Made by a program: the position numbers and the translations under genes | Source: Marinobacter sp. ELB17 | GTDB taxonomy: Bacteria; Pseudomonadota; Gammaproteobacteria; Pseudomonadales; Oleiphilaceae | DNA length: 64,000 nucleotides | NCBI RefSeq assembly: GCF_000169375.1 | Contig: NZ_AAXY01000002.1 | Location: 248,001 to 312,000, forward strand | Direction: 5' to 3' | Notes under the pieces: model-generated | What the model saw: the letters and a program-made list of their open reading frames with translations, nothing else | Databases searched by the model: none | Told to the model about the DNA's origin: nothing | In this document: positions 1-64,000 of the stretch, in pieces | How the letters are laid out: the number at the start of each line of letters is the position of its first letter | How positions within the stretch are numbered: position 1 is the stretch's first letter

Positions 1-1539
1 TCGGCGGCCATGGAGTTTGGTATTTCGGTGCTGGACCTGGATGCGTTTTTGCCAGAGGCCATGCCAGACAATCTGGTGGACGAAAAACTGCTGCGCAAGC
101 ACAACGCACTGCCTCTGTATAAGCGTGGCAACCGGCTGTTTATTGCGGTGAGCGACCCCACCAACGTTCAGGCCCTGGACGAGATCAAGTTCAACACCGG
201 CTTAAGCACTGATGCGATTCTGGTGGACGATTCCAAGCTTCGCGCCGCTATCGAAAAGTATCTGGCGTCCAGTGAAAGCTCCATGGGCGACTTGGCCGAT
301 TCAGACCTTGAAGGTATCGATACAGAAGGCGCAGATGGAAGCGAGGACGACAGCGCCGTCGTTGTTGCAGAAATAGACGATGCGCCCATCGTAAAATATG
401 TCAATAAAATGCTGCTGGATGCGATTCGCGGAGGCTCGTCAGACGTTCACTTTGAACCTTACGAGAAAACCTACCGCGTACGCTTTCGCACTGACGGCAT
501 TCTGAAAGAAATGTCGCGACCCTCTATAAAGCTGGCACCGAAAATATCCGCGCGAATAAAAATCATGGCTCAGCTGGATATTTCCGAGCGACGCCTGCCG
601 CAAGACGGCCGCATAAAGATGAGGCTATCCAAAACCAAGTCCATCGACTTTCGGGTGAACACCCTACCCACGTTGTGGGGCGAGAAAATTGTACTGCGTA
701 TTCTGGACCCCAGCCAGGCAAAGCTGGGTATTGACGCCCTTGGGTACGAGGAAGACCAGAAGAAGCTGTACATGGACGCGCTGGCGCAGCCACAAGGCAT
801 GATTTTGGTCACGGGCCCCACCGGTTCCGGTAAAACCGTATCGCTGTATACCGGCCTGAACATTCTGAACACCGACGAGCGCAATATTTCCACAGCGGAG
901 GACCCAGCAGAGATTAACCTGGAAGGCGTGAATCAGGTAAACGTGAACAACAAAGTGGGGCTTGGCTTCGCCGAAGCGCTACGGGCGTTTTTGCGGCAAG
1001 ACCCGGACGTCATCATGGTGGGCGAGATTCGAGACCTGGAAACCGCCAATATTGCCATCAAAGCGGCGCAGACCGGTCACCTTGTATTATCCACCCTGCA
1101 CACCAACAGCGCAGCCGAAACGTTAACCCGTATGATGAACATGGGCGTGCCTGCGTTTAACATTGCCACATCTGTTAGCCTGATTATTGCCCAGCGCCTG
1201 GGCCGCCGGCTTTGCAGCTGCAAACAGGTTGGAAACATCCCAAAAGACGTACTTATAGCCGAAGGGTTCTCAACTGAACAAATTGAAACAGGGTTCACGT
1301 TGTACCACCCGAAGGGCTGTGATAAATGCACTAATGGGTATAAAGGCCGCGTCGGCATTTACGAGGTGGTTAAAGTGACCGAGCAGCTGGCCAACATGAT
1401 TATGGAAGAGGCCAGTTCTATCAAGATTGCAAAAGCAGCTCAGGCTGAAGGCTTTCGAACCCTGCGCCAATCCGCTCTGTTAAAAGTGATTGAGGGTGTA
1501 ACCAGCCTTGAAGAAGCCAACCGCGTGACCAAGGATTAA
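1..1539 (+). CDS. pilB: Type IV pilus assembly ATPase PilB (5' end outside window)
   Basis: Cytoplasmic hexameric ATPase that powers pilin polymerisation in type IV pili, working with PilC and PilD encoded next to it. The reading frame is open from base 1. The Met at base 10 aligns with an internal position of known PilB proteins (about residue 60), so roughly the first 60 codons are missing and 10 is not the real start. Visible: part of the N-terminal MshEN domain, Walker A GPTGSGKT (near base 815), Walker B region [12 protein letters not shown] (near 1003), and the tetracysteine zinc site CSC...CDKC near the C-terminus (1210-1330). pilC starts 2 bases after the stop, so the genes are co-transcribed. 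Confidence 0.96.
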
Positions 1540-1541
1540 GC

Positions 1542-2762
1542 ATGGCTCAAAAAGCGAAGAAACTCGAATCCTACGTATGGGAAGGCAAAGATCGCCGGGG
1601 CAACAAAGCCAAGGGTGAACTGTCTGGCGCTAGCCTGGCTTTGGCCAAGGCCCAGTTGCGCAAGCAGGGCATAGTTCCAGACAAGGTAAAAAAGAAATCC
1701 AAGCCCTTGTTCGGCGGCAGCAAAAAAATTACGCCCTTTGACGTTGCCATGCTCACACGCCAGCTGGCCACCATGATGAAAGCCGGTGTGCCCCTTGTGC
1801 AAAGCTTTGACATTGTGGCTGATGGCTTGGAAAACAGAGGCTTGCAGGACCTAGTGATGTCGGTTCGGAACGACATTGCCTCTGGCAACAGTTTCGCCGG
1901 ATCGTTGCGTAAACACCCCCGTCAATTTGACGACCTGTACTGCAACTTGGTGGATTCCGGCGAAAAAGCCGGTGCGCTCGAGAAGATGCTCGACCGTATC
2001 GCTACCTATATGGAAAAAACAGAAATTTTGAAGAAAAAAGTCAAAAAGGCAATGACTTATCCGATCGCCGTTGTGGTGGTTGCGATCGTGGTAACGGCCA
2101 TTTTGCTGGTAAAAGTAGTACCGCAATTTGAATCGCTTTTCAACGGGTTTGGTGCGGAGCTGCCGGTGTTCACTCAGATGGTGGTGCGCCTATCAGAATG
2201 GATGCAGACCTGGTGGTTTGTAGTGCTACTCGGCATTATCGGCACCATCGTTTTATTCAAAGAGTCAAAACGACGGTCACAGAAGTTTTCAGACGCTGTC
2301 GACAAATATGTGCTGAAAGTGCCGGTTATCGGAGAAATTCTGGACAAATCCGCCGTCGCGAAGTTTGGCCGGGTGTTATCAACAACTTTCGCAGCCGGTG
2401 TTCCCCTTGTGGACGCCCTTGAATCCGTTGCGGGCGCTACCGGCAACGCGGTTTATCGCGATGCCATCATGCGCATTCGTAGTGATGTTTCCAGCGGTAC
2501 CCAGCTTCAGGCCTCTATGCGGGCGCAGGACGTGTTTCCGGTGATGGCGGTTCAGCTGACGGCGATTGGCGAGGAATCCGGTAACTTAGACGAAATGCTG
2601 GAAAAAGTAGCCGAGCACTACGAGGCCGTAGTGGATGACATGGTAGACAACCTGACTGCGCTGATGGAGCCGATGATTATGTCGGTGCTGGGCGTGCTGG
2701 TGGGTGGTTTGATTATCGCCATGTACCTGCCGATCTTCAAAATGGGCCAGGTTGTTGGGTAA
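1542..2762 (+). CDS. pilC: Type IV pilus inner-membrane platform protein PilC
   Basis: Polytopic inner-membrane protein that couples the PilB ATPase to pilin insertion. At 406 residues it is full length for the family. Two T2SSF (GspF-type) domains are visible, each with the conserved G-E-(K/E)-(A/S)-G-x-L pattern (GEKAGALEKML and GEESGNLDEML). Three hydrophobic segments lie near residues 170-192, 222-240 and 375-398. It follows pilB by 2 bases and precedes pilD by 3 bases in the usual pilBCD order. Confidence 0.96.
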   Translation: MAQKAKKLESYVWEGKDRRGNKAKGELSGASLALAKAQLRKQGIVPDKVKKKSKPLFGGSKKITPFDVAMLTRQLATMMKAGVPLVQSFDIVADGLENRGLQDLVMSVRNDIASGNSFAGSLRKHPRQFDDLYCNLVDSGEKAGALEKMLDRIATYMEKTEILKKKVKKAMTYPIAVVVVAIVVTAILLVKVVPQFESLFNGFGAELPVFTQMVVRLSEWMQTWWFVVLLGIIGTIVLFKESKRRSQKFSDAVDKYVLKVPVIGEILDKSAVAKFGRVLSTTFAAGVPLVDALESVAGATGNAVYRDAIMRIRSDVSSGTQLQASMRAQDVFPVMAVQLTAIGEESGNLDEMLEKVAEHYEAVVDDMVDNLTALMEPMIMSVLGVLVGGLIIAMYLPIFKMGQVVG

Positions 2763-2765
2763 TTC

Positions 2766-3641
2766 ATGGTCGATTTAAGCATTCTTCTGGACACACCCTG
2801 GTTGCTGTACAGCACGGTTGCCTTTGTGTCTTTGTGCATTGGCAGTTTTCTGAACGTGGTTATTTTTCGCCTGCCGGCGATGATGCAGCAGGAGTGGCGC
2901 TGCCAGTGTGAAGATCTGTTGGAAGTGCCAGAGGCCAAGCGGGAACCGGCGAAGGTTCTGAGTCTGTCAAAGCCGGCTTCTACCTGCCCCCACTGCGGCT
3001 ACGGTATTCGCGCCTGGCAGAATGTACCGGTCATCAGCTACCTAGTGCTGAAAGGCAAATGCGCCAATTGCAGCGAACCGATTTCAGCGCGCTACCCGAT
3101 TATTGAGTTAGCGACAGCGGTGCTTTCGGTATTTACCGTGTACATGCTGGGCCCAACGCCTGCGGCGCTTTGGGCGTTATTGCTGGTGTGGGCGTTGGTA
3201 GCGCTGACAATGATTGATTTTGATACTCAACTGCTGCCAGACTCCATTACCCTGCCCCTACTTTGGTTAGGGCTGATGGTGAATTACTTTGGCCAGCTGG
3301 TGCCTTTTGACGAAGCATTCTGGGGCGCCATAGTCGGTTACCTGGCACTCTGGTCGGTTTACTGGCTGTTCAAGCTGGTTACCGGTAAGGAAGGCATGGG
3401 CTACGGCGATTTCAAGCTGTTGGCAGCGCTGGGCGCCTGGCTGGGTTGGACGTTATTGCCGGCGGTTATTCTGTTATCCTCTGTTGTAGGCGCAGCCGTT
3501 GGTATAGCCTTAATGGTGTTCAAACAGCAGGGCAGAGAGGTACCCATTCCATTTGGGCCTTATTTGGCCACGGCTGGCTTGATGTGCTTGTGGTTTGGTG
3601 ATGAAATTGTGGGTGTGTGGTTCCGTTTTCTTGGTGTATAG
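2766..3641 (+). CDS. pilD: Prepilin peptidase / N-methyltransferase PilD
   Basis: Bifunctional inner-membrane aspartic protease that cleaves type IV prepilin leader peptides and N-methylates the new terminus. It also serves type II secretion pseudopilins. Four zinc-binding cysteines occur as two CxxC pairs at residues 74/77 and 99/102. The two catalytic aspartates expected of the A24 family are seen in IDFDTQLLPD (about D151) and GMGYGDFK (about D215). Multiple membrane segments are present and the 291-residue length is normal. coaE follows after 29 bases, probably in the same transcript. Confidence 0.96.
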   Translation: MVDLSILLDTPWLLYSTVAFVSLCIGSFLNVVIFRLPAMMQQEWRCQCEDLLEVPEAKREPAKVLSLSKPASTCPHCGYGIRAWQNVPVISYLVLKGKCANCSEPISARYPIIELATAVLSVFTVYMLGPTPAALWALLLVWALVALTMIDFDTQLLPDSITLPLLWLGLMVNYFGQLVPFDEAFWGAIVGYLALWSVYWLFKLVTGKEGMGYGDFKLLAALGAWLGWTLLPAVILLSSVVGAAVGIALMVFKQQGREVPIPFGPYLATAGLMCLWFGDEIVGVWFRFLGV

Positions 3642-3670
3642 GCTTGGTTACAAAAGGAGTAGGCGCGCGT

Positions 3671-4279
3671 ATGGCACCCAAAATTGTGGGGCTGACCGGT
3701 GGTATTGGATCAGGAAAATCGATGGTTGCCAGCCTCTTTGGCGCCTTTGGCGTGCATTGGGTAGATGCAGATGATATCGCCCGCCAGGTGGTAGAACCCG
3801 GCACCCGAGCGCTGGAGCTGATTGCCGAGCACTTTGGTCACGACATTTTGATGTCTGGTGGGGCGCTGAATCGCGCAGCCTTGCGCAAGCTGGTGTTTGA
3901 CGACGCCGACGAGCGCAGGTGGCTGGAAGAATTGATACACCCCATTATCCACACGGAACTGGAACGCCAGTTAAAGCCCGACGATTACGACTTGCCTTAT
4001 GTATTGCTGGTGTCGCCGCTGTTATTTGAAACGATTCAGCACACCATTACCGAGCGGGTGATTGTTATAGACAGCCCAGAGAGCGTGCAAATACAGCGCA
4101 CCATGGCGCGGGACAACAACCCCCGAGACCAGGTTGAACGCATTATTGCCGCACAGATTCCGCGCCAGCAGCGGCTTGACAAGGCCGACCTGATAATTGA
4201 TAACGGCGGCACCAAAGACAACGTACGCCAACAGGTGCGAGACGCCCACAATGCGCTGCTGGTGGAATTTGGCCATTAA
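3671..4279 (+). CDS. coaE: Dephospho-CoA kinase
   Basis: Catalyses the last step of CoA synthesis, ATP-dependent 3'-phosphorylation of dephospho-CoA. The protein is 202 residues. The P-loop GGIGSGKS is at residues 10-17, followed by the DADDIAR motif. An upstream in-frame start at 3617 exists, but ATG 3671 is chosen because AAAAGGAG (3652-3659) lies 11 bases before it and the encoded N-terminus matches the family. A terminator hairpin begins at the stop codon. coaE next to pilBCD is the usual arrangement in pseudomonads and Marinobacter. Confidence 0.95.
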   Translation: MAPKIVGLTGGIGSGKSMVASLFGAFGVHWVDADDIARQVVEPGTRALELIAEHFGHDILMSGGALNRAALRKLVFDDADERRWLEELIHPIIHTELERQLKPDDYDLPYVLLVSPLLFETIQHTITERVIVIDSPESVQIQRTMARDNNPRDQVERIIAAQIPRQQRLDKADLIIDNGGTKDNVRQQVRDAHNALLVEFGH

Positions 4280-5387
4280 CCGGCGCCAAGTGTTTGGCGC
4301 CGGTTTCTTTACTATTTCTGCAGTGCTTACAGTGCTTACAGTGCTTACAGTGCTTACAGTGCCCTCAGCCTATGCGCTGGAACCTTCAATACAATTCCAC
4401 CAGCGATCTATTCCCCAGCACCTTGCCCCGCAGGCGTTACCCAGCAACTTTTACGACTTCGCCCCAGAGGACTACTGGGCCGAGCCGGAAGACTCTTATT
4501 GGCTGAACTTCAGCAACTGGGTGCTGTTGCAGGAGCGCACTCAGGGAGAGCGTGTGGGACAGCTGGGGCAGTGGGCAGACAGAACCCTGTCAGGCGAACG
4601 TCACAGCCTGCCGCTGAACGAAAGTTATTTGCGCCTGAGCTTCGCCACCGAAACCCGTGCCGGCACAGTGTTGGATTTTGAACCAGAGGCGCGCTTTCGG
4701 GTGGATATACCCACTGCCCGCAAAAAGCTGAGGCTGGTCATTGAAAGCGAAAGCGAAGAGCTGATTCCGCTGGCAGAGCGGCAGCGCGACCGTCAGCTTA
4801 CGGAACCCGAGCGCTCTTCAACCAGCGCCACGGGGGCCCTCCGGTTTTTGGGCCAATTGGGTGACTCGATTAATTTCTCCAATGATTTTGGCGCGCGCCT
4901 GCACTTGCCCCCCGATGCTTTCTGGCGCGCCACAGTGCGCAAGAGCTGGCGGCCACCTGGAGACTGGGGCTTGCTGGCTCAACAGCGTTTTTATTATTAC
5001 CATCAAAACGGCTGGGGTTCGCGCAGCTGGTTTGAGGCTCGGCACGATTTAGGTAAGGGCTGGGAGTTTATAAACTCATCCGAGCTCGAGTGGGTGCACA
5101 GTGACAGGGAGTTTGTGGCGGCCCAAGTGTTCAGTGTGAGCAAACGGATGAATAACCGTGCGGTGCTTACGCCCCGTATTGGTGTGCTGGGTGAAAGCCA
5201 GCCCGGTTGGCGCACCACGGAAGCCTTTGCCGACGTTACCTGGCGCTATCGTATGTACAGCGATTGGTTGTTCGGAGAGGTTATTCCTGCGCTGCAGTTT
5301 GCGCGAGATAATTCGTTTAAAGACGATAGCTCGCTGGTTTTGCGGCTGGAGATGTATTTTTCTGGCAACATTGTTCGGCGCAACTAA
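4251..5387 (+). CDS. Exported protein of unknown function with VLT-repeat signal peptide
   Basis: Not assigned to a family. From ATG 4251 the product is 378 residues with a clear signal peptide: positively charged start (NRR), hydrophobic core containing VLT four times, and a probable cut after SAYA. The mature part is rich in aromatic and charged residues in alternating patterns (for example QQRFYYYHQNG and DVTWRYRMYSDW) and ends in LRLEMYFSG, suggesting a beta-rich, perhaps outer-membrane, protein. Start is uncertain: ATG 4251 overlaps coaE by 29 bases, GTG 4290 lies in the coaE terminator and would give a shorter leader, and TTG 4197 is less likely. trmO follows 5 bases later. Confidence 0.6.
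   Translation: MRCWWNLAINRRQVFGAGFFTISAVLTVLTVLTVLTVPSAYALEPSIQFHQRSIPQHLAPQALPSNFYDFAPEDYWAEPEDSYWLNFSNWVLLQERTQGERVGQLGQWADRTLSGERHSLPLNESYLRLSFATETRAGTVLDFEPEARFRVDIPTARKKLRLVIESESEELIPLAERQRDRQLTEPERSSTSATGALRFLGQLGDSINFSNDFGARLHLPPDAFWRATVRKSWRPPGDWGLLAQQRFYYYHQNGWGSRSWFEARHDLGKGWEFINSSELEWVHSDREFVAAQVFSVSKRMNNRAVLTPRIGVLGESQPGWRTTEAFADVTWRYRMYSDWLFGEVIPALQFARDNSFKDDSSLVLRLEMYFSGNIVRRN
4278..4310 (+). terminator. Rho-independent terminator after coaE
   Basis: Perfect 11-bp inverted repeat, arms 4278-4288 and 4295-4305 (AACCGGCGCCA and its complement), six-base loop AGTGTT, followed by TCTTT. The left arm contains the last two bases of the coaE stop codon. It lies inside the probable signal-peptide coding region of the next gene. 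Confidence 0.8.
4322..4357 (+). repeat. In-frame 9-bp tandem repeat (4 copies) in a signal peptide
   Basis: Four perfect copies of AGTGCTTAC at 4322-4330, 4331-4339, 4340-4348 and 4349-4357. Because the unit is three codons, each copy adds Val-Leu-Thr to the hydrophobic core of the signal peptide. Gain or loss of a unit would change core length without shifting frame. Confidence 0.95.
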
Positions 5388-5392
5388 CACTT

Positions 5393-6196
5393 ATGCCTCG
5401 CCATAACGCGAAAGATGCCACTGAAGCACTGACTCTTACTCCGATTGCTATCACTCGCTCCTGCTTTGCCGACAAGTTCGGCGTGCCGCGGCAGCCGGGC
5501 TTAACCCGCCATGCCCACGCTGACTTATTGATTCAACCGCCGTTTGACCGCGAGGACGCTTTTCGCGGTTTAGAGAGCGCCAGTCATTTATGGCTTACGT
5601 TTCAGTTTCATCAGGCGGTGCGAGCCGAGTGGCGGCCTGTGGTGCGGCCACCCCGTTTGGGAGGCAACCGCAAGATTGGCGTGTTTGCCAGCCGGTCGCC
5701 GTTTCGCCCCAACAGCCTGGGGCTGTCGGTAGTGCGTAATCGCGGGCTGGTGCGCAAGCAAGGCAAGCTGGTGTTACAAATCACTGATCACGATTTGATT
5801 GAAGGCACGCCGATTCTGGACATCAAACCGTATCTACCTTTTGCAGATGCGGTAAGCGGTGCGCACTTGGGTTGGGCCGAAGAGGCGCCGGTAGAGCGTT
5901 TGCCCGTGGTGTTTTTGCCCGAGGCACAGCAGCAGCTAGATGAGCTTTGTGCAGGGCAATCTTCAGAGGGCTCTTCAGGTAATTCGTCAGATAATTCGCC
6001 AGAGAATTCTTTACAAAAATATCCAGATTTTGCCGCTCTGATTGAGGATGTGGTGAGTTACGATCCGCGGCCGTCGTTTCGCCGCGGCCGCGAAGAGGAG
6101 CGGATTTACGGCGCGCATCTGTACGATGTCAATGTGCGCTTTCGATTTGTAACCGACGAAGCAGGCAGCCGTGTGGAAGTGCTGACGGTTTGTTAA
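5393..6196 (+). CDS. trmO: tRNA (N6-threonylcarbamoyl-A37) N6-methyltransferase TrmO
   Basis: SAM-dependent enzyme of the TsaA/TrmO (YaeB) family that methylates t6A at position 37 of certain tRNAs. The family signatures are present: P(I/V)AITRSCFADKFGVPRQPG near the N-terminus and the RRPPRLGGNRKIGVFASRSPFRPN-like core (here RPPRLGGNRKIGVFASRSPF). At 267 residues it is longer than the E. coli protein. The extra length is a serine, asparagine and glutamate-rich insert around residues 187-207 before the C-terminal domain, probably a flexible linker. The start at 5393 lies just 5 bases after the preceding stop. Confidence 0.9.
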   Translation: MPRHNAKDATEALTLTPIAITRSCFADKFGVPRQPGLTRHAHADLLIQPPFDREDAFRGLESASHLWLTFQFHQAVRAEWRPVVRPPRLGGNRKIGVFASRSPFRPNSLGLSVVRNRGLVRKQGKLVLQITDHDLIEGTPILDIKPYLPFADAVSGAHLGWAEEAPVERLPVVFLPEAQQQLDELCAGQSSEGSSGNSSDNSPENSLQKYPDFAALIEDVVSYDPRPSFRRGREEERIYGAHLYDVNVRFRFVTDEAGSRVEVLTVC

Positions 6197-6225
6197 ACTG
6201 CTTTAGTTCAGTTTCTTATTTCATA

Positions 6226-6263
6226 AATGATTAGATAGATTTCTCTCACCAATGATTAGATAG
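6226..6263 (+). repeat. 13-bp direct repeat upstream of yacG
   Basis: AATGATTAGATAG occurs at 6226-6238 and again at 6251-6263, so the period is 25 bases. The second copy ends 6 bases before the yacG start codon. No function is evident. It could be a regulator site pair or a small duplication. Confidence 0.6.
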
Positions 6264-6269
6264 GTTGCC

Positions 6270-6467
6270 ATGAACGTTGAATGCCCCACCTGCCGTAAAG
6301 CCGTGGAATGGACCGATGCCAATCCGGAGCGCCCATTCTGTTCGCACCGCTGCAAGTTGATTGACCTGGGCGCCTGGGCCAATGAGGAATACCGGGTACC
6401 GGCACAGAATGTAAGCTCGGAAGACCTGGATCAACTGGACCAGTTGGAAGACGACACCCAGCACTGA
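6270..6467 (+). CDS. yacG: Zinc-binding DNA gyrase inhibitor YacG
   Basis: Small (65-residue) zinc-ribbon protein. The family is known to bind GyrB and inhibit gyrase. The four zinc ligands are Cys5, Cys8, Cys24 and Cys28 in the pattern CPTC...CSHRC, and the tail is acidic as in relatives. Its position near coaE and pilD matches other gammaproteobacteria. The ribosome-binding site is weak (AGG about 6 bases upstream). Confidence 0.9.
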
Positions 6468-6675
6468 GCGCACTGTTTGTAGCCGTTTTCAAACCATATG
6501 CAAAAAAACAGTGTGGATTGTGCAAACCGTTCATACCCAGCGGTTACGGGCTTTTAAGTTGTGGGTTACCGTCGTGCGCTTTATCATCGCCTTAAGAGCC
6601 TTCCGCCATTGCCGGCAGCTTACACTTTCGTTCATGACCCGCTCATCACTCTTTCATCACCAAAAAGGTAGCATT

Positions 6676-7236
6676 ATGAAAGCCTCTCGTATTTCCCTGA
6701 TGGCCCTGTCACTTGCTATGGGCGCAGCACCTGCGCTGGCCAGCGACGTTGACCTGAGCTTGACCACAGAATCCGCAAAGGCACAGATGAACTTCTTTGA
6801 CAGTCGCGACGACATGCAGTTGGGCGCCGGTTATACCTACCACGAAGGCAGCCGCCACATCGGCAACGTGGATTTTCACGCCCAAGGCCGCACAGCCCTT
6901 GGCAATCTGCCTACCACCGCAGGCCTTGGCATGCGCCTGATCGGTTGGGACGACGACCGGGTTGACGGCGGCGCTTTGGCGCTGGGTGGCTATGCAACGG
7001 TGAATATTCCCGATGTACCGGGTTTGTCTGTCACTGGCGGCCTGCACTATGCGCCCAGCATTCTGGCGTTTGGCGATTCCGATGACATGACCAGCCTTGA
7101 GGCCCGCGTTAGTTACCGTGTGATTCGTAACGCAGAGTTGTTTGCCGGTTACCGCTACCTCAACACAGATTTGGATGGCCGCGGCGATCTGAACCTGGAT
7201 GAAGGCCTTATGGCCGGTATGAAATTGTACTTCTGA
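6676..7236 (+). CDS. YfaZ-family outer-membrane protein
   Basis: Predicted 186-residue exported protein. A typical signal peptide ends ALAS near residue 23, followed by alternating strands and a C-terminal Phe (KLYF), as in small outer-membrane beta-barrels. The overall pattern (early DVDLSLTTE, late AGYRYLNTD) resembles the YfaZ family, whose function is not established. A longer in-frame extension back to 6511 exists but would put the signal peptide in the interior, so ATG 6676 is chosen (AAAGGTAG upstream). A strong terminator follows, so the gene looks monocistronic. Confidence 0.75.
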   Translation: MKASRISLMALSLAMGAAPALASDVDLSLTTESAKAQMNFFDSRDDMQLGAGYTYHEGSRHIGNVDFHAQGRTALGNLPTTAGLGMRLIGWDDDRVDGGALALGGYATVNIPDVPGLSVTGGLHYAPSILAFGDSDDMTSLEARVSYRVIRNAELFAGYRYLNTDLDGRGDLNLDEGLMAGMKLYF

Positions 7237-7257
7237 TCAATTTGTTACCGAACCTGA

Positions 7258-7296
7258 AAAAATCCCCGGCCCGCGTACTGCGGCCCGGGGATTTTT
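7258..7296 (+). terminator. Rho-independent terminator after the YfaZ-like gene
   Basis: Outer arms 7258-7267 (AAAAATCCCC) and 7287-7296 pair perfectly. The inner stem is GC-rich with one mismatch and a GTACT loop, and the run of T closes the right arm. Confidence 0.92.
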
Positions 7297-7374
7297 GTAT
7301 ATTGGCTGCGCTGCTGTTATTTTGATCGCTTAATCACAATAACCATCAGGTTATTATTAAAGCCCAGAGGTGAT

Positions 7375-8304
7375 ATGTCAGTTAACACAGGCGCACCTTC
7401 CTCCGCTGCCAAGAAGCGTCATGCTTTGGCGTTCATTCTATTGCTACTTGCCGGTGCTTTGTTTGGAGCATTTTATAAACCGTCGCCGAACGCATTTAGC
7501 AGCCGTTACTATCCCGGCGAGGAGTTTCAGTTTGCCTCGTTACCGGCATTGCCCAGCTGGGCCAATGCACCTTTGCCAGATTTTTCTGGCTACGCCGATA
7601 CTGACGGAAAAAAAGCCGCTTTTTTTGAATTTCTGTTCCCCCGCATTGTGCTGGCCAACAGCCGCATTTTGTTGGAACGTGAGTACCTGGACGCTCTGGC
7701 GGCAAAGTCCGAGTTTACCGGCAAAGAAAAGCAATGGCTGAAAGACGAAGCCAAGCGCCTGCGGGTAGACCCTGCGCCGGCGGGCAAAGCCCAGATTGCC
7801 AAGCTGAAAAAGCGCCTGGACGTAATACCGCCGTCGCTGATTATGGCCCAGGCGGCTAACGAGTCCGCTTGGGGCACGTCGCGTTTTGCGGTGGAAGGGA
7901 ACAATCTTTTCGGCCAATGGTGTTTCACCGCTGGCTGCGGCCTGGTTCCGCTTAGCCGGGTATCGGGCGCCAGCCACGAGGTGGCAAAGTTCTCTTCTCC
8001 CTATCGTTCGGTACGGGCCTATATCCAGAACTTGAACCGCCACCCTGCTTATCAAACATTGCGGGATATTCGCCTGACCGATCGCAAACAACAGGAACCG
8101 CTGTCTGGCAAGGGGCTGGCCGCGGGGTTGGAGCTTTACTCCGAGCGCGGGGAAGAGTACATCGGCGAAATAACGGCAATGATCCGCCATAACAATCTGG
8201 CCGTGTACGATCAGGCGTTTGCCGAGATTTTGCAAAATCGCAACCCGGCTCACTTGCAACAACTGGCCAGCGCCCGCAATATTAACGAGCTGATGCCGCG
8301 CTAA
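7375..8304 (+). CDS. Bax-like protein with glucosaminidase domain
   Basis: 309 residues with one N-terminal membrane anchor (residues about 16-34) and a C-terminal glucosaminidase (lysozyme-like) domain of the Bax family. The likely catalytic glutamate is in AQAANESAWGTSRFA. The region LFGQWCFTAGCG and the HNNLAVYDQ ending are also typical. It probably acts on peptidoglycan on the periplasmic side. RBS GAGGTGAT immediately precedes ATG 7375. It lies next to a type VI effector locus, but nothing shows a functional link. Confidence 0.85.
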   Translation: MSVNTGAPSSAAKKRHALAFILLLLAGALFGAFYKPSPNAFSSRYYPGEEFQFASLPALPSWANAPLPDFSGYADTDGKKAAFFEFLFPRIVLANSRILLEREYLDALAAKSEFTGKEKQWLKDEAKRLRVDPAPAGKAQIAKLKKRLDVIPPSLIMAQAANESAWGTSRFAVEGNNLFGQWCFTAGCGLVPLSRVSGASHEVAKFSSPYRSVRAYIQNLNRHPAYQTLRDIRLTDRKQQEPLSGKGLAAGLELYSERGEEYIGEITAMIRHNNLAVYDQAFAEILQNRNPAHLQQLASARNINELMPR

Positions 8305-8391
8305 AAGCGGCCGGTAACCAGAAGCATTGTTGACTTAAAGCAAGCCAGTTTTCGGAGTAAAACCGGTTATCACCCAAGGAAGGAATATCTC

Positions 8392-10254
8392 ATGAGCAAC
8401 CTCATGGTCGCCTGCGTTGGCGACACCCACGTTTGCCCCCTGCACGGCCACGGCAGCAGCCCCATTATTGCGAACGGCGCGACTGCGAGCGTGGATGGTG
8501 TAGCCATCGCCCGGGTGGGTGATACCTGCGGCTGCGGTGCCGTGATCGTTCAGGGCTACCCGCTGGCCCTACTGGACGGTCGCCCTATGGCCCACATGGG
8601 CAGCCCTACCTCCCACGGTGGCCAGATCATCACCGGCAAACCTCGTGTCCTATTAGGCGTCGCCACCTTCACGGCACCAGTGGTGGATTTCGCCAAGGCT
8701 GGCGCCTTGAACAGCCAGGGCCAACTGACCCCGGAGGCTGAACAGGCGCTGAACAAAGACCCTTTCGGCTTTGTTGAGTGGGCCAAAGCCAAAGGCGCAC
8801 TGGTAGACGAAGGCCTGGAAGGCGCGACCCCGGAAGAAATCGAAGCTTCGAAGCGCTATTCAGAAGGCCGGTCTGACCTCCGCCCCAAAGTGACCGTTGA
8901 AGCCGGCGTGTTCTTTGACGGCACCGGCAACAGCATCGGTAACACCGGTGCCTTTGAGCGAAAAGTAGATGAATGCCTGACCGCTCAGGCAGCGGGAGCC
9001 ATCAGTGAGGAAGCCTGCAGCGCTGAAATCTCGCAATTGATGGAAGGGAGCTACCTTAATGCTGAGACCAATGTGTCGAAGCTCCACACGCTCTATCAAC
9101 CCTTGTCCACCGACACGGTCACCGTAGAGAATCACCGTATTCCCGTATACGTCTCGGGCGTTGGCACCAAATCCGGTAAAGAGGACGATGCCTGGGCCAT
9201 GGGAACCGGTATGGGGGAGCGGGGGATCTTGGCCAAGATTGAGTTAGCAGTGGAACGCCTGTCGACTGAGCTTTCCAATATGCTAACAGCTCAAATGGAT
9301 GAGCTGATTCTGGATGTCTTCGGCTTCAGCCGGGGAGCGGCCACTGCCCGGCATTTTGTGAACGAGGTGCAAGATGGGGCCAGCGGTGCATTGGGCCAAG
9401 CGTTTCAGGGGGAGGGTATTGCCTGGCCGAAAGCCGTCACTATTCGTTTTCTAGGGCTGTTTGATACCGTCACCGCAGTTGTAGACCTGCGAAATGGCGA
9501 TTTTTCAGCTCACAATGCCAACAATGGTGAGGTGCGCGTGAATATGGCCGCCGATGCAGTCCAGCGGGCTGTGCACCTGACCGCCCGGGACGAATGGCGT
9601 TACAACTTTTCCCTCAACAGCCTGCGAGGACCAGATGGCCGCCTGCCGGAAAATTTTAACGAGTGGGTGCTGCCCGGTGCCCACTCCGACATTGGCGGTG
9701 GCTACCCCGAAAATTTCCACGAACACGTCCAGGTAACCCAGCCCCGTAAGTTCCTCGGCCACCACCCCAGAGAAAGCTATGAGTACGCAAGGGTACTGAT
9801 GGAGCGCAGGCAGATGATTGATCAAGGCTGGCTGGGGCCAAATAACCCTGAAGCCACGTTAACGGTTGAAGAAGCCTACCGGCGGCGGCTAAAAGAGGGC
9901 GAAGTCGAATTGCAGTTCCAACTCTGGCTGGACCGGCGAGTACAGGCCGAGTATTCCCGTGTGGCCTTGCGGCAAATGTACCGGCTGGCGAAAGATGCGG
10001 GTGTGCCACTGGATACCGTGAAACCAACAGATATTGGTTTTTCGTTATCTGACGAACTCCAACCCATCGCCACCCAGATCACTCGTCACATCAACGAAGG
10101 TCGGCCACTGCAATTGATGCCCAAAGAAGAAGCCCTGCTTCGCCAACGCTACATTCATCACTCAGCCCATTATCAGACCGCCGGACCACTTTTTCCATTC
10201 AAACCCGCACCCGGTGGCATGCGGAACATCCATCCAAACGGCGGACTCAAATGA
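8392..10254 (+). CDS. PAAR-DUF2235 (Tle1-like) type VI secretion phospholipase effector
   Basis: 620-residue two-domain protein. Residues 1-90 form a PAAR domain (repeated ARVGD-type turns, HGHGSSPI, SHGGQIITG), which caps the VgrG spike of the type VI system. From about residue 165 it is a DUF2235 alpha/beta-hydrolase (start FFDGTGN). A catalytic triad can be proposed: Ser313 in the GFSRG elbow, Asp358 in GLFDTV and His431 in PGAHSDIGGGY. Tle1 relatives hydrolyse phospholipids in rival cells. No VgrG or T6SS structural gene is in the window, so this is an orphan effector locus. RBS AAGGAAGG precedes the ATG. It overlaps the next gene by ATGA, the usual effector-immunity arrangement. Confidence 0.88.
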   Translation: MSNLMVACVGDTHVCPLHGHGSSPIIANGATASVDGVAIARVGDTCGCGAVIVQGYPLALLDGRPMAHMGSPTSHGGQIITGKPRVLLGVATFTAPVVDFAKAGALNSQGQLTPEAEQALNKDPFGFVEWAKAKGALVDEGLEGATPEEIEASKRYSEGRSDLRPKVTVEAGVFFDGTGNSIGNTGAFERKVDECLTAQAAGAISEEACSAEISQLMEGSYLNAETNVSKLHTLYQPLSTDTVTVENHRIPVYVSGVGTKSGKEDDAWAMGTGMGERGILAKIELAVERLSTELSNMLTAQMDELILDVFGFSRGAATARHFVNEVQDGASGALGQAFQGEGIAWPKAVTIRFLGLFDTVTAVVDLRNGDFSAHNANNGEVRVNMAADAVQRAVHLTARDEWRYNFSLNSLRGPDGRLPENFNEWVLPGAHSDIGGGYPENFHEHVQVTQPRKFLGHHPRESYEYARVLMERRQMIDQGWLGPNNPEATLTVEEAYRRRLKEGEVELQFQLWLDRRVQAEYSRVALRQMYRLAKDAGVPLDTVKPTDIGFSLSDELQPIATQITRHINEGRPLQLMPKEEALLRQRYIHHSAHYQTAGPLFPFKPAPGGMRNIHPNGGLK

Positions 10255-10859
10255 TCAGAAGACTCGTAGTGCTTGTAACAGTAATCTGCACGAGCCTCCT
10301 GTTAAGTGGTTGCTCTTTCGCGGGCAAGCCTGAATGGGACAAACAGGTGAAATATCGACTCAAGGTCAGTGTGCCCCGACATTACGATGCCTGGGTCAAG
10401 ACATTACAGTTTGAAGCGACAGGTGAGCGAGCTTGGTGGTGGCCGGTTGGCATCACCAGTTGTTGCTGGAAAGGTCTAGGGAGAGGGGGTGGCGAATTGG
10501 AACCCATGCCCGACTACATTTACATCAGTTGGTTTTCACTTGCCGAACAGCAGTCTTACGCCAGACTGATCCACATACCTGACCCGGAAGCGTTGCGTGA
10601 ACGAATGGAGCAACTTGCACCGGTTCATAAGATTGGCAAGTTGTATAATCTTCCTCGCTACAACCTGGTACTGGGCCTCGCTCCAGGAGGGACCGTTGTC
10701 ATGTGGATTATGAGTAAAGCTGAAACCGCCATCGAAGTGGGGCGTTATAAGGCGGTGCCGTTTGACGATGATGCCAGATACGAGGGTGCCCTAGAGTCCT
10801 ATATGGAACGTGAGGGTGACTACCTCAAACAAAACGGTCTTCAGCTTGATCGTTGGTGA
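10251..10859 (+). CDS. DUF2931 lipoprotein, probable immunity protein for the PAAR-DUF2235 effector
   Basis: 202-residue lipoprotein with lipobox LLSGC at residue 21, so it is likely tethered in the periplasm, where a Tle1-type effector would act. The body resembles DUF2931 proteins (YISWFSLAEQQSYARLIHIP, then a Gly-rich late segment). The four-base ATGA overlap with the effector gene implies translational coupling. Immunity function is inferred from position and localisation; DUF2931 members are known beside Tle effectors. A decayed copy of its central part lies at 12206-12346. Confidence 0.72.
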   Translation: MIRRLVVLVTVICTSLLLSGCSFAGKPEWDKQVKYRLKVSVPRHYDAWVKTLQFEATGERAWWWPVGITSCCWKGLGRGGGELEPMPDYIYISWFSLAEQQSYARLIHIPDPEALRERMEQLAPVHKIGKLYNLPRYNLVLGLAPGGTVVMWIMSKAETAIEVGRYKAVPFDDDARYEGALESYMEREGDYLKQNGLQLDRW

Positions 10860-11104
10860 AGATCATTTACGAAGAAGCGCGCTGGGGGTAGGCCTGGGTG
10901 TCAATACCAATACAGGCCGGAGGGCCAGCCCGTTTCAAGATTTAAAAATGCCCCCGGGTCGATGCAAATCAGATAGCGTGCGATCACCCCGTAGATTGAG
11001 GGTGTGGTGGCTCACCAGTCGGGCCACCTGTTGAGACGGTTACGCTGGCTATAGCTTATGCGCGGGCCTACAATGAAATCAAATGAGTAATTGGAGGCTA
11101 TCAA

Positions 11105-11668
11105 ATGTCGGCTCGTGATGACATGCACGGCACACCAAATCAGGGTGAGCTGCGTGGAAGATCAGTGAATCCAAAAGTTTTTCGTCCTTCAAATGAAGAA
11201 GTTGCGCCTGGTACTGTTCGCTGGATTTCTAATCCGGAACATTTTTTTATCGATGTTGTGATGGGTATTGACGCTGAAGCTGTTGATAAGCGCCATTTGA
11301 ATCTTTACAAGATCATCAGCGAAGGCGTCCCATTGGAAAGTGTTCATCGGATCAAAAAAGTTCTCAAGCTTCCCAAAGACAAAGTGCTGAAATATCTGGA
11401 CATCTCACAAGCTACCTTTAATCGTAGAATGAAAGGTGAGGCGAAACGACTTACCGGCAGAGAATCAGGCCAGGTCTATCGCTATTCCCGATTGATCTCT
11501 CTTGCTACCAACATGTTTCATGGTGACCAAGAGGAGGCGCTGCGGTGGCTCAAATCCCCAGCCTACGCTTTTAAGGGCGAGACGCCTCTGGAACATGCTC
11601 GAACGGAATATGGCAACAATGAGGTTGAAACTCTCATTGGCAGAATGGAGCACGGCATACCGTCATGA
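11105..11668 (+). CDS. Xre/MbcA/ParS-type antitoxin
   Basis: 187-residue antitoxin of the RES-Xre toxin-antitoxin class. A helix-turn-helix region lies near residues 78-115 (KVLKYLDISQATFNRRMKG) and a C-terminal DUF2384 toxin-binding domain from about 125 (WLKSPAYAFKGETPLEHART, then the end of the domain). The N-terminal 70 residues are an extension without recognisable domain. RBS TTGGAGG lies 9 bases upstream. The stop overlaps the toxin start by ATGA. The pair is more AT-rich by eye than its neighbours, fitting acquisition by transfer. It probably represses its own promoter, as the family does. Confidence 0.88.
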   Translation: MSARDDMHGTPNQGELRGRSVNPKVFRPSNEEVAPGTVRWISNPEHFFIDVVMGIDAEAVDKRHLNLYKIISEGVPLESVHRIKKVLKLPKDKVLKYLDISQATFNRRMKGEAKRLTGRESGQVYRYSRLISLATNMFHGDQEEALRWLKSPAYAFKGETPLEHARTEYGNNEVETLIGRMEHGIPS

Positions 11669-12144
11669 GCTCTATTACTCTCTGGCGCATGAGTGCTCCA
11701 CATCACGCAAAAACCATTGCCGAGATGCTTAGTGGAGAAGGCGCGGTTATGTATGGTGGACGCTGGAACAGTCCTGGGAACCGGGTTGTCTATCTTTCTG
11801 AAACCCTTTCCCTTGCCGCGTTCGAAATCCTGGTTCATGCCGCAAGTACCGCCATTCTTCAGCCCTACCAGTTCCTAAAGGTTGAGGTTCCTGAGGATTT
11901 GATAATGGCTTTGGACGATAATGTCTTGCCGCCTGACTGGAAAGAGCCGTTCAACTACGCTCTTCAGGCCATCGGTGATGACTGGATTGCCTCTGACCAA
12001 TCGTTGGGTCTATCGTTACCCAGCGCGGTCATCCCCGGCGAGCGTAACGTCATCCTTCGACCAACCCATCCGGACTTCAAGCATGTTCGTGTCGGCACAA
12101 TTGAGCCTTTCAGCTTTGATGATCGAATCTTCGCTGAAAACTAA
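11665..12144 (+). CDS. RES-domain toxin
   Basis: 159-residue RES toxin. Known family members deplete NAD+ (phosphorylase or glycohydrolase activity), halting growth. The conserved residues are in place: Arg33 in GGRWN, Tyr43 in VVYLSE, Glu54 in AAFEILVH, and the Ser region LPSAVIPGERNVIL near residue 117. Length is normal, with no disruption seen. It is translationally coupled to the antitoxin by ATGA. Confidence 0.9.
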   Translation: MSSITLWRMSAPHHAKTIAEMLSGEGAVMYGGRWNSPGNRVVYLSETLSLAAFEILVHAASTAILQPYQFLKVEVPEDLIMALDDNVLPPDWKEPFNYALQAIGDDWIASDQSLGLSLPSAVIPGERNVILRPTHPDFKHVRVGTIEPFSFDDRIFAEN

Positions 12145-12205
12145 AACTTCTTTCGCCCCTGTTGAATTTTCCAACTTTCAGCAGCAACACCCGCACGCCG
12201 GGTAA

Positions 12206-12346
12206 TGGGAATACAGATTTGGATCCTATGCGCGACTGATTCACATCCCCGACCGGGAAGCCCTGCGTGAGCGTATGGAGCAACCTGCTCCGGTTCAGAG
12301 AAATGGTAAGACGGTCAACATGCCACGGGATACGTTGATTCGGGGC
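12206..12346 (+). pseudogene. Relic of a second DUF2931 immunity gene
   Basis: Reading from 12224, the translation SYARLIHIPDREALRERMEQ continues as PAPVQ...; the intact lipoprotein at 10251-10859 has SYARLIHIPDPEALRERMEQ followed by LAPVH. Similarity fades after about 12346 and is absent before about 12215. There is an in-frame TAA at 12203 and no start codon. The 3' edge runs into the terminal codons of the LuxR gene on the other strand. It is therefore a fragment of a paralogous immunity gene, separated from the intact one by the RES/Xre pair. Confidence 0.85.
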
Positions 12347-12353
12347 CTGAGGT

Positions 12354-15188
12354 TTAAAGTACGCCCAGTTCGCGGGCTCGAACAATGGCTTGGGTGCGGG
12401 ATTTCACACCAAGCTTGGCGTTTATACGGCGGGCGTGGGTTTTAACGGTGTGCAGTGAAATGTGCAGTTTGTCTGCAACTTCCTGATTCGACAGGCCGCG
12501 GGCAATGCATTCCAACACGCCTTTTTCCCGTTCACTGATGGGCTCGGCAAGGGGCACAATCACCCTCGTCGCACTCGTCGCTGCCTTGATGCCGAACAGC
12601 TTTACCAGGGCGTCGGTGAAAACACCGGTTGGAAGCTGGTCAAACGTTTGCCGTAGCAGTGGCTCAAGTTCTTGTTTGAGCTCGTTAAACGGGCTGATGA
12701 AATGCTCTTTGGCCGCCAACTCAACAATACTGACCAGGCGTTTGACGGCTTGGGCAGGACTTTTTTCCCGGGCAAGCAGCGCGACGTCTAACAGGCTCAT
12801 GTGTATGTCTACGCCCATGGGAACGGAATCGCGGTAGCCAGCACGCAGGCCATTCAGCCGGGTTCTGGCCGCGCCATATTCCCCGCGGGCCATGGCAATG
12901 CGCACTTGCAGGCAATCCATCAGCCCCGGCATAGTGGGGAAGAGCTCCGGTGAATAGCCAGCTTGGCGATAAGGCAATATTTTGGCCATCGCCTGGGCCG
13001 CCCTGTCAGTCTCGCGCTGGGCCAGCCAGCACGATGCCTTTAATGCTTCCAATACCGGCACGTAAAGTTCACCGTCTACCTGCCATGACTGCATGGTGCG
13101 TTCGGCGCGGGCAATCCAGGCAAAGGCTTCGTCAAAATGGCTCTGGCTGCGGCAGATAAGTACCCGCAAACACATAGCCATTAACAGGCCCAGATCCCGG
13201 GTTTGTTCGGCCTGCCGAGTGCACACGGCCAAAACCCGGTCTACATCCTGATATCTACCCTGGTGCCATAACACCAGCGCGAGATTCAGCTGTAGCCGGA
13301 TTTCCCCTACCCGCGCTGGCCGCGCCAACTCTTGCATGGCCGTGTCCAGACTGCTGCGCAGCAGGTGTTCGGTATGGCGAAGTTCGCCCTTACTCAGTTC
13401 GATGCGGGCATGGGCGTAAACCGCCAGGGCTTCGGAGCCGGTATCGCCAGCCTGTCGCGCCAGGCGTGCGGCTTCGCGGCTGGCCTGCCGGGCATCGGCG
13501 AAACGACCGAGGGCACACAAGGCGCTGGATCGCACCAGTTGGGTAACCAGCTGGCCCTGAACGGATAACTCCGGATCTTCGAGGGCAGCTTCGGCCAGCA
13601 CCAGGGCCGGTTCTACCTGGCCTTGGCCGCGAGCAATAAACGCCTGTAAGGCCTGAATTCGTCCAAGAGGAATGTCGTGTGTTTCCACCTTGCCCAAATG
13701 TTCAACCAGATCTGTTGCCTGGCGACATTGCCCGCCAATGGCGTGTACCCAACCAAAAACCAACCGCAGCCGCGGATTGGCGGCCAGCGCGGTTGCCGGC
13801 AGGCTACGCCTCAGGCGTAGCAACGATGCGGTGTCTTGCCCCAGAAGAAGAGCCTCGGAGCCTTCCGCCGCCATGCGCCGGATCTGTCCCACGTCTGCAG
13901 ACATAAGAGCGTATTTCAAGCCTTCTGAGTACTGCCGGCGCTGGGCGAACCACTCACTCACCCGTAACATGCGCTGAGCACTGCCGTTCAACGCCGGCGT
14001 TTGCAACCAGTCCAGCAGCAGCGGATTCAGCCGGTACCAGCGGCCACGCCCGGCCATGAGCTTTGCGGGCAAGCCGCGCTCGACCGCCTGTGAGGGCACC
14101 AATTGAGAGAGTGTTACTCGTATAGGCGTTGCCTGCGCGAGCGCTGTTTGTGAAGGTGATAAGGCTAATTCAGTCGTGGTATCTGCCAGCGATGCGAATA
14201 AATCGTCAGAAAATACATCAAGTTCGGCCAGTGCACGCAGCGCAAACTGCTGCGCGTTTGTGTAATGGCCCAATACGGCATCCGCCAGAAATCGCTGAAC
14301 GCTTGCGGTGTCTTGCAAGGCTTTGCGCTCGCGGCCACTGCGCAACTCACCACGGTACAGCGCCAGGGGCGTTGGCCAGCCTTCGGTGAGGCTGTAGAGA
14401 TTGTCTACCGAAACGGTGGTCAACTTCTGTTGCTGCACTTCGCTGGCGAAAAATTCAAACACTTCACTGCGACTGAATTCAAGTTTATCCGGGCCAAGGC
14501 TGGTAAAACGGTTTTGCAGCTCCAGCGAATGGGTGCTGATAGCCAGCGGGCCGCGGGATATGCCAAGCAAGCGCAGTTGAGCTGGCAGATTATCCACCAG
14601 TTGTTGCAACAATGCCAAGGCCGCCGGATTGCTGATTGCATCCAGATTGTCTAGCACCAGCACTTGAGGCAGAAGGCTGGCCGAATCGGGCCGCTCTGTG
14701 GCCGCCAGCAACCACTGCAAGCCGTCGGCAAATGCACCGCTGTGTGAGGGTTCAGGCTGATTCAGCGCTACCGCCAGCAGCATTAAAAAACGCTCGGGGG
14801 CGTTATCTTGGGCGCTCAGGGTTACCCAGCGGATATGAGCGGAGGAGAAATCAGACGCCAACAACGCCTGCGTAGCGGCGGCCGATTTGCCATAGCCACA
14901 AGGGCCGTAAATGTTCAGCAGCCCGGCGGGCACCACACTGCCCATCAACACCTGATTTAACTCTGGCCGAACCAGCAAACCTTGCAGATGTTTTTCATCA
15001 AATGGCAGTTTTACCCGCTGCATCAGGAGCTCACGTACCCGCTCGCCACGCTGAAGCGCGCTGTTAGCGGTCTGGAATTCGTCGTTTGCTGCTTTACCCT
15101 GTTCAACTTGTTTCACGCGCTGCCCCGTCGATACCGGCGCGTGGCGAACAAAAGCCCTGCGCTGACCGGCAAATTCCAAAAGTGGCAT
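12354..15188 (-). CDS. MalT-type LuxR family transcriptional regulator (LAL)
   Basis: Large ATP-binding regulator, 944 residues from ATG 15188. An N-terminal NTPase module has P-loop GPCGYGKSA and a Walker-B-like VLVLDNLD. The centre is helical repeats (TPR/MalT-like), and the C-terminus is a LuxR helix-turn-helix (ARGLSNQEVADKLHIS, then HTVKTHARRINAKLGV). The inducer is unknown. It reads toward the RES relic and lies immediately downstream of the DUF1302-DUF1329 genes on the same strand, a plausible target. Start is uncertain: an extension to 15266 would start in the upstream terminator, and a TATAAT hexamer overlaps ATG 15188, so a later start near residue 50-80 is possible. Confidence 0.85.
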   Translation of the reverse strand: MPLLEFAGQRRAFVRHAPVSTGQRVKQVEQGKAANDEFQTANSALQRGERVRELLMQRVKLPFDEKHLQGLLVRPELNQVLMGSVVPAGLLNIYGPCGYGKSAAATQALLASDFSSAHIRWVTLSAQDNAPERFLMLLAVALNQPEPSHSGAFADGLQWLLAATERPDSASLLPQVLVLDNLDAISNPAALALLQQLVDNLPAQLRLLGISRGPLAISTHSLELQNRFTSLGPDKLEFSRSEVFEFFASEVQQQKLTTVSVDNLYSLTEGWPTPLALYRGELRSGRERKALQDTASVQRFLADAVLGHYTNAQQFALRALAELDVFSDDLFASLADTTTELALSPSQTALAQATPIRVTLSQLVPSQAVERGLPAKLMAGRGRWYRLNPLLLDWLQTPALNGSAQRMLRVSEWFAQRRQYSEGLKYALMSADVGQIRRMAAEGSEALLLGQDTASLLRLRRSLPATALAANPRLRLVFGWVHAIGGQCRQATDLVEHLGKVETHDIPLGRIQALQAFIARGQGQVEPALVLAEAALEDPELSVQGQLVTQLVRSSALCALGRFADARQASREAARLARQAGDTGSEALAVYAHARIELSKGELRHTEHLLRSSLDTAMQELARPARVGEIRLQLNLALVLWHQGRYQDVDRVLAVCTRQAEQTRDLGLLMAMCLRVLICRSQSHFDEAFAWIARAERTMQSWQVDGELYVPVLEALKASCWLAQRETDRAAQAMAKILPYRQAGYSPELFPTMPGLMDCLQVRIAMARGEYGAARTRLNGLRAGYRDSVPMGVDIHMSLLDVALLAREKSPAQAVKRLVSIVELAAKEHFISPFNELKQELEPLLRQTFDQLPTGVFTDALVKLFGIKAATSATRVIVPLAEPISEREKGVLECIARGLSNQEVADKLHISLHTVKTHARRINAKLGVKSRTQAIVRARELGVL

Positions 15189-15239
15189 TATAATCGACGG
15201 CTTAGCTGCCGCGATTAAGGTACAGCGCAGATTAGCATA

Positions 15240-15269
15240 AAAATGGCGGGCACTAAGGCCCGCCATTTT
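15240..15269 (-). terminator. Rho-independent terminator after the DUF1302-DUF1329 genes
   Basis: Arms 15240-15250 (AAAATGGCGGG) and 15259-15269 are perfect complements with loop CACTAAGG. On the minus strand the stem is followed by a T-rich stretch. It separates the DUF1329 gene from the LuxR gene. Confidence 0.85.
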
Positions 15270-15277
15270 ATTTCCAG

Positions 15278-15319
15278 GTACTTTCTATTTAAAAAGTACT
15301 TTCTACAAGGTGCTTTCTA
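15278..15319. repeat. Three degenerate 10-bp direct repeats
   Basis: GTACTTTCTA at 15278-15287 and 15296-15305, and GTGCTTTCTA at 15310-15319, between the DUF1329 stop codon and its terminator. No role is evident. Confidence 0.5.
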
Positions 15320-15338
15320 CAATCTACTGTCTTAAGAA

Positions 15339-16700
15339 CTAGCGCACACCAGACCTGCGCAGCGCGGCCGGAGTGTAGTCACGGGACTGCCGTTGAATAC
15401 CGAACTCGTACGGGTTGGCTTCTTCGTTCGTCAGGCCCAACACCAGATAGCGGCCAGAAAGCACATCAGAGATGGTTTCAACGGCGTACCAGGGTACATC
15501 GCGATCGTAGAACTGAATGGCGTGGGCTTCTGACACCCTCCACAGCTCGCCGCGGCCGTCGTACTGGTCAATCACCGCTGCCTGCCAGGAATCTTCGTCA
15601 AAGTAGATGTCACGCCTGGCATAGATGTGGCGTTCGCCTTCCTTCAAAGTAGCGCGCACATGCCATACCCGGTGCAGTTCATAACGGGCCAGCTCCTGGT
15701 TGATATGGCCAGGCCGCACGATATCGGTGTACTTGAGGTCACGGTCGAGCAACTTGTAGGAATTGTACGGAATGTACATTTCTTTTTTGCCCACCAGCTC
15801 CCAGTTGTAGCGGTCTGGGGCGCCGTTCATCATGTCCAGGTTATCCGAGGTACGCATGCCGTCGGCCGCGGTGCCCGGGCCGTCGTACGCTACCTGAGGC
15901 GCACGGCGAACACGACGTTGGCCAGCGTTGTAAATCCACGCACGGCGGGGTTCGGCGATCTGGTCGATGGTTTCGTGCACCAGCAGCACGTTACCTGCTA
16001 GCCGAGCCGGCCCGACGATGGCCTGCTTAAAGTAAAACAGCACATTGGGATCGAGGTTCTGATTAGCGTCTTCCAGGAAGGTACGGTAGGTCAGCTCTTC
16101 CTGAAACCGCACTACGCTGAAATCGCCGCTTTCTGTGGGTGTTGCCTGGCCAATGTTACGCAGCACCGAGCCGCCGCGGTAACGGGTGATGTGGTTCCAG
16201 TAAACTTCCAAGCCACTTTGTGGCATCGGGAAAGGCGTGCCGGCCTGATAATTTTCCAGCCCAGAACCGCCTTCTTTCAATTTCACCGTGGTGGCATTGG
16301 CGCGGGTTTGCTCCTGCACGGCTTGCGGGTACGCCATTGTGCGTCGTGTTTGATACACCGGTATCACGAAGTTGTCGTACTTTTCGATCATCGCCACTTG
16401 GCCTGGTGACAGATTAGCGCGGTACTGATCTACGTTGCTACGATCGATGGTGAATTCTGGCGTATCTGACGGGAACGGATTCACGTAAATGCCATCGTTC
16501 TTGTAGCCAGCCGGCGGGGTGGTCAAGCCACCCTCAAAGGCTGGAATAGCACCGCCGTTGCCAGCTTGCTCTGCGCCCATCAGGGTCAGCGTATCGCCCA
16601 GCTTGGCGGCCTCGCTGCCTGACACCGCGGCAAAAGCGTTCATGCTGAACAGCGATGCCGCAAGAATCCCGGTGGTCAGTAATTTCTTGTTCAATTTCAT
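15339..16700 (-). CDS. DUF1329 exported protein
   Basis: 453-residue protein with a clean signal peptide (MKLNKKLLTTGILAASLF, cut near AFA-AV). The DUF1329 family is LolB-like in fold and is thought to be a periplasmic or outer-membrane-associated lipid carrier; its biochemical function is unproven. Start ATG 16700 has GAGGTG 6 bases upstream; a GTG three codons earlier (16709) is less likely. It follows the DUF1302 gene by 33 bases on the same strand, and the pair is commonly found together. Confidence 0.85.
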   Translation of the reverse strand: MKLNKKLLTTGILAASLFSMNAFAAVSGSEAAKLGDTLTLMGAEQAGNGGAIPAFEGGLTTPPAGYKNDGIYVNPFPSDTPEFTIDRSNVDQYRANLSPGQVAMIEKYDNFVIPVYQTRRTMAYPQAVQEQTRANATTVKLKEGGSGLENYQAGTPFPMPQSGLEVYWNHITRYRGGSVLRNIGQATPTESGDFSVVRFQEELTYRTFLEDANQNLDPNVLFYFKQAIVGPARLAGNVLLVHETIDQIAEPRRAWIYNAGQRRVRRAPQVAYDGPGTAADGMRTSDNLDMMNGAPDRYNWELVGKKEMYIPYNSYKLLDRDLKYTDIVRPGHINQELARYELHRVWHVRATLKEGERHIYARRDIYFDEDSWQAAVIDQYDGRGELWRVSEAHAIQFYDRDVPWYAVETISDVLSGRYLVLGLTNEEANPYEFGIQRQSRDYTPAALRRSGVR

Positions 16701-16733
16701 GGTTATCACCTCGCTAAACGAATAAGAGACGGA

Positions 16734-18605
16734 TTAGAACGAGTAGGAAACGCTCGCGCTGATGAAGTCGCGGTCTCTGAAGTCGTTATAGGGTTTGCCA
16801 CCGAAGTAGTTGGTGTAGCTGACATCAGCACTGAGCTTGTTCTGATACACCGCCTCTAAGCCAAAGCCAATAGACTTGTTGCCTTCGTTAAACGCGCCAC
16901 CGGGTTGCGGGGCGTAGCCTTTCACATCGTGACTCCAGGCCAGGCGCGGGAACAGGTTTACGCCGGAGAATGCGTTGAGGTAATCCCATACCAAGCGGGT
17001 GCGATAGCCCCAGGAGAAGTCTGTAGTGAAGCCTTCGTTTTCACAGTAGGCAGTGTTGGAGTTCAACGGTGTTCGCCCTATAAGGGCTGCATCCGAACCG
17101 CACAGGTCTAGCTGGCCAAAGGGTGTATCCACCAAGGTGGGACCGATACCGTAAGTGCCTGAGCGCCCGAAGCGGCCTTCGTCAAACCCTGGCAGGTCAT
17201 GGACCCAGTTGGCACCGGCTTCGCCAATCAGCGACAAGCGGTTGGCGCCCATGACCTGCTCAAAGAATTTAATCAAAGTAAATTGGGCCTGGGACACGTC
17301 GTAACGGTCGTTACCAGAAGCGACAAGCCCGTCGATCGAGCCACCAACCAACCCCAGTTCCTCGCGGCGACGCTGCTCTAGCAGGCTGGTTCCAGTTTGC
17401 AGACCAGCAGTGATTAGCTCAAAGGCGTTCCACTGTAGAGGCAAGTCTTTGCGGAAGCTGTACTCAGCGCCTAACGACCAGCCACCCGGTATGGTCGTGT
17501 TGATACTAATGCCAAACAGGTCAATATTTTCCGGATACTCAATAAAGTAATCAGGAAAATCAGGGAAGTTTGGTGACAACGGATTGCTACCACTGCCGCC
17601 GGGGCTGCTGTTGACCACGCCGCTGATATACGGCAAGCGGCTGTTGTACTTGATGTAATAAAGGCCAATTTCGGAATCGTTCAGGGCTGGCACAAACCAG
17701 CGCAATGCCACGCCAAACTGATCTTTAGTATCCGGCTCGCGATCCGCCAATCGGGGAATGACAACTCCGGCGCTGGCGAATTGTGCACTCTGGGCATCGC
17801 TGAGACTGCCAACCGGATTGATCGGCCCACAACCATCTGCCACAAAATCCACCGTGGAGAAAAAAGTACCACAGTCATCAATACGAGTTTTCTCCCAGTC
17901 GGTCTGAACAAAACCTTCAATAGTGACGTTTTCAGTAATACCCGCGGAAAGGTAGAACATTTCTACCGGTAGCAGAGCATCTTTCAATTCGGCACCTGGG
18001 GCACGGAAAGCGTTTACATCAATAGGGTTAATGGTGTTGATACCACCCGGGATAAAGGTGCTTTCACCCCAGCTGACCACCTGGTTACCGTAACGCGCGC
18101 TGATTGGCACATTGCCCAGGTACCAGTCAGTAAAAATATAGGCGTCTAGAATTTCACCGCCGGAGGCGTTGTCTCTGCCATCCGAGCTTAGTGGCACATG
18201 CTGACGGTTTTCGTCTTTCAGTTCAAAATCGTACCAGTAGCGGCCACGTACCAGCGCACCTACTCGGGTGAGCACACTGCTGTCGACATCGTAACTGAGG
18301 AACAGTTCGCTGTTGCCTTTGACAAGCTTGGAAACCGTATCGCCTTTATCGAAATTCAGGTTGCCGTCGTCGTAGTTGGTCGACGAAGCCGTACCGCCGT
18401 TGCCCTGCCCTACCAAACCCTTGTCACGGTTCTCGGTACGCCAGGTAGCACCTGCAGACAATGTGGTGTTGAACTGGGCTTCTACACCGCCCAATTTTTC
18501 GGAATCGAAGGAATAAGCTGAGGCATAACCGGAAAAGCCGGCCGCGATGGCAATCGCCAGCGGCAGTCGCTTCCAGATACGCGGCACGTGTTGGTTTTTT
18601 ATCAT
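16734..18605 (-). CDS. DUF1302 outer-membrane-type protein
   Basis: 623 residues with a signal peptide (hydrophobic LPLAIAIAAGFSGYASA) and a long body of alternating beta strands ending in an aromatic (VSYSF), as for an outer-membrane barrel. DUF1302 proteins usually pair with DUF1329 proteins, as here; a role in moving hydrophobic compounds across the envelope is inferred, not shown. ATG 18605 is chosen because the 101-codon extension to 18908 lacks coding character and would bury the signal peptide. About 180 bases of noncoding sequence upstream should hold the promoter. Confidence 0.85.
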   Translation of the reverse strand: MIKNQHVPRIWKRLPLAIAIAAGFSGYASAYSFDSEKLGGVEAQFNTTLSAGATWRTENRDKGLVGQGNGGTASSTNYDDGNLNFDKGDTVSKLVKGNSELFLSYDVDSSVLTRVGALVRGRYWYDFELKDENRQHVPLSSDGRDNASGGEILDAYIFTDWYLGNVPISARYGNQVVSWGESTFIPGGINTINPIDVNAFRAPGAELKDALLPVEMFYLSAGITENVTIEGFVQTDWEKTRIDDCGTFFSTVDFVADGCGPINPVGSLSDAQSAQFASAGVVIPRLADREPDTKDQFGVALRWFVPALNDSEIGLYYIKYNSRLPYISGVVNSSPGGSGSNPLSPNFPDFPDYFIEYPENIDLFGISINTTIPGGWSLGAEYSFRKDLPLQWNAFELITAGLQTGTSLLEQRRREELGLVGGSIDGLVASGNDRYDVSQAQFTLIKFFEQVMGANRLSLIGEAGANWVHDLPGFDEGRFGRSGTYGIGPTLVDTPFGQLDLCGSDAALIGRTPLNSNTAYCENEGFTTDFSWGYRTRLVWDYLNAFSGVNLFPRLAWSHDVKGYAPQPGGAFNEGNKSIGFGLEAVYQNKLSADVSYTNYFGGKPYNDFRDRDFISASVSYSF

Positions 18606-18783
18606 TGGAAGACTACTCCGTTTATTTTTGTGTTCTTGCTGTGATAGAACTGACAGGATCACACTATACCAACGCCCTCTCCTGTTCTTATCAGTCAAAA
18701 GTATGATTTTCACTCTCATTCCCACTGCATAAGCGTGGGCTTGCTTAATCCGACCATAGTCAACCCGCCCGCAATGGGCGACA

Positions 18784-19851
18784 TTATTGTTTTTGCAGTT
18801 CATCCCAGGGGTGAACCGGCAATACCGCTTCGCTGACTTCCGATTCCATGCTGTCGCGGAAATAGTCCATGGCTTTTTCTGCTTCGCCGAGTTCGTCGAA
18901 ACGGGCAATGTGATAAATCGCCTCGCCTTCGTTCACCAGTGGCAGGTTATTCACGCAAATCACAATGCCGGAACAGGGGGAGATGATGGCGGTTTCCGAG
19001 GCTCCGAAAGGGTCAGCAACCATCGCCAGCTTTTGGCCTTTGCTGATTTTTTGCCCCAGTTTGGCCACCGGGCGCATGATGCCATCTATATCGGCCCTTA
19101 CCCACTGGGAACTGGCTGCAACCTCGGAGCGTTTGCGAGGCGGCTTTACACTCTTTTTGGCCGGTGTCATTTTCAGCTCCCGCATTACCCGCATCACGCC
19201 TTTAACACCGCTGGCGATAACCACTTCGTCAAAGCGCAAGGCTTCGCCGCCCTCATAGGTAATCACTGGAATATTCTGTGAATCGGCGTAGGCGCGCAGG
19301 CTGCCCTCGCGCAGGCCGGCGTCTATAATAACCGGTGCAGCAAAAGCTTCCGCCATACGGGCGGTTTCAGGGGTTTTCAGCTCGGCACGAATCTGCGGCA
19401 GGTTAAATCGATGTATGGCGCCGGTGTGCAGGTCAATAATGTGGGTAACGTGTTCCATGATCTGGGTGCGCAATAAGTACGCGATGCGCCCACCCAAAGA
19501 GCCGCTTTCGCTGCCGGGAAAACAGCGGTTCAAATCACGGCGATCTGGCAGGTAGCGGGTGCGCTGCACAAAGCCGAAGATATTGACAATGGGCACAGCG
19601 ACCAAGGTGCCACGCAAATTACGCAGAGCGGTGTTGGTGAGTACCCGGCGCACAATTTCCACGCCGTTGATTTCATCGCCGTGAATAGCGCCACACACCA
19701 TCAGCACCGGGCCGTCACGGCGGCCGTGCACAATTTCCACCGGAATGTGCAGCGGAGTGTGGGTGTACAGTTTGGCCACTTGAACTTCTATGGTTTTACG
19801 GGTGCCCGGCTGAACCTGAATGCCGGCAATTTCAAACGGAGCTCGTGCCAT
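18784..19851 (-). CDS. Succinylglutamate desuccinylase/aspartoacylase-family (M14-type) hydrolase
   Basis: 355-residue zinc hydrolase of the AstE/ASPA branch of the M14 fold. First metal-binding motif is HGDEINGVEIVRR and the third ligand is probably in IIDLHTGAIHRFN. The C-terminal part (ADIDGIMRPVAKLGQKISKGQKL) resembles a biotinyl-lipoyl-like barrel often appended in this branch. The substrate is unknown. It starts 3 bases after rimK ends, in an operon with rimK, a retropepsin-like protease and an MscS channel. This context suggests action on glutamyl or acyl-glutamyl products rather than arginine catabolism, because no ast genes are nearby. Confidence 0.82.
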   Translation of the reverse strand: MARAPFEIAGIQVQPGTRKTIEVQVAKLYTHTPLHIPVEIVHGRRDGPVLMVCGAIHGDEINGVEIVRRVLTNTALRNLRGTLVAVPIVNIFGFVQRTRYLPDRRDLNRCFPGSESGSLGGRIAYLLRTQIMEHVTHIIDLHTGAIHRFNLPQIRAELKTPETARMAEAFAAPVIIDAGLREGSLRAYADSQNIPVITYEGGEALRFDEVVIASGVKGVMRVMRELKMTPAKKSVKPPRKRSEVAASSQWVRADIDGIMRPVAKLGQKISKGQKLAMVADPFGASETAIISPCSGIVICVNNLPLVNEGEAIYHIARFDELGEAEKAMDYFRDSMESEVSEAVLPVHPWDELQKQ

Positions 19852-19854
19852 TGG

Positions 19855-20763
19855 TTATCCTCTGCCTCGGGTTTTTGTGCGGCTGGGGGCCTGATTTTTT
19901 TCAATCCAGCTCATGATCAAACCGGCGACGTTTTTGCCTGTGGCGTTTTCAATGCCCTCAAGCCCTGGCGAGGAGTTTACTTCCATCACCAGCGGCCCGC
20001 GGGACGAGCGCAGCAGGTCTACACCGGCCACGTTCAGGCCCATGGCCTTGGCCGCGGTAATGGCGGTGCGGCGTTCTTCCGGCGTAATCCGAATCAGCGA
20101 GGCGGTGCCGCCGCGGTGTAAATTGGAGCGGAATTCACCGTCAGCACCCTGGCGCTTCATGGCGGCGATAACTTTGTCGCCTATTACAAAACAGCGAATG
20201 TCGGCGCCGCCGGCTTCCTTGATGAATTCCTGCACCAGTATGTCAGCTTTCAGGCCCATAAAGGCTTCAATGACGCTTTCCGCAGCGGTGCGTGTTTCCG
20301 CCAGCACCACGCCAATACCCTGAGTACCTTGCAGCAATTTGATAACCACCGGGGCGCCGCCCACCATTTTCAGCAGATCAGGAACGCTATCGGGCTTGTT
20401 GGCGAAACCGGTGACTGGCATGCCAACGCCTTTGCGGGCTAACAGCTGCAGCGAGCGCAGTTTGTCGCGGGAGCGGGTAATGGCGACCGATTCGTTAACC
20501 GGAAACGTGCCCATCATTTCAAACTGACGCAATACCGCAGTGCCGTAGAAAGTGACTGACGCACCGATACGCGGAATAACCACGTCAAAATCTTCCAGCA
20601 CTTGCTGGTGATAATGAATCGCAGGATTTGCCGAGGTAATGTTCATGGAGCAGTGCAGGCAGTCAATTACCCGCACCTCGTGGCCGCGGTTGACTCCTTC
20701 CTCCACCAGCCGGCGGGTGGAATACAATTTGCGGTTACGGGACAGCACGGCAATTTTCATCAT
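19855..20763 (-). CDS. rimK: Ribosomal protein S6--L-glutamate ligase RimK
   Basis: ATP-grasp ligase, 302 residues, closely matching E. coli RimK along its length ([55 protein letters not shown]). It adds glutamates to the C-terminus of S6 and can make poly-glutamate. The metal- and ATP-binding residues of the ATP-grasp fold (E-V-N near the end) are present. Start may be ATG 20763 or the adjacent ATG 20760; the first overlaps the protease stop as ATGA, so translation is coupled. An S6 gene with a suitable Glu-rich tail is at 54127-54543. Confidence 0.95.
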
Positions 20764-21245
20764 TCGTTCCTCAACGCCGGTTGCCCGGCCAGATAAGATG
20801 CTTCCGGGAAAACAGTGGCCCGGCCGGCCATAGCGGTACGGCCAATCAACATACGAAAACGCATGGAGTCCCGGTTGGTCAGTGTCATTTCTATGGGCCA
20901 GCTTTGGTCGCCCACCACTAGGGTGGTTTCAACCACCAGCCGCAATTCTTTGTGGCCGCCGGAGTCGGACACGTTGCGTTCATCCAGCACCCGCGCGTCG
21001 CACTCAATCACCTCTTGCAGGTCATTCTGTGTCGGGTGCACCCAGAACTTTACCCGGCGCTCGCCGTTTTCAGTGTAGGGCTCGGTGCGAAAGGTATGCA
21101 GGCACGATGTGCGCGCACCGGTGTCTACCTTGGATTTAATCAGGCCAATGCCCAGATCGGGCAGAGCCACCCATTCGCGCCAACCCAGGCGCACTGCTGT
21201 AGAGCCTTTAGCTGGTGTTAAGCCGTCAGCTGTCTTTGTGGACAT
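20760..21245 (-). CDS. Retropepsin-like 'ATP-dependent zinc protease' (RimB-type)
   Basis: 161-residue protein of the family annotated as putative ATP-dependent zinc protease, whose fold is retropepsin-like. The active-site-like motif DTGARTS follows GLIKSKV, and MLIGRTAM near the C-terminus is the second family signature. In Pseudomonas a homologue called RimB works with RimK, and the adjacent rimK here supports a similar pairing. The start overlaps the MscS gene end by 20 bases. Confidence 0.85.
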
Positions 21246-22113
21246 CTGGCTGTTCCTTGTCTGGCAAATTTTGCGGCGCCATCAGCTGCACACGGAAAGG
21301 TTCTGAATGGCTACCGGCGTAGATGCTGGTGTGGGGGAACGGGATTTCAATTTTTTCCCGGTCGAGCATTTTTTTAACCGCAATCATCATGCTGCTGCGA
21401 CTGGCTTCCAGTTTTTCTCTGGGCACCCAGAATGAAAACTGCACGTCTACCGACGACTGGCCAAACCCGGTCACCAACACGAATGGGTTCGGCTCCTTCA
21501 GGCAGGTTGGGTGCTTTTCCGCCAGCGCCAACAGCAGTTTTTCTACCCGTTCTACGTCTTCAGCGTAAGCAATGCCGACCGTCAGGTCGAGCCGTCGAAT
21601 GGGAAAGCGGAAACGGTTAACCACCTTGGTTTTGATCAGGGTTTCATTGGGAATGCGCACATACAGGTTGTCTGGCGTGCGCAGTTTTACACTCAGCATG
21701 TCAATACTGACCACCTCGCCAATGGTGGCGTCGGCTTCGATTACGTCGCCAATTTCAAACGGCTTTTCAACCAGCAGAAACAATCCGCTGATCATGTTAG
21801 AGGCCGATGTTTGCGAGGCAAAACCGATGGCTACGGTTAAAATACCGGCTGCGCCCAGCACCACATCCAGCGAAAAGCCCGCCTCACGCAGGGCGGCCAC
21901 CGCAAAAATCACGACAATTACATAAAACACCAGGCGCTTCAGCATTACCGTGTGATGGCGCGAGGCACGTTTGGCCATAAATCGGCTGACACTGCGGGCT
22001 GCAAACGTAGCCAATAACAGGCCTAAGCCAAACAGGAACAGCGAACTGAACCACTGACCCCAGGCAATGCCATCAATCACGCTGGCAGCCATGTGTTTTA
22101 GTTGGTCCAACAC
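21226..22113 (-). CDS. MscS-family mechanosensitive ion channel
   Basis: About 295 residues with three hydrophobic segments, the last being the MscS pore helix region (AAGILTVAIGFASQTSASNM, then ISGLFLLVEKPFEIGD), and a cytoplasmic beta domain (VRIPNETLI). It releases solutes on osmotic downshock. Start is uncertain: GTG 22113 has GGGAG 10 bases upstream, while ATG 22092 and TTG 22140 are alternatives. The end overlaps the protease gene, so it belongs to the rimK operon. Confidence 0.88.
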   Translation of the reverse strand: MLDQLKHMAASVIDGIAWGQWFSSLFLFGLGLLLATFAARSVSRFMAKRASRHHTVMLKRLVFYVIVVIFAVAALREAGFSLDVVLGAAGILTVAIGFASQTSASNMISGLFLLVEKPFEIGDVIEADATIGEVVSIDMLSVKLRTPDNLYVRIPNETLIKTKVVNRFRFPIRRLDLTVGIAYAEDVERVEKLLLALAEKHPTCLKEPNPFVLVTGFGQSSVDVQFSFWVPREKLEASRSSMMIAVKKMLDREKIEIPFPHTSIYAGSHSEPFRVQLMAPQNLPDKEQPDVHKDS

Positions 22114-22140
22114 AGTACGTTTACTCCCGGCTTGTACCAA

Positions 22141-22236
22141 TCAAATAGAAGGCCACTCGAACAGAAGCTCAATCGAATAGAAGGCCACGCAAACACAAGG
22201 TCAATCAAATGGGAGATCAGCCAAATAGAAGGTCAA
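22141..22236. repeat. Degenerate repeats between the MscS gene and the upstream gene
   Basis: Three related 16-bp units, TCAAATAGAAGGCCAC (22141-22156), TCGAATAGAAGGCCAC (22173-22188) and CCAAATAGAAGGTCAA (22221-22236), with weaker partial copies between them. The last one spans the end of the upstream minus-strand gene. Confidence 0.7.
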
Positions 22237-23111
22237 CCGAATATCCGGTCCAGAGTGCGCACAAAGCGCCCGCGGCTGACTTGCTCCCGGGCCGGGCCCA
22301 GGGGCTCGCAGGGGCCGGCAGCCGGCGGAGGCGACGGGTCTACCCGCATGCTGGCGGCGTTCACGTCGGTGTCTACTTCCACATTCACCCCCGGTGTCCA
22401 CAGCTGGCCAAGGTGATTGCGGTGAATCGATAGCAGTTGGGTAGGCAGGTTGAAGCGCTCTACTAACAAAGGCTGCGGCCGCCGGTTGTGGATGTTGACC
22501 GGGGTAACAGCGCGCCAGGGGCGCTTGGGCACCGCGTCTAACGCCAGGCGGGCGTAGCTTTGGGCGGAATAACACAGCTCGCCTTCCATGGTGTTGCTAC
22601 CGACCCATGTCAACGACGGTTCCGACAGCGGTATGCTTGCCACCAACACCTGTTTGGGGCCGATGCACACGTTCATCCAAAGGGCTGTGCCTACATAGAT
22701 AACGCACTGCCCATCGGCCGCTATGGTGAGCGGCTGGTAAGGCCGAATAACCGTTGGGCGGTCCGCCATGGCGGGAACATAGGTAACCATTTCGGCATCG
22801 CCGTTGCGGATGAAACGCTGCACTGGAATGTCTGACGATGGCAGTGAGTGGCCGGTCACCAGCTTCCAGTCTTTAGGCACCTGCTGCTGTTCTTCCTGCT
22901 GGGAACGAATTTGCCATTCCATGTCCAGCAAAGTCACCCAGATTTGCGAGTGGCCCAGGCTGTGGTGCTGGGTTTCGCCAGATTTCAGGGTGTACGGGCT
23001 GGCCCACAGGCCGTCATCGTTGCTGGATTTCCAGCGTTGGTCAGCGGCTAGCGAATGCTGTGGAGAGTGCTTTAGAGAGCGCTTTAGAGAGCGCTCTGCG
23101 GGCTGTTTCAT
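22233..23111 (-). CDS. Uncharacterised soluble protein, possibly DUF432
   Basis: 292 residues from ATG 23111, no signal peptide or membrane segment. I suspect DUF432 from the pattern (early WVTLLDMEWQI, late GSNTMEGELCYS and TPVNIHNRRPQPLLVERFN) and from its place upstream of an MscS channel, but this is a weak assignment. A 12-bp tandem repeat near the start encodes RSLKRSLKHS. The longer frame to 23174 is less likely. The last residues fall in a repeat array. It is probably the first gene of the MscS-protease-RimK-hydrolase operon. Confidence 0.5.
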   Translation of the reverse strand: MKQPAERSLKRSLKHSPQHSLAADQRWKSSNDDGLWASPYTLKSGETQHHSLGHSQIWVTLLDMEWQIRSQQEEQQQVPKDWKLVTGHSLPSSDIPVQRFIRNGDAEMVTYVPAMADRPTVIRPYQPLTIAADGQCVIYVGTALWMNVCIGPKQVLVASIPLSEPSLTWVGSNTMEGELCYSAQSYARLALDAVPKRPWRAVTPVNIHNRRPQPLLVERFNLPTQLLSIHRNHLGQLWTPGVNVEVDTDVNAASMRVDPSPPPAAGPCEPLGPAREQVSRGRFVRTLDRIFG

Positions 23112-23277
23112 ACGCCGGTTATCTTCCTGTTTTATTAGTCGCCATGTTGCGCTCACTATAATCCAATACCACAATAGCAGCGAATAGATAAACGCGTCGT
23201 TTTAGTAGCTCCGCGCAGTGTAATTACCCGTACGGTTAGCTCTGAACAACCCTTTTAGCCAACACTCAGGAGACACC

Positions 23278-24744
23278 ATGACTCAGCTGGTCTGGTTCCG
23301 TAACGACCTCAGAGCCGCCGACAATCCGGCCCTGGCCGCCGCCTGCCAGAGCGCTGCGCAATCATCCGGCGAGCCGGTTGAAGCCTGCTTTATAGTTACT
23401 ACGGAGCAGTGGCTCAGCCACGACTGGTCGGCGGCCAAGGTGCACCTGATGCTTGACCACGCCGATGCGCTGGCCCAGGAACTGGCCAAACTGGGCATTG
23501 CCCTGAGTTTTTTACGCGCCGCAGACTTTGAGCAGTCGCTGAGTACGCTGGAAGCGTTTTGCCGCGACCACAAGATTAGCCAGGTTCATTTCAACGAAGA
23601 ATACGGCGTGAACGAGCGCCGCCGCGACAAAGCCCTGAAGCCGCGGTTCGACACGCTTGGCGTTAAGGTCAGCAAGTACCGTGACCAGGCCGCCGTGCCG
23701 GTGGGCGAAGTACTGACCCAACAAAGCGAGCCTTATTCGGTGTTCACGCCATTTTCCCGGCGCTGGCGAAGCTGGCAGGAAGAGCAGCAACCGGCGCTGC
23801 TTGCCGTGCCAAAAAAAGTGGGCGAAGCGTTAGCCGGCGCCGACGTTAAAAACAGCAGCAGCGTGATCCTGAAAAAAGAAGTAGACGCGCTGTTTGGTGA
23901 GGCACCGCCGGCACTGGTAGCTACCGGCGAAAACGCCGCCCACGATGCTCTACAGGATTTTTTGCAGGAGCGGGCGGGTGATTATAAGAATGATCGCGAC
24001 TTTCCCGCGATTGAGGGCACCAGCAAATTGTCACCTTACCTGGCTATAGGCGCGCTGTCTGGCCGCCAGTGTGTGCAGGCGGCGTGGCAACTAAAGCAAT
24101 CCATGGGCAGCTCTTTTGGCAAGGCGGCCAACGACGAGGAAGGGTTTTTTACCTGGGAGACCGAGCTGGCCTGGCGCGACTTTTACATTCACATTCTTTA
24201 CCACTGCCCGCGGGTGAGCATGCACCGGGCGTTCAAGCCCGAAACCGAGGCCCTGCAATGGAACACCGCCGACGAGCATTTTGAAGCCTGGAAAAATGGT
24301 AGAACAGGCATACCGATGGTAGACGCCGCCATGCGCCAGCTCAACGAAACCAGCTGGATGCACAACCGGCTGCGGATGGTGGCGGCGATGTTTTTGACCA
24401 AAAATCTGTTTATTGACTGGCGCCGGGGCGAGGCCTATTTCATGTCAAAACTGGCGGATGGCTACCTGGCTTCGAACAACGGCGGCTGGCAGTGGAGCGC
24501 GTCTACCGGCACCGATGCGTCGCCCTACTTCCGGGTATTCAACCCGATGACCCAGGGCGAACGCTTTGACGCAGACGGCGAGTTTATCCGCCACTGGGTG
24601 CCAGAATTGGCGAAGCTGGACAGCAAGCGGATTCACAACCCTGGCAAAGGCGGGGTGATTCCCGGGGGCTACCCCAGGCCCATTGTGGATTTGAAAGAAA
24701 GCCGGAAAGAGGCGATTGCGCGGTTTCAGGCGCTGAGGGACTGA
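23278..24744 (+). CDS. phrB: Deoxyribodipyrimidine photolyase
   Basis: 488-residue photolyase/cryptochrome-family enzyme that repairs UV-induced cyclobutane pyrimidine dimers using light. The N-terminal antenna domain opens with LVWFRNDLRAADNPAL. The C-terminal FAD domain carries MHNRLRMVAAMFLTKNL and NNGGWQWSASTGTDASPYFR, which match class I CPD photolyases. RBS CAGGAGA precedes ATG 23278. It is convergent with moeB, with two REP-like palindromes in between. Confidence 0.95.
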   Translation: MTQLVWFRNDLRAADNPALAAACQSAAQSSGEPVEACFIVTTEQWLSHDWSAAKVHLMLDHADALAQELAKLGIALSFLRAADFEQSLSTLEAFCRDHKISQVHFNEEYGVNERRRDKALKPRFDTLGVKVSKYRDQAAVPVGEVLTQQSEPYSVFTPFSRRWRSWQEEQQPALLAVPKKVGEALAGADVKNSSSVILKKEVDALFGEAPPALVATGENAAHDALQDFLQERAGDYKNDRDFPAIEGTSKLSPYLAIGALSGRQCVQAAWQLKQSMGSSFGKAANDEEGFFTWETELAWRDFYIHILYHCPRVSMHRAFKPETEALQWNTADEHFEAWKNGRTGIPMVDAAMRQLNETSWMHNRLRMVAAMFLTKNLFIDWRRGEAYFMSKLADGYLASNNGGWQWSASTGTDASPYFRVFNPMTQGERFDADGEFIRHWVPELAKLDSKRIHNPGKGGVIPGGYPRPIVDLKESRKEAIARFQALRD

Positions 24745-24760
24745 ATGGCCGGGGGCAGCC

Positions 24761-24867
24761 GGGGACGGATTTGAGAGAAAGCGGGGGCGAGAGAAAGCGG
24801 GGACGGATTTGAAATCCGTCCCCGGCGGTAGACTGCAGAACCGGGGACAGACTTGAAGTCTGTCCCC
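24761..24867. repeat. REP-like palindromes (one half copy, two full copies)
   Basis: A half copy GGGGACGGATTTGA lies at 24761-24774. Full 25-bp palindromes lie at 24799-24823 (arm GGGGACGGATTT) and 24843-24867 (arm GGGGACAGACTT), each with a single central base and perfect arms. Changes are compensated between arms. The last palindrome touches the moeB stop codon. Related copies occur at 25638, 35217, 35261 and 42261. Confidence 0.92.
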
Positions 24868-25616
24868 TATTTGTTATTGCACACCGGGCAAGCGGGATCT
24901 TTGGCCAGCTTCATTTCGCGCCATTCCATGCGCCAGGCATCGACAATCAACAGGCGGCCTACCAGGGTTTTACCCACACCGCTGATGACTTTTATCGCTT
25001 CCATCGCCTGGGCAGCGCCGATCATGCCGACCAGTGGGGCTATTACACCGGCTTCGGAGCAGGTCAGGTCTTCATTACCTTGTTCAGGATACAGGCAATG
25101 GTAGCAAGGGGATTGTGGCTGACGGCTGTCGTACACGCTGATCTGACCTTCGCCACGAATGGCCGCACCAGACACCAGCGGTACGCCGGCTTTCACGCAG
25201 GCTCGGTTCAGGGCAAAGCGAGTGTTGAAGTTGTCACAGCAATCCAGCACCAGGCTTGCTTGTGTCACAGGGGCGTCAAAATCTTCGCCCTCCAGCCGCT
25301 GGCGAATCACGTCTACCGTTATTAATGGGTTTATACCGCGAATGCGATCGGCCAGCCGCTCGGCTTTGGATTCACCCATCTGGGCAGTTTCAAAGGCGAT
25401 TTGGCGTTGCAAGTTGGCTACTTCGATATGATCGTCGTCTACCAGGGTCAGGTGACCCACCCCGGCTGCGCCCAGGTAAAGCGCTACGGGGCAGCCCAGG
25501 CCGCCGGAGCCAACTATTAATACGCGCGCGGATTTCAGCGCCTGCTGGCCGGCAATGTCAAAATTCGGCATTAGAATCTGGCGGCTGTAACGTAACAGCT
25601 CGTCGTCACTTAGCAT
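24867..25616 (-). CDS. moeB: Molybdopterin-synthase adenylyltransferase MoeB
   Basis: 249-residue ThiF/MoeB-family E1-like enzyme that adenylates the C-terminus of the sulfur carrier MoaD. The nucleotide-binding motif GSGGLGCP lies near residue 37, then LVDDDHIEVANLQRQ. Zinc-binding cysteine pairs CYHC and CPVC are present, the second at the extreme C-terminus. The cysteine in LTCSEAGVIAPLVG is also conserved. The gene is last in hemA-prfA-prmC-moeB, the usual order. A ThiF- or HesA-like role in another sulfur pathway cannot be excluded from sequence alone. Confidence 0.88.
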   Translation of the reverse strand: MLSDDELLRYSRQILMPNFDIAGQQALKSARVLIVGSGGLGCPVALYLGAAGVGHLTLVDDDHIEVANLQRQIAFETAQMGESKAERLADRIRGINPLITVDVIRQRLEGEDFDAPVTQASLVLDCCDNFNTRFALNRACVKAGVPLVSGAAIRGEGQISVYDSRQPQSPCYHCLYPEQGNEDLTCSEAGVIAPLVGMIGAAQAMEAIKVISGVGKTLVGRLLIVDAWRMEWREMKLAKDPACPVCNNK

Positions 25617-25637
25617 GGTGGGCTCCGTTGACAGATC

Positions 25638-25662
25638 GGGGACAGATTTGAAATCCGTCCTC
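25638..25662. repeat. REP-like palindrome at the prmC stop codon
   Basis: 25-bp imperfect palindrome (left arm GGGGACAGATTT, right arm AAATCCGTCCTC) between prmC and moeB. Its last base is the first base of the triplet that encodes the prmC TAG stop on the minus strand. Confidence 0.88.
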
Positions 25663-26606
25663 TACTTGGCTTGGCCAAGAGTCATTCGATCATTACGACC
25701 GTAATCCTGGCGGCTGTGTACCTGATCAAAGCCCTGTTGGTGTAGCAATCCCTGCACCGCCTGCGCCTGATCATAACCGTGTTCTAGCAGCAGCCAACCG
25801 CCAGCGTTCAGCCAACTTGGCGCAGCGGCCACAATATGGCGGATATCATCCAGGCCATCGGCACCCGATACCAGTGCAGAGGCCGGTTCGAAACGAACGT
25901 CGCCTTCACTCAGATGATGGTCAGTGTTCGCAATATAAGGCGGGTTAGACACGATCAAATCAAAGCCCTGATCGCGATTTAAATCACCCCGTAAATCACG
26001 ACGCGGATCGCCACTTTCGTCCAAACGTTGATCAAAACAGACAGCCGTGAGCTGGTCGAACCAATGGCTTTTCACCACCTGAATTGGCAGGTTCAGCGCC
26101 GCTGCGTTGCTCTGCGCCAAGGCGACGGCGGCATCTACAAAGTCACTGGCGGTTATGTCCCAATCAGGCCGCTCGCTGGCCAGCGCCAGGGCAATGGCGC
26201 CGGTACCTGTGCCTAAATCCAAAACCCGCGCCTGGGCTGGCAGATCCAGGGTCAGCGCCTGCTCGACCACACATTCGGTATCGGGCCGTGGAATCAACGT
26301 GGCGGCGCTCACCTGCAACGGCAGTGACCAGAACTCCTGCCATCCCAGCACATAAGCAACGGGTTCGCCAGCCGCGCGTTTGTCTACAAGCTGCTCAAAA
26401 GCGGCCGCCTGCACAAGGCTGACGTGTTGTTCAGGAAAAGCACGGAAGCGGGTTCGGGACCATCCGGTTACCTGGACCAGTAACAACTCGGCGTCTAGCT
26501 GGGGCGAATCACTGCCGATGCGGCTCGCGGCGGCGCGTAGCAAATCATCACAGCGTAAAGTGGCTGGTTCGAAAGTGCCCAGGTCGTCAGCAGAATCAGC
26601 GGTCAT
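25662..26606 (-). CDS. prmC: Peptide chain release factor N5-glutamine methyltransferase PrmC
   Basis: 314-residue SAM-dependent enzyme that methylates the GGQ glutamine of release factors. SAM-binding motif is [16 protein letters not shown], and the catalytic NPPY motif is in [16 protein letters not shown] 26606 is chosen over a 25-codon extension because it fits the family and sits 11 bases inside the end of prfA, giving translational coupling with its substrate's gene. The insert [18 protein letters not shown] before NPPY is unusually charged. Confidence 0.95.
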
Positions 26607-27690
26607 CGGCCAGCGCAGCCAGCAACTCGGCCTGGTGTTCTTGTAGCAATGGCTTGACCACCGAATCCAGATCGCCCGCAATCACTTCATCCAGCTTGTA
26701 CAGGGTCAGGTTGATGCGATGATCGGTCACCCGGCTCTGGGGAAAGTTGTAGGTGCGAATGCGCTCGGAGCGGTCGCCGCTGCCCACCAGGCTTTTGCGG
26801 GTTTCGGCCATGCTCTGATGGGCGCGCTCGGTTTCAATATTCTGCAAGCGCGAAGCCAGCAGGCTCATGGCCTTGGCACGGTTTTTGTGCTGCGAGCGCT
26901 CTTCCTGGCATTCCACCACCAGGCCACTTGGCAGGTGGGTAATGCGAATGGCGGAGTCGGTCTTGTTAACGTGCTGGCCGCCGGCACCAGAGGCGCGAAA
27001 GGTGTCTACCCGCAAGTCGCCCTTGTTGATTTCTACCGCCTCGGCTTCGTCGGCTTCCGGCATAACAGCCACCGTGCAGGCCGAGGTGTGAATGCGGCCC
27101 TGGGATTCGGTTTCCGGTACCCTTTGTACGCGATGCACACCAGATTCAAATTTCAGCGTGCCATATACGCCGCTGCCGGCCACCCGGGCAATCACTTCTT
27201 TGTAACCGCCGTGTTCGCCTTCGCTGGCGCTGAGAATTTCTACCTGCCAGCGCCGGCGTTCAGCAAAACGGCTGTACATGCGGAACAGGTCGCCGGCAAA
27301 TATGGCGGCTTCGTCGCCGCCAGTGCCGGCGCGCACTTCCAAAAACACGTTTTTGCCGTCGTTCGGGTCTTTTGGCAGCATCAGGCCCTGCAGTTCTGCG
27401 TCCAGCTCTTCGCTGGCTTGCTGGGCGGTGTGCAGTTCTTCTTCCGCCATTTCACGCATGTCGGCGTCGGCGTCGCCGTCTTTGGACAGTTCTCGGGCTT
27501 CGTTGATGTCCACAAGGGAGTGCTGCCAGGCCTGGAAGCACTGCACCACCGGCTCTATTTCGGCGTATTCGCGGGACAGCTCGCGAAATTTATTCTGATT
27601 GGCAATCACGCCGGCATCGCTGAGCAAGGCACTGACTTCTTCAAAACGTTCAACAAGCTGTTCAAGGCGAGACTGAATAGACGGCTTCAT
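26596..27690 (-). CDS. prfA: Peptide chain release factor 1
   Basis: 364-residue RF1, which recognises UAA and UAG. The codon-recognition tripeptide region reads PET ([14 protein letters not shown]), and the catalytic GGQ is in [20 protein letters not shown]. The start overlaps the hemA stop as ATGA; prmC begins inside its 3' end. This is the hemA-prfA-prmC operon conserved in many gammaproteobacteria. Confidence 0.97.
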
Positions 27691-28976
27691 AGTTTTCCAA
27701 CGGGGGTCTTATGGTCGGTTTCTTCTGCATCAAGCTGGTGCAATTCCCGCAACCATTCGGTGACTTCGGTGCGCCCGGCAGTGGTGGCCTTGCGTACCTG
27801 AATTGAAGGTTGGTGTAGCAACTTGTTGGTAATACCACGAGCCAGGCTGCGCATCACGGTTTCCGGATCGGCGCCGTTGCGTAAGGAGCGAAGCGCTTTT
27901 TCAGTTTCCACATCGCGCAGGTCTTCGGCTCGCTGGCGGAACTGCTTCAGGGTAAATACGGCGTCCAGTGCGCGCAGCTGGTTAAGAAATTCCTGCACAC
28001 CTAGGTCAATCAGGTTTTCGGCCTCCCGAGCGGCGCCCTCGCGAGAGCGAATGTTCTCTTCAATCACTTGGCGCAGGTCGTCAACGGTGTAAAGATACAC
28101 GTCGTCGAGCTCGGCCACTTCCGGTTCTATGTCCCGTGGAACAGCAATATCCACCATGAAAAAGGGCTGGTGTTTGCGCTTTTTCAGCGCCCGCTCCACG
28201 GTGCCTTTGCCCAGAACCGGCAGCGGGCTGGCGGTGGACGAAATGATAATGTCCACTTCGTGCAGATGTTCAGCGATGTCAGACAGCAGTATGCCTTTCC
28301 CGCCGTGGACCTGCGCCAACGTTTGCGCCCGCTCCAGGGTACGGTTGGCTACCAGGAAATCTTTCACGCCGGCGTCTGCCAGGTGGCGGGCAACCAGTTC
28401 GATGGTTTTGCCGGCGCCGATCAGCAGCGCTTTGTTGCGCGACATATCGGCAAAAATGCGGTTGGCCATGCTTACCGCCGCGTAGGCGACAGAAACCGGG
28501 TTTTCGCCAATAGCGGTTTGGGTGCGAACCCGTTTGGCTACCGAGAAGGTATGTTCGAACAGGCGCGCCAGAAACGAGCCACAGGCCTTGTGCTCCCGCG
28601 CCAGGGCATAGGCGTCTTTAAGCTGCCCCAGTATCTGCGGTTCGCCCAACACCATGGAATCCAGCCCGGCCGACACCCGCATAAGGTGGCGTACCGCCTC
28701 GCTGTCATGATGAACGTAAATCACGTCTTCCAGATCGCCGGCATCGACGTTGTGAAAACCGGCCAACCAGCGCAATATCAGCGGGGCACAATCTTCGTCA
28801 GCTGCGAGATAAATTTCGGTGCGGTTACAGGTCGAAAGTATGGCCGCCTCGGTTGCTCCGGCAGCCGCACGCAGCTCTGCAAATGCCTCGGCCATGCGCT
28901 CAGGGGTGAACGCTACCCGCTCGCGGATTGCCACAGGCGCCGTGCGATGATTAATACCAAGCGTTACCAGTGCCAT
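27687..28976 (-). CDS. hemA: Glutamyl-tRNA reductase
   Basis: Makes glutamate-1-semialdehyde from Glu-tRNA, the first step of tetrapyrrole synthesis. From ATG 28976 it has 429 residues, with catalytic Cys50 in [11 protein letters not shown] and the N-terminal [10 protein letters not shown] pattern as in E. coli. A TTG five codons upstream (28991) is less likely. It is divergent from the TPR lipoprotein gene, with 206 bases in between holding both promoters. Confidence 0.96.
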
Positions 28977-29182
28977 TTTGTGATTCAACAACCCTGCGCG
29001 CTTTGCGATTAATGAAATTTTAATATTGTGAGTATTTTAACGGTCTGAAGGCCGCGCTGCCACCCATAAGCCTTGCGCTGCGGCAAGTGCGGACACGTTA
29101 GGCAACATCTGGCGATTATGCCATTATACGGTTTTGGCGCTCCACATCGGGTTTTACGCCTGCTCAACATACGGAATTTTGC

Positions 29183-31048
29183 ATGCAAACATTCTTTTTC
29201 GGGCTCTTTTACCGCGCAGTTGATGGCAATCGTCGTTCCACTCGCCATCACACCCTTTATCGCGTTCTGGCCACTGGCCTGCTGGGCCTGGCGATTTCGG
29301 GCTGCAGCAGCCTTTCGGGCTTTGATGACGTCAATCCAGACGTGGATGGCGCCGAATCGAATGCCCCTGTACCCAACCCTATGCCTGCCTCTGTGGCACC
29401 CGACTCTACGCCGGTGTACGGGAATTTCGAGCCTGAAGTCCTGTACCTGCTGACCTCTGCGGAAATTGCCGCTCAGCGCGGTCACTATGATATCACTTTG
29501 GGCCACTACGTGCGGGCCGCCCAGATGTCCCGTGATGTCGGCGTTATTGAGCGGGCAACACGCATCGCCCAATCCCTCAACAGCGACAATATCCAGCAGG
29601 AGCTGGTGAAATTGTGGCTGGAAGTGGAACCCGACAGCATCGAAGCCCACCGCTCTGCCGCCATTCAGGCAGTAAAAAGTAATGACCTGGCACTGGCACT
29701 GGTGCACATGGAACGAATCATGGAACTCGGCGGCGACGCCGACTTTGACAGTCTGGCAGCCATGGCAGCCAGCCTCTCGGCTGAGCGGCAGCAGCAGTTG
29801 TTGTCGCTGTATCTGGATTTGGCCGAGCGCCAGAACAACAATCCAGAGCTGGAATACAGCATTGCCTTATTGATGAAAATACGCGACATGCCACAGCCGG
29901 CACTGGCGCGACTGCAAACGCTGCTGGGGAAACACCCCACTTTCCAACCGGCCATCATTCTAAAAGGCGACCTACTGTACGGCAGCGACCAAAAACGCGC
30001 TGCGCTTGACCACCTGATGACCAACACCCGGCGCTTCCCCGGCAACCGGAAAATGGGCGCTCTGTACGGCCGTATGCTGGTTAATGAGGGCGAACTGCAA
30101 GCCGCGCAAGACGAATTCGAGCGGCTGGTTACTCGCTATCCAGACATGTCTGAATTTCGCCTGTCCCACGCGCTGGTGGCGATTGAAAACCAGCAGGGTG
30201 ACATAGCCCGCAAAGAGCTGAGCTTTTTGCTGAACCGCGGCCAGCAAGCTGCTGAAGCCAACTATTATTTAGGCCGACTGGCAGACAATGAGAACCACAC
30301 TGTACAGGCGATTAACTACTACCAGGCTGTAGGCGAGGGCGTCTATTACCTGCCCGCCCAAGCCAGAGCCAGCAGCTTGTTGGCTGAAACCGGCGAGCTC
30401 GAGCAAGCGGTTAATGCCATTCAGCGATTACGCCAAACCAACCCTGGGCGCTCCGAAGCACTGTGGATGATTGAAATCAACCTGCTGCTGAAGCAGGACC
30501 AGCAACAGCAGGCCGCCGAGGCCATTGACCAGGCGCTACTGCAACACCCAGACAACATCCAGATTCGTTACGCTCGCGCCATGATGATGGACAGCCAGGG
30601 AAACACCGCCGAAGCGGTGCAAGACTTGGAGCAGATTGTGCGCGACGACGCCGACAACGCGGTGGCTTTGAACGCTCTCGGGTACATTCTGACCATTCGC
30701 ACCGAGCGTCTTTTTGAGGCCCGGCAGTTGATTGGGAGAGCGCTGGAGCTGGAGCCCGAAAACCCGGCCATTCTCGACAGCATGGGCTGGCTACTGTACC
30801 GCGAAGGCAAATTGCAACAGGCTCTGGATTACCTGTCCCGCGCATGGGCCGCCTTCCCAGACCCTGAAGTAGCCGCCCATTACGGCGAAGTCTTGTGGAT
30901 GACCGGCGCCGACGAGCAGGCGCGCATTATCTGGGAACAGGGACTAAAACAGGACCCCCAGCACGAAGTGTTGCTGGAAACCATTGAGCGGGTAGGCGCG
31001 CAGCCGGCACCAAGTACCGACGCTGTTGAAGCTACGGCTGGCGAATAA
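29183..31048 (+). CDS. TPR-repeat lipoprotein
   Basis: 621-residue tetratricopeptide-repeat protein with an N-terminal lipoprotein signal (lipobox LAISGC near residue 40 after a long positive n-region). Several TPR motifs are visible, for example ALNALGYILTIRTERLFEAR and ILDSMGWLLYREGKLQQALD. It probably sits on the inner face of the outer membrane as a scaffold. Homologues commonly lie between hemA and lolB; their function is unknown. lolB starts 2 bases after its stop. Confidence 0.88.
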   Translation: MQTFFFGLFYRAVDGNRRSTRHHTLYRVLATGLLGLAISGCSSLSGFDDVNPDVDGAESNAPVPNPMPASVAPDSTPVYGNFEPEVLYLLTSAEIAAQRGHYDITLGHYVRAAQMSRDVGVIERATRIAQSLNSDNIQQELVKLWLEVEPDSIEAHRSAAIQAVKSNDLALALVHMERIMELGGDADFDSLAAMAASLSAERQQQLLSLYLDLAERQNNNPELEYSIALLMKIRDMPQPALARLQTLLGKHPTFQPAIILKGDLLYGSDQKRAALDHLMTNTRRFPGNRKMGALYGRMLVNEGELQAAQDEFERLVTRYPDMSEFRLSHALVAIENQQGDIARKELSFLLNRGQQAAEANYYLGRLADNENHTVQAINYYQAVGEGVYYLPAQARASSLLAETGELEQAVNAIQRLRQTNPGRSEALWMIEINLLLKQDQQQQAAEAIDQALLQHPDNIQIRYARAMMMDSQGNTAEAVQDLEQIVRDDADNAVALNALGYILTIRTERLFEARQLIGRALELEPENPAILDSMGWLLYREGKLQQALDYLSRAWAAFPDPEVAAHYGEVLWMTGADEQARIIWEQGLKQDPQHEVLLETIERVGAQPAPSTDAVEATAGE

Positions 31049-31050
31049 CC

Positions 31051-31698
31051 GTGTTTTTTTCAACCTTGACCAAAGTGAGACTGCGCCACGCTGCTTTAAT
31101 GCTTCTATTGGCTACGCTGAGCGGCTGTAGCACGATGACTCTGGAGCCATTACCAGAAGGCCTGACCGACCAGCCGCCCGCATCGTGGGCAGACACAGTG
31201 CGCCAGCGGCAGAATCTTGACCACTGGAAACTGACCGGCAAGCTCGCCGTTAAGCAGCCTTCTGACAGCGGCAGCGCGCTGATTAACCAATGGGTACAAC
31301 ACAACGAAGACTATGATCTGACCCTGTCTTCGGCCTTTCTGGGCATGGGCCGCACCCGACTGAAAGGCTCACCCGACTTTATTGAACTGACACTGGCCGA
31401 CGGCGAGCGTTACCAATCCTCTGAGCCAGACGAACTGGTACTGGCGGCGACGGGCTGGCGCCTGCCATTGAGCCAGCTGACCTGGTGGGTGCGAGGCCTA
31501 ACCGCGCCCGATGGCGACTACCGCCTGCTGTTCGACAGCACCGGGGAACTGGTGGCTATTCGCCAGAGCGGCTGGCACATCCAATACGACCGCTGGTACA
31601 GCGCCAGCGCTGAACTGCCGGCACTGCCCGCCCGCATCACTGCCACCAAGGGCGAGAAACGCGTGCGCATGGCCATCACTGACTGGCAGCCCCTCTAG
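31051..31698 (+). CDS. lolB: Outer-membrane lipoprotein receptor LolB
   Basis: 215-residue lipoprotein that receives lipoproteins from LolA and inserts them into the outer membrane. GTG start at 31051. Lipobox LATLSGC near residue 25, then the LolB core (DHWKLTGKLAVKQ; LTWWVRGL; GWHIQYDRW). It is coupled to the upstream TPR lipoprotein gene and followed by ispE, as in other gammaproteobacteria. Confidence 0.94.
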   Translation: MFFSTLTKVRLRHAALMLLLATLSGCSTMTLEPLPEGLTDQPPASWADTVRQRQNLDHWKLTGKLAVKQPSDSGSALINQWVQHNEDYDLTLSSAFLGMGRTRLKGSPDFIELTLADGERYQSSEPDELVLAATGWRLPLSQLTWWVRGLTAPDGDYRLLFDSTGELVAIRQSGWHIQYDRWYSASAELPALPARITATKGEKRVRMAITDWQPL

Positions 31699-31763
31699 CC
31701 CTGACGACAGATCTCGATACACGTTTTAAGGCAGCTCTCAAGAAAACTCTCAAAGCAACTCTG

Positions 31764-31787
31764 ACAGAAACTATGACAGAAACTATG
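31764..31787 (+). repeat. 12-bp tandem duplication carrying extra ATG codons before ispE
   Basis: ACAGAAACTATG occurs twice in tandem (31764-31775, 31776-31787). Each copy ends in an ATG (31773, 31785), both in frame with ispE and 39 and 27 bases before the preferred start. Confidence 0.9.
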
Positions 31788-31811
31788 ACGGCAACAATAG
31801 CGGCCATCACT

Positions 31812-32669
31812 ATGACGACAATCACCCTACCGGCGCCGGCAAAGATTAATCTGTTCTTGCACATCAATGGCCGCCGCGCTGACGGTTACCACCTGCTTCA
31901 AACCCTGTTCCAGTTTCTGGACTACGGCGATGAACTGACCTTTGAGCTGACTCCCGGTAAACCCGGCGTACGCCTGGCGCAATCGATGCCCGGGGTAGCC
32001 GATGCCGACAACCTGATCATTAAGGCTGCTCACGCATTGGCCGGGGACGCGCTGGCGCAGTTGCCCGGTGTTACCATCAGTATTTGTAAAATACTGCCCA
32101 TGGGCGGTGGCTTGGGCGGCGGTAGTTCTAACGCCGCAACCACCCTGCTGGCGTTGAATTACCTGTGGCAGCTTGGCTATGACGAAGACGCTCTGGCAGA
32201 ACTGGGCCTGAATTTGGGCGCCGATGTACCGGTTTTTGTGCGCGGCCACGCAGCCATCGGCGAAGGTGTCGGTGAACAGCTCACACCCGCAAACCCACCA
32301 CAAGACTGGTTTGTGGTGCTAAAACCCGAATGTAACATTCAAACCACCAAGATTTTTTCGGCAAAAGGGTTGACAAGAAACACTCCAAAAATGACAATGG
32401 CGCCCGCTTTTGAGGGAGACGCCTCGGGGTACAAAAACGACTGTGAAGCAACGGTTCGAAAACTGTATCCTGATGTCGCTGAAAGTCTGGATTGGCTTTC
32501 ACAATTCGGACCTACAAGATTAACTGGAACAGGGGCTTGCATTTTCGGACGTTTCCCGACAGAATCCGCAGCCCGGATCATCTGGGAAAGTAGACCCTCT
32601 GGCATCAAGGGGTTCGTAGCTAGAGGGGTGAATCATTCACCTCTACACCAGAAACTAGCAGAGCTATAA
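31812..32669 (+). CDS. ispE: 4-diphosphocytidyl-2-C-methyl-D-erythritol kinase
   Basis: GHMP kinase of the MEP isoprenoid pathway. 285 residues from ATG 31812: [20 protein letters not shown] at the N-terminus and the glycine-rich ATP motif [18 protein letters not shown] 31812 is chosen by alignment with E. coli IspE, although its RBS is poor; the in-frame ATGs at 31773 and 31785 lie in a short tandem duplication and may also be used. Between lolB and tRNA-Gln/prs, the standard order. Confidence 0.95.
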
Positions 32670-32670
32670 T
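32642..32670 (+). promoter_or_regulatory. Putative sigma-70 promoter for tRNA-Gln and prs
   Basis: TCTACA (32642-32647), 17-base spacer, TATAAT (32665-32670), inside the 3' end of ispE. The tRNA begins 22 bases later. Confidence 0.55.
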
Positions 32671-32691
32671 GATGCCAAATAAGCACGACAC

Positions 32692-32766
32692 TGGGGTGTC
32701 GCCAAGTGGTAAGGCAACGGGTTTTGATCCCGTCATGCGCAGGTTCGAATCCTGCCACCCCAGCCA
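32692..32766 (+). tRNA. tRNA-Gln (anticodon TTG)
   Basis: 75 bases with encoded CCA. Acceptor TGGGGTG pairs with CACCCCA, the TTG anticodon is at 32724-32726 in loop TTTTGAT, and the T arm is GCAGG-TTCGAAT-CCTGC. It lies between ispE and prs, as is usual in pseudomonads and relatives. Confidence 0.98.
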
Positions 32767-32818
32767 TCTTTCTTCTGCTTCTTCTGAATCACACGCCGAT
32801 ACCGAGAAGGGTGCTATC

Positions 32819-33769
32819 GTGTCCAAGTTAATGATTTTTGCCGGCAACGCCAATCCTGACCTCGCCCACGCAATTTCCAAGCAACTCCATATTCCAGTTG
32901 GCAACGCAACAGTCGGGTGTTTTAGCGATGGTGAAACCACCGTTGAAATTAACGAAAATGTGCGCGGCCACGATGTCTTTATCATTCAGCCTACGTGCCA
33001 TCCCACCAATGATAATCTAATGGAACTGATTGTGATGGCCGACGCCCTGCGCCGAGCTTCTGCATCACGCATCACCGCGGTTATCCCCTATTACGGCTAC
33101 GCCCGTCAGGATCGTCGGGTTCGTTCCAGCCGAGTCGCCATCAGCGCCAAAGTGGTTGCTGACATGATTTCCAGCATTGGTGTAGACCGAGTACTGACCG
33201 TAGACTTACACGCCGATCAGATTCAAGGCTTCTTTGATATTCCGGTGGACAATATTTACGCCACACCGGTACTGATTGAAGATATTGAAAAGCAGCGTTT
33301 TGAAAATTTTGTAGTGGTATCGCCCGACGTTGGCGGTGTTGTGCGGGCCCGCGCCGTGGCCAAGCGCCTGGATGACGCAGACCTTGCGATCATCGACAAG
33401 CGCCGCCCCAAGGCCAATGTGTCCCAGGTTATGCACATTATTGGTGATGTGCGTGGCAAAGTTTGCATTCTGGTTGACGACATTGTTGATACTGCCGGCA
33501 CGCTGTGCAAAGCCGCCGAAGCCTTGAAAAAGCACGGAGCATCGCGGGTTGTGGCCTACATTACCCACCCGGTTCTCTCTGGCAAAGCCATCGACAACAT
33601 CAACAACTCTGAATTGGACGAGTTGGTGGTGTGCGACACCATTCCTCTGGGTGACAAAGCCCGGCAGTGTGATAGAATCCGCCCCCTCAGTATGGCCGGT
33701 TTGCTTGCGGAATCTATTCGCCGCGTTAGCAACGAAGAATCTATCAGCGCCATGTTCGAAAATGTCTAA
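32819..33769 (+). CDS. prs: Ribose-phosphate pyrophosphokinase
   Basis: Makes PRPP for nucleotide, histidine and tryptophan synthesis. 316 residues from GTG 32819 ([15 protein letters not shown]), which matches E. coli Prs. A longer frame back to 32669 would translate the tRNA gene and is rejected. Signatures: [26 protein letters not shown], and the PRPP loop [15 protein letters not shown]. It is preceded by tRNA-Gln and followed by a strong terminator. Confidence 0.97.
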
Positions 33770-33836
33770 GCCGATCTGATTTTGAACCGTTCTGAATAAT
33801 CGGAACAGTTCCAAATAGACCGCAAAAGCAAATACC

Positions 33837-33869
33837 GGTACGGGAGCCACAACGGCTCCCGTACCTTTT
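33837..33869 (+). terminator. Rho-independent terminator after prs
   Basis: Perfect 12-bp arms 33837-33848 (GGTACGGGAGCC) and 33854-33865, loop ACAAC, followed by TTTT. Confidence 0.93.
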
Positions 33870-33954
33870 CATAGCTGGCACCGCCGGCTTTTTAAAACCT
33901 CATCTGTAAAGAGCCTGGTCGCGGGCCGTGCAGATGACGATAAGGATACTTACC

Positions 33955-34590
33955 ATGTCTCAGGACTTTGTAATTGAAGCATTTCCTCGTGACGACCAGG
34001 GGAGAGGTGCGAGCCGCCGCCTGCGTCGCCAAGAGCGTAAAATCCCGGCCATCATCTACGGTGGTCATAAAGATGCTACGCCCATCTCCATCTGGCACAA
34101 CGAGCTGAAAAAAGCGTTGGAAAACGAAGCTTTTTACTCCCGCGTTCTGACCATTGAACTGAATGGCGAAAAAGAAAGCGTTATCCTGAAAGATCTGCAG
34201 CGTCACCCGTACAAGCCGCTGCTGAGCCACGCTGATTTCCAGCGCATTAACAAAGACGAAGAAATCTTTGTTCACGTACCGCTGCACCTGGTAAACGAAG
34301 AAACTGCTCCGGCCATCAAGACCTTTGGCGGCGTTGCTTTCCGTCTGATGACCCAGGTAGAAGTAGCTTGCTTGCCGCAAAACCTGCCAGAGTTCATCGA
34401 AATCGACCTATTTGACGTCGAGATGGATGGCATTGTGCACATGAGCGACCTGAAGCTTCCAGAAGGTGTTCGTATTCCTGCACTGCAGCACGGCGCTGAG
34501 CACGACCAGGCTATTGTTACCATCAATAAGCCTAAAGGTGTTAAGACTGACGCCGCTGGAGATGAAGAAGAAGGCGAAGACAAGGAGTAA
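33955..34590 (+). CDS. rplY: 50S ribosomal protein L25 (Ctc form)
   Basis: 211-residue long form of L25: N-terminal 5S-rRNA-binding domain (RGASRRLRRQERKIPAIIYG) plus a C-terminal Ctc/TL5 domain, ending in an acidic tail (DEEEGEDKE). ATG 33955 with AAGGAT upstream is preferred to 33928. pth follows 21 bases later, the usual rplY-pth-ychF order. Confidence 0.96.
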   Translation: MSQDFVIEAFPRDDQGRGASRRLRRQERKIPAIIYGGHKDATPISIWHNELKKALENEAFYSRVLTIELNGEKESVILKDLQRHPYKPLLSHADFQRINKDEEIFVHVPLHLVNEETAPAIKTFGGVAFRLMTQVEVACLPQNLPEFIEIDLFDVEMDGIVHMSDLKLPEGVRIPALQHGAEHDQAIVTINKPKGVKTDAAGDEEEGEDKE

Positions 34591-34611
34591 TGACTCCGGA
34601 GGCGACGGCAG

Positions 34612-35202
34612 ATGGCACAGGATATTGTCATGGTGGTTGGACTGGGTAACCCCGGTGCCGATTACGAGAATACCCGCCATAATGCCGGCGCCCTCTTCGT
34701 TGAGGCACTGGCCCGCGATGCGGGCCAGTCGCTTCGCCTCGAAAAGAAATACCACGGCCTGTATGCCCGTATTCAATGGCAAGGTTTGGAACTGCATTTG
34801 CTGAACCCCTTAACGTTCATGAATCGCAGCGGCTTGCCGGTAAAAGCGCTGGCAGACTTTTTCAAGATATCCCCCGAACAGATTCTGATCGCCCACGACG
34901 AACTTGATTTGCCCCCGGGCACTGCAAAACTGAAAAAAGGCGGCGGCCACGGCGGTCATAATGGTTTGCGCGACAGCATTGCACACCTTGGCACCAACAA
35001 TTTTCAGCGCTTGCGACTGGGCATTGGTCACCCTGGCGAAGCCCGCCAAGTGACCGGCTATGTATTGGGGCGCCTGGGCAAACAGGAAGCCGAAGCGCTA
35101 ACGGCGGTATTCGATGAAACCATGCGCGTATTGCCAGACGCTGCCAACGGCAACATGGCTGCGGCCATGAACCGCCTGCACGGCTTTGACGCCAACGCCT
35201 GA
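34612..35202 (+). CDS. pth: Peptidyl-tRNA hydrolase
   Basis: 196-residue enzyme that recycles peptidyl-tRNA released from stalled ribosomes. [17 protein letters not shown] carries the catalytic His near residue 22. [12 protein letters not shown] and [12 protein letters not shown] are the substrate-binding and catalytic Asp motifs. RBS CGGAGG lies 12 bases upstream. Two REP-like palindromes follow before ychF. Confidence 0.97.
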
Positions 35203-35216
35203 CACACGCTCAAACC

Positions 35217-35285
35217 AGGGACAGATTTAAACTCTGTCCCTTAGCACAAACCGGGAAACCGGGGACAGATTTTAAATCTGTCCCT
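35217..35285. repeat. Two REP-like palindromes between pth and ychF
   Basis: 25-bp copies at 35217-35241 (AGGGACAGATTT arm, imperfect centre) and 35261-35285 (GGGGACAGATTT arm). The second is followed by TATCTT and could also act as a weak terminator. They belong to the same family as those at 24799, 24843, 25638 and 42297. Confidence 0.92.
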
Positions 35286-35310
35286 TATCTTACTGAATCA
35301 GAGGCACTCC

Positions 35311-36402
35311 ATGGGATTTAACTGCGGCATCGTCGGCCTTCCCAACGTCGGCAAATCTACCTTGTTCAACGCACTGACCAAAGCAGGCATTGGCGCAGAA
35401 AACTTTCCGTTCTGCACCATCGAGCCCAACGCCGGCGTAGTGGCCATGCCCGACCCACGCCTGACCAAGCTGGCTGAAATTGTTAAGCCCCAGCGTGTTG
35501 TGCCAACCACCATGGAGTTTGTGGACATTGCCGGGCTAGTAGCCGGCGCCTCCAAAGGCGAAGGCCTGGGTAACCAGTTTCTGGCCAACATCCGCCAGAC
35601 CGAAGCCATTGCCCACGTAGTGCGTTGTTTTGACGACAGCAACGTTATTCATGTGTCGAACAAGGTAGACCCAGCAGACGACATAGAGGTGATCAACACC
35701 GAACTGGCACTGGCCGACATGGACACCGTAGAAAAAGCCATCAGGCGGGTACAACGAATCGCCAAAGGCGGCGATAAAGAAGCCAAGGCTCAGCTGGATA
35801 TTTTTGAACGCTTACTACCGGTTCTGAACGAAGGCCAACCCGTGCGCGGCATGGGCCTGAATAAAGACGAGTTGCTGCTGATTCGAGAGCTGTGCCTGTT
35901 GACCATCAAGCCCACCATGTATATCGCCAATGTGGCCGAAGACGGCTTCGAAAACAACCCATACCTGGATACCGTGCGCGAAATCGCCGCTGCTGAAAAC
36001 GCCGTGGTGGTGCCCATCTGTAACAAGATTGAAGCAGAAATCTCCGAACTGGAAGACGACGAAAAAAGCATGTTCCTGGACGAAATGGGCATGGGAGAAC
36101 CCGGCCTGGACCGCGTAATTCGCGCCGGCTACGGCTTGCTTGGTTTGCAGACCTACTTCACCGCTGGAGTGAAAGAAGTGCGCGCCTGGACCGTAAAAAT
36201 TGGCGCCACTGCGCCCCAGGCGGCTGCCGTGATTCACACCGATTTCGAACGTGGCTTTATTCGTGCCGAGGTGATTGGCTACGAAGACTTCATCCAGTTC
36301 AAAGGTGAAGCGGGCGCTAAAGACGCCGGAAAGTGGCGCCTGGAAGGCAAAGAATACATCGTGAAAAACGGCGACGTGGTGCACTTCCGCTTTAATGTCT
36401 GA
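35311..36402 (+). CDS. ychF: Ribosome-associated ATPase/GTPase YchF
   Basis: 363-residue OBG-family P-loop protein (prefers ATP). G1 is [13 protein letters not shown]3 is DIAGLVAGA, the altered G4 is CNKIEAE, and there is a C-terminal TGS domain ([20 protein letters not shown]). In E. coli it modulates oxidative-stress responses and start-codon choice. ATG 35311 is clear. Confidence 0.97.
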
Positions 36403-36575
36403 CTAAAATAACGGGCCCCGCCGAACCTTGGCCAAGTCATGGTCGCGGCGGGTGAGCCCGCTATCAATTATAAAAACTCTACGCTGCGGTAATCCGTCAG
36501 GTCTAGCCTCTCAAGAACACTCAACGCTTTTCGAAGAGTCTGAAACGGTCGCGATTATAATGGGCAGCCAGGTTG

Positions 36576-37544
36576 TCAGGAAAATAGCGACTGATCGATT
36601 GGCATATTGCACGACAAGGCGCACATAAGCCTCAGGCGGGCCTTTCTAGCATTAAGGTGACTGGCCTTGAGCACACCTATCGAGACCTGTTCAGCCAGTG
36701 ACCCCCGGTACTCATAGACTTCTGCGAGCCTGCCCCATTGGGTAGAAGACACGACCGCCACAGGAACGCCCGCAGCTCTCAGAACGCCCAGCGGTTTCAT
36801 CCAGTTCGGCGGAACGTGCCCACGGCCGACAGCGTCTATCACCAGCCCTTGGGCACCGCTGGCCACCGCCGCTTCAAGCAGGGCGGGCGATGCACCAATC
36901 GCCACCGGAAGAATATCCACGCGCGGCAGCTGCTCGCCCGGCGCAATTGCGCTCAAGCGCTGCACCCGCTTGGTGAGCCTGACCTCATCGCCATCGACAA
37001 ACCCCACCGGCCCGATGCCTGGCGAACCAAAGCCATTAAGCTGATAGCTGCTGAGTTTACGCACGGAGCTTGCCGCATGAATTTCCTCATTGAACACCAC
37101 CAATGCGCCGGCGCCCCGTGCCTGCGGTGCATTCGCTACCTTCAGCGCATCGCGAAGATTGGGGCCGGCATCCGAGCCGCTGGCATAGGGCGCGCGCTGA
37201 GCGCCGGTGACCACAAGCGCGGTATCTTCAAGCGCCAGGCTCGTGTCGAGGAAGTAGGCGGTATCTTCAAGGGTGTCCGTACCCTGGGACACCACCAACC
37301 CGGCCACATCTTTACGCTGGGACAACTCAAGACACAACACTCTGAGCTGCAGCAGGTCGTCAGTGGTAATGGCATTGCTGGGCTTCTGGCAAAGGTTGAT
37401 CACTTCAACCGGACCGTCGCTTTTAATCTGCAACTTGTCCATCAGTTCTTTACCTGAAAGAGCACCCGCAATCGCCCGCCCCGAGCTGCCCGGAAGACTG
37501 GCGATGGTGCCGCCCAGTGAAATAAGTACGACGGTATTTTTCAT
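36576..37544 (-). CDS. Asparaginase
   Basis: 322-residue L-asparaginase/glutaminase-family enzyme. The two active-site threonines are in LISLGGTIAS (about T13) and SQGTDTLEDTAYF. No signal peptide is visible, so it is probably cytoplasmic. The C-terminal 30 residues are basic and Cys-containing, unlike the core. A pentanucleotide repeat lies 42-71 bases upstream of the start. Confidence 0.88.
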   Translation of the reverse strand: MKNTVVLISLGGTIASLPGSSGRAIAGALSGKELMDKLQIKSDGPVEVINLCQKPSNAITTDDLLQLRVLCLELSQRKDVAGLVVSQGTDTLEDTAYFLDTSLALEDTALVVTGAQRAPYASGSDAGPNLRDALKVANAPQARGAGALVVFNEEIHAASSVRKLSSYQLNGFGSPGIGPVGFVDGDEVRLTKRVQRLSAIAPGEQLPRVDILPVAIGASPALLEAAVASGAQGLVIDAVGRGHVPPNWMKPLGVLRAAGVPVAVVSSTQWGRLAEVYEYRGSLAEQVSIGVLKASHLNARKARLRLMCALSCNMPIDQSLFS

Positions 37545-37585
37545 ATCTATATCTTCAGGAAAAAATGGTCAGGATGTTCGATCGC

Positions 37586-37615
37586 ACAGAACAGAACAGA
37601 ACAGAACAGAACAGA
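37586..37615. repeat. Pentanucleotide repeat (ACAGA x6) upstream of asparaginase
   Basis: Six perfect tandem copies of ACAGA, followed by an A-run. It lies in the 5' region of the minus-strand asparaginase gene, so copy-number change could alter promoter spacing or the mRNA leader. Confidence 0.95.
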
Positions 37616-37741
37616 AAAAATACTTCGGTTTTGGCATTTTTGCCCAAAATTAATAAATGCCCGTTAGCGCATGCAAACTTTCAATGAACGGGCCAAGTAC
37701 CGATAATAGCATTTTAATCTCAAATCAAAAGAGCCGCCCCG

Positions 37742-38370
37742 ATGCGTAAGAATCTTCCCCTGACAGAATAAGAATGCAGCTTTGACCCGTCTCAGCGACT
37801 CATATCTGCTACAGATGCCAAGGGCAAAATTCTATACTGCAATGATGTGTTCGAGGCCGTCAGCGGTTTCACCAGGGAAGAGCTGATTGGCAGCCCACAC
37901 AACATTGTCCGGCACCCTGACATGCCGCCTCCCGTGTACGAGCACATATGGCAGTGCCTGAAGGCCGAGAAGAGCTGGATGGGTATTGTTAAAAATCGCT
38001 GCAAGAACGGTGATCACTATTGGGTGGACGCCTACATTACCCCAACCTTCGACAACGGCAGGTTGACTGGGTACGAGTCTGTTCGCACCAAGCCGAACCT
38101 CGAACGGGTTTTCAGGGCTGCAGAGCTTTACGCCAGCATCAATTCAGGCAAACTGCCATCGCCTGCGGTGCTTGCTGTAAAGTCAGCGTTTTAGAGCTTT
38201 GGATTCCAACGACTGTAGGCCTCGTCGTCGCCGCTGCTGCATTGGTAGCTGGAGCATCCTTTACGGGGGCAAGCCTTCCGCTGATTAGCGCAGTCGTTGC
38301 AGGCTTTATTGCCAGCCGTCAGTTCAAGGGTCGCGTTAACGCGGCTCTGACTGAGGTTCCTGATGTCTGA
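37742..38370 (+). pseudogene. Aer-like PAS receptor gene, broken and truncated
   Basis: Starts MRKNLPLTE, as Aer-type aerotaxis receptors do, then has an in-frame TAA at 37769-37771 (codon 10). The same frame continues ECSFDPSQRLISATD through a full PAS domain (FTREELIGSPHNIVRHPDMP, KNGDHYWVDAYITP). Near 38180-38195 the frame is lost, and the expected membrane region (TTVGLVVAAAALVAG, FIASRQFKGRVN) continues in another frame to 38370. The signalling HAMP and methyl-accepting parts are absent. At 38360-38370 the sequence switches to another signalling gene. Confidence 0.85.
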
Positions 38371-39460
38371 AACGTACGCGGCCCATCATGATGGCTATAT
38401 GCAAAACTATCACCACTCCGGGCACGCCAAGATCATTGGTATTGGCAGGGATGTAGAGGGTCTCAGAAGTAACGGGACCACCTTCCCAATGCACCTGTCG
38501 GGAGGACGTGCCGATACACCGACTGGCCAAATTTATGTGGGTATCTGCCATAACCTGACTGACTACAAGAATGCACTGCTTAAACTGCACGCCGCTGGAA
38601 GAAGTTGAAACACTAAGCATTCGGATGATGCCGCCCAGTGGAGATACTCGCTGGATCGAATGGCGCGTTCGCCAGTTGCAGGACGGGGAGTATCCGGGAT
38701 ACTGGGAATTCCAGGGGTTTGGTGTCGACATCACTGAAAAGATACGCGCTAAAGAACAGATGGCCTATGCGGTCGCCTCCATGCAGACGAATTCATAGTT
38801 ATGCTAGATGGCGCAAACCGCGCCGACGACCTGAAATCTGTGACTCATAGACTCTATAACCGTTTATCTGAACCCTTTTCCATTGAACAGCGGGGATTCA
38901 ATTTAACGGCGTGTGCCGGCATCAGCGTCTGCCCAGAGAACGGCACAACTTGTAAGTCCCTGATGCGGGGGGCAGAATCTGCGCTTCGTGAAGCCAAGTC
39001 ACGGGGGCGAAATGAATTGGAGTTCTTTTCTGAAGAGCTTGAACAACGTACAAAGTCTGCCGCTGACCTTGAGCTGGAAATCACGGAAGGGGCAGCACTC
39101 AGCCACACTGAAGAACAGATGGAGCTGATTCTTGCGCTCCATAACGAAGGCTTCAGCCTTGCCATCGACGATTTTGGTACGGGTTACTCGTCTTTAAGCC
39201 AGCTATCCAGCCTGCCCGCCAGCACGCTGAAAATCGACCGGGCGTTTGTCAGCAAAATCACTGATTCAAGCAGCGAGTCCGTTATCGAAGCCATCATTGC
39301 CCTTGGCCACTCCCTTGGCATGAAAATCGTTGCTGAGGGTGTAGAAACAGAATTGCAACGGGATTTCCTTAAACATAAGGGTTGCGATATCGCTCAGGGA
39401 TTCTGGTACTCGATACCGTTGAGCGCTAAAAAAATGAGGTCGACCCTACGGCCTGACTGA
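38363..39460 (+). pseudogene. PAS-GGDEF-EAL gene reduced by internal deletions
   Basis: Begins inside a PAS domain (HHDGYMQNYHHSGHAKIIG) and changes frame near 38575-38600 to a second PAS piece (GDTRWIEWRVRQL). At about 38790 it jumps directly to the end of a GGDEF motif (DEFIVMLDGA), losing the first half of that domain. The GGDEF C-terminal half follows, and at about 39075 a further deletion joins it to LEITEGAAL, removing the N-terminal half of the EAL domain with its signature. The EAL C-terminal half (IDDFGTGYSSLSQL, KIDRAFVSKI) is intact. No functional cyclase or phosphodiesterase can be encoded. The frame 38801-39460 is open but incomplete. Confidence 0.85.
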
Positions 39461-39585
39461 TTTTTTGTTACATTCAAACATTGGCGCTGGACATAAAGCG
39501 GCCTTCTGCATGATCAGGCCAAGTGCGGTTGCAAGCAACAACGGCCAGATACAACAATCAACTCACGCAAAATGTTGCCCCTGGT

Positions 39586-40875
39586 ATGAATACGATTGCT
39601 GACCACACCGATCCGAACGTCATTGCTTTTGCTCTTGAACAGTCTTACAACGCTGTTTTACTGACAGATGCAAACTCTGGCGCAGAAGGGCACCGTATTG
39701 TCTTCGCCAATCAGGCCTTTCTGCGGATGACGGGCTACAACGAAGAAGAGTTACTCGGACGAAACCCGCGCCTTCTTCAGGGGCCAGCAACCAATCCTGA
39801 TGTAATTGACAGACTGCGCCATTGCCTTCATGACGGCACCCATTTTCAAGGTTCGACGATTAACTACCGCAAAGATGGCCGCCCGTACACGGTCGAGTGG
39901 AACATTTCTCCTGTACGTAATGAGGCCGGTGAGATTACGCATTTCATTTCGTTACAGCGGGACATCAGCAGCCTGATAGCCGCGCAGAAAACAACTCAGC
40001 TCTTTGCCCACGTAATCAACGCTACCGATGATGGCGTGCTTATCACCGATAGCCATGGAACCATCGAATTTGTTAACAAAGCCTTCGAGACAATCACCGG
40101 GTACGGACTCACGGAGGTACTGGGTCGAAATCCGAGCATGTTCAATTCCGGAGAACAGGATTTTGAATTCTATAAGGACATGTGGGACACCCTGAAGAAG
40201 GGGCGTTCTTACAAGGGCACTTTTGTTAACCGCGGCAAGAATAACGAGCTGATTTACTGTGACGAGACAATAACGCCGCTGACCGATGAAGCGAATAATG
40301 TCAGTCATTACGTGAGTATATTTCGCGACCTGACGACTCGAGTATTGGAAGAACAGACGTTCCGTGAAATGGTGCGCTTTGACGGGCTAACGGGAGCCCT
40401 GACCCGAACAGCCGGAGAGCTGGCGCTGGAAAAGGCCTATATGCAGCACCGCGGGTCCAAACTGCCTATGTCGATCGTGATGGCTGACATCGACCATTTC
40501 AAACAAGTTAACGACCGTTGGGGGCATGCCGCCGGCGATATAGTTCTCAGAGCTGTTACGAGCACGATGATTGCTACACTGAGGGCTAATGATACCGTGA
40601 TACGCTGGGGCGGCGAAGAGTTCCTGCTTATTTTCGGTGGCTGCAATTTAGACCAGGGACTGCTGCTGGCCGAACGTTGCCAGCAGGCCGTGCAGAACAA
40701 ACATCACGAAAACGTGGGCTACGTCACCGTGTCGATCGGTTTGGGCGAATTGCAGCCCGAGGAAGCATTAGCGGATTTGATTGAGCGCGTTGATAAAGCC
40801 CTTTATAGCGCTAAGACATCAGGCCGTAACCAGACACAGGTATCGGTCATCCAGAAAGGAGCTTTCAACCCATAA
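39586..40875 (+). CDS. Diguanylate cyclase with two PAS domains
   Basis: 429 residues from ATG 39586 (GTG 39523 is an alternative start). Two PAS domains: the first, about residues 15-130, has the GRNPRLLQGPATNP pattern of LOV/PAS sensors but no GRNCRFLQ cysteine; the second is about 140-260. A GGDEF domain follows with GGEEF as active site (IRWGGEEFLLIF) and RAND five residues before it, fitting an RxxD inhibitory c-di-GMP site. No membrane segment, so a soluble sensor. Intact, unlike the neighbouring signalling relics. It overlaps the methyltransferase start by one base (TAATG). Confidence 0.9.
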   Translation: MNTIADHTDPNVIAFALEQSYNAVLLTDANSGAEGHRIVFANQAFLRMTGYNEEELLGRNPRLLQGPATNPDVIDRLRHCLHDGTHFQGSTINYRKDGRPYTVEWNISPVRNEAGEITHFISLQRDISSLIAAQKTTQLFAHVINATDDGVLITDSHGTIEFVNKAFETITGYGLTEVLGRNPSMFNSGEQDFEFYKDMWDTLKKGRSYKGTFVNRGKNNELIYCDETITPLTDEANNVSHYVSIFRDLTTRVLEEQTFREMVRFDGLTGALTRTAGELALEKAYMQHRGSKLPMSIVMADIDHFKQVNDRWGHAAGDIVLRAVTSTMIATLRANDTVIRWGGEEFLLIFGGCNLDQGLLLAERCQQAVQNKHHENVGYVTVSIGLGELQPEEALADLIERVDKALYSAKTSGRNQTQVSVIQKGAFNP

Positions 40876-41537
40876 TGGACAGCCTTCCTTTGCGCCTGCG
40901 TTACCAAACCATCGATGTTGGTAATACTGATATCCATCTGTGTACCCTGCGCGACAATCAACAATTTAACGACCCTGAGGGCGCGGCCGATGCCCTTGGC
41001 ATTTCCTCTGCGGCCTGGCCGATTTTTGGCGTGTTGTGGCCGTCTAGCATAGTGCTGGCAAACCATATGCTGGACTATCCGATTGAGGGCAAGCGCATCT
41101 TGGAAATCGGCTGCGGCATGGCGCTATCCAGCCTGTTGCTCAACGGGCGCCAAGCCGACATCACGGCGACCGACTATCACCCCGAAGTTGAACACTTCCT
41201 GGTTCGCAACACTCTGCTGAATCAGGGCAAAAGCATTGCGTTTGAGCGGGCAGACTGGGCCGATGACCGCAGTGAACTGGGGCTTTTTGACCTGATTATT
41301 GGCAGTGATCTGTTGTACGAAGACGAGCACGTTCAGTTACTTGCCAAGTTTATTATCAATCACGCCAAACCCTTCTGCGACGTCATTCTGGTAGATCCGG
41401 GCCGTGGTCGAAAAACCAAAATCAGCGTGAAGCTGGCCGCGCACGGCTTCAGCAACAGCCATACAAAACCCGTTCACACCGACTACCTTGAGAAGCAGTT
41501 TAAAGGCCATATCCTCGAGTTTTCTCGAAATATCTAA
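40875..41537 (+). CDS. SAM-dependent methyltransferase (METTL21-like)
   Basis: 220-residue class I methyltransferase. SAM motif LEIGCGMALSSLLL, then ITATDYHPEVEHFL and IIGSDLLYEDEH, a layout like the METTL21/NNMT-like protein-lysine methyltransferase group. The bacterial substrate is unknown. It starts at the last base of the cyclase stop codon, so it is co-translated with the cyclase, but a functional link is only inferred. Confidence 0.8.
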   Translation: MDSLPLRLRYQTIDVGNTDIHLCTLRDNQQFNDPEGAADALGISSAAWPIFGVLWPSSIVLANHMLDYPIEGKRILEIGCGMALSSLLLNGRQADITATDYHPEVEHFLVRNTLLNQGKSIAFERADWADDRSELGLFDLIIGSDLLYEDEHVQLLAKFIINHAKPFCDVILVDPGRGRKTKISVKLAAHGFSNSHTKPVHTDYLEKQFKGHILEFSRNI

Positions 41538-41547
41538 CGCCCAACCC

Positions 41548-41576
41548 TTGACACATTCGGCAGCGAAACTTACTAT
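41548..41576 (+). promoter_or_regulatory. Sigma-70 promoter for tRNA-Met
   Basis: TTGACA (41548-41553), 17-base spacer, TACTAT (41571-41576), 30 bases before the tRNA. Confidence 0.75.
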
Positions 41577-41606
41577 ATGCGCCGCTTCCATCGTTGATGG
41601 CGCGCT

Positions 41607-41683
41607 GGCAAGGTAGCTCAGTTGGTTAGAGCACAGCACTCATAATGCTGGGGTCACTGGTTCGATTCCAGTCCTTGCTACCA
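41607..41683 (+). tRNA. tRNA-Met (elongator, anticodon CAT)
   Basis: 77 bases with CCA. Acceptor GGCAAGG pairs with CCTTGCT (last pair G-T). Anticodon CAT at 41641-41643 in loop CTCATAA. The D arm and T arm (CTGG-TTCGATT-CCAG) are normal. First pair G-T rather than the unpaired C-A of initiators, so elongator type. A lysidine-modified Ile tRNA is not excluded by sequence alone but is less likely. Confidence 0.94.
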
Positions 41684-41689
41684 GATATG

Positions 41690-41724
41690 AAAGACTTACA
41701 GCTAACGCTGTAGGTCTTTTTTTT
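41690..41724 (+). terminator. Rho-independent terminator after tRNA-Met
   Basis: Arms 41690-41702 (AAAGACTTACAGC) and 41707-41719 pair with one G-T, loop TAAC, followed by a run of T to 41724. Confidence 0.92.
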
Positions 41725-41835
41725 GTCTGCGGGAGATTTGCAGACATAGCCGTATTTTCGCAAACATCACGAGGACGACCTCGCCCATTTGGGGACACAG
41801 CATTCGGGACGGCCCGCTGCAACGGAGTTTTGTTG

Positions 41836-42279
41836 ATGCGCACCACACCAGACCGTATTCGCCAAGCGGTCAGTTTTGAAGTGATTGGTCTAATTGTTGT
41901 TATCAGCTTTGGCACACTGGTATTGAGCTACTCCATGGTGGACTTCGGCTTGCTAGGCGCTATTGGTGCCACCATCGCCACCGCTTGGAACTACATTTAC
42001 AACCTGCTGTTTGATCACGCCCTGCTGAAGTACACCGGCACGCCCAAGAAATCCGTTAAGCTGAGAGTTGTTCACGCCTTTGGTTTTGAGCTAGGCCTGC
42101 TGATCGTTTTCCTGCCGATTGTGTCTCGCATATTGAATGTAAGCCTGATAGACGCTCTGGTCATAGACTTGGGCTTTATCGCGTTTTATCTGGCGTACGC
42201 CTTTGCCTTTACCTGGGCCTACGACACCCTCTTCCCCATCGGCCAGCCTTTCCACAAATCGGGGACAGATTTCGAGTAG
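41836..42279 (+). CDS. PACE-family efflux transporter
   Basis: 147 residues with four hydrophobic helices. Homologous pattern to the proteobacterial antimicrobial compound efflux family (AceI-like): RIRQAVSFEVIGLI at the start and the related second half RVVHAFGFELGLLI. Members export chlorhexidine and polyamine-like cations. ATG 41836 with CGGAG upstream is preferred to TTG 41830. The last seven codons and the TAG stop are made of a REP-like half-element, so the natural C-terminus has probably been replaced. Confidence 0.85.
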   Translation: MRTTPDRIRQAVSFEVIGLIVVISFGTLVLSYSMVDFGLLGAIGATIATAWNYIYNLLFDHALLKYTGTPKKSVKLRVVHAFGFELGLLIVFLPIVSRILNVSLIDALVIDLGFIAFYLAYAFAFTWAYDTLFPIGQPFHKSGTDFE

Positions 42280-42321
42280 AGGACAGATTTCGAGTAGAGG
42301 ACAGATTTGAAATCTGTCCTC
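42261..42321. repeat. REP-like array: two tandem half units and one full palindrome
   Basis: Two 18-bp half units (GGGGACAGATTTCGAGTA at 42261-42278 and a copy beginning GAGGACAG at 42279-42296), then a full 25-bp palindrome at 42297-42321. The first half unit encodes the C-terminus and most of the stop codon of the PACE gene. Confidence 0.92.
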
Positions 42322-42375
42322 TGTCGCCATACCATCTCTTGTATAATGTTGCGCCTAGCAGCATAGGAATTGTGT

Positions 42376-42768
42376 GTGCTCATCTCGATTTATCTGATTG
42401 CCATCACCGCCGAAGCTATGTCTGGGGCGCTTGCCGCTGGCCGGCGCAACATGGATATGTTTGGCGTGGCGCTGATTGCCTTTGTTACGGCATTGGGTGG
42501 CGGTACGGTGCGAGACATGTTGCTGGGCAACTACCCGATTAACTGGACCCAGCACCCCGGCTACATCTATATCACCGTCAGCGCCGGTCTGTTTACCATG
42601 GTGATCGCCCGCTATATGCGGCGCCTGCATCAACTGTTTCTGGTTCTAGACTCCCTGGGCCTGATCGCCTTCACCATTATCGGCTGCGAGGTGGCTCTAA
42701 AGCTGGATTACGAGATCCCGGTTGTGACTGTGGCATACTGCAAAATTGCGCATGTCCACTTTCTGTAA
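42376..42768 (+). pseudogene. TRIC-type cation channel gene, 3' truncated
   Basis: From GTG 42376: SGALAAGRRNMDMFGV, TALGGGTVRDMLLG and DSLGLIAFTIIGCEVAL are typical of bacterial TRIC (YadS/UPF0126) proteins, which have seven membrane helices and about 205 residues. Here similarity ends at LDYEIPVV, and a few unrelated residues lead to a stop, giving 130 residues with the C-terminal third missing. TATAAT is seen at 42342-42347. Either a pseudogene or a shortened, probably non-functional, channel. Confidence 0.75.
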
Positions 42769-42787
42769 CCAAAAGGAATGAGTCGTT

Positions 42788-43817
42788 ATGAAGCGGGAAA
42801 CCATAGCGTTGCACGCCGGGTTCAAAAGCGACCCCACCACCAGAGCTGCAACCACGCCAATTTATCAAACCACCTCTTATACTTTTGATGACACTCAGCA
42901 CGGCGCTGACCTGTTTGATCTGAAAGTGCAGGGCAATATTTATACCCGCATTATGAACCCCACCAACGCTGTGCTGGAAGAGCGCATGGCGCAGGTGGAA
43001 GGTGGCATTGGCGCGCTGGCAGTTGCTTCGGGTATGTCTGCCATCACTTATGCCCTGCAAACCATCTGTACCGTGGGCACACCTTTTCTATGCCGCCCTA
43101 TCGAACACGGTGCAGACATCGTGATTCACTCGCTGACCAAATACCTGGGCGGCCATGGCACCACCGTTGCCGGCGTTGTGGTGGATTCTGGCAAATTTGA
43201 CTGGAAAGCCAACGCCGACAAGTTCCCGATGCTGAACGAGCCAGATCCGTCGTATCACGGCGTGGTATACACCGAGGCCTTAGGGGCGGCAGCGTTTATT
43301 GGCCGCTGCCGCGTAATTCCACTGCGCAACACTGGCGCCGCACTGTCGCCGTTTAACGCGTTCCTGATCATGCAGGGCATTGAAACCGCCGCTCTGCGGA
43401 TGGAACGCCACTGCGAGAACGCCCAGAAAGTCGCTCAGTTCCTGCAGGATCACCCGTCTGTAGAATGGGTTAACTACGCCGGCCTGGCCAACAGCCCGTT
43501 CCGCGCCACCTGCGAAAAAATCTGCGGCGGCAAAGCCTCCGGTATTCTCAGCTTCGGCATTAAAGGTGGCCGAGACGCCGGCGCGCGTTTCATTGACGCA
43601 CTGGACATGGTGCTGCGCCTGGTCAACCCTGGTCAACATTGGCGACGCCAAATCCCTTGCCTGCCACCCGGCAACCACCACTCACCGCCAGCTAAACCCA
43701 GACGAGCTCAGATCTGCAGGTGTTAGCGAAGATCTGGTGCGCCTGTCGATTGGTATTGAGCACATTGACGACATAATTGCTGATGTCGCTCAGGCTCTGG
43801 ACGCCGCCGTTCGCTGA
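42788..43817 (+). pseudogene. O-acetyl/succinyl-homoserine sulfhydrylase gene with deletion and frameshift
   Basis: The N-terminus (KRETIALHAGFKSDPTTRAA) and the PLP-lysine motif (VIHSLTKYLGGHGTT) identify a MetY/MetZ-type PLP enzyme of methionine synthesis. Two lesions: after ALQTICTVG the sequence goes straight to TPFLCRPIEHGAD, losing about 85 codons that include the PLP-contacting DNT segment; and CCTGGTCAAC is tandemly duplicated (43618-43627, 43628-43637), shifting the frame so that the true C-terminus ([20 protein letters not shown]) lies in another frame to 43817. No active enzyme is expected. Confidence 0.9.
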
Positions 43818-43827
43818 GAAATCCAAC

Positions 43828-43863
43828 CATCTGCGCTGCCGGCTTGTTTTGGTAGCGCAGATG
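43828..43863 (+). terminator. Possible terminator hairpin before lipA
   Basis: Perfect 10-bp arms 43828-43837 (CATCTGCGCT) and 43854-43863, extendable by three pairs, but no T-run follows, so function is uncertain. Confidence 0.4.
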
Positions 43864-43979
43864 TTGAGCGCCAGTACCGTGCCCGTGTTTATCCCTACTG
43901 TCCTTGTATCTGGCGCCCCCCGGCTTTACCCTTTAAAGTCTAACTAAAGTCTTTTGTATAGAACGAGAGCTCCGCATCC

Positions 43980-45059
43980 ATGACCGCAAACACCAAGCCC
44001 CGTGTGGCCAGTGGCGCCAAGTTCCGCAGTGAACATGGCTTTTCTGCTATTAAGGACGGCGTTAAGCAAAGCCGCAATGTTTCCAACGAAGGCGTCAGCA
44101 ACGACCCAAAACCCAAGTGGTTGCGTGCACGTATGCCCGGTGGTGAGCGCTACGAGGCTGTCAAACAGAATGTGAAAAGCCACAAGGTTGCCACCGTGTG
44201 CCAGGAATCTCACTGTCCCAATATTGGTGAGTGCTGGACCAACGGCACTGCAACGATCATGGTGATGGGTTCGGTGTGTACACGTGCCTGCAAATTCTGC
44301 GCGGTAGACACCGGCAACCCCAACGGCTGGCTAGATAAAGAAGAACCCGAGAATACTGCAAAATCGGTAGAACTGATGGGCTTGCGCTACATTGTGCTGA
44401 CATCGGTTGACCGCGATGACCTGCGCGACGGCGGTGCCGGCCATTATGCGGCCTGTGTGTTGGCCATCAAGCACCGCACGCCGGAAGTCAGAGTGGAAGC
44501 ACTCACGCCGGACTTTGATGCGGTAATGCAGCACGTAGAGCAGGTTTTAGACTCCGGGCTGGATGTATTCGCCCAGAACGTCGAAACCGTTCGCCGCCTG
44601 ACTCACCCGGTACGCGACCCGCGAGCCGGCTATGAGAAGACTATAAGCGTACTAAAGCATGCCAAGCAATACCGCCCGGACGTACTGACAAAAACCAGTT
44701 TAATGCTGGGCCTGGGCGAAACCGACGAAGAAATTCAGCAAACCATGGACGACTTGCTGGCGGTGGGCGTGGATATTCTGACACTGGGCCAGTACCTGCG
44801 CCCTACTCCGAACCATTTGCCGGTGATGCGCTACGTCACCCCGGAAGAATTCAACCGTTACCGGGAAATTGGCTTGGCCAAGGGCTTTATGGAAGTGCCA
44901 TCAGGCCCCTTGGTGCGGTCGAGCTACCGTGCAGATCGAGTGTTTGACAAGAACAACTTGGGATTGGCGGTGCCAGCAGTTCCTGCATCAATAGAAACGA
45001 TGTCGGCAGAATCCGAGCCAGTCAACGCCCTGCAGATACTGGTCAAATCCGTAGGCTGA
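43980..45059 (+). CDS. lipA: Lipoyl synthase
   Basis: 359-residue radical-SAM enzyme that inserts sulfur at C6 and C8 of octanoyl groups. The radical-SAM cluster motif is CTRACKFC, and the auxiliary cluster cysteines are in [12 protein letters not shown]; the C-terminal serine ligand is in [11 protein letters not shown]. The N-terminus is about 40 residues longer than E. coli LipA, as in pseudomonads. lipB is not in the window. Confidence 0.96.
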
Positions 45060-45104
45060 CCGAGCACCTGCATTGGCGTCTTACCACTGTTGGCGGGGCT
45101 GCAT

Positions 45105-45536
45105 TTACTGGCCGCCCTGCTGACGCTGTTGTTGCATCTGCTGCATTTTTTGCATTTGCATCTTTAGCTCATTGCGCTGCTCATCTGTAAAAATACTTTC
45201 TACCTTCGCCTGCATCAGGGTAGACAGTGCTGCCATCTCACCGGTTACATCACCCAGCTCTTCTGCGTGTTCGCGAATAGCATCTTCGCTGAAATCTGCT
45301 TTTACCTCGGCTTGCAACTGCTGCTGCAGCGTTTGCGCCTGCTGGCGCAGATCGACAATCTGACCCTGCAACTCGTCAAACACGCCGCGGATCTGTTCTT
45401 GTTGCTCGTCGTTCAAGCCAACCATTTGCGCCAGCTGATCTATACGGTCGGGCTGGCCATTCGCCTGTTGCGCCAATGCCGGCGCCGACAGACTTACCGC
45501 AATCAGTGCTGTCCCCAGTGCTTTTACTAATTTCAT
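45105..45536 (-). CDS. Spy/CpxP-like periplasmic protein
   Basis: 143 residues from ATG 45536 (RBS GGAGAG). Signal peptide cut after ALA. The body is almost all helical and Gln-rich, with two LTxxQ-like motifs (LNDEQQEQI and FTDEQRNEL), as in the Spy/CpxP chaperone family. The C-terminus is a run of Gln and Met. An extension to 46016 covers the opposite-strand rbgA start and is rejected. The role is probably envelope stress or chaperoning. Confidence 0.72.
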   Translation of the reverse strand: MKLVKALGTALIAVSLSAPALAQQANGQPDRIDQLAQMVGLNDEQQEQIRGVFDELQGQIVDLRQQAQTLQQQLQAEVKADFSEDAIREHAEELGDVTGEMAALSTLMQAKVESIFTDEQRNELKMQMQKMQQMQQQRQQGGQ

Positions 45537-45800
45537 ACTGCTCTCCGTTTTGAATAATTTCACACACCCTAAAGCATCATGTGGGTAAATCGCACCCCAT
45601 AATGGCTGTTTATTTCGAATAATAGCCGCCAAAGCGGCTGCCAGCCCACTATTACGGCGATTTTCAGGCAAATATGAAAGTTTGGTCATCGACTTTCGGT
45701 ATTGTGCTGAAATTGCTGCATACTGGCGGCTCTTTTTATTCACACACACTGGCCAGCGCGTTTTGAATTCAGCGCGCTTATGGGCAGCGGGAGTAGCACA

Positions 45801-46748
45801 ATGGCGATTAACTGGTTTCCCGGGCACATGCACAAAGCCCGCAAGGAGATCAAAGAAGTCATGCCGCAGATGGACTTGATTATCGAGGTGGTGGACGCCC
45901 GCATTCCCTTTAGCAGCGAAAACCCTCTGGTGCCTGCCCTGCGCGGTGATACGCCGTTGATCAAAGTGCTTAACAAGCGCGACCTGGCCGACCCTGATGT
46001 GACGGGGCAGTGGCAAAGCTGGCTAGAACGGGAGCGAGGTGTAAAAACCATCACTCTGACCCACAACCAGCGCAGCGAAGCGCTGGACATTCTTAACCTG
46101 GCCGAACAGCTCACACCGAATCACGATCGCCAGAAAAGCGCGCTACGGGTAATGATTCTGGGCATTCCTAACGTCGGAAAATCTACCCTGATCAATACTC
46201 TGGCCGGACGACCTGCCGCAAAAACCGGTAACGAGCCGGCAGTCACCCGAGCTCAGCAAGCGATCAAATTGCCAAATAACATTTTGCTGTACGATACCCC
46301 CGGTTTCTTGTGGCCCAAGCTTTCACCGGCGGCCTGTGGTTACCGCCTGGCGGTCACCGGCGCTATTCGTAGCGCTGTGCTGGATTTTGAAGACGTTGCG
46401 CTGTTTGCCGCCGAGTATTTGCTGGCTCATTACCCGGAATTCCTGACCAGCCGTTACGGACTGGACCCGCTGCCGGTTGACGGCCTGGCCGCAATGGACG
46501 CCATTGCGGCCAGGCGCCGGTTTTTTGGGCGCGGCGGCATACCGGATTTACACAAAGTGTCGGAGGTGTTACTGAACGAATTCCGCGCCGGCACGCTGGG
46601 GCGCATTTCTCTGGAAACACCGCGCCTGATCCAGCACGAAACCGAAATTGCTCTGGCTGAAGCCGAAGTTCAAGCTGTACTGGATGCAGAAAAGGCTATC
46701 GCAGACGGCAAAAAGAAAGCGAAAACCCGACGTAACCGCAAACGTTAG
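45801..46748 (+). CDS. rbgA: Ribosome biogenesis GTPase YlqF/RbgA
   Basis: 315-residue circularly permuted GTPase involved in late 50S assembly. The G4 motif NKRDLAD comes before G1 ([13 protein letters not shown]) and G3 (DTPGF). The N-terminus INWFPGHMHKARKEI is characteristic. ATG 45801 with CGGGAG upstream is preferred to 45780. The basic tail (KKKAKTRRNRKR) suits RNA binding. Confidence 0.93.
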   Translation: MAINWFPGHMHKARKEIKEVMPQMDLIIEVVDARIPFSSENPLVPALRGDTPLIKVLNKRDLADPDVTGQWQSWLERERGVKTITLTHNQRSEALDILNLAEQLTPNHDRQKSALRVMILGIPNVGKSTLINTLAGRPAAKTGNEPAVTRAQQAIKLPNNILLYDTPGFLWPKLSPAACGYRLAVTGAIRSAVLDFEDVALFAAEYLLAHYPEFLTSRYGLDPLPVDGLAAMDAIAARRRFFGRGGIPDLHKVSEVLLNEFRAGTLGRISLETPRLIQHETEIALAEAEVQAVLDAEKAIADGKKKAKTRRNRKR

Positions 46749-46869
46749 TGTCGCATTTGCATCTACGCCTGAACCAAGGTCATATACCGTATACTGATGA
46801 AAAGCTTTACCATCACACTTATATAACGCAACACAAGCGCCTGTTCCTGGCGCTGGTAAGGAGAGATTT

Positions 46870-48078
46870 ATGAGACGTGTCGTCGTCACCGGAATGGGAA
46901 TTATTTCCTGCCTGGGCAATAGCCTGGACGAAGTTACCAACAGCCTGAAAACTGGAAAATCCGGCATCCGCTTCAGTGAAACCTACAAAGAACTGGGGTT
47001 CCGCAGCCAGATTTGCGGCGCACCGGATGTCGACACCTCTGTAATTGACCGAAAAGTACGTCGTTTTATGGCTGACTCGGCCATGTACAGCTACTTGTCG
47101 ATGCAGCAGGCCATTGCCCAAGCCGGCTTGACCGACGACATGGTGTCAAACGATCGCACCGGGCTGATTGCCGGCTCTGGCGGCGCGTCTTGCTCAAGCC
47201 AGGCGGAAGCCGTTGATATTCTGCGCGCAAAAGGCGTGAAGCGCATTGGGCCTTATATGGTACCGCGCATTATGGCCAGCACTGTCTCTGCGTGCCTGGC
47301 GACCGCCTTCAAGATTCGCGGCGTAAACTATTCCATATCGTCGGCCTGCGCCACCAGCGCACACTGTATTGGCCAGGCTATGGAACAAATCCAGCTGGGC
47401 AAGCAAGACATTGTCTTTGCCGGCGGCGGTGAAGAAGAAGACTGGAGCCTGACCATGATGTTTGATGCCATGGGTGCCCTGTCTACCAAATACAACGATG
47501 CACCGGAAACTGCGTCGCGGCCGTTTGATAGCAAGCGTGACGGTTTTGTGATTGCTGGTGGCGGCGGTATGCTGGTACTGGAAGAACTGGAGCACGCCCG
47601 CAAGCGCGGCGCCAACATTATTGCCGAGCTGACCGGCTACGGTGCCACTTCAGACGGCTATGACATGGTTGCGCCATCCGGTGAGGGCGCCCAACGTTGC
47701 ATGAAGCAGGCCATGGCGACCATGCATGGCAAAGTTGACTACATCAACGCCCACGGCACCAGCACCCCGGTTGGCGACGCTGCGGAGTTGGGTGCTGTTC
47801 GCAACACCTTCGTTGACAAAGTACCGCCGATTTCCTCTACCAAGTCACTGTCTGGGCATTCGCTGGGCGCCGCCGGTGTACAGGAAGCCATTTACTCGTT
47901 GCTGATGATGCAAAACGGCTTTATCGCCGGAACCGCAAATCTGAACGAGCTGGATGCGGCCATTGCTGACCTGCCCATTGTGGGGCCGGCGGGCCAAGAC
48001 GCCACCCTTAACGCGGTGATGTCCAACAGCTTTGGCTTTGGCGGCACCAATGCATCGCTGATATTTGAGCGTCTGTAG
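46870..48078 (+). CDS. fabB: 3-oxoacyl-ACP synthase I
   Basis: 402-residue condensing enzyme needed for unsaturated fatty-acid synthesis. Catalytic Cys160 ([10 protein letters not shown]), His295 ([11 protein letters not shown]), Lys325 and His330 ([14 protein letters not shown]), closely spaced as in E. coli FabB. RBS AAGGAGAG. It has its own 120-base upstream region; fabA is not adjacent, unlike in many pseudomonads. Confidence 0.95.
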
Positions 48079-48134
48079 CGAAGGCCGGCCCGAAACGCCA
48101 TTGGCAAATGGGTTGATCCGTACTAGACTTGTAT

Positions 48135-48148
48135 TAGATATAGATCAA
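48135..48148 (+). promoter_or_regulatory. Near-consensus Fnr/Anr box upstream of its own gene
   Basis: TAGAT-ATAG-ATCAA, one mismatch from TTGAT-N4-ATCAA. It ends 19 bases before the ATG of the Fnr-type regulator, a position suiting auto-repression. Confidence 0.65.
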
Positions 48149-48167
48149 TTTTGACAGGCCATCTGCT

Positions 48168-48920
48168 ATGAACCAAGCAATTCGACTCCATCAGGTTGCG
48201 TCACAGTTAAAGGCTACATGTAACAAGTGTAGTCTGAGCAATCTCTGCCTGCCCCTCGCAGTGGAAGAGAATGACTTGGAGCGCCTTGAAGACATTGTTC
48301 TGCAAGGCAAAATCTTCAATCGGGGCGAACATATTTTTGACCAAAGCACGCCTTTTAAGTCGTGCTTTGCAGTGCGTAGCGGTTCGGTAAAAACCTCGAT
48401 TATTACCGAAGGCGGGGATGAACAGGTTACCGGTTTTTTCATGCCTGGCGAGCTGATTGGGCTCGACAGCATGGCAACCGACAACTACGCCTGCACCGCC
48501 AAGGTACTTGAGCGCACCAGCGTATGCGAATTTCCAGTAGACAAACTGGAGCAACTTACGCGTATGTTGCCTGAGCTTCAGCACCACATGTATCACCTGA
48601 TGAGCCAGGAGATACAAAACAGTCACCAGCTAGCCATGCTGCTGAGCAAGAACACCGCGGAGGAGCGTATTGCAGCTCTGTTGTTGTCGCTGTCCAGCCG
48701 CTTTCAGCGCAGGCGCATGTCGCCCACTAATTTCAGCCTGCCGATGGCGCGCAATGATATCGCGAACTTTTTGGGCCTTGCGGTAGAAACGGTTAGCCGC
48801 GTATTCACCCGCTTCCAGAATCAGGGCATCATCAAAGCTCGCGGCCGTGAAGTCGAACTGCTAGACGTAGAAGCCCTGCAACTGGTCACCTGCGATTTTG
48901 CCCGCCAGGGTTGTCGCTAA
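48168..48920 (+). CDS. fnr: Fnr/Anr-type oxygen-sensing transcription regulator
   Basis: 250-residue Crp-family regulator. The [4Fe-4S] ligands are Cys18, Cys21, Cys27 (CNKCSLSNLC) and Cys109 (NYACTAKV). The recognition helix has ETVSR (FLGLAVETVSRVFTRF), the Fnr-type DNA contact residues. It controls the switch to anaerobic or microaerobic metabolism. Pseudomonads call it Anr. A self-directed box lies just upstream. Confidence 0.95.
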   Translation: MNQAIRLHQVASQLKATCNKCSLSNLCLPLAVEENDLERLEDIVLQGKIFNRGEHIFDQSTPFKSCFAVRSGSVKTSIITEGGDEQVTGFFMPGELIGLDSMATDNYACTAKVLERTSVCEFPVDKLEQLTRMLPELQHHMYHLMSQEIQNSHQLAMLLSKNTAEERIAALLLSLSSRFQRRRMSPTNFSLPMARNDIANFLGLAVETVSRVFTRFQNQGIIKARGREVELLDVEALQLVTCDFARQGCR

Positions 48921-48929
48921 AAAGCGCTT

Positions 48930-49799
48930 CTATGGGCTGGCTGACTTGACCGGATCTGGCCCTTTTAGCAGAGTCAGCTCATCTGTCAGCCCCACACGCC
49001 ACGGGACTTGTTTGATACCAAAGGTGTTACGAATTTTTGTACACACCAAGCGTGTGTTCACCGGTTCCAGCTGACCCCATCCGCTCACTTCATCCACCAG
49101 ATGCAAATCCTCGGGAATACCCGGCAAGCCGGCGATGGCCAAGCCCAGCTCATACAGGCTGATGCCCTCAGAACCGGCGTACTGATAGGTGCCCCACACT
49201 TCAGCCCCGCAATCGAGCTGCTGGATAATAGCGCGCATGACCCGCGCCAAATCAGTGACTGCCAAGGGTTGACCAACGCAGCGGCCGGGCAACGACAAGC
49301 GGGTGCCAGCGGCTGTGCTGGCCTGAACCTTCCGTATAAAGCGCCCCAAGCTCCATCCTGTTCGCAAAATAATGTGGCGGGTTAACAAACCGCGCAGGCC
49401 CTGCTCGCACTCCCACTGCCAAGCACCCAGCTGGTTCACCGGCTGCCCGGGGTTCGAGGCAATGTAAGCCGTCTGTTTGCGGCCATCAAAAATATAGCAG
49501 GTGGACAATTGCAGCATCGCGATATTGCGATCGCGGGCAAACTCGCCGAGCGCCAAAGGCAATGACAAAGCCGCGCGCTTGACGTCATCAGGGTATTCTT
49601 GGGCGGATTCCGGATCGGCCAGCCAAAGCGCATTGACAATCAAGTCCGTATCCGCCGGAATCCAGCTTTCCAGGGCCGCCAGATCCACGTTGGCCGTGTT
49701 ACTCACCAGCAAAGGGCTGACCTGCAAAGAAGTGGCGCGCAGCTGCTCCAGCAATACTCTGCCCAAGGGGCCGTAATCGTGAACTACCAGAACATGCAC
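48930..49799 (-). CDS. RmlD-like sugar-nucleotide reductase of unclear activity
   Basis: 289-residue protein of the RmlD (dTDP-4-dehydrorhamnose reductase) group of extended short-chain dehydrogenases. Rossmann start VLVVHDYGPLGR, STCYIFDG and the late WGTYQYAGSEGISLYEL fit the family. The catalytic Tyr-xxx-Lys expected near NQLGAWQWECE is not present (Trp and Glu stand there), so reductase activity is doubtful. It reads toward fnr and is downstream of alr on the same strand. Confidence 0.7.
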   Translation of the reverse strand: MHVLVVHDYGPLGRVLLEQLRATSLQVSPLLVSNTANVDLAALESWIPADTDLIVNALWLADPESAQEYPDDVKRAALSLPLALGEFARDRNIAMLQLSTCYIFDGRKQTAYIASNPGQPVNQLGAWQWECEQGLRGLLTRHIILRTGWSLGRFIRKVQASTAAGTRLSLPGRCVGQPLAVTDLARVMRAIIQQLDCGAEVWGTYQYAGSEGISLYELGLAIAGLPGIPEDLHLVDEVSGWGQLEPVNTRLVCTKIRNTFGIKQVPWRVGLTDELTLLKGPDPVKSASP

Positions 49800-49833
49800 G
49801 GGTCTTCTTTACCTCCAATCCTGTTAAGTAAGA

Positions 49834-50913
49834 CTAGCACCAGCGCCGAGGTACCCGGGCTGTAACGCCCGTCAGCAACTCGTAACCAATTGTACCGGCG
49901 TGGCCGGCCACGTCATCCACTGGCACCGTTGCGCCCCACAGTTCTACCGGGTCGCCATTGCGGGCCGCGGGGGCAGCGCTCAGATCTACCGCCAGCATGT
50001 CCATCGACACCCGGCCGATAAGCTGTATGCGCTGGCCATGGATAGCGGCAGGAGTACCCGTGCCCGCATGGCGAGGGTAACCGTCGCCGTAGCCCAAGGC
50101 GACAATGCCCATGCGCGTGGGCTTGCACGCAACCCAGTCTGCGCCGTAACCCACGGTGTCGCCAGGCTGCAACAGGCGGGTGCTGATCAGCGGTGCCTGT
50201 AAAGTCATTACTGACTTCAAACCCAGCTCCGCAGCCGACGTACCGACAATGGGCGACGCGCCATACAGCATGATGCCGGGGCGGCTCCAGCCAAACAGCT
50301 TTTGGCCCGGCCTGAACAACGCCGCCGAATTGGCGACGCTGAGCTGCAACTCGGGCCAAGGCGCGGTCGCCTTCTCGAAACGCTCGGTCTGCTGCTGCGT
50401 CATGGTGCTGCGTTTGTCATCGGCACAGGCAAAGTGGGTCACAAAACCAATCACCTTTGGCGTCAGCTGGTGATGCGCAAGCGTCGCCATAACCTGGGCC
50501 AGCTCCTCGGCATGAAAGCCCAGGCGGTTCATCCCGGTATTTACTTTCAGCCAGATGCGCGGCGCAGCTGGCGCTTGCACAAGCCACTGCAACTGGTCGT
50601 CGCAGTGCAGCACCGGTTCGAAGTTGTGCTCTATACAAGTCGCCAGATCCTGCTCACTGTGAACCCCTTGCAGCAACGCCACAGGTTGCTGACCTACGCC
50701 AGCATTACGAATGGCGATGGCCTCTTCAATACACGCCACCGCAAATTTGGGCACCACCGCAGCCAGGGCACCCGCAACTCCCGCAATGCCGTGGCCGTAA
50801 CCATCGGCTTTAATCACCGCCATGGCACTGGACTGCCCAGACCGCTGGCAGGCCACCTGGTAGTTATGCTGCAGCGCTTTTGAGTCTATCAGCGCAAAGG
50901 AACCCCTTGGCAT
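49834..50913 (-). CDS. alr: Alanine racemase
   Basis: 359-residue PLP enzyme producing D-alanine for peptidoglycan. Lys35 in AVIKADGYGHG binds PLP; the second catalytic Tyr is in GDTVGYGADW. The ATG overlaps the dnaB stop by one base (TGATG), so it is in the dnaB transcript, as in P. aeruginosa. Confidence 0.95.
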   Translation of the reverse strand: MPRGSFALIDSKALQHNYQVACQRSGQSSAMAVIKADGYGHGIAGVAGALAAVVPKFAVACIEEAIAIRNAGVGQQPVALLQGVHSEQDLATCIEHNFEPVLHCDDQLQWLVQAPAAPRIWLKVNTGMNRLGFHAEELAQVMATLAHHQLTPKVIGFVTHFACADDKRSTMTQQQTERFEKATAPWPELQLSVANSAALFRPGQKLFGWSRPGIMLYGASPIVGTSAAELGLKSVMTLQAPLISTRLLQPGDTVGYGADWVACKPTRMGIVALGYGDGYPRHAGTGTPAAIHGQRIQLIGRVSMDMLAVDLSAAPAARNGDPVELWGATVPVDDVAGHAGTIGYELLTGVTARVPRRWC

Positions 50914-52319
50914 CAGTAGTCGTCTCCATACTCGCCATAATTACCGTGGGCAAGATCTTCAAACTTGGTGTACTTGCCAATAAACGCCAAGCGTATCGTA
51001 CCAATAGGGCCATTACGCTGCTTGCCGATGATAATTTCGGCCACACCTTTATCTGGAGTATCTTCGTTGTAAACCTCATCACGATAGACAAACATAATAA
51101 CGTCTGCATCTTGCTCGATAGCCCCGGATTCACGCAAATCCGAGTTGATGGGCCGCTTGTTGGGGCGTTGTTCCAGACTGCGGTTGAGCTGCGACAGTGC
51201 AACAACCGGGCAGCTCAGCTCTTTGGCGATGCCCTTGAGTGAGCGGGAAATTTCGGAGATTTCCGCAGTGCGGCCTTCGGTGTTTCCGGGCACCCGCATC
51301 AGCTGCAGGTAATCCACCATGATCAACCCGATTTTGCCGCCATTCTCCCGCGCAATGCGCCGTGCCCGCGAGCGCAGCTCGGTTGGGCTAAGGCCGGGGG
51401 TGTCGTCGATATAGAGCGGTTTGTCTTTCAGCAGGCTCACCGCCGAGGTCAACCGGGGCCAGTCGTCTTCTTCAAGCTTGCCATTACGCACCTTGGTTTG
51501 ATCTATACGCCCAAGCGATGACAGCATACGCATGGCCAAGGCGTCCGCTGGCATCTCCATGCTGAACACCAACACGGGCAGGCCACTTGAAATCAAGGCG
51601 TTTTCAACGATGTTCATGGCGAGCGTGGTTTTACCCATGGACGGCCGCCCGGCAACAATGATCAGGTCTGAGGGCTGCATACCCGAGGTGCGCTCATCCA
51701 AATCACGAAAACCCGTGGTCAAGCCGGTGGTCTGTTCGCCAGATTCGAACAGCTCTTCAATGCGGCTCAGGGTTTGCGTAAGGATCGGATTAATTCCCTT
51801 AGGGCCAGAACCTTCTTTAACCCGCGCTTCGGCAATCTGGAACACCGTGCGTTCGGCTTCATCCAAAATTTCACTGCTGTTGCGACCCAATGGGTTGAAC
51901 GCCGAATCGGAAATTTTCCCCGATGCCTCAACCAACTGGCGCAAAATAGAACGTTCGCGAACAATATCAGCGTAAGCACGGATGTTCGCTGCACCGGGGG
52001 TCTTTTCGGCCAGCTCAGCCAGATACGACAGACCACCGGCGTGTTCGATATCCCCTGCCCGCTCCAGAAATTCGGCCAGAGTAACAACGTCTAGCGGCTC
52101 GTTTTCACTGGCCAGGCGTTCCACCGCGCCAAAAATCAGCCGATGGTCCTGACGATAAAAATCCACTGCCGAAATCATCTCGGAGATTTCATCAAAGCGG
52201 CGGTTGTCCAGCATCAGCCCACCCAGCACGGCCTGCTCCGCTTCCAAAGAATGCGGCGGCACTTTAATTCGGCTGGTTTCTGGATCGCTGTTTGCGGGCT
52301 TAAGATTCGGCTTTGCCAT
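50913..52319 (-). CDS. dnaB: Replicative DNA helicase
   Basis: 468-residue hexameric fork helicase. The N-terminal DnaC/primase-contact domain starts PPHSLEAEQAVLGGLML; RecA-type core with Walker A AGRPSMGKTTLAMN, then LIMVDYLQLM and the arginine-finger segment. ATG 52319 is preferred to a GTG two codons upstream. No intein is present. Confidence 0.97.
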   Translation of the reverse strand: MAKPNLKPANSDPETSRIKVPPHSLEAEQAVLGGLMLDNRRFDEISEMISAVDFYRQDHRLIFGAVERLASENEPLDVVTLAEFLERAGDIEHAGGLSYLAELAEKTPGAANIRAYADIVRERSILRQLVEASGKISDSAFNPLGRNSSEILDEAERTVFQIAEARVKEGSGPKGINPILTQTLSRIEELFESGEQTTGLTTGFRDLDERTSGMQPSDLIIVAGRPSMGKTTLAMNIVENALISSGLPVLVFSMEMPADALAMRMLSSLGRIDQTKVRNGKLEEDDWPRLTSAVSLLKDKPLYIDDTPGLSPTELRSRARRIARENGGKIGLIMVDYLQLMRVPGNTEGRTAEISEISRSLKGIAKELSCPVVALSQLNRSLEQRPNKRPINSDLRESGAIEQDADVIMFVYRDEVYNEDTPDKGVAEIIIGKQRNGPIGTIRLAFIGKYTKFEDLAHGNYGEYGDDY

Positions 52320-52511
52320 GAACACGTCTTCAGTTGACCACTGCTCTGGCGTACGGCTTATGAATGCTCAGTGGCAATGGGAGAGGAAACAGGACTTTGA
52401 AGCATACCAGAAAGCAGCAAGCCCGAAACCGTATTGCTACCGCTCCGGGCCTGCTGTGCGGCAATAAAGATCAGAACTGACCACTATCGCCTGATGCTGA
52501 ACTGCTACCGA

Positions 52512-52958
52512 TTACTCGGCAACAACCGCCAGCTTAACGGTTGCGTACACATCGCTGTGCAGCTTGAGCTCAACTTCGTACTCGCCAACAGCCCGCAGCG
52601 GGCCTTCTGGCAGCAAAACTTCGCTCTTTTCTACATCGGTACCGGAAGCGGTGATGGCATCAGCCACGTCGCGCACACCAATAGAACCGAACAGTTTACC
52701 TTCATCACCCGCTTTAGAGCTGATAGTGAAAGATGCGCCTTCGAGCTTTTCGGCGCGGGCTTGCGCAACAGCCAGTCTTTCGGCTGCGGCTTTTTCAAGC
52801 TCGGCACGACGCTCTTCAAACGCGTTCAAGTTGGCCTCAGTGGCCGGAACCGCTTTGCCATAAGGCAGCAAGAAATTACGGCCGTAACCGGATTTCACAT
52901 TAACCTTGTCACCCAGGGTACCCAGGTTTGCAACTTTCTCGAGCAGAATAACTTCCAT
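52512..52958 (-). CDS. rplI: 50S ribosomal protein L9
   Basis: 148 residues from ATG 52958 (RBS GAGG upstream). The signature [21 protein letters not shown] lies near the N-terminus, followed by the long connecting helix and C-terminal domain. A longer frame to 53027 overlaps the upstream membrane-protein gene and is rejected. Part of rpsF-rpsR-membrane protein-rplI-dnaB. Confidence 0.97.
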
Positions 52959-52978
52959 CTCGTTAACCTCTTCGTGCT

Positions 52979-53845
52979 TTATTCGACCGGTCCGGGAGGG
53001 TTGATTCGCCCCCGAATATTCAGCCAACTATCCACAAAAGCCAGAACTACTAACAGAATCATCAGGCTTGGGCCCAGCAATACCAACGCAACGTAAAACA
53101 TCACCAACCATTGGCGGTTCAGTTTCTTGCGCGCTACAACACCATGAATCAGCGCCAGCCCGGCCAGGAACAGCGGAGTTCCCGCAGCCCAGGCCAGCAG
53201 CACAGTGTTCAACCCCAGCACGGGACCAATCACCATGGTGACGGCAAACACAACCGCAAATATCGGCGACAGGCGCAGCCCGTGAAACTCTGTGCGCAAA
53301 CCGCCAGGGTTGTACAGTGCTGCCTGCCAACCACGAGCTAGCAGGGTCATACCTATGGCCAAAGCCAGATAGGTACCCGCCATACTGGCGCTCATGGTTT
53401 GCCGAATCACAGATTCCAGGTTGCTACCCAGCGCCTGCGCAACCTCAGCGTTGTATTGCTCGTAAAACTGAACTCCGGTTTGCACCAGAATGTCCATCAG
53501 GCCAGGGTACAGCTGCGGTAGAACCAATCCTGTCACAATCGCCAGAAAAGTACCGCCGCACAGAGCCTTGTCCCACGACGAAGTCACCCGCAACAGAGCT
53601 GTCATCAGCATCACTTCCAGCAACACGGCCAGAGCGGTAGGGTCTTGCCCAAACCAACTCCAGCCCAGTGCCGGCAGCAATGCCCAAAGGCCAACGTTCA
53701 GCCCTTGACGAATGCCAAGCCGTAATATAACCAGCCCGACAACCGCTGCGCCAACCCAGAAAAGCAGAGGTATAGCCGTAGTTAAAGCCGCTACCACGCT
53801 AGCCTGCAGGGGACCGCGCATTACAAATTGTGCCAGTGCACGCAT
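52979..53845 (-). CDS. Conserved inner-membrane protein between rpsR and rplI
   Basis: 288 residues with about eight hydrophobic segments and no soluble domain. A membrane protein of similar kind is found at this place in Pseudomonas (between rpsR and rplI). DUF2232/YybS-like topology is possible but unproven. Function unknown. Starts 25 bases after rpsR ends and ends 20 bases before rplI starts, so it is part of the ribosomal operon. Confidence 0.75.
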
Positions 53846-53870
53846 GGTCCCAAGTCCTGTTTATCTGTTC

Positions 53871-54101
53871 TTAGTTATCGTGGCTATCCGAATACGGCAG
53901 CAGTGCCAGGAAGCGGGCGCGCTTGATAGCGGTGGCCAGCTGACGCTGATAACGTGCTTTGGTGCCGGTAATGCGGCTAGGCACGATTTTGCCTGTTTCA
54001 GTGACATAACCTTTCAGGGTGTCCAGATCCTTGTAATCGATCTCTTTAACACCTTCTGCCGTGAACCGGCAGAACTTGCGACGTCTGAAAAAACGAGCCA
54101 T
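53871..54101 (-). CDS. rpsR: 30S ribosomal protein S18
   Basis: 76 residues: [22 protein letters not shown] and [19 protein letters not shown] are the S18 signatures. The N-terminus is the usual short basic form. It lies 25 bases after rpsF. Confidence 0.98.
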
Positions 54102-54126
54102 AACGTAACTCCTTAACTCCGGTTAA

Positions 54127-54543
54127 TTACTCTTCTTCGTCTGTGTCGTCAACTTTCTGGCTTTCGTCAGATTCGGCTGAACGGCGCGGACGATCATCTC
54201 CACTTGGGCGGCGGTCTTCGCGAGACTCTGCAGATTTCATCGGAGACATATCGGTAACAGCTTCATCACGACGCAGGATCAGCTCACGGATGATGGCATC
54301 GTTGAAGCGGAAGTTATGTGTCAGCTCGTCCATCGCGGTCTGCGAACATTGAATGTTCATCAGCACGTAATGAGCTTTGTGAATCTTGTTGATCGGGTAT
54401 GCCAGGTGACGACGGCCCCAATCTTCCAAGCGATCTACCTGGCCACCATCTTCAGTGATGAGGCTGGTATAACGCTCGATCATAGCGGGCACTTGCTCGC
54501 TTTGATCCGGGTGTACCATAAATACAACTTCGTAGTGACGCAT
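54127..54543 (-). CDS. rpsF: 30S ribosomal protein S6 with Glu-rich tail
   Basis: 138 residues. S6 core ([38 protein letters not shown]) followed by a charged, disordered extension ending DDTDEEE. Such a C-terminus is what RimK extends with glutamate in E. coli, and rimK is present in this window. First gene of the rpsF-rpsR-rplI-dnaB-alr operon. The 260-base upstream region holds the promoter and probably an S6:S18 autoregulatory leader, which I could not resolve. Confidence 0.97.
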
Positions 54544-54726
54544 GAATTCTCCCTACGGATTGAACAGCCTCTAGATTTGCGGCGGGCGTATACGCCATCA
54601 ATGCCGCATAACATAAAAGCAAGGAGGTGACAGCAGAACTGCCGTTTTTTGCCAGGCCCGAAACTCTTTATCGGAAAGACGTTTGCCGGCGCTGGCAAGG
54701 TAATGCATTGCCTTTGTTGAGGCAAT

Positions 54727-54751
54727 AAAAAACCACCCCTGAAAAGGGGTG
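54727..54751 (-). terminator. Rho-independent terminator after rlmB
   Basis: Perfect 7-bp arms 54734-54740 and 54745-54751 (CACCCCT / AGGGGTG) around a four-base loop. On the minus strand they are followed by a G and six T (54732-54727). Confidence 0.9.
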
Positions 54752-54804
54752 AGGTATCATAGGCGGGTGCCGCTAGGTATGCAAGGATTGATAAGCTACT
54801 GCAG

Positions 54805-55548
54805 CTAGCCCTTAGCAGAACGCTGGCGCAAGGCCTCATAAAGACACACACCACTGGCAACAGACACGTTCAGACTTTCAACGTCGCCCACCATCGGAAT
54901 GTTGATCAATTGGTCACAATGCTCACGGGTCAACCGCCGCATACCCTTACCTTCGGCGCCCATCACCAACGCCAGCGGGCCGGTCAGGTCAGCCTGGTGC
55001 AAGGTAATGCTGGCTTCACCCGCGGTGCCGACCAGCCAAACGCCCTGCTCTTGCAAGGTGCGCAGCAGGCGTGCCAGATTGGTAACACGCACAAAAGGTA
55101 CGGTTTCCGCCGCGCCGCAGGCAACCTTGCGGGCAACCGGCGTTAACGTGGCGGATTTATCTTTTGGCACAATCACCGCCTGCACGCCGACTGCATCGGC
55201 GGTGCGCATACACGCGCCCAGGTTATGGGGGTCGGTAACACCGTCCAGAATCAACAGAAACGGCGGCTTTTCAGAGTTTGCCAGCATCGCCAGCAAGTCG
55301 TCTTCACTCCATTCCCGGCTTTCGCTGACCGACGCAACAATGCCTTGATGGACACCGGCAACGCGGCTATCCAGCAGTTTGCGATGCACAATCTCCCAAG
55401 ACACACCCAGGGTATCCAGCAGTTCGGTGGTGCTTTTTACTCGCTTATCCTGGCGGCCGGTTTGAATCCACACTTGCAGCAGCCGCTCGGGTTCACGCTT
55501 TAAGACGGCTTCAACGGCATGCCAGCCAAATACAAATTGCTCTGCCAC
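54805..55548 (-). CDS. rlmB: 23S rRNA (Gm2251) 2'-O-methyltransferase
   Basis: 247-residue SPOUT methyltransferase. N-terminal substrate domain ([19 protein letters not shown]) and the SPOUT motifs [21 protein letters not shown] and [13 protein letters not shown], then [22 protein letters not shown] 55548 with AGGAAAT upstream is preferred over a 23-codon extension. It follows rnr, as in most gammaproteobacteria. Confidence 0.95.
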
Positions 55549-55656
55549 TGACGGTATTTCCTGAAAAAAAAGTTTGGTAATCCTGCCACCACCTTGCGCG
55601 CACATTAAAGCCGGCAAGGTGGTGGTCAGCGAAAGACTATCGGTCAGCTCGGTTCG

Positions 55657-58218
55657 CTAGCTCTTGGGTCTGCGCTTGCGCGGCTTGCGCAATTCGCCAC
55701 CACTGGCATCGCCGTCGCTTGCCGAGGCTTTACCACCAGCAGCACGAGCCGCATCGGCAGCCAGTTGATCACGCGCGGAGCCGGCGGCTGGCTTGGCACG
55801 ACCCGGTTTTGGGCCTGCGGATTTGGACCCGCGGCCTGCAGATGGCTTATCCGACTTGCTACCGCGCCTACTGCGCTCGCCTTTGGCTTTACCGTCTTTT
55901 TTGCCACCTTTGCCACTCTTAACTCCATCGCGACCGCCGCGGCTGTTCACTTCAAGCGCATCGCGGTCGGCCTGGCGACGCTTTGGCGTGCTTACCAGGT
56001 CTAGGTCAATTTTGCGATCTTCCATACCCACGCGCATCACTTTGACACGCACCTCATCACCCAAACGAAAACTGATGGCGGTGCGTTCGCCAATCAACCG
56101 GTGCTTGGCGTGATCGTGTTGGAAGTAGTCGCCATTCAACGTTGAAATGTGCACCAGGCCTTCGATATAGATGTCGGCAAGTTCTACAAAGAAGCCAAAA
56201 CCGACAACAGCCGCAATGACCCCGTCGTATTCCTCACCTACGTGGTCACTCAGGAACTCGCACTTCAACCAAGCCATTACGTCGCGAGTGGCATCGTCAG
56301 CGCGGCGCTCGGCCATCGACGCATGTTCACCGAACTTTTCCATACGGGCGTAATCGTACGGATATTTCGCCAGTTCCGCATCTGCCTGGTCTGGCGCAAT
56401 CACGTCTTTCGTTGGCTGATCTGCGTGAATACAGGCTTTGATTGCCCGATGCACGATCAGATCCGGATATCGCCGAATCGGCGAGGTAAAGTGTGCGTAG
56501 CTCGAATACCCCAGGCCAAAGTGGCCGGCTTCTTCAGGGCTGTAAACTGCTTGGCTCAGGGAGCGCAGCATGACAGTCTGAATCACTTGAGCATCAGGCC
56601 GCTCACCGATAGAACCCAGCAGTTGCTGGTAATCAGCCGACGTAGGCTTGTCGCCACCGCCAAGCTGCAACCCTAACTCGCCCAAAAACAACCGCAGAGA
56701 ACCAAGACGTTCTCCCGATGGGCCATCATGCACTCGATACAGCGCCGGCATTTTGTGCTTTTTCAGGAAGCGCGCGGTAGCCACGTTGGCCGCCAGCATG
56801 CATTCTTCCACAATTTTGTGGGCGTCGTTGCGGTGCACTGGCACGATTTCTTCAATCTTGCGCTCGGCATCAAACACAATACGGGTTTCGGTGGTTTCAA
56901 AATCAATGGCACCACGCTCTGTACGCGCTTTGCGCAGCAGCTGATATAAGCCATATAGATTGTGCAACTCGGGCAATACGGCGGAATACTGGTTGCTCAG
57001 GTCGATACCACGAGGGGATTCGGGGTGCTGCAGAATATCGCTGACCTTGTTATAAGTCAGCCGCGCGTGGCTGTTCATTACCGCCTGATAGAAGGTGTAG
57101 CTACTGATATTGCCGGCGGCGCTGATCGTCATATCCGCCACCATGCACAGGCGATCCACTTCCGGGTTCAGCGAGCACAAACCGTTGGACAGTTTTTCCG
57201 GCAGCATGGGCACTACGTGATCTGGAAAATACACTGAGGTGCCGCGATTCAGCGCTTCGTCATCCAGCGGTGAGCCCGGGCGTACATAGTGCGACACATC
57301 GGCAATCGCTACCAGCAAGCGGTAACCACCACGCGGGCGCGGCTCGCAATAGATGGCATCGTCGAAATCCCGCGCGTCTGCACCGTCAATGGTCACCAGC
57401 GGCAGCTCGCGAATGCACACGCGATTGCGCTTGTCAGCATCGGTGACCTGTTCAGAAATGGCCGCGGTTTGCTCACCTACCGCATCCGGCCAGGAATGGG
57501 GAATGTCGTAAGCACGAATCGCCACGTCAATTTCCATGCCCGGAGCCATATGCTCACCCAGCACTTCGGTGACGCGCCCGGTGGGCTGACTGCGCAGGGT
57601 GGGCTGGCGAATGATGTCGACCACCACGTACTGGCCATGACGTGCCGCACCGGCCATCTCATCCGGTATCAATACTTCGTGGTTGATGCGGGCGTTTTCA
57701 GGCACCACAAACGTAATACCGCTTTCTTTAAAAAAGCGGCCGACGGTTTGCGTGGTGCGGTGCTCCAAAACCTCAACAATCACGCCCTCACGGCGGCCAC
57801 GATCGTCTACTTTGTCAACGCGGGCAACCACACGGTCGCCGTGGAATACCTGGCGCATCTGGCGCGCGGTCAAAAACAGGTCAGTGCCGTCGCCATCGGG
57901 TGTTAAAAACCCGAAGCCATCTTTATGGCCAATCACCCGGCCGCTCACCAGGTCGGCTTCTTCGATCGGCAAAAAAGCGTTGCGGCGGTTGCAAATAAGC
58001 TGACCGTCGCGGCACATTGCAATCAGGCGGCGGCGCAGGGCTTCAATGCTTTCTTCGGACGACTGCCCCAGTTCTTCGCACAGGGTTTCGTGTGTGGCCG
58101 GCGCACCCCGGTCTTTCAGATGCGCAAGAATGAACTCGCGGCTCTGGATCGGGTTGTCGTAATTCTGGGCCTCACGTTTGGCGTGGGGGTCGTTGGAGGT
58201 CTTCTTACTGGAAACCAT
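55657..58218 (-). CDS. rnr: Ribonuclease R
   Basis: 853-residue 3'-5' exoribonuclease that degrades structured RNA. N-terminal winged helix (REFILAHLKDRGAPATHETL), cold-shock domains, RNB catalytic domain with the metal-binding aspartates in DGADARDFDDAIY, S1 domain (EYDGVIAAVVGFGFFVELAD), and a Lys, Gly, Ser and Ala-rich basic tail of about 110 residues. rlmB follows 108 bases later. Confidence 0.97.
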   Translation of the reverse strand: MVSSKKTSNDPHAKREAQNYDNPIQSREFILAHLKDRGAPATHETLCEELGQSSEESIEALRRRLIAMCRDGQLICNRRNAFLPIEEADLVSGRVIGHKDGFGFLTPDGDGTDLFLTARQMRQVFHGDRVVARVDKVDDRGRREGVIVEVLEHRTTQTVGRFFKESGITFVVPENARINHEVLIPDEMAGAARHGQYVVVDIIRQPTLRSQPTGRVTEVLGEHMAPGMEIDVAIRAYDIPHSWPDAVGEQTAAISEQVTDADKRNRVCIRELPLVTIDGADARDFDDAIYCEPRPRGGYRLLVAIADVSHYVRPGSPLDDEALNRGTSVYFPDHVVPMLPEKLSNGLCSLNPEVDRLCMVADMTISAAGNISSYTFYQAVMNSHARLTYNKVSDILQHPESPRGIDLSNQYSAVLPELHNLYGLYQLLRKARTERGAIDFETTETRIVFDAERKIEEIVPVHRNDAHKIVEECMLAANVATARFLKKHKMPALYRVHDGPSGERLGSLRLFLGELGLQLGGGDKPTSADYQQLLGSIGERPDAQVIQTVMLRSLSQAVYSPEEAGHFGLGYSSYAHFTSPIRRYPDLIVHRAIKACIHADQPTKDVIAPDQADAELAKYPYDYARMEKFGEHASMAERRADDATRDVMAWLKCEFLSDHVGEEYDGVIAAVVGFGFFVELADIYIEGLVHISTLNGDYFQHDHAKHRLIGERTAISFRLGDEVRVKVMRVGMEDRKIDLDLVSTPKRRQADRDALEVNSRGGRDGVKSGKGGKKDGKAKGERSRRGSKSDKPSAGRGSKSAGPKPGRAKPAAGSARDQLAADAARAAGGKASASDGDASGGELRKPRKRRPKS

Positions 58219-58439
58219 TCGGATCCTTGTTTGCTATCTGTGCCTCAGCGGCACAACTGTATTGAGTCAATGGGCGCTAGCATAACAGTATAACGCCGGT
58301 TCGCCGAAACTGCCTGATACGCAGGCTTTATAAAGCAGGTAGAAAGCGCATCAGTATTTACACTTGGGCACATTCGTAACCCTTTCCTTTACGGCGTCAG
58401 AGAAGGCAAATAAACATATCAGCCTTTTAAAAAAAGTGT

Positions 58440-58468
58440 TTGACAGCTTTTGGGCGAATCATTAAAGT
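58440..58468 (+). promoter_or_regulatory. Sigma-70 promoter for tRNA-Leu
   Basis: TTGACA (58440-58445), 17-base spacer, TAAAGT (58463-58468), 80 bases before the tRNA. The 330-base gap between rnr and tRNA-Leu otherwise shows only the rnr upstream region and no coding potential. Confidence 0.75.
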
Positions 58469-58548
58469 ACGCGCCATCGGTTGAGGGCAACTTTAACTGG
58501 CAGCAGAAGACTTTGATTTCCAAACATCAGACATCCTGCAAATCACCT

Positions 58549-58635
58549 GCCGAGGTGGTGAAATTGGTAGACACGCTAGCTTCAGGTGCTAGTGCTCGCA
58601 AGGGCGTGGAGGTTCAAGTCCTCTCCTCGGCACCA
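58549..58635 (+). tRNA. tRNA-Leu (anticodon CAG)
   Basis: 87 bases with CCA and the long variable arm of class II tRNAs. Acceptor GCCGAGG pairs with CCTCGGC; the anticodon CAG is at 58583-58585 in loop TTCAGGT; the T arm is GAGG-TTCAAGT-CCTC. It borders an integrase relic, so it is a likely former integration site. Confidence 0.98.
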
Positions 58636-58743
58636 TTCTACTAGAATGGCCTTCCAAATCAACGAATTACCCCATAATCGATAGTTTACACATCTCTCTG
58701 GTACATTAAACTGGTACACAGCGACTTTTTTATGGGTTTGAAA

Positions 58744-59455
58744 ATGTGCTCACCATTCCGTTGAAGCAATAGCCCCAACTACCGGATACGCAAGCGCGTA
58801 CCGGATGACCTCCGCCCCATCATCGGCCAGCGAGAGATCAAGCGTTCACTGAAAACGCCAGACCCCAAAGAAGCCACAAGTCGCGTCCTCATAGACTTAG
58901 CAGAAATTGAGCAGGAGCTAGCCGCCTATCAAGCTGCATACGCTCAGATATTCGGTGATGCCGATTGGTCGCCACCAAGTTACGCACCCGCCAACATTGA
59001 CCAGTCCTTAAACCTCCCTGAACTATTCACCCGGTACGCTTAAGGCATGAACCTCGCCTCGAGAACAGTTGGCGGCTGGCGGACTTATATTTTGAGAGCG
59101 CACAACTTCTTCAAAGGCAAGCCTGCTTCAGTCGTCACCAGACAAGATATCCGGCCATTCGCTGAAGCACCCCAACAGGGAGACAAAAGGGCGAGCCCTA
59201 AGGGGCGCGCACTAGCTGCGAAATCCATCAATGACAACTGTCTAACCGCCCTGTCCAATGTCTACAGTTTGCCAATGAAAGAGGGGATACTGTCCAGCGA
59301 TCTAACCAAGGGGGCAGGTAGTCGCAATACTCCAAAGTACTAGATTCCCTAAAAGACAAAGGGTTAAGCAAGCGACAGCCAATATCAGACGCTGGGCGCC
59401 ATGGCTTTGCTCCTTCACTGGCGCCCGTATCAGCGAGGTTCTATGGCTACGGAAA
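58744..59455 (+). pseudogene. Decayed tyrosine recombinase (integrase)
   Basis: From ATG 58744 the frame reads MCSPFR, then TGA at codon 7, then NYRIRKRVPDDLRPIIGQRE and IKRSLKTPDPKEATSR, as in integrases with a DUF6538-type N-terminus. An in-frame TAA at 59041 interrupts the core-binding domain, which resumes as GMNLASRTVGGWRTYI and ends at TAG 59341. After a frame change a scrap of the catalytic domain remains (RRWAPWLCSFTGARISEVLW), including the GAR arginine. The rest, including the catalytic Tyr, is gone. It starts about 110 bases downstream of tRNA-Leu. Confidence 0.85.
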
Positions 59456-59480
59456 CGCGCAATCATCGAAAGGAACAGCA

Positions 59481-60245
59481 ATGCGTCAGCTTCTCTACAG
59501 GTATGTAGACACCACAGCCTGGAACAGAAAAGGGCTATCCCCCTTCAACTTTGCGATATGCGTACTGATCATGGTCTCGGTCTTGCTGGCGGTCATTGAG
59601 ACCGAGCGTCCGATTAGAGAGGCCTACCCATACCTCTTTGTGATATCAGAGCGCATTCTGTTTGCACTGTTTGTCATTGAGTATGGCCTCCGGGTATACG
59701 TTGCCTCCGAGAACCCAAAGTACGCCGGGGCATTTGGGCGGCTCCGCTACATGAAATCCGGATGGGCTATTTTCGATTTACTGGCACTGCTATCGTTCCT
59801 CGCGCCTTTCGTCTCTAACTCTCTGGCCTTCTACTTCAGGCTGACCCGCATATTCAGGATTCTCCGAGTATCTCGACTCGGTCGCTTCACACAGGCCTGG
59901 GATCTGCTCTGGGAAGCTACCGCCAGACGCAAGTTCGAGCTGCTCATGAGCGCGACCATCGCCTTTATCCTGCTGCTCGTCTCCAGCGCGTTTCTTTATC
60001 TGTTTGAGGCAGAGCTGCAACCTGAAGACTTTGGAAGTATCCCAAGGGCTCTCTGGTGGAGCGTGGCTACTTTAACAACCGTGGGATACGGAGACGTCAC
60101 ACCAATCACCGCTGCTGGCAAGTTCTTTGCCAGTCTCACGGCTATTTCAGGCATCGGTATTGTCGCAATGCCAACCGGGATACTCGCTGCTGCATTCAGT
60201 GATGCCTTCCAAACCCGACAGGAAGCAGATCAAAACAAGGAGTAA
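59481..60245 (+). CDS. Voltage-gated potassium channel (Kv-like)
   Basis: 254-residue six-helix channel. S4 segment FRLTRIFRILRVSRLGRF with regularly spaced arginines, pore helix and selectivity filter TTVGYGD at residues 199-205, then S6. A short acidic tail and no RCK domain. RBS AAAGGA. It lies in the variable region between tRNA-Leu and ubiX, directly behind the integrase relic, so it was probably acquired with it. Confidence 0.9.
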   Translation: MRQLLYRYVDTTAWNRKGLSPFNFAICVLIMVSVLLAVIETERPIREAYPYLFVISERILFALFVIEYGLRVYVASENPKYAGAFGRLRYMKSGWAIFDLLALLSFLAPFVSNSLAFYFRLTRIFRILRVSRLGRFTQAWDLLWEATARRKFELLMSATIAFILLLVSSAFLYLFEAELQPEDFGSIPRALWWSVATLTTVGYGDVTPITAAGKFFASLTAISGIGIVAMPTGILAAAFSDAFQTRQEADQNKE

Positions 60246-60248
60246 CTA

Positions 60249-60281
60249 ATGGCTTTTCGATTTCAGCGTCGCATCAAGTGA
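60249..60281 (+). pseudogene. Possible start of a lost DUF4236 gene
   Basis: ATG 60249 encodes MAFRFQRRIK and stops. DUF4236 proteins begin with nearly this sequence. Nothing similar follows, so it may be the remaining 5' tip of such a gene. Very short, so tentative. Confidence 0.35.
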
Positions 60282-60423
60282 ACAAGAGGCCGAAAGGGAA
60301 CACGGCAAGTGGTAAAGGGTATCCACTCAGCTAGCGTTTGCCAGATGACACCAACGCCGACGATGGCAGTTAGCCCTGACAGCTTCAGGTCAGGCATCCA
60401 GAAACTTGCGCCATAGATGGCAA

Positions 60424-60504
60424 TTTCCGGTGACGGAACAGATTCCTGATGACATGGAACGGGTGCCCCACCTTGGACCGGATCTGAGCTTTTGCTCGCT
60501 CCTC
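60424..60504 (-). pseudogene. Fragment of an IS5-type transposase
   Basis: Minus-strand translation reads RAKAQIRSKVGHPFHVIRNL followed by FRHRK, very like the catalytic-Glu region near the C-terminus of IS5-family transposases (consensus KAQIRAKVEHPF), with Gly in place of the catalytic Glu. No inverted repeats or other parts were found. The rest of the 369-base gap (60246-60614) shows no gene. Confidence 0.55.
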
Positions 60505-60614
60505 AGCAACAGAGCCTAAGGACAATCGCTGACACGTACAGGGCACGTGAGCTGTTAGGGTCATTACCCTGATTTTCCACATGAATTAAACTCCGTTGAG
60601 GAGCAGCTACAGAC

Positions 60615-61670
60615 ATGGCCAACACCAAAGCATACGCCGCACAATCTGCGGAATCAGGCGTCGCACCGTTTGGTTTCGACCGCCGGGAACCTCGGCCCGA
60701 CGATGTATCCATCGAAATTGATTACTGCGGTGTCTGCCACACCGATATTCACTTTGCGCAGAATGACTGGGGAGTGACTGTTTACCCGGCGGTTCCGGGC
60801 CATGAGATTATTGGCCGGGTTACCTCTGTAGGCAGCGATGTCTCAGCCTACAAGGTTGGGGATATGGTTGGCGTGGGTTGCATGGTGGACTCCTGCCGCA
60901 CCTGCTCCGCCTGCGAATCCGGCCTTGAGCAGTATTGCAAAGAGGGTATGACTGGCACCTACAACGGCGTAGATCGTTACGATCAATCTGTCACTTTTGG
61001 TGGCTATTCAGACAACGTGGTCGTCAGCGAGCGTTTCGTGGTCAGGATACCGGAGAAGCTGGACCCCGCCGCCGCTGCACCGCTGCTTTGTGCCGGCATT
61101 ACCACCTATTCCCCACTGCGCCACTATGGTGTCAAAAAGGGTGACAAGGTGGGTGTCATCGGGATGGGCGGCCTCGGCCATATGGGCGTGAAGATCGCCA
61201 AGGCGCTGGGTGCTGAAGTGACCATCTTCACCCGTTCTGAAAGCAAGGTCGCAGAAGCCAAGAAACAGGGCGCCGACCATGTGGTGATTTCCACCGATGA
61301 GCAGCAGATGAAGGACGCCACTGAAACTTTTGATTTCATGCTGGATACAGTGCCGGTTCAGCACGACCTGAACCCCTACCTGAACTGCCTCAGCCATGAT
61401 GGCACCCACATTCTGGTGGGTCTTCTGGAGCCGATTGACCCCGCTCTGGAAGCTGGAAATCTGGTCCTCAAACGTCGGGTATTGGGCGGCTCACTGATCG
61501 GTGGCATGCCGGAAACCCAGGAAATGCTGGATTTCTGCGCTGAACACGACATCAGCTGCGATATCGAAATGCTCGATATCAAGAATATCAACGAAGCTTA
61601 CGAGCGCATAAAAAAAGGCGATGTGAAGTATCGCTTCGTGATTGATATGGCAACTTTAAAAGACGCCTGA
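60615..61670 (+). CDS. Zinc-dependent alcohol dehydrogenase (YahK/CAD-like)
   Basis: 351-residue medium-chain dehydrogenase/reductase. Catalytic zinc ligands Cys in DYCGVCHTD and His-Glu in VPGHEIIG; structural zinc cysteines in CRTCSACESGLEQYC; Rossmann motif GVIGMGGLGHMGVK. Closest to NADP-dependent aldehyde reductases/cinnamyl alcohol dehydrogenases such as YahK. RBS GAGGAG. It sits in the variable region, and fragments resembling it lie downstream at 61746-61821. Confidence 0.93.
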   Translation: MANTKAYAAQSAESGVAPFGFDRREPRPDDVSIEIDYCGVCHTDIHFAQNDWGVTVYPAVPGHEIIGRVTSVGSDVSAYKVGDMVGVGCMVDSCRTCSACESGLEQYCKEGMTGTYNGVDRYDQSVTFGGYSDNVVVSERFVVRIPEKLDPAAAAPLLCAGITTYSPLRHYGVKKGDKVGVIGMGGLGHMGVKIAKALGAEVTIFTRSESKVAEAKKQGADHVVISTDEQQMKDATETFDFMLDTVPVQHDLNPYLNCLSHDGTHILVGLLEPIDPALEAGNLVLKRRVLGGSLIGGMPETQEMLDFCAEHDISCDIEMLDIKNINEAYERIKKGDVKYRFVIDMATLKDA

Positions 61671-61745
61671 TTCAATAGGGAAGCTGGGACAAAGCTATTT
61701 TTAAGCGCCTAACCCGTCTCAAAGCAAAGCTGTTCCGGTTTTTTT

Positions 61746-61821
61746 ACGCCTCACAATGTGCGGAATTAGGCGTCGCACTCTCCGATTAATGATTATTCAA
61801 CGTTGCTGGATACAGGGCCGG
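61746..61821 (+). pseudogene. Scraps of a second alcohol dehydrogenase copy
   Basis: 61746-61778 matches the 5' part of the intact gene around 60636 (A-S-Q-C-A-E-L-G-V-A versus A-A-Q-S-A-E-S-G-V-A), and GCTGGATACAGGGCCGG at 61805-61821 matches GCTGGATACAGTGCCGG near 61340 in the intact gene. The two scraps are 700 bases apart in the intact gene but 27 apart here, implying a large internal deletion. Not coding. Confidence 0.7.
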
Positions 61822-61887
61822 ACGCTGTCTGGTTGATTCCAGTAGCGACAGGCCTTAAAAAATCTACTGACGCAGAAAACTTCGCGT

Positions 61888-62565
61888 CTAACCCCCTTTA
61901 AGCTTTCGCGCTAGCCTCTCTTCCCCCCAGCGCGGCATCAGTTTCTGATCAACACCTAAATGATCCAGCAAACGTGCCACCACAAAGTCCACCAAGTCGT
62001 TGATGGTTTCCGGGTTGTGATAAAACCCCGGGCTTGCCGGCATGATGACGGCGCCCATGCGGGTCAGTTTCAGCATGTTTTCCAGATGCACTTCTGAATA
62101 GGGCGCCTCGCGCGGCACCAGTATCAGCTGGCGGCGTTCTTTCAGGGCTACGTCCCCTGCCCTTTCTATCAGGTTGTTGCTGGCGCCCGTGGCCAGGGCC
62201 GACAGTGTGCCGGTGCTGCAGGGGCAAATCACCAGTGGGGCTTTTTCGCCAGAGCCGGAGGCCGGCGGTGAAAACCAGTCTTCTCGGCCAAATACCAGTA
62301 TCTGGCCTGGGGCTGCCTGGCTGTATTCACTCAGGCACTGTTGCATGGCCGGCGGTGTGCCGGGCAATTTCAGGTCGGTTTCGGTGGCAATCACAATCTG
62401 CGCGGCTTTGCTGACCATCACCTGAACCCGGCAGCCGGCGGCGACCAGGCACTGCAGCAGTCGCAGGCCGTAAGGCGCTCCGGAAGCACCGGTAAACGCC
62501 AGATTGATGACTCGCGGGGCAGTGTCTGTTGCTGCTATGTTGCTCACTGCGGGCACCTCATTCAT
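61888..62565 (-). CDS. ubiX: Flavin prenyltransferase UbiX
   Basis: 225-residue enzyme that makes prenylated FMN for the UbiD decarboxylase in ubiquinone synthesis. Signatures: [17 protein letters not shown] at the flavin site, [16 protein letters not shown], and [20 protein letters not shown]. About 20 extra N-terminal residues compared with E. coli. It lies 38 bases after mpl on the same strand. Confidence 0.95.
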
Positions 62566-62603
62566 GCACGGCTTGCTCCGATTCTAAGACGGCCTAACTT
62601 GGA

Positions 62604-63998
62604 TTACCCGCTGATACGTTCGATTTCAGCAATCAGCCGTTGGTGAATGCCGCCAAAACCACCGTTGCTCATGATCACAATGTGGCACGGGCTGGGTAAG
62701 TCTGCCATTACACGCGCAATCAAGCCGTCTACTGATGCTTCTACCCGGTGCAAGTTACTGTCGGCGTTGGCCTGTTGCCAGCGTTCAACCATTTCCGGCA
62801 ACCAGCTGGAATTGTTCAGATTGGCCCAGAGCACGCGATCGGCGGCCGCCGCGCTGGGCAACAGGGTGTCGCTGTGTACGCCCTGTTTCATGGTATTGGA
62901 ACGGGGCTCGATCAACGCCAGCACTGGCTCATCGCCCACCTGTTTGCGCAAGCCGTCCAGAGTAGTGGCGATAGCTGTGGGGTGATGGGCGAAGTCGTCA
63001 TACACCCTTACGCCATTTATGTCCGCCAACAGCTCCATGCGCCTTTTTACTCCGGAAAAACGGCACAACGCACTAATGGCGTAGTCTGGAGTAACACCCA
63101 CATGGCGCGCTGCGGCAATGGCCGACAGGGCGTTACGCACGTTGTGCAGGCCAGTTTGCGCCCACTTTACAGCGGTCACCGGTTGCTCGTGATGCAACAC
63201 CATGAAATGGCTGCCGTCGTCGCTCAATAGCTCGGCTCGCCAGTGGCTTGGGCTGTTTGCTTCGCCACCAATAGAAAGCGTTTGCTGCGGCGTCCAGCAG
63301 CCCAGGGCAATGGCGTTGTCCAGGTGGCTATCCAGCGTCGGGCGCAGAATCAAGCCCTGGGACGGCACGGTGCGAATCAGGTGGTGGAACTGGCGCTCGA
63401 TGGCTTCCACGTTGTCAAAAATATCGGCGTGGTCGAATTCCAGATTGTTCAGAATCAAGGTGCGAGGGCGATAGTGGACAAACTTCGAACGCTTGTCGAA
63501 AAACGCGCTGTCGTATTCGTCGGCTTCAATCACAAAAAAGTCACTGCTGCCCAGGCGCGCAGACACCGGCAAATCCTTCGGCACGCCGCCCACCAGATAA
63601 CCGGCGTCAAACCCGGCCTGCTCCAGTATCCACAGCAGCATGGCGGTGGTGGTGGTTTTGCCGTGGGTGCCGGCTACCGCCAGCACCCAACGCTGGTGTA
63701 ACACTTCCCGCGCCAGCCATTCGGGGCCGGACATATAGGGAATATTGCGGTTAAGCACATACTCTACTTCAGTGTTGCCGCGGGACATGGCGTTACCGAT
63801 CAGCACCAGATCGGGTCGCGGCTTGAGGTTGTCAGGGTGGTAGCCTTCAATCAGCTCGATGCCTTGAGCTTGCAGCTGGGTACTCATGGGCGGATAAACG
63901 CCTTGATCAGAGCCGGTCACCTTGTGCCCCAGCTCACGGGCTAGTACCGCCAAGCTACCCATAAAGGTGCCGCAAATACCCAATATATGAATATGCAT
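62604..63998 (-). CDS. mpl: UDP-MurNAc:L-Ala-gamma-D-Glu-meso-DAP ligase Mpl
   Basis: 464-residue Mur-family ligase that recycles murein tripeptide. N-terminal Rossmann HILGICGTFMGSLA, ATP loop AGTHGKTTTTAM, and the Mpl-typical NLEFDHADIF; C-terminal YDDFAHHPTAI. ATG 63998 is two bases from the window edge, and the gene is complete. Confidence 0.96.
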   Translation of the reverse strand: MHIHILGICGTFMGSLAVLARELGHKVTGSDQGVYPPMSTQLQAQGIELIEGYHPDNLKPRPDLVLIGNAMSRGNTEVEYVLNRNIPYMSGPEWLAREVLHQRWVLAVAGTHGKTTTTAMLLWILEQAGFDAGYLVGGVPKDLPVSARLGSSDFFVIEADEYDSAFFDKRSKFVHYRPRTLILNNLEFDHADIFDNVEAIERQFHHLIRTVPSQGLILRPTLDSHLDNAIALGCWTPQQTLSIGGEANSPSHWRAELLSDDGSHFMVLHHEQPVTAVKWAQTGLHNVRNALSAIAAARHVGVTPDYAISALCRFSGVKRRMELLADINGVRVYDDFAHHPTAIATTLDGLRKQVGDEPVLALIEPRSNTMKQGVHSDTLLPSAAAADRVLWANLNNSSWLPEMVERWQQANADSNLHRVEASVDGLIARVMADLPSPCHIVIMSNGGFGGIHQRLIAEIERISG

Positions 63999-64000
63999 GA

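Follow-up and report, generated by a model that had tools for sequence, protein, structure and literature searches.

In Pseudomonas, work by others has shown that RimK puts alpha-linked glutamates on a protein C-terminus and also makes free poly-glutamate. According to the available portion of PMC10092738, rimK of this genus always shares its operon with one or more further genes, and the main text of PMC11957791 documents free poly-glutamate and describes RimB, which cleaves poly-glutamate from RpsF and stimulates RimK. The Rlo system of P. aeruginosa resembles Rim in combining a retropepsin with an ATP-grasp protein. Its RloA proteases, as presented in the main text of PMC12239564, are RimB-related, carry signal peptides, are encoded with RloB and RloC and are needed in hypo-osmotic stress; unlike Rim, the system has proteases predicted to be secreted and an inactive membrane transglutaminase. 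A third system, the cyanophycin cycle (CphA, CphB and CphZ), also includes an ATP-grasp polymer synthetase, a cleaving enzyme and an aspartoacylase-fold hydrolase, CphZ, which acts on cyanophycin dipeptides (PMC12661447, in the part available, and PDB titles). Here the polymer is different, the cleaving enzyme is unrelated and CphZ shares 15% identity with the hydrolase considered below.

We analysed a 64,000-nucleotide stretch of the Marinobacter sp. ELB17 genome (the window) that encodes a related operon of four genes on the minus strand, in the order mscS-rimB-rimK-hydrolase (Table 1). Like the Pseudomonas Rim system (RimABK; available portions of PMC11957791 and PMC4741518), it encodes a RimK ligase and an adjacent, overlapping RimB retropepsin, but it adds a zinc hydrolase after rimK and an MscS channel before rimB. 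The coupling of the genes described in a first-pass annotation of this DNA was confirmed at every junction: mscS and rimB overlap by 20 nt, rimB and rimK overlap at ATGA, and 3 nt separate rimK from the hydrolase gene. The start of mscS is uncertain (TTG 22140, TTG 22113 or ATG 22092), and a promoter scan of the operon returned no sigma-70-like site, a result that is uninformative. The same window encodes ribosomal protein S6, whose translated tail, VDDTDEEE, ends in Glu.

Table 1. The four genes of the operon and the S6 gene in the window.
Feature	Coordinates	Strand	Model
Mechanosensitive channel of the MscS type, at the head of the operon	21226..22140	-	Pfam MS_channel 1st/2nd/3rd
RimB-like protease of the retropepsin type, with the DTG motif at residue 41	20760..21245	-	PF05618
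RimK, S6/poly-glutamate ligase (ATP-grasp)	19855..20763	-	NF007764
Aspartoacylase-like zinc hydrolase, RimK partner (T1), M14-like fold and C-terminal barrel domain	18784..19851	-	PF24827
rpsF (ribosomal protein S6), candidate RimK acceptor	54127..54543	-	PF01250 at C74:302271-302537

Components of the operon

RimK scored 465.6 bits against the NCBIfam S6-glutamate ligase equivalog NF007764 (cut-off 331), which predicts ligase activity, and 231.2 bits against Pfam PF08443. Its best match among solved structures was 7qyr, which is of Pseudomonas origin. The protease exceeded the cut-off of the Pfam Zn_protease model PF05618 (119.4 bits, cut-off 27), and its top NCBIfam model was RimB NF052261, yet at 119.9 bits it fell below the cut-off of 200; it is therefore named RimB-like and stands outside the curated equivalog. 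D41 and G43 of its D41-T-G43 motif were kept at no less than 98% among 55 RimB loci. The first-pass annotation had treated the retropepsin and 'RimB-type proteins' as separate entities, but the retropepsin of this operon is itself the RimB-like partner. Its idea of an add-and-trim system survives in part: genes for glutamate addition and removal do lie side by side, but the trimmer, going by the main text of PMC11957791, is the retropepsin RimB and not the M14-fold protein.

The hydrolase, which we call T1, matched Pfam AstE_AspA_cat (PF24827) at 136.4 bits (cut-off 25). Across 60 loci, H57, E60, H142 and E200 were conserved at 98% or more. These residues are presumably the zinc ligands and the catalytic Glu, so that the putative zinc-site residues are intact. 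Eleven arginines (68, 69, 99, 105, 109, 122, 148, 155, 186, 206 and 252) were likewise kept at 98% or above in the 60 loci, and nine of these arginines (R68, 99, 105, 109, 122, 148, 155, 186 and 252) were also invariant in nine sequences of a sister clade, T2. Such a number of kept arginines would fit an acidic substrate. An AlphaFold2 model of T1 built from a 25-sequence alignment (pLDDT 87.8, pTM 0.87) was structurally closest to 3cdx (Z 35.0) and DoeB (Z 34.5), followed by CphZ (Z 28.3; 298 residues, 2.8 Å) and, lower still, by AstE (Z 19.3), the deglutamylase CCP5 (Z 17.7; 220 residues) and aspartoacylase (Z 17.6). In the 3cdx and DoeB alignments, inspected by eye, R68, R148, N150, R155 and R186 of T1 lie opposite other residues.

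Distribution of the hydrolase with rim and rlo

T1 and T2 were told apart by visual inspection of identity, score and frame length (in the order set, at least 45% identity for T1 and 34-41% for T2), and weaker paralogues were left out; one T1 match is a 30-residue fragment at 60% (G012), and the second piece of a broken gene (G155) was left out. In 274 Gammaproteobacteria genomes, 75 of 91 T1 loci had rimK as a neighbour, defined as a gene on the same strand no more than 2.5 kb away, so the conserved gene association on which the first-pass annotation had staked its proposal is indeed found. Its assignment of the hydrolase to the RimK system also holds, as rimK was present in 82 of 86 genomes with T1 compared with 37 of 188 without. 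The linkage of T1 to rimK is far beyond chance, with the proviso that the sampled genomes are related and that the Fisher and Poisson values consequently overstate significance. The gap between the T1 and RimK model matches was 23-61 nt in 70 of the 75 linked loci, and the association was also seen where the two genes are unlinked. Only four of the 86 genomes had T1 without a RimK match (two low-scoring, one broken and one intact). The order set gave similar counts: T1 occurred in 55 of 115 genomes and adjoined rimK on the same strand in 46 of the 55, and a RimK match was present somewhere in the genome for 54, a count that takes in weak or partial matches (down to 122 bits in G059); G071 carries T1 without one.

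Conversely, 37 of the 119 class genomes with RimK had no T1. A Pseudomonas-like genome (G094) has rimB-rimK, with a RimK nearly identical to 7qyr, and neither it nor two genomes of the same family (G020 and G061) had a match to either hydrolase clade. T1 is therefore dispensable. We considered whether T1 is specially tied to RimB and dropped this idea: 76 of the 86 T1 genomes encode RimB, and so do 29 of the 37 that have RimK only, a similar share, which indicates that T1 goes with RimK and not with RimB in particular. Of the 75 linked loci in the class, we analysed the neighbourhoods of 60; RimB was present in 55 of these, either upstream or downstream of T1, and the gene set is thus kept though its order shifts.

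Among 80 named loci, RimK was encoded on the T1 strand in 49 and RimB in 44. Triplets occurred in Vibrio, Pseudoalteromonas, Thioalkalivibrio, Hydrogenovibrio and Mariprofundus, as well as in metagenome-assembled genomes named Nitrospirota/Nitrospirales, Kiloniellaceae and Desulfobacterales. RimK was absent from the searched flanks of 29 of the 80 loci, comprising 19 from Halomonadaceae and 10 others, some of them on short contigs. Six Vibrio-type loci had a PepD-type dipeptidase gene nearby, and the one checked scored 604 bits (cut-off 343.75).

The source genome encodes a second homologue, which belongs to T2 (L034:4251-5636), is longer than T1 and starts with a hydrophobic segment; here T2 and rlo lie on separate contigs. 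T2 is the sister clade of T1, and its N-termini are mostly hydrophobic: a crude hydropathy measure exceeded 2.0 in 20 of 21 T2 sequences and ranged from 1.0 to 2.1 in T1, a slight overlap. In a 52-sequence tree, T2 formed one group (99/98) and T1 another (84/89), and the two grouped together, apart from six other paralogues, the deeper order being weakened by the long branches of these paralogues and by the midpoint root. T2 was found in 36 of the 115 order genomes. All 36 encode rloB (PF14402), compared with 30 of the 79 without T2, a count that leaves out one genome below the cut-off (G052).

T2 lay within 2.4 kb of rloB in 4 of the 36 genomes (G016, G091, G095 and G099, from three families), and four more had rloB on the same contig at a distance of at least 32 kb. 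In locus L160, rloA, rloB and rloC are followed by T2 with a 4-nt overlap (Pfam-confirmed). T2 also directly follows rloC in L158, and the RloC proteins of L160 and L158 scored 436.9 and 439 against the NCBIfam alpha-L-glutamate-ligase-like model (cut-off 314.2). T2 lies ahead of rloA in L159; in L161 a single gene intervenes between rloC and T2. The T1-RimK and T2-RloB associations exceeded those of the crossed pairs, and did so too in genomes lacking RimK and in those lacking RloB. With T1 at rim and T2 at rlo, one hydrolase family accompanies a retropepsin and an ATP-grasp ligase twice.

Candidate substrates of the hydrolase

We tentatively favour the reading, a quite possible one by analogy with known systems, in which the operon forms a poly-glutamate module of the Rim type extended by a third enzyme, the hydrolase, which would most likely split short glutamyl peptides. 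RimK would extend a protein C-terminus with alpha-linked glutamates, besides making free poly-glutamate, RimB would cut the glutamate chains and stimulate RimK, and T1 would act on the short glutamyl peptides that the two make or leave. The conserved arginines, if placed in the pocket as we suppose, may bind the free carboxylates of these peptides. T1 would presumably split them to glutamate and so recycle the pool, and the sister enzyme T2, probably secreted, would do likewise for the Rlo system. Given the likeness to the cyanophycin system, in which an ATP-grasp synthetase and a cleaving enzyme are joined by an aspartoacylase-fold dipeptide hydrolase, a short-glutamyl-peptide hydrolase is the most economical reading. 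Gene linkage, the two-clade pattern, the intact zinc-site residues and the predicted fold are results of this analysis; the substrate, the place of the arginines in the pocket, the direction and the recycling role are deductions.

T1 could instead be a deacylase of N-acyl-glutamate or N-acyl-aspartate that makes or uses up a small substrate of RimK, just as N-acetylaspartate is common to aspartoacylase and the mammalian homologues of RimK; we consider this reading rather unlikely. Its closest structures are DoeB, a deacetylase, and proteins whose annotation is desuccinylase/aspartoacylase; because 3cdx and DoeB rank ahead of CphZ, an N-acyl amino acid substrate stays in play. RimK and aspartoacylase are also mentioned together in the literature, mostly in mammalian work, judged by title. 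T1 shares its fold, including the C-terminal barrel, with the N-acetyl-diaminobutyrate deacetylase DoeB/EutE, but at 20-21% identity, and its scores are far under the curated cut-offs for DoeB (TIGR02994, 69.7 compared with 402.7) and for aspartoacylase (NF002601, 31.8 compared with 180), which rules out both named enzymes. Moreover, no acyltransferase was noticed among the annotated recurrent neighbours (a minority of the neighbour clusters), and deacylation leaves the pairing of the same family with the Rlo retropepsin and ligase unexplained.

The first-pass annotation had suggested that the M14-fold protein trims S6. In such a role, T1 would be a carboxypeptidase-type deglutamylase that removes terminal glutamates of the S6 tail singly and complements RimB, much as CCPs act on tubulin. 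T1 is tightly linked to rimK, the S6 of this strain ends in EEE, and T1 resembles CCP5 in its M14-like catalytic fold, but identity is 12-13% and the catalytic domain alone aligns; the C-terminal barrel of T1 is common to small-substrate enzymes. In genomes hand-picked among the best-scoring matches listed, S6 ended in Glu in 11 of 20 with RimK and T1; the corresponding counts were 9 of 16 where RimK occurs without T1 and 10 of 20 where both are missing. Among these matches a Glu-ending S6 is thus a non-discriminating trait, unenriched with T1, and we dropped the case for S6 as substrate by tail covariation. The tail is already removed by RimB, and the sister form T2 tracks Rlo, whose proteases are predicted in the main text of PMC12239564 to be non-cytoplasmic. 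We therefore regard S6 trimming by T1 as quite improbable.

That the triplet is merely retained ancestral gene order with no joint function, as vertical inheritance (which inflates the counts) and the 19 Halomonadaceae loci with T1 away from rimK might suggest, is very unlikely in view of the narrow spacing in the linked loci, the change of internal order with content kept, the co-occurrence of T1 and rimK even when unlinked and the parallel arrangement at rlo.

Neither PMC11957791 nor PMC12239564 mentions desuccinylase, aspartoacylase or carboxypeptidase in its main text, and M14 is likewise absent from that of PMC12239564. In the literature searched, RimK was not co-mentioned with succinylglutamate desuccinylase or AstE, although an earlier report is possible, and, judged by title, none of the work on RimK with aspartoacylase concerned a bacterial rim operon and none of that mentioning RimK with CorA addressed such a linkage. 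A 2009 amidoligase survey reportedly discussed RimK neighbourhoods. The third rim enzyme, which has a sister in the Rlo system, is apparently undescribed.

Channels and ion transporters near the loci

MscS lay directly upstream of rimB in 11 of the 80 named loci, all from Marinobacter or Halovibrio, and anywhere in the searched flanks of 5 of the remaining 69. We thus dropped MscS as a general operon member; its adjacency is a trait of the Marinobacter lineage. De novo clustering of neighbours at 70 named loci placed CorA-family genes near T1 in 12 (five from Pseudoalteromonas) and MgtE-type genes in 6, and one representative of each was confirmed by Pfam. The CorA-family representative scored 153.6, below the NCBIfam CorA cut-off of 200.75, so its metal is not implied. 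In 60 class genomes we counted 11 cases of a CorA-family match no more than 2 kb from T1, where random placement would give 0.14; with a 10-kb limit the count rose to 18, from 15 families, and the expectation to 0.50. Some of these matches are fragments. MscS, located by tblastn with three channel queries and with copy number taken from the family model, lay within 5 kb in 7 cases (0.92 expected). CorA-family transporters and MscS channels are therefore over-represented around T1 loci across the class, with P values that are inflated by kinship and a pattern that ancestral linkage kept in many families would also give. The first-pass annotation had read the channel as a hint of a link to osmotic state or glutamate pools; the hint is weak for the operon, where MscS is a lineage trait, and gains indirect support from this enrichment.

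A broader and more speculative extension of the short-glutamyl-peptide reading, which we think unlikely, is a poly-glutamate economy spread over two compartments and coupled to ion balance in many Proteobacteria. A cytoplasmic RimK-RimB-hydrolase unit and an envelope unit of RloA, RloB, RloC and secreted hydrolase would each build, cut and digest chains. The cytoplasmic unit would be linked in the genome to cation transporters of the CorA family and MgtE and to MscS channels since the polymer would serve, beyond its role as a ribosome mark, as a dischargeable counter-ion and osmolyte.

Most work on RimK and RimB has been done in Pseudomonas; the third gene is missing from all three genomes of this kind in our sample, one of them checked by its RimK. 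The linkage to CorA and MscS offers a physiological handle, through divalent ions and osmotic shock. Digestion of glutamate oligomers by the hydrolase, if real, would make the fate of poly-alpha-glutamate directly testable and turn Rim and Rlo into two versions of one cycle of synthesis, cutting and digestion.

Transporter neighbours of rimK and the hydrolase

CorA-family transporters were strongly enriched beside loci pairing rimK with the aspartoacylase-like hydrolase, with 11 at ≤2 kb compared with 0.14 expected across 60 genomes. CorA-family neighbours were noted in the class loci, from gammaproteobacterial genomes (L243-L302), and in named loci L110-L152. CorA was also close to two rimK genes that lack an adjacent hydrolase gene (contig C126 of genome G326 and contig C2 of G368).

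Flanks of the operon and other peptidase genes

The tandem array beside the Marinobacter operon can alternatively be read as 2.3 copies of a 32-bp unit. Among the 80 named loci, neither DUF1302 nor DUF1329 matched adjoining the hydrolase, except for one stray DUF1329 match (L141).

Features of the window and of compared loci (L, fetched loci; G, compared genomes; C, contigs)
Feature	Location	Details
Tandem array	window 22138-22236	16-bp unit, 6.2 copies, 66% matches; just upstream of mscS
DUF1302 and DUF1329 genes	window 15339-18800	after the operon, same strand; domain search
PepD-type gene	L131:1896-3368	above beta-Ala-His dipeptidase cut-off
Muramoyltetrapeptide carboxypeptidase relative	L204:4147-5076	111.5 bits, below cut-off of 378
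Hydrolase gene, rlo locus	L158:4598-6013	genome G091; two open frames
Hydrolase gene	G155:C13:28630-29624	in-frame stops
RimB and RimK matches	G334:C22:25167-26531	single 511-aa open frame

Neighbour clustering placed a PepD-type dipeptidase gene near the hydrolase in six Vibrio-type loci (L130, L131, L132, L133, L137 and L139). In a Pseudomonas-like genome, the gene following rimB-rimK encodes the carboxypeptidase relative, which is possibly another peptidase occupying the hydrolase slot.

Rearranged and broken genes

At L082:3035-4092, from a Marinobacter MAG, a rimB match lies ~1 kb from rimK, unlike in the other ten loci of the lineage. The G334 frame corresponds to the RimBK hybrid type, as described in PMC11957791.

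Two hydrolase genes were disrupted. The putatively secreted rlo-locus hydrolase is divided between two open frames and is thus broken in the G091 assembly. The G155 gene, a single case, comes from a genome without a RimK match, and its in-frame stops are as expected if the hydrolase decays following RimK loss.
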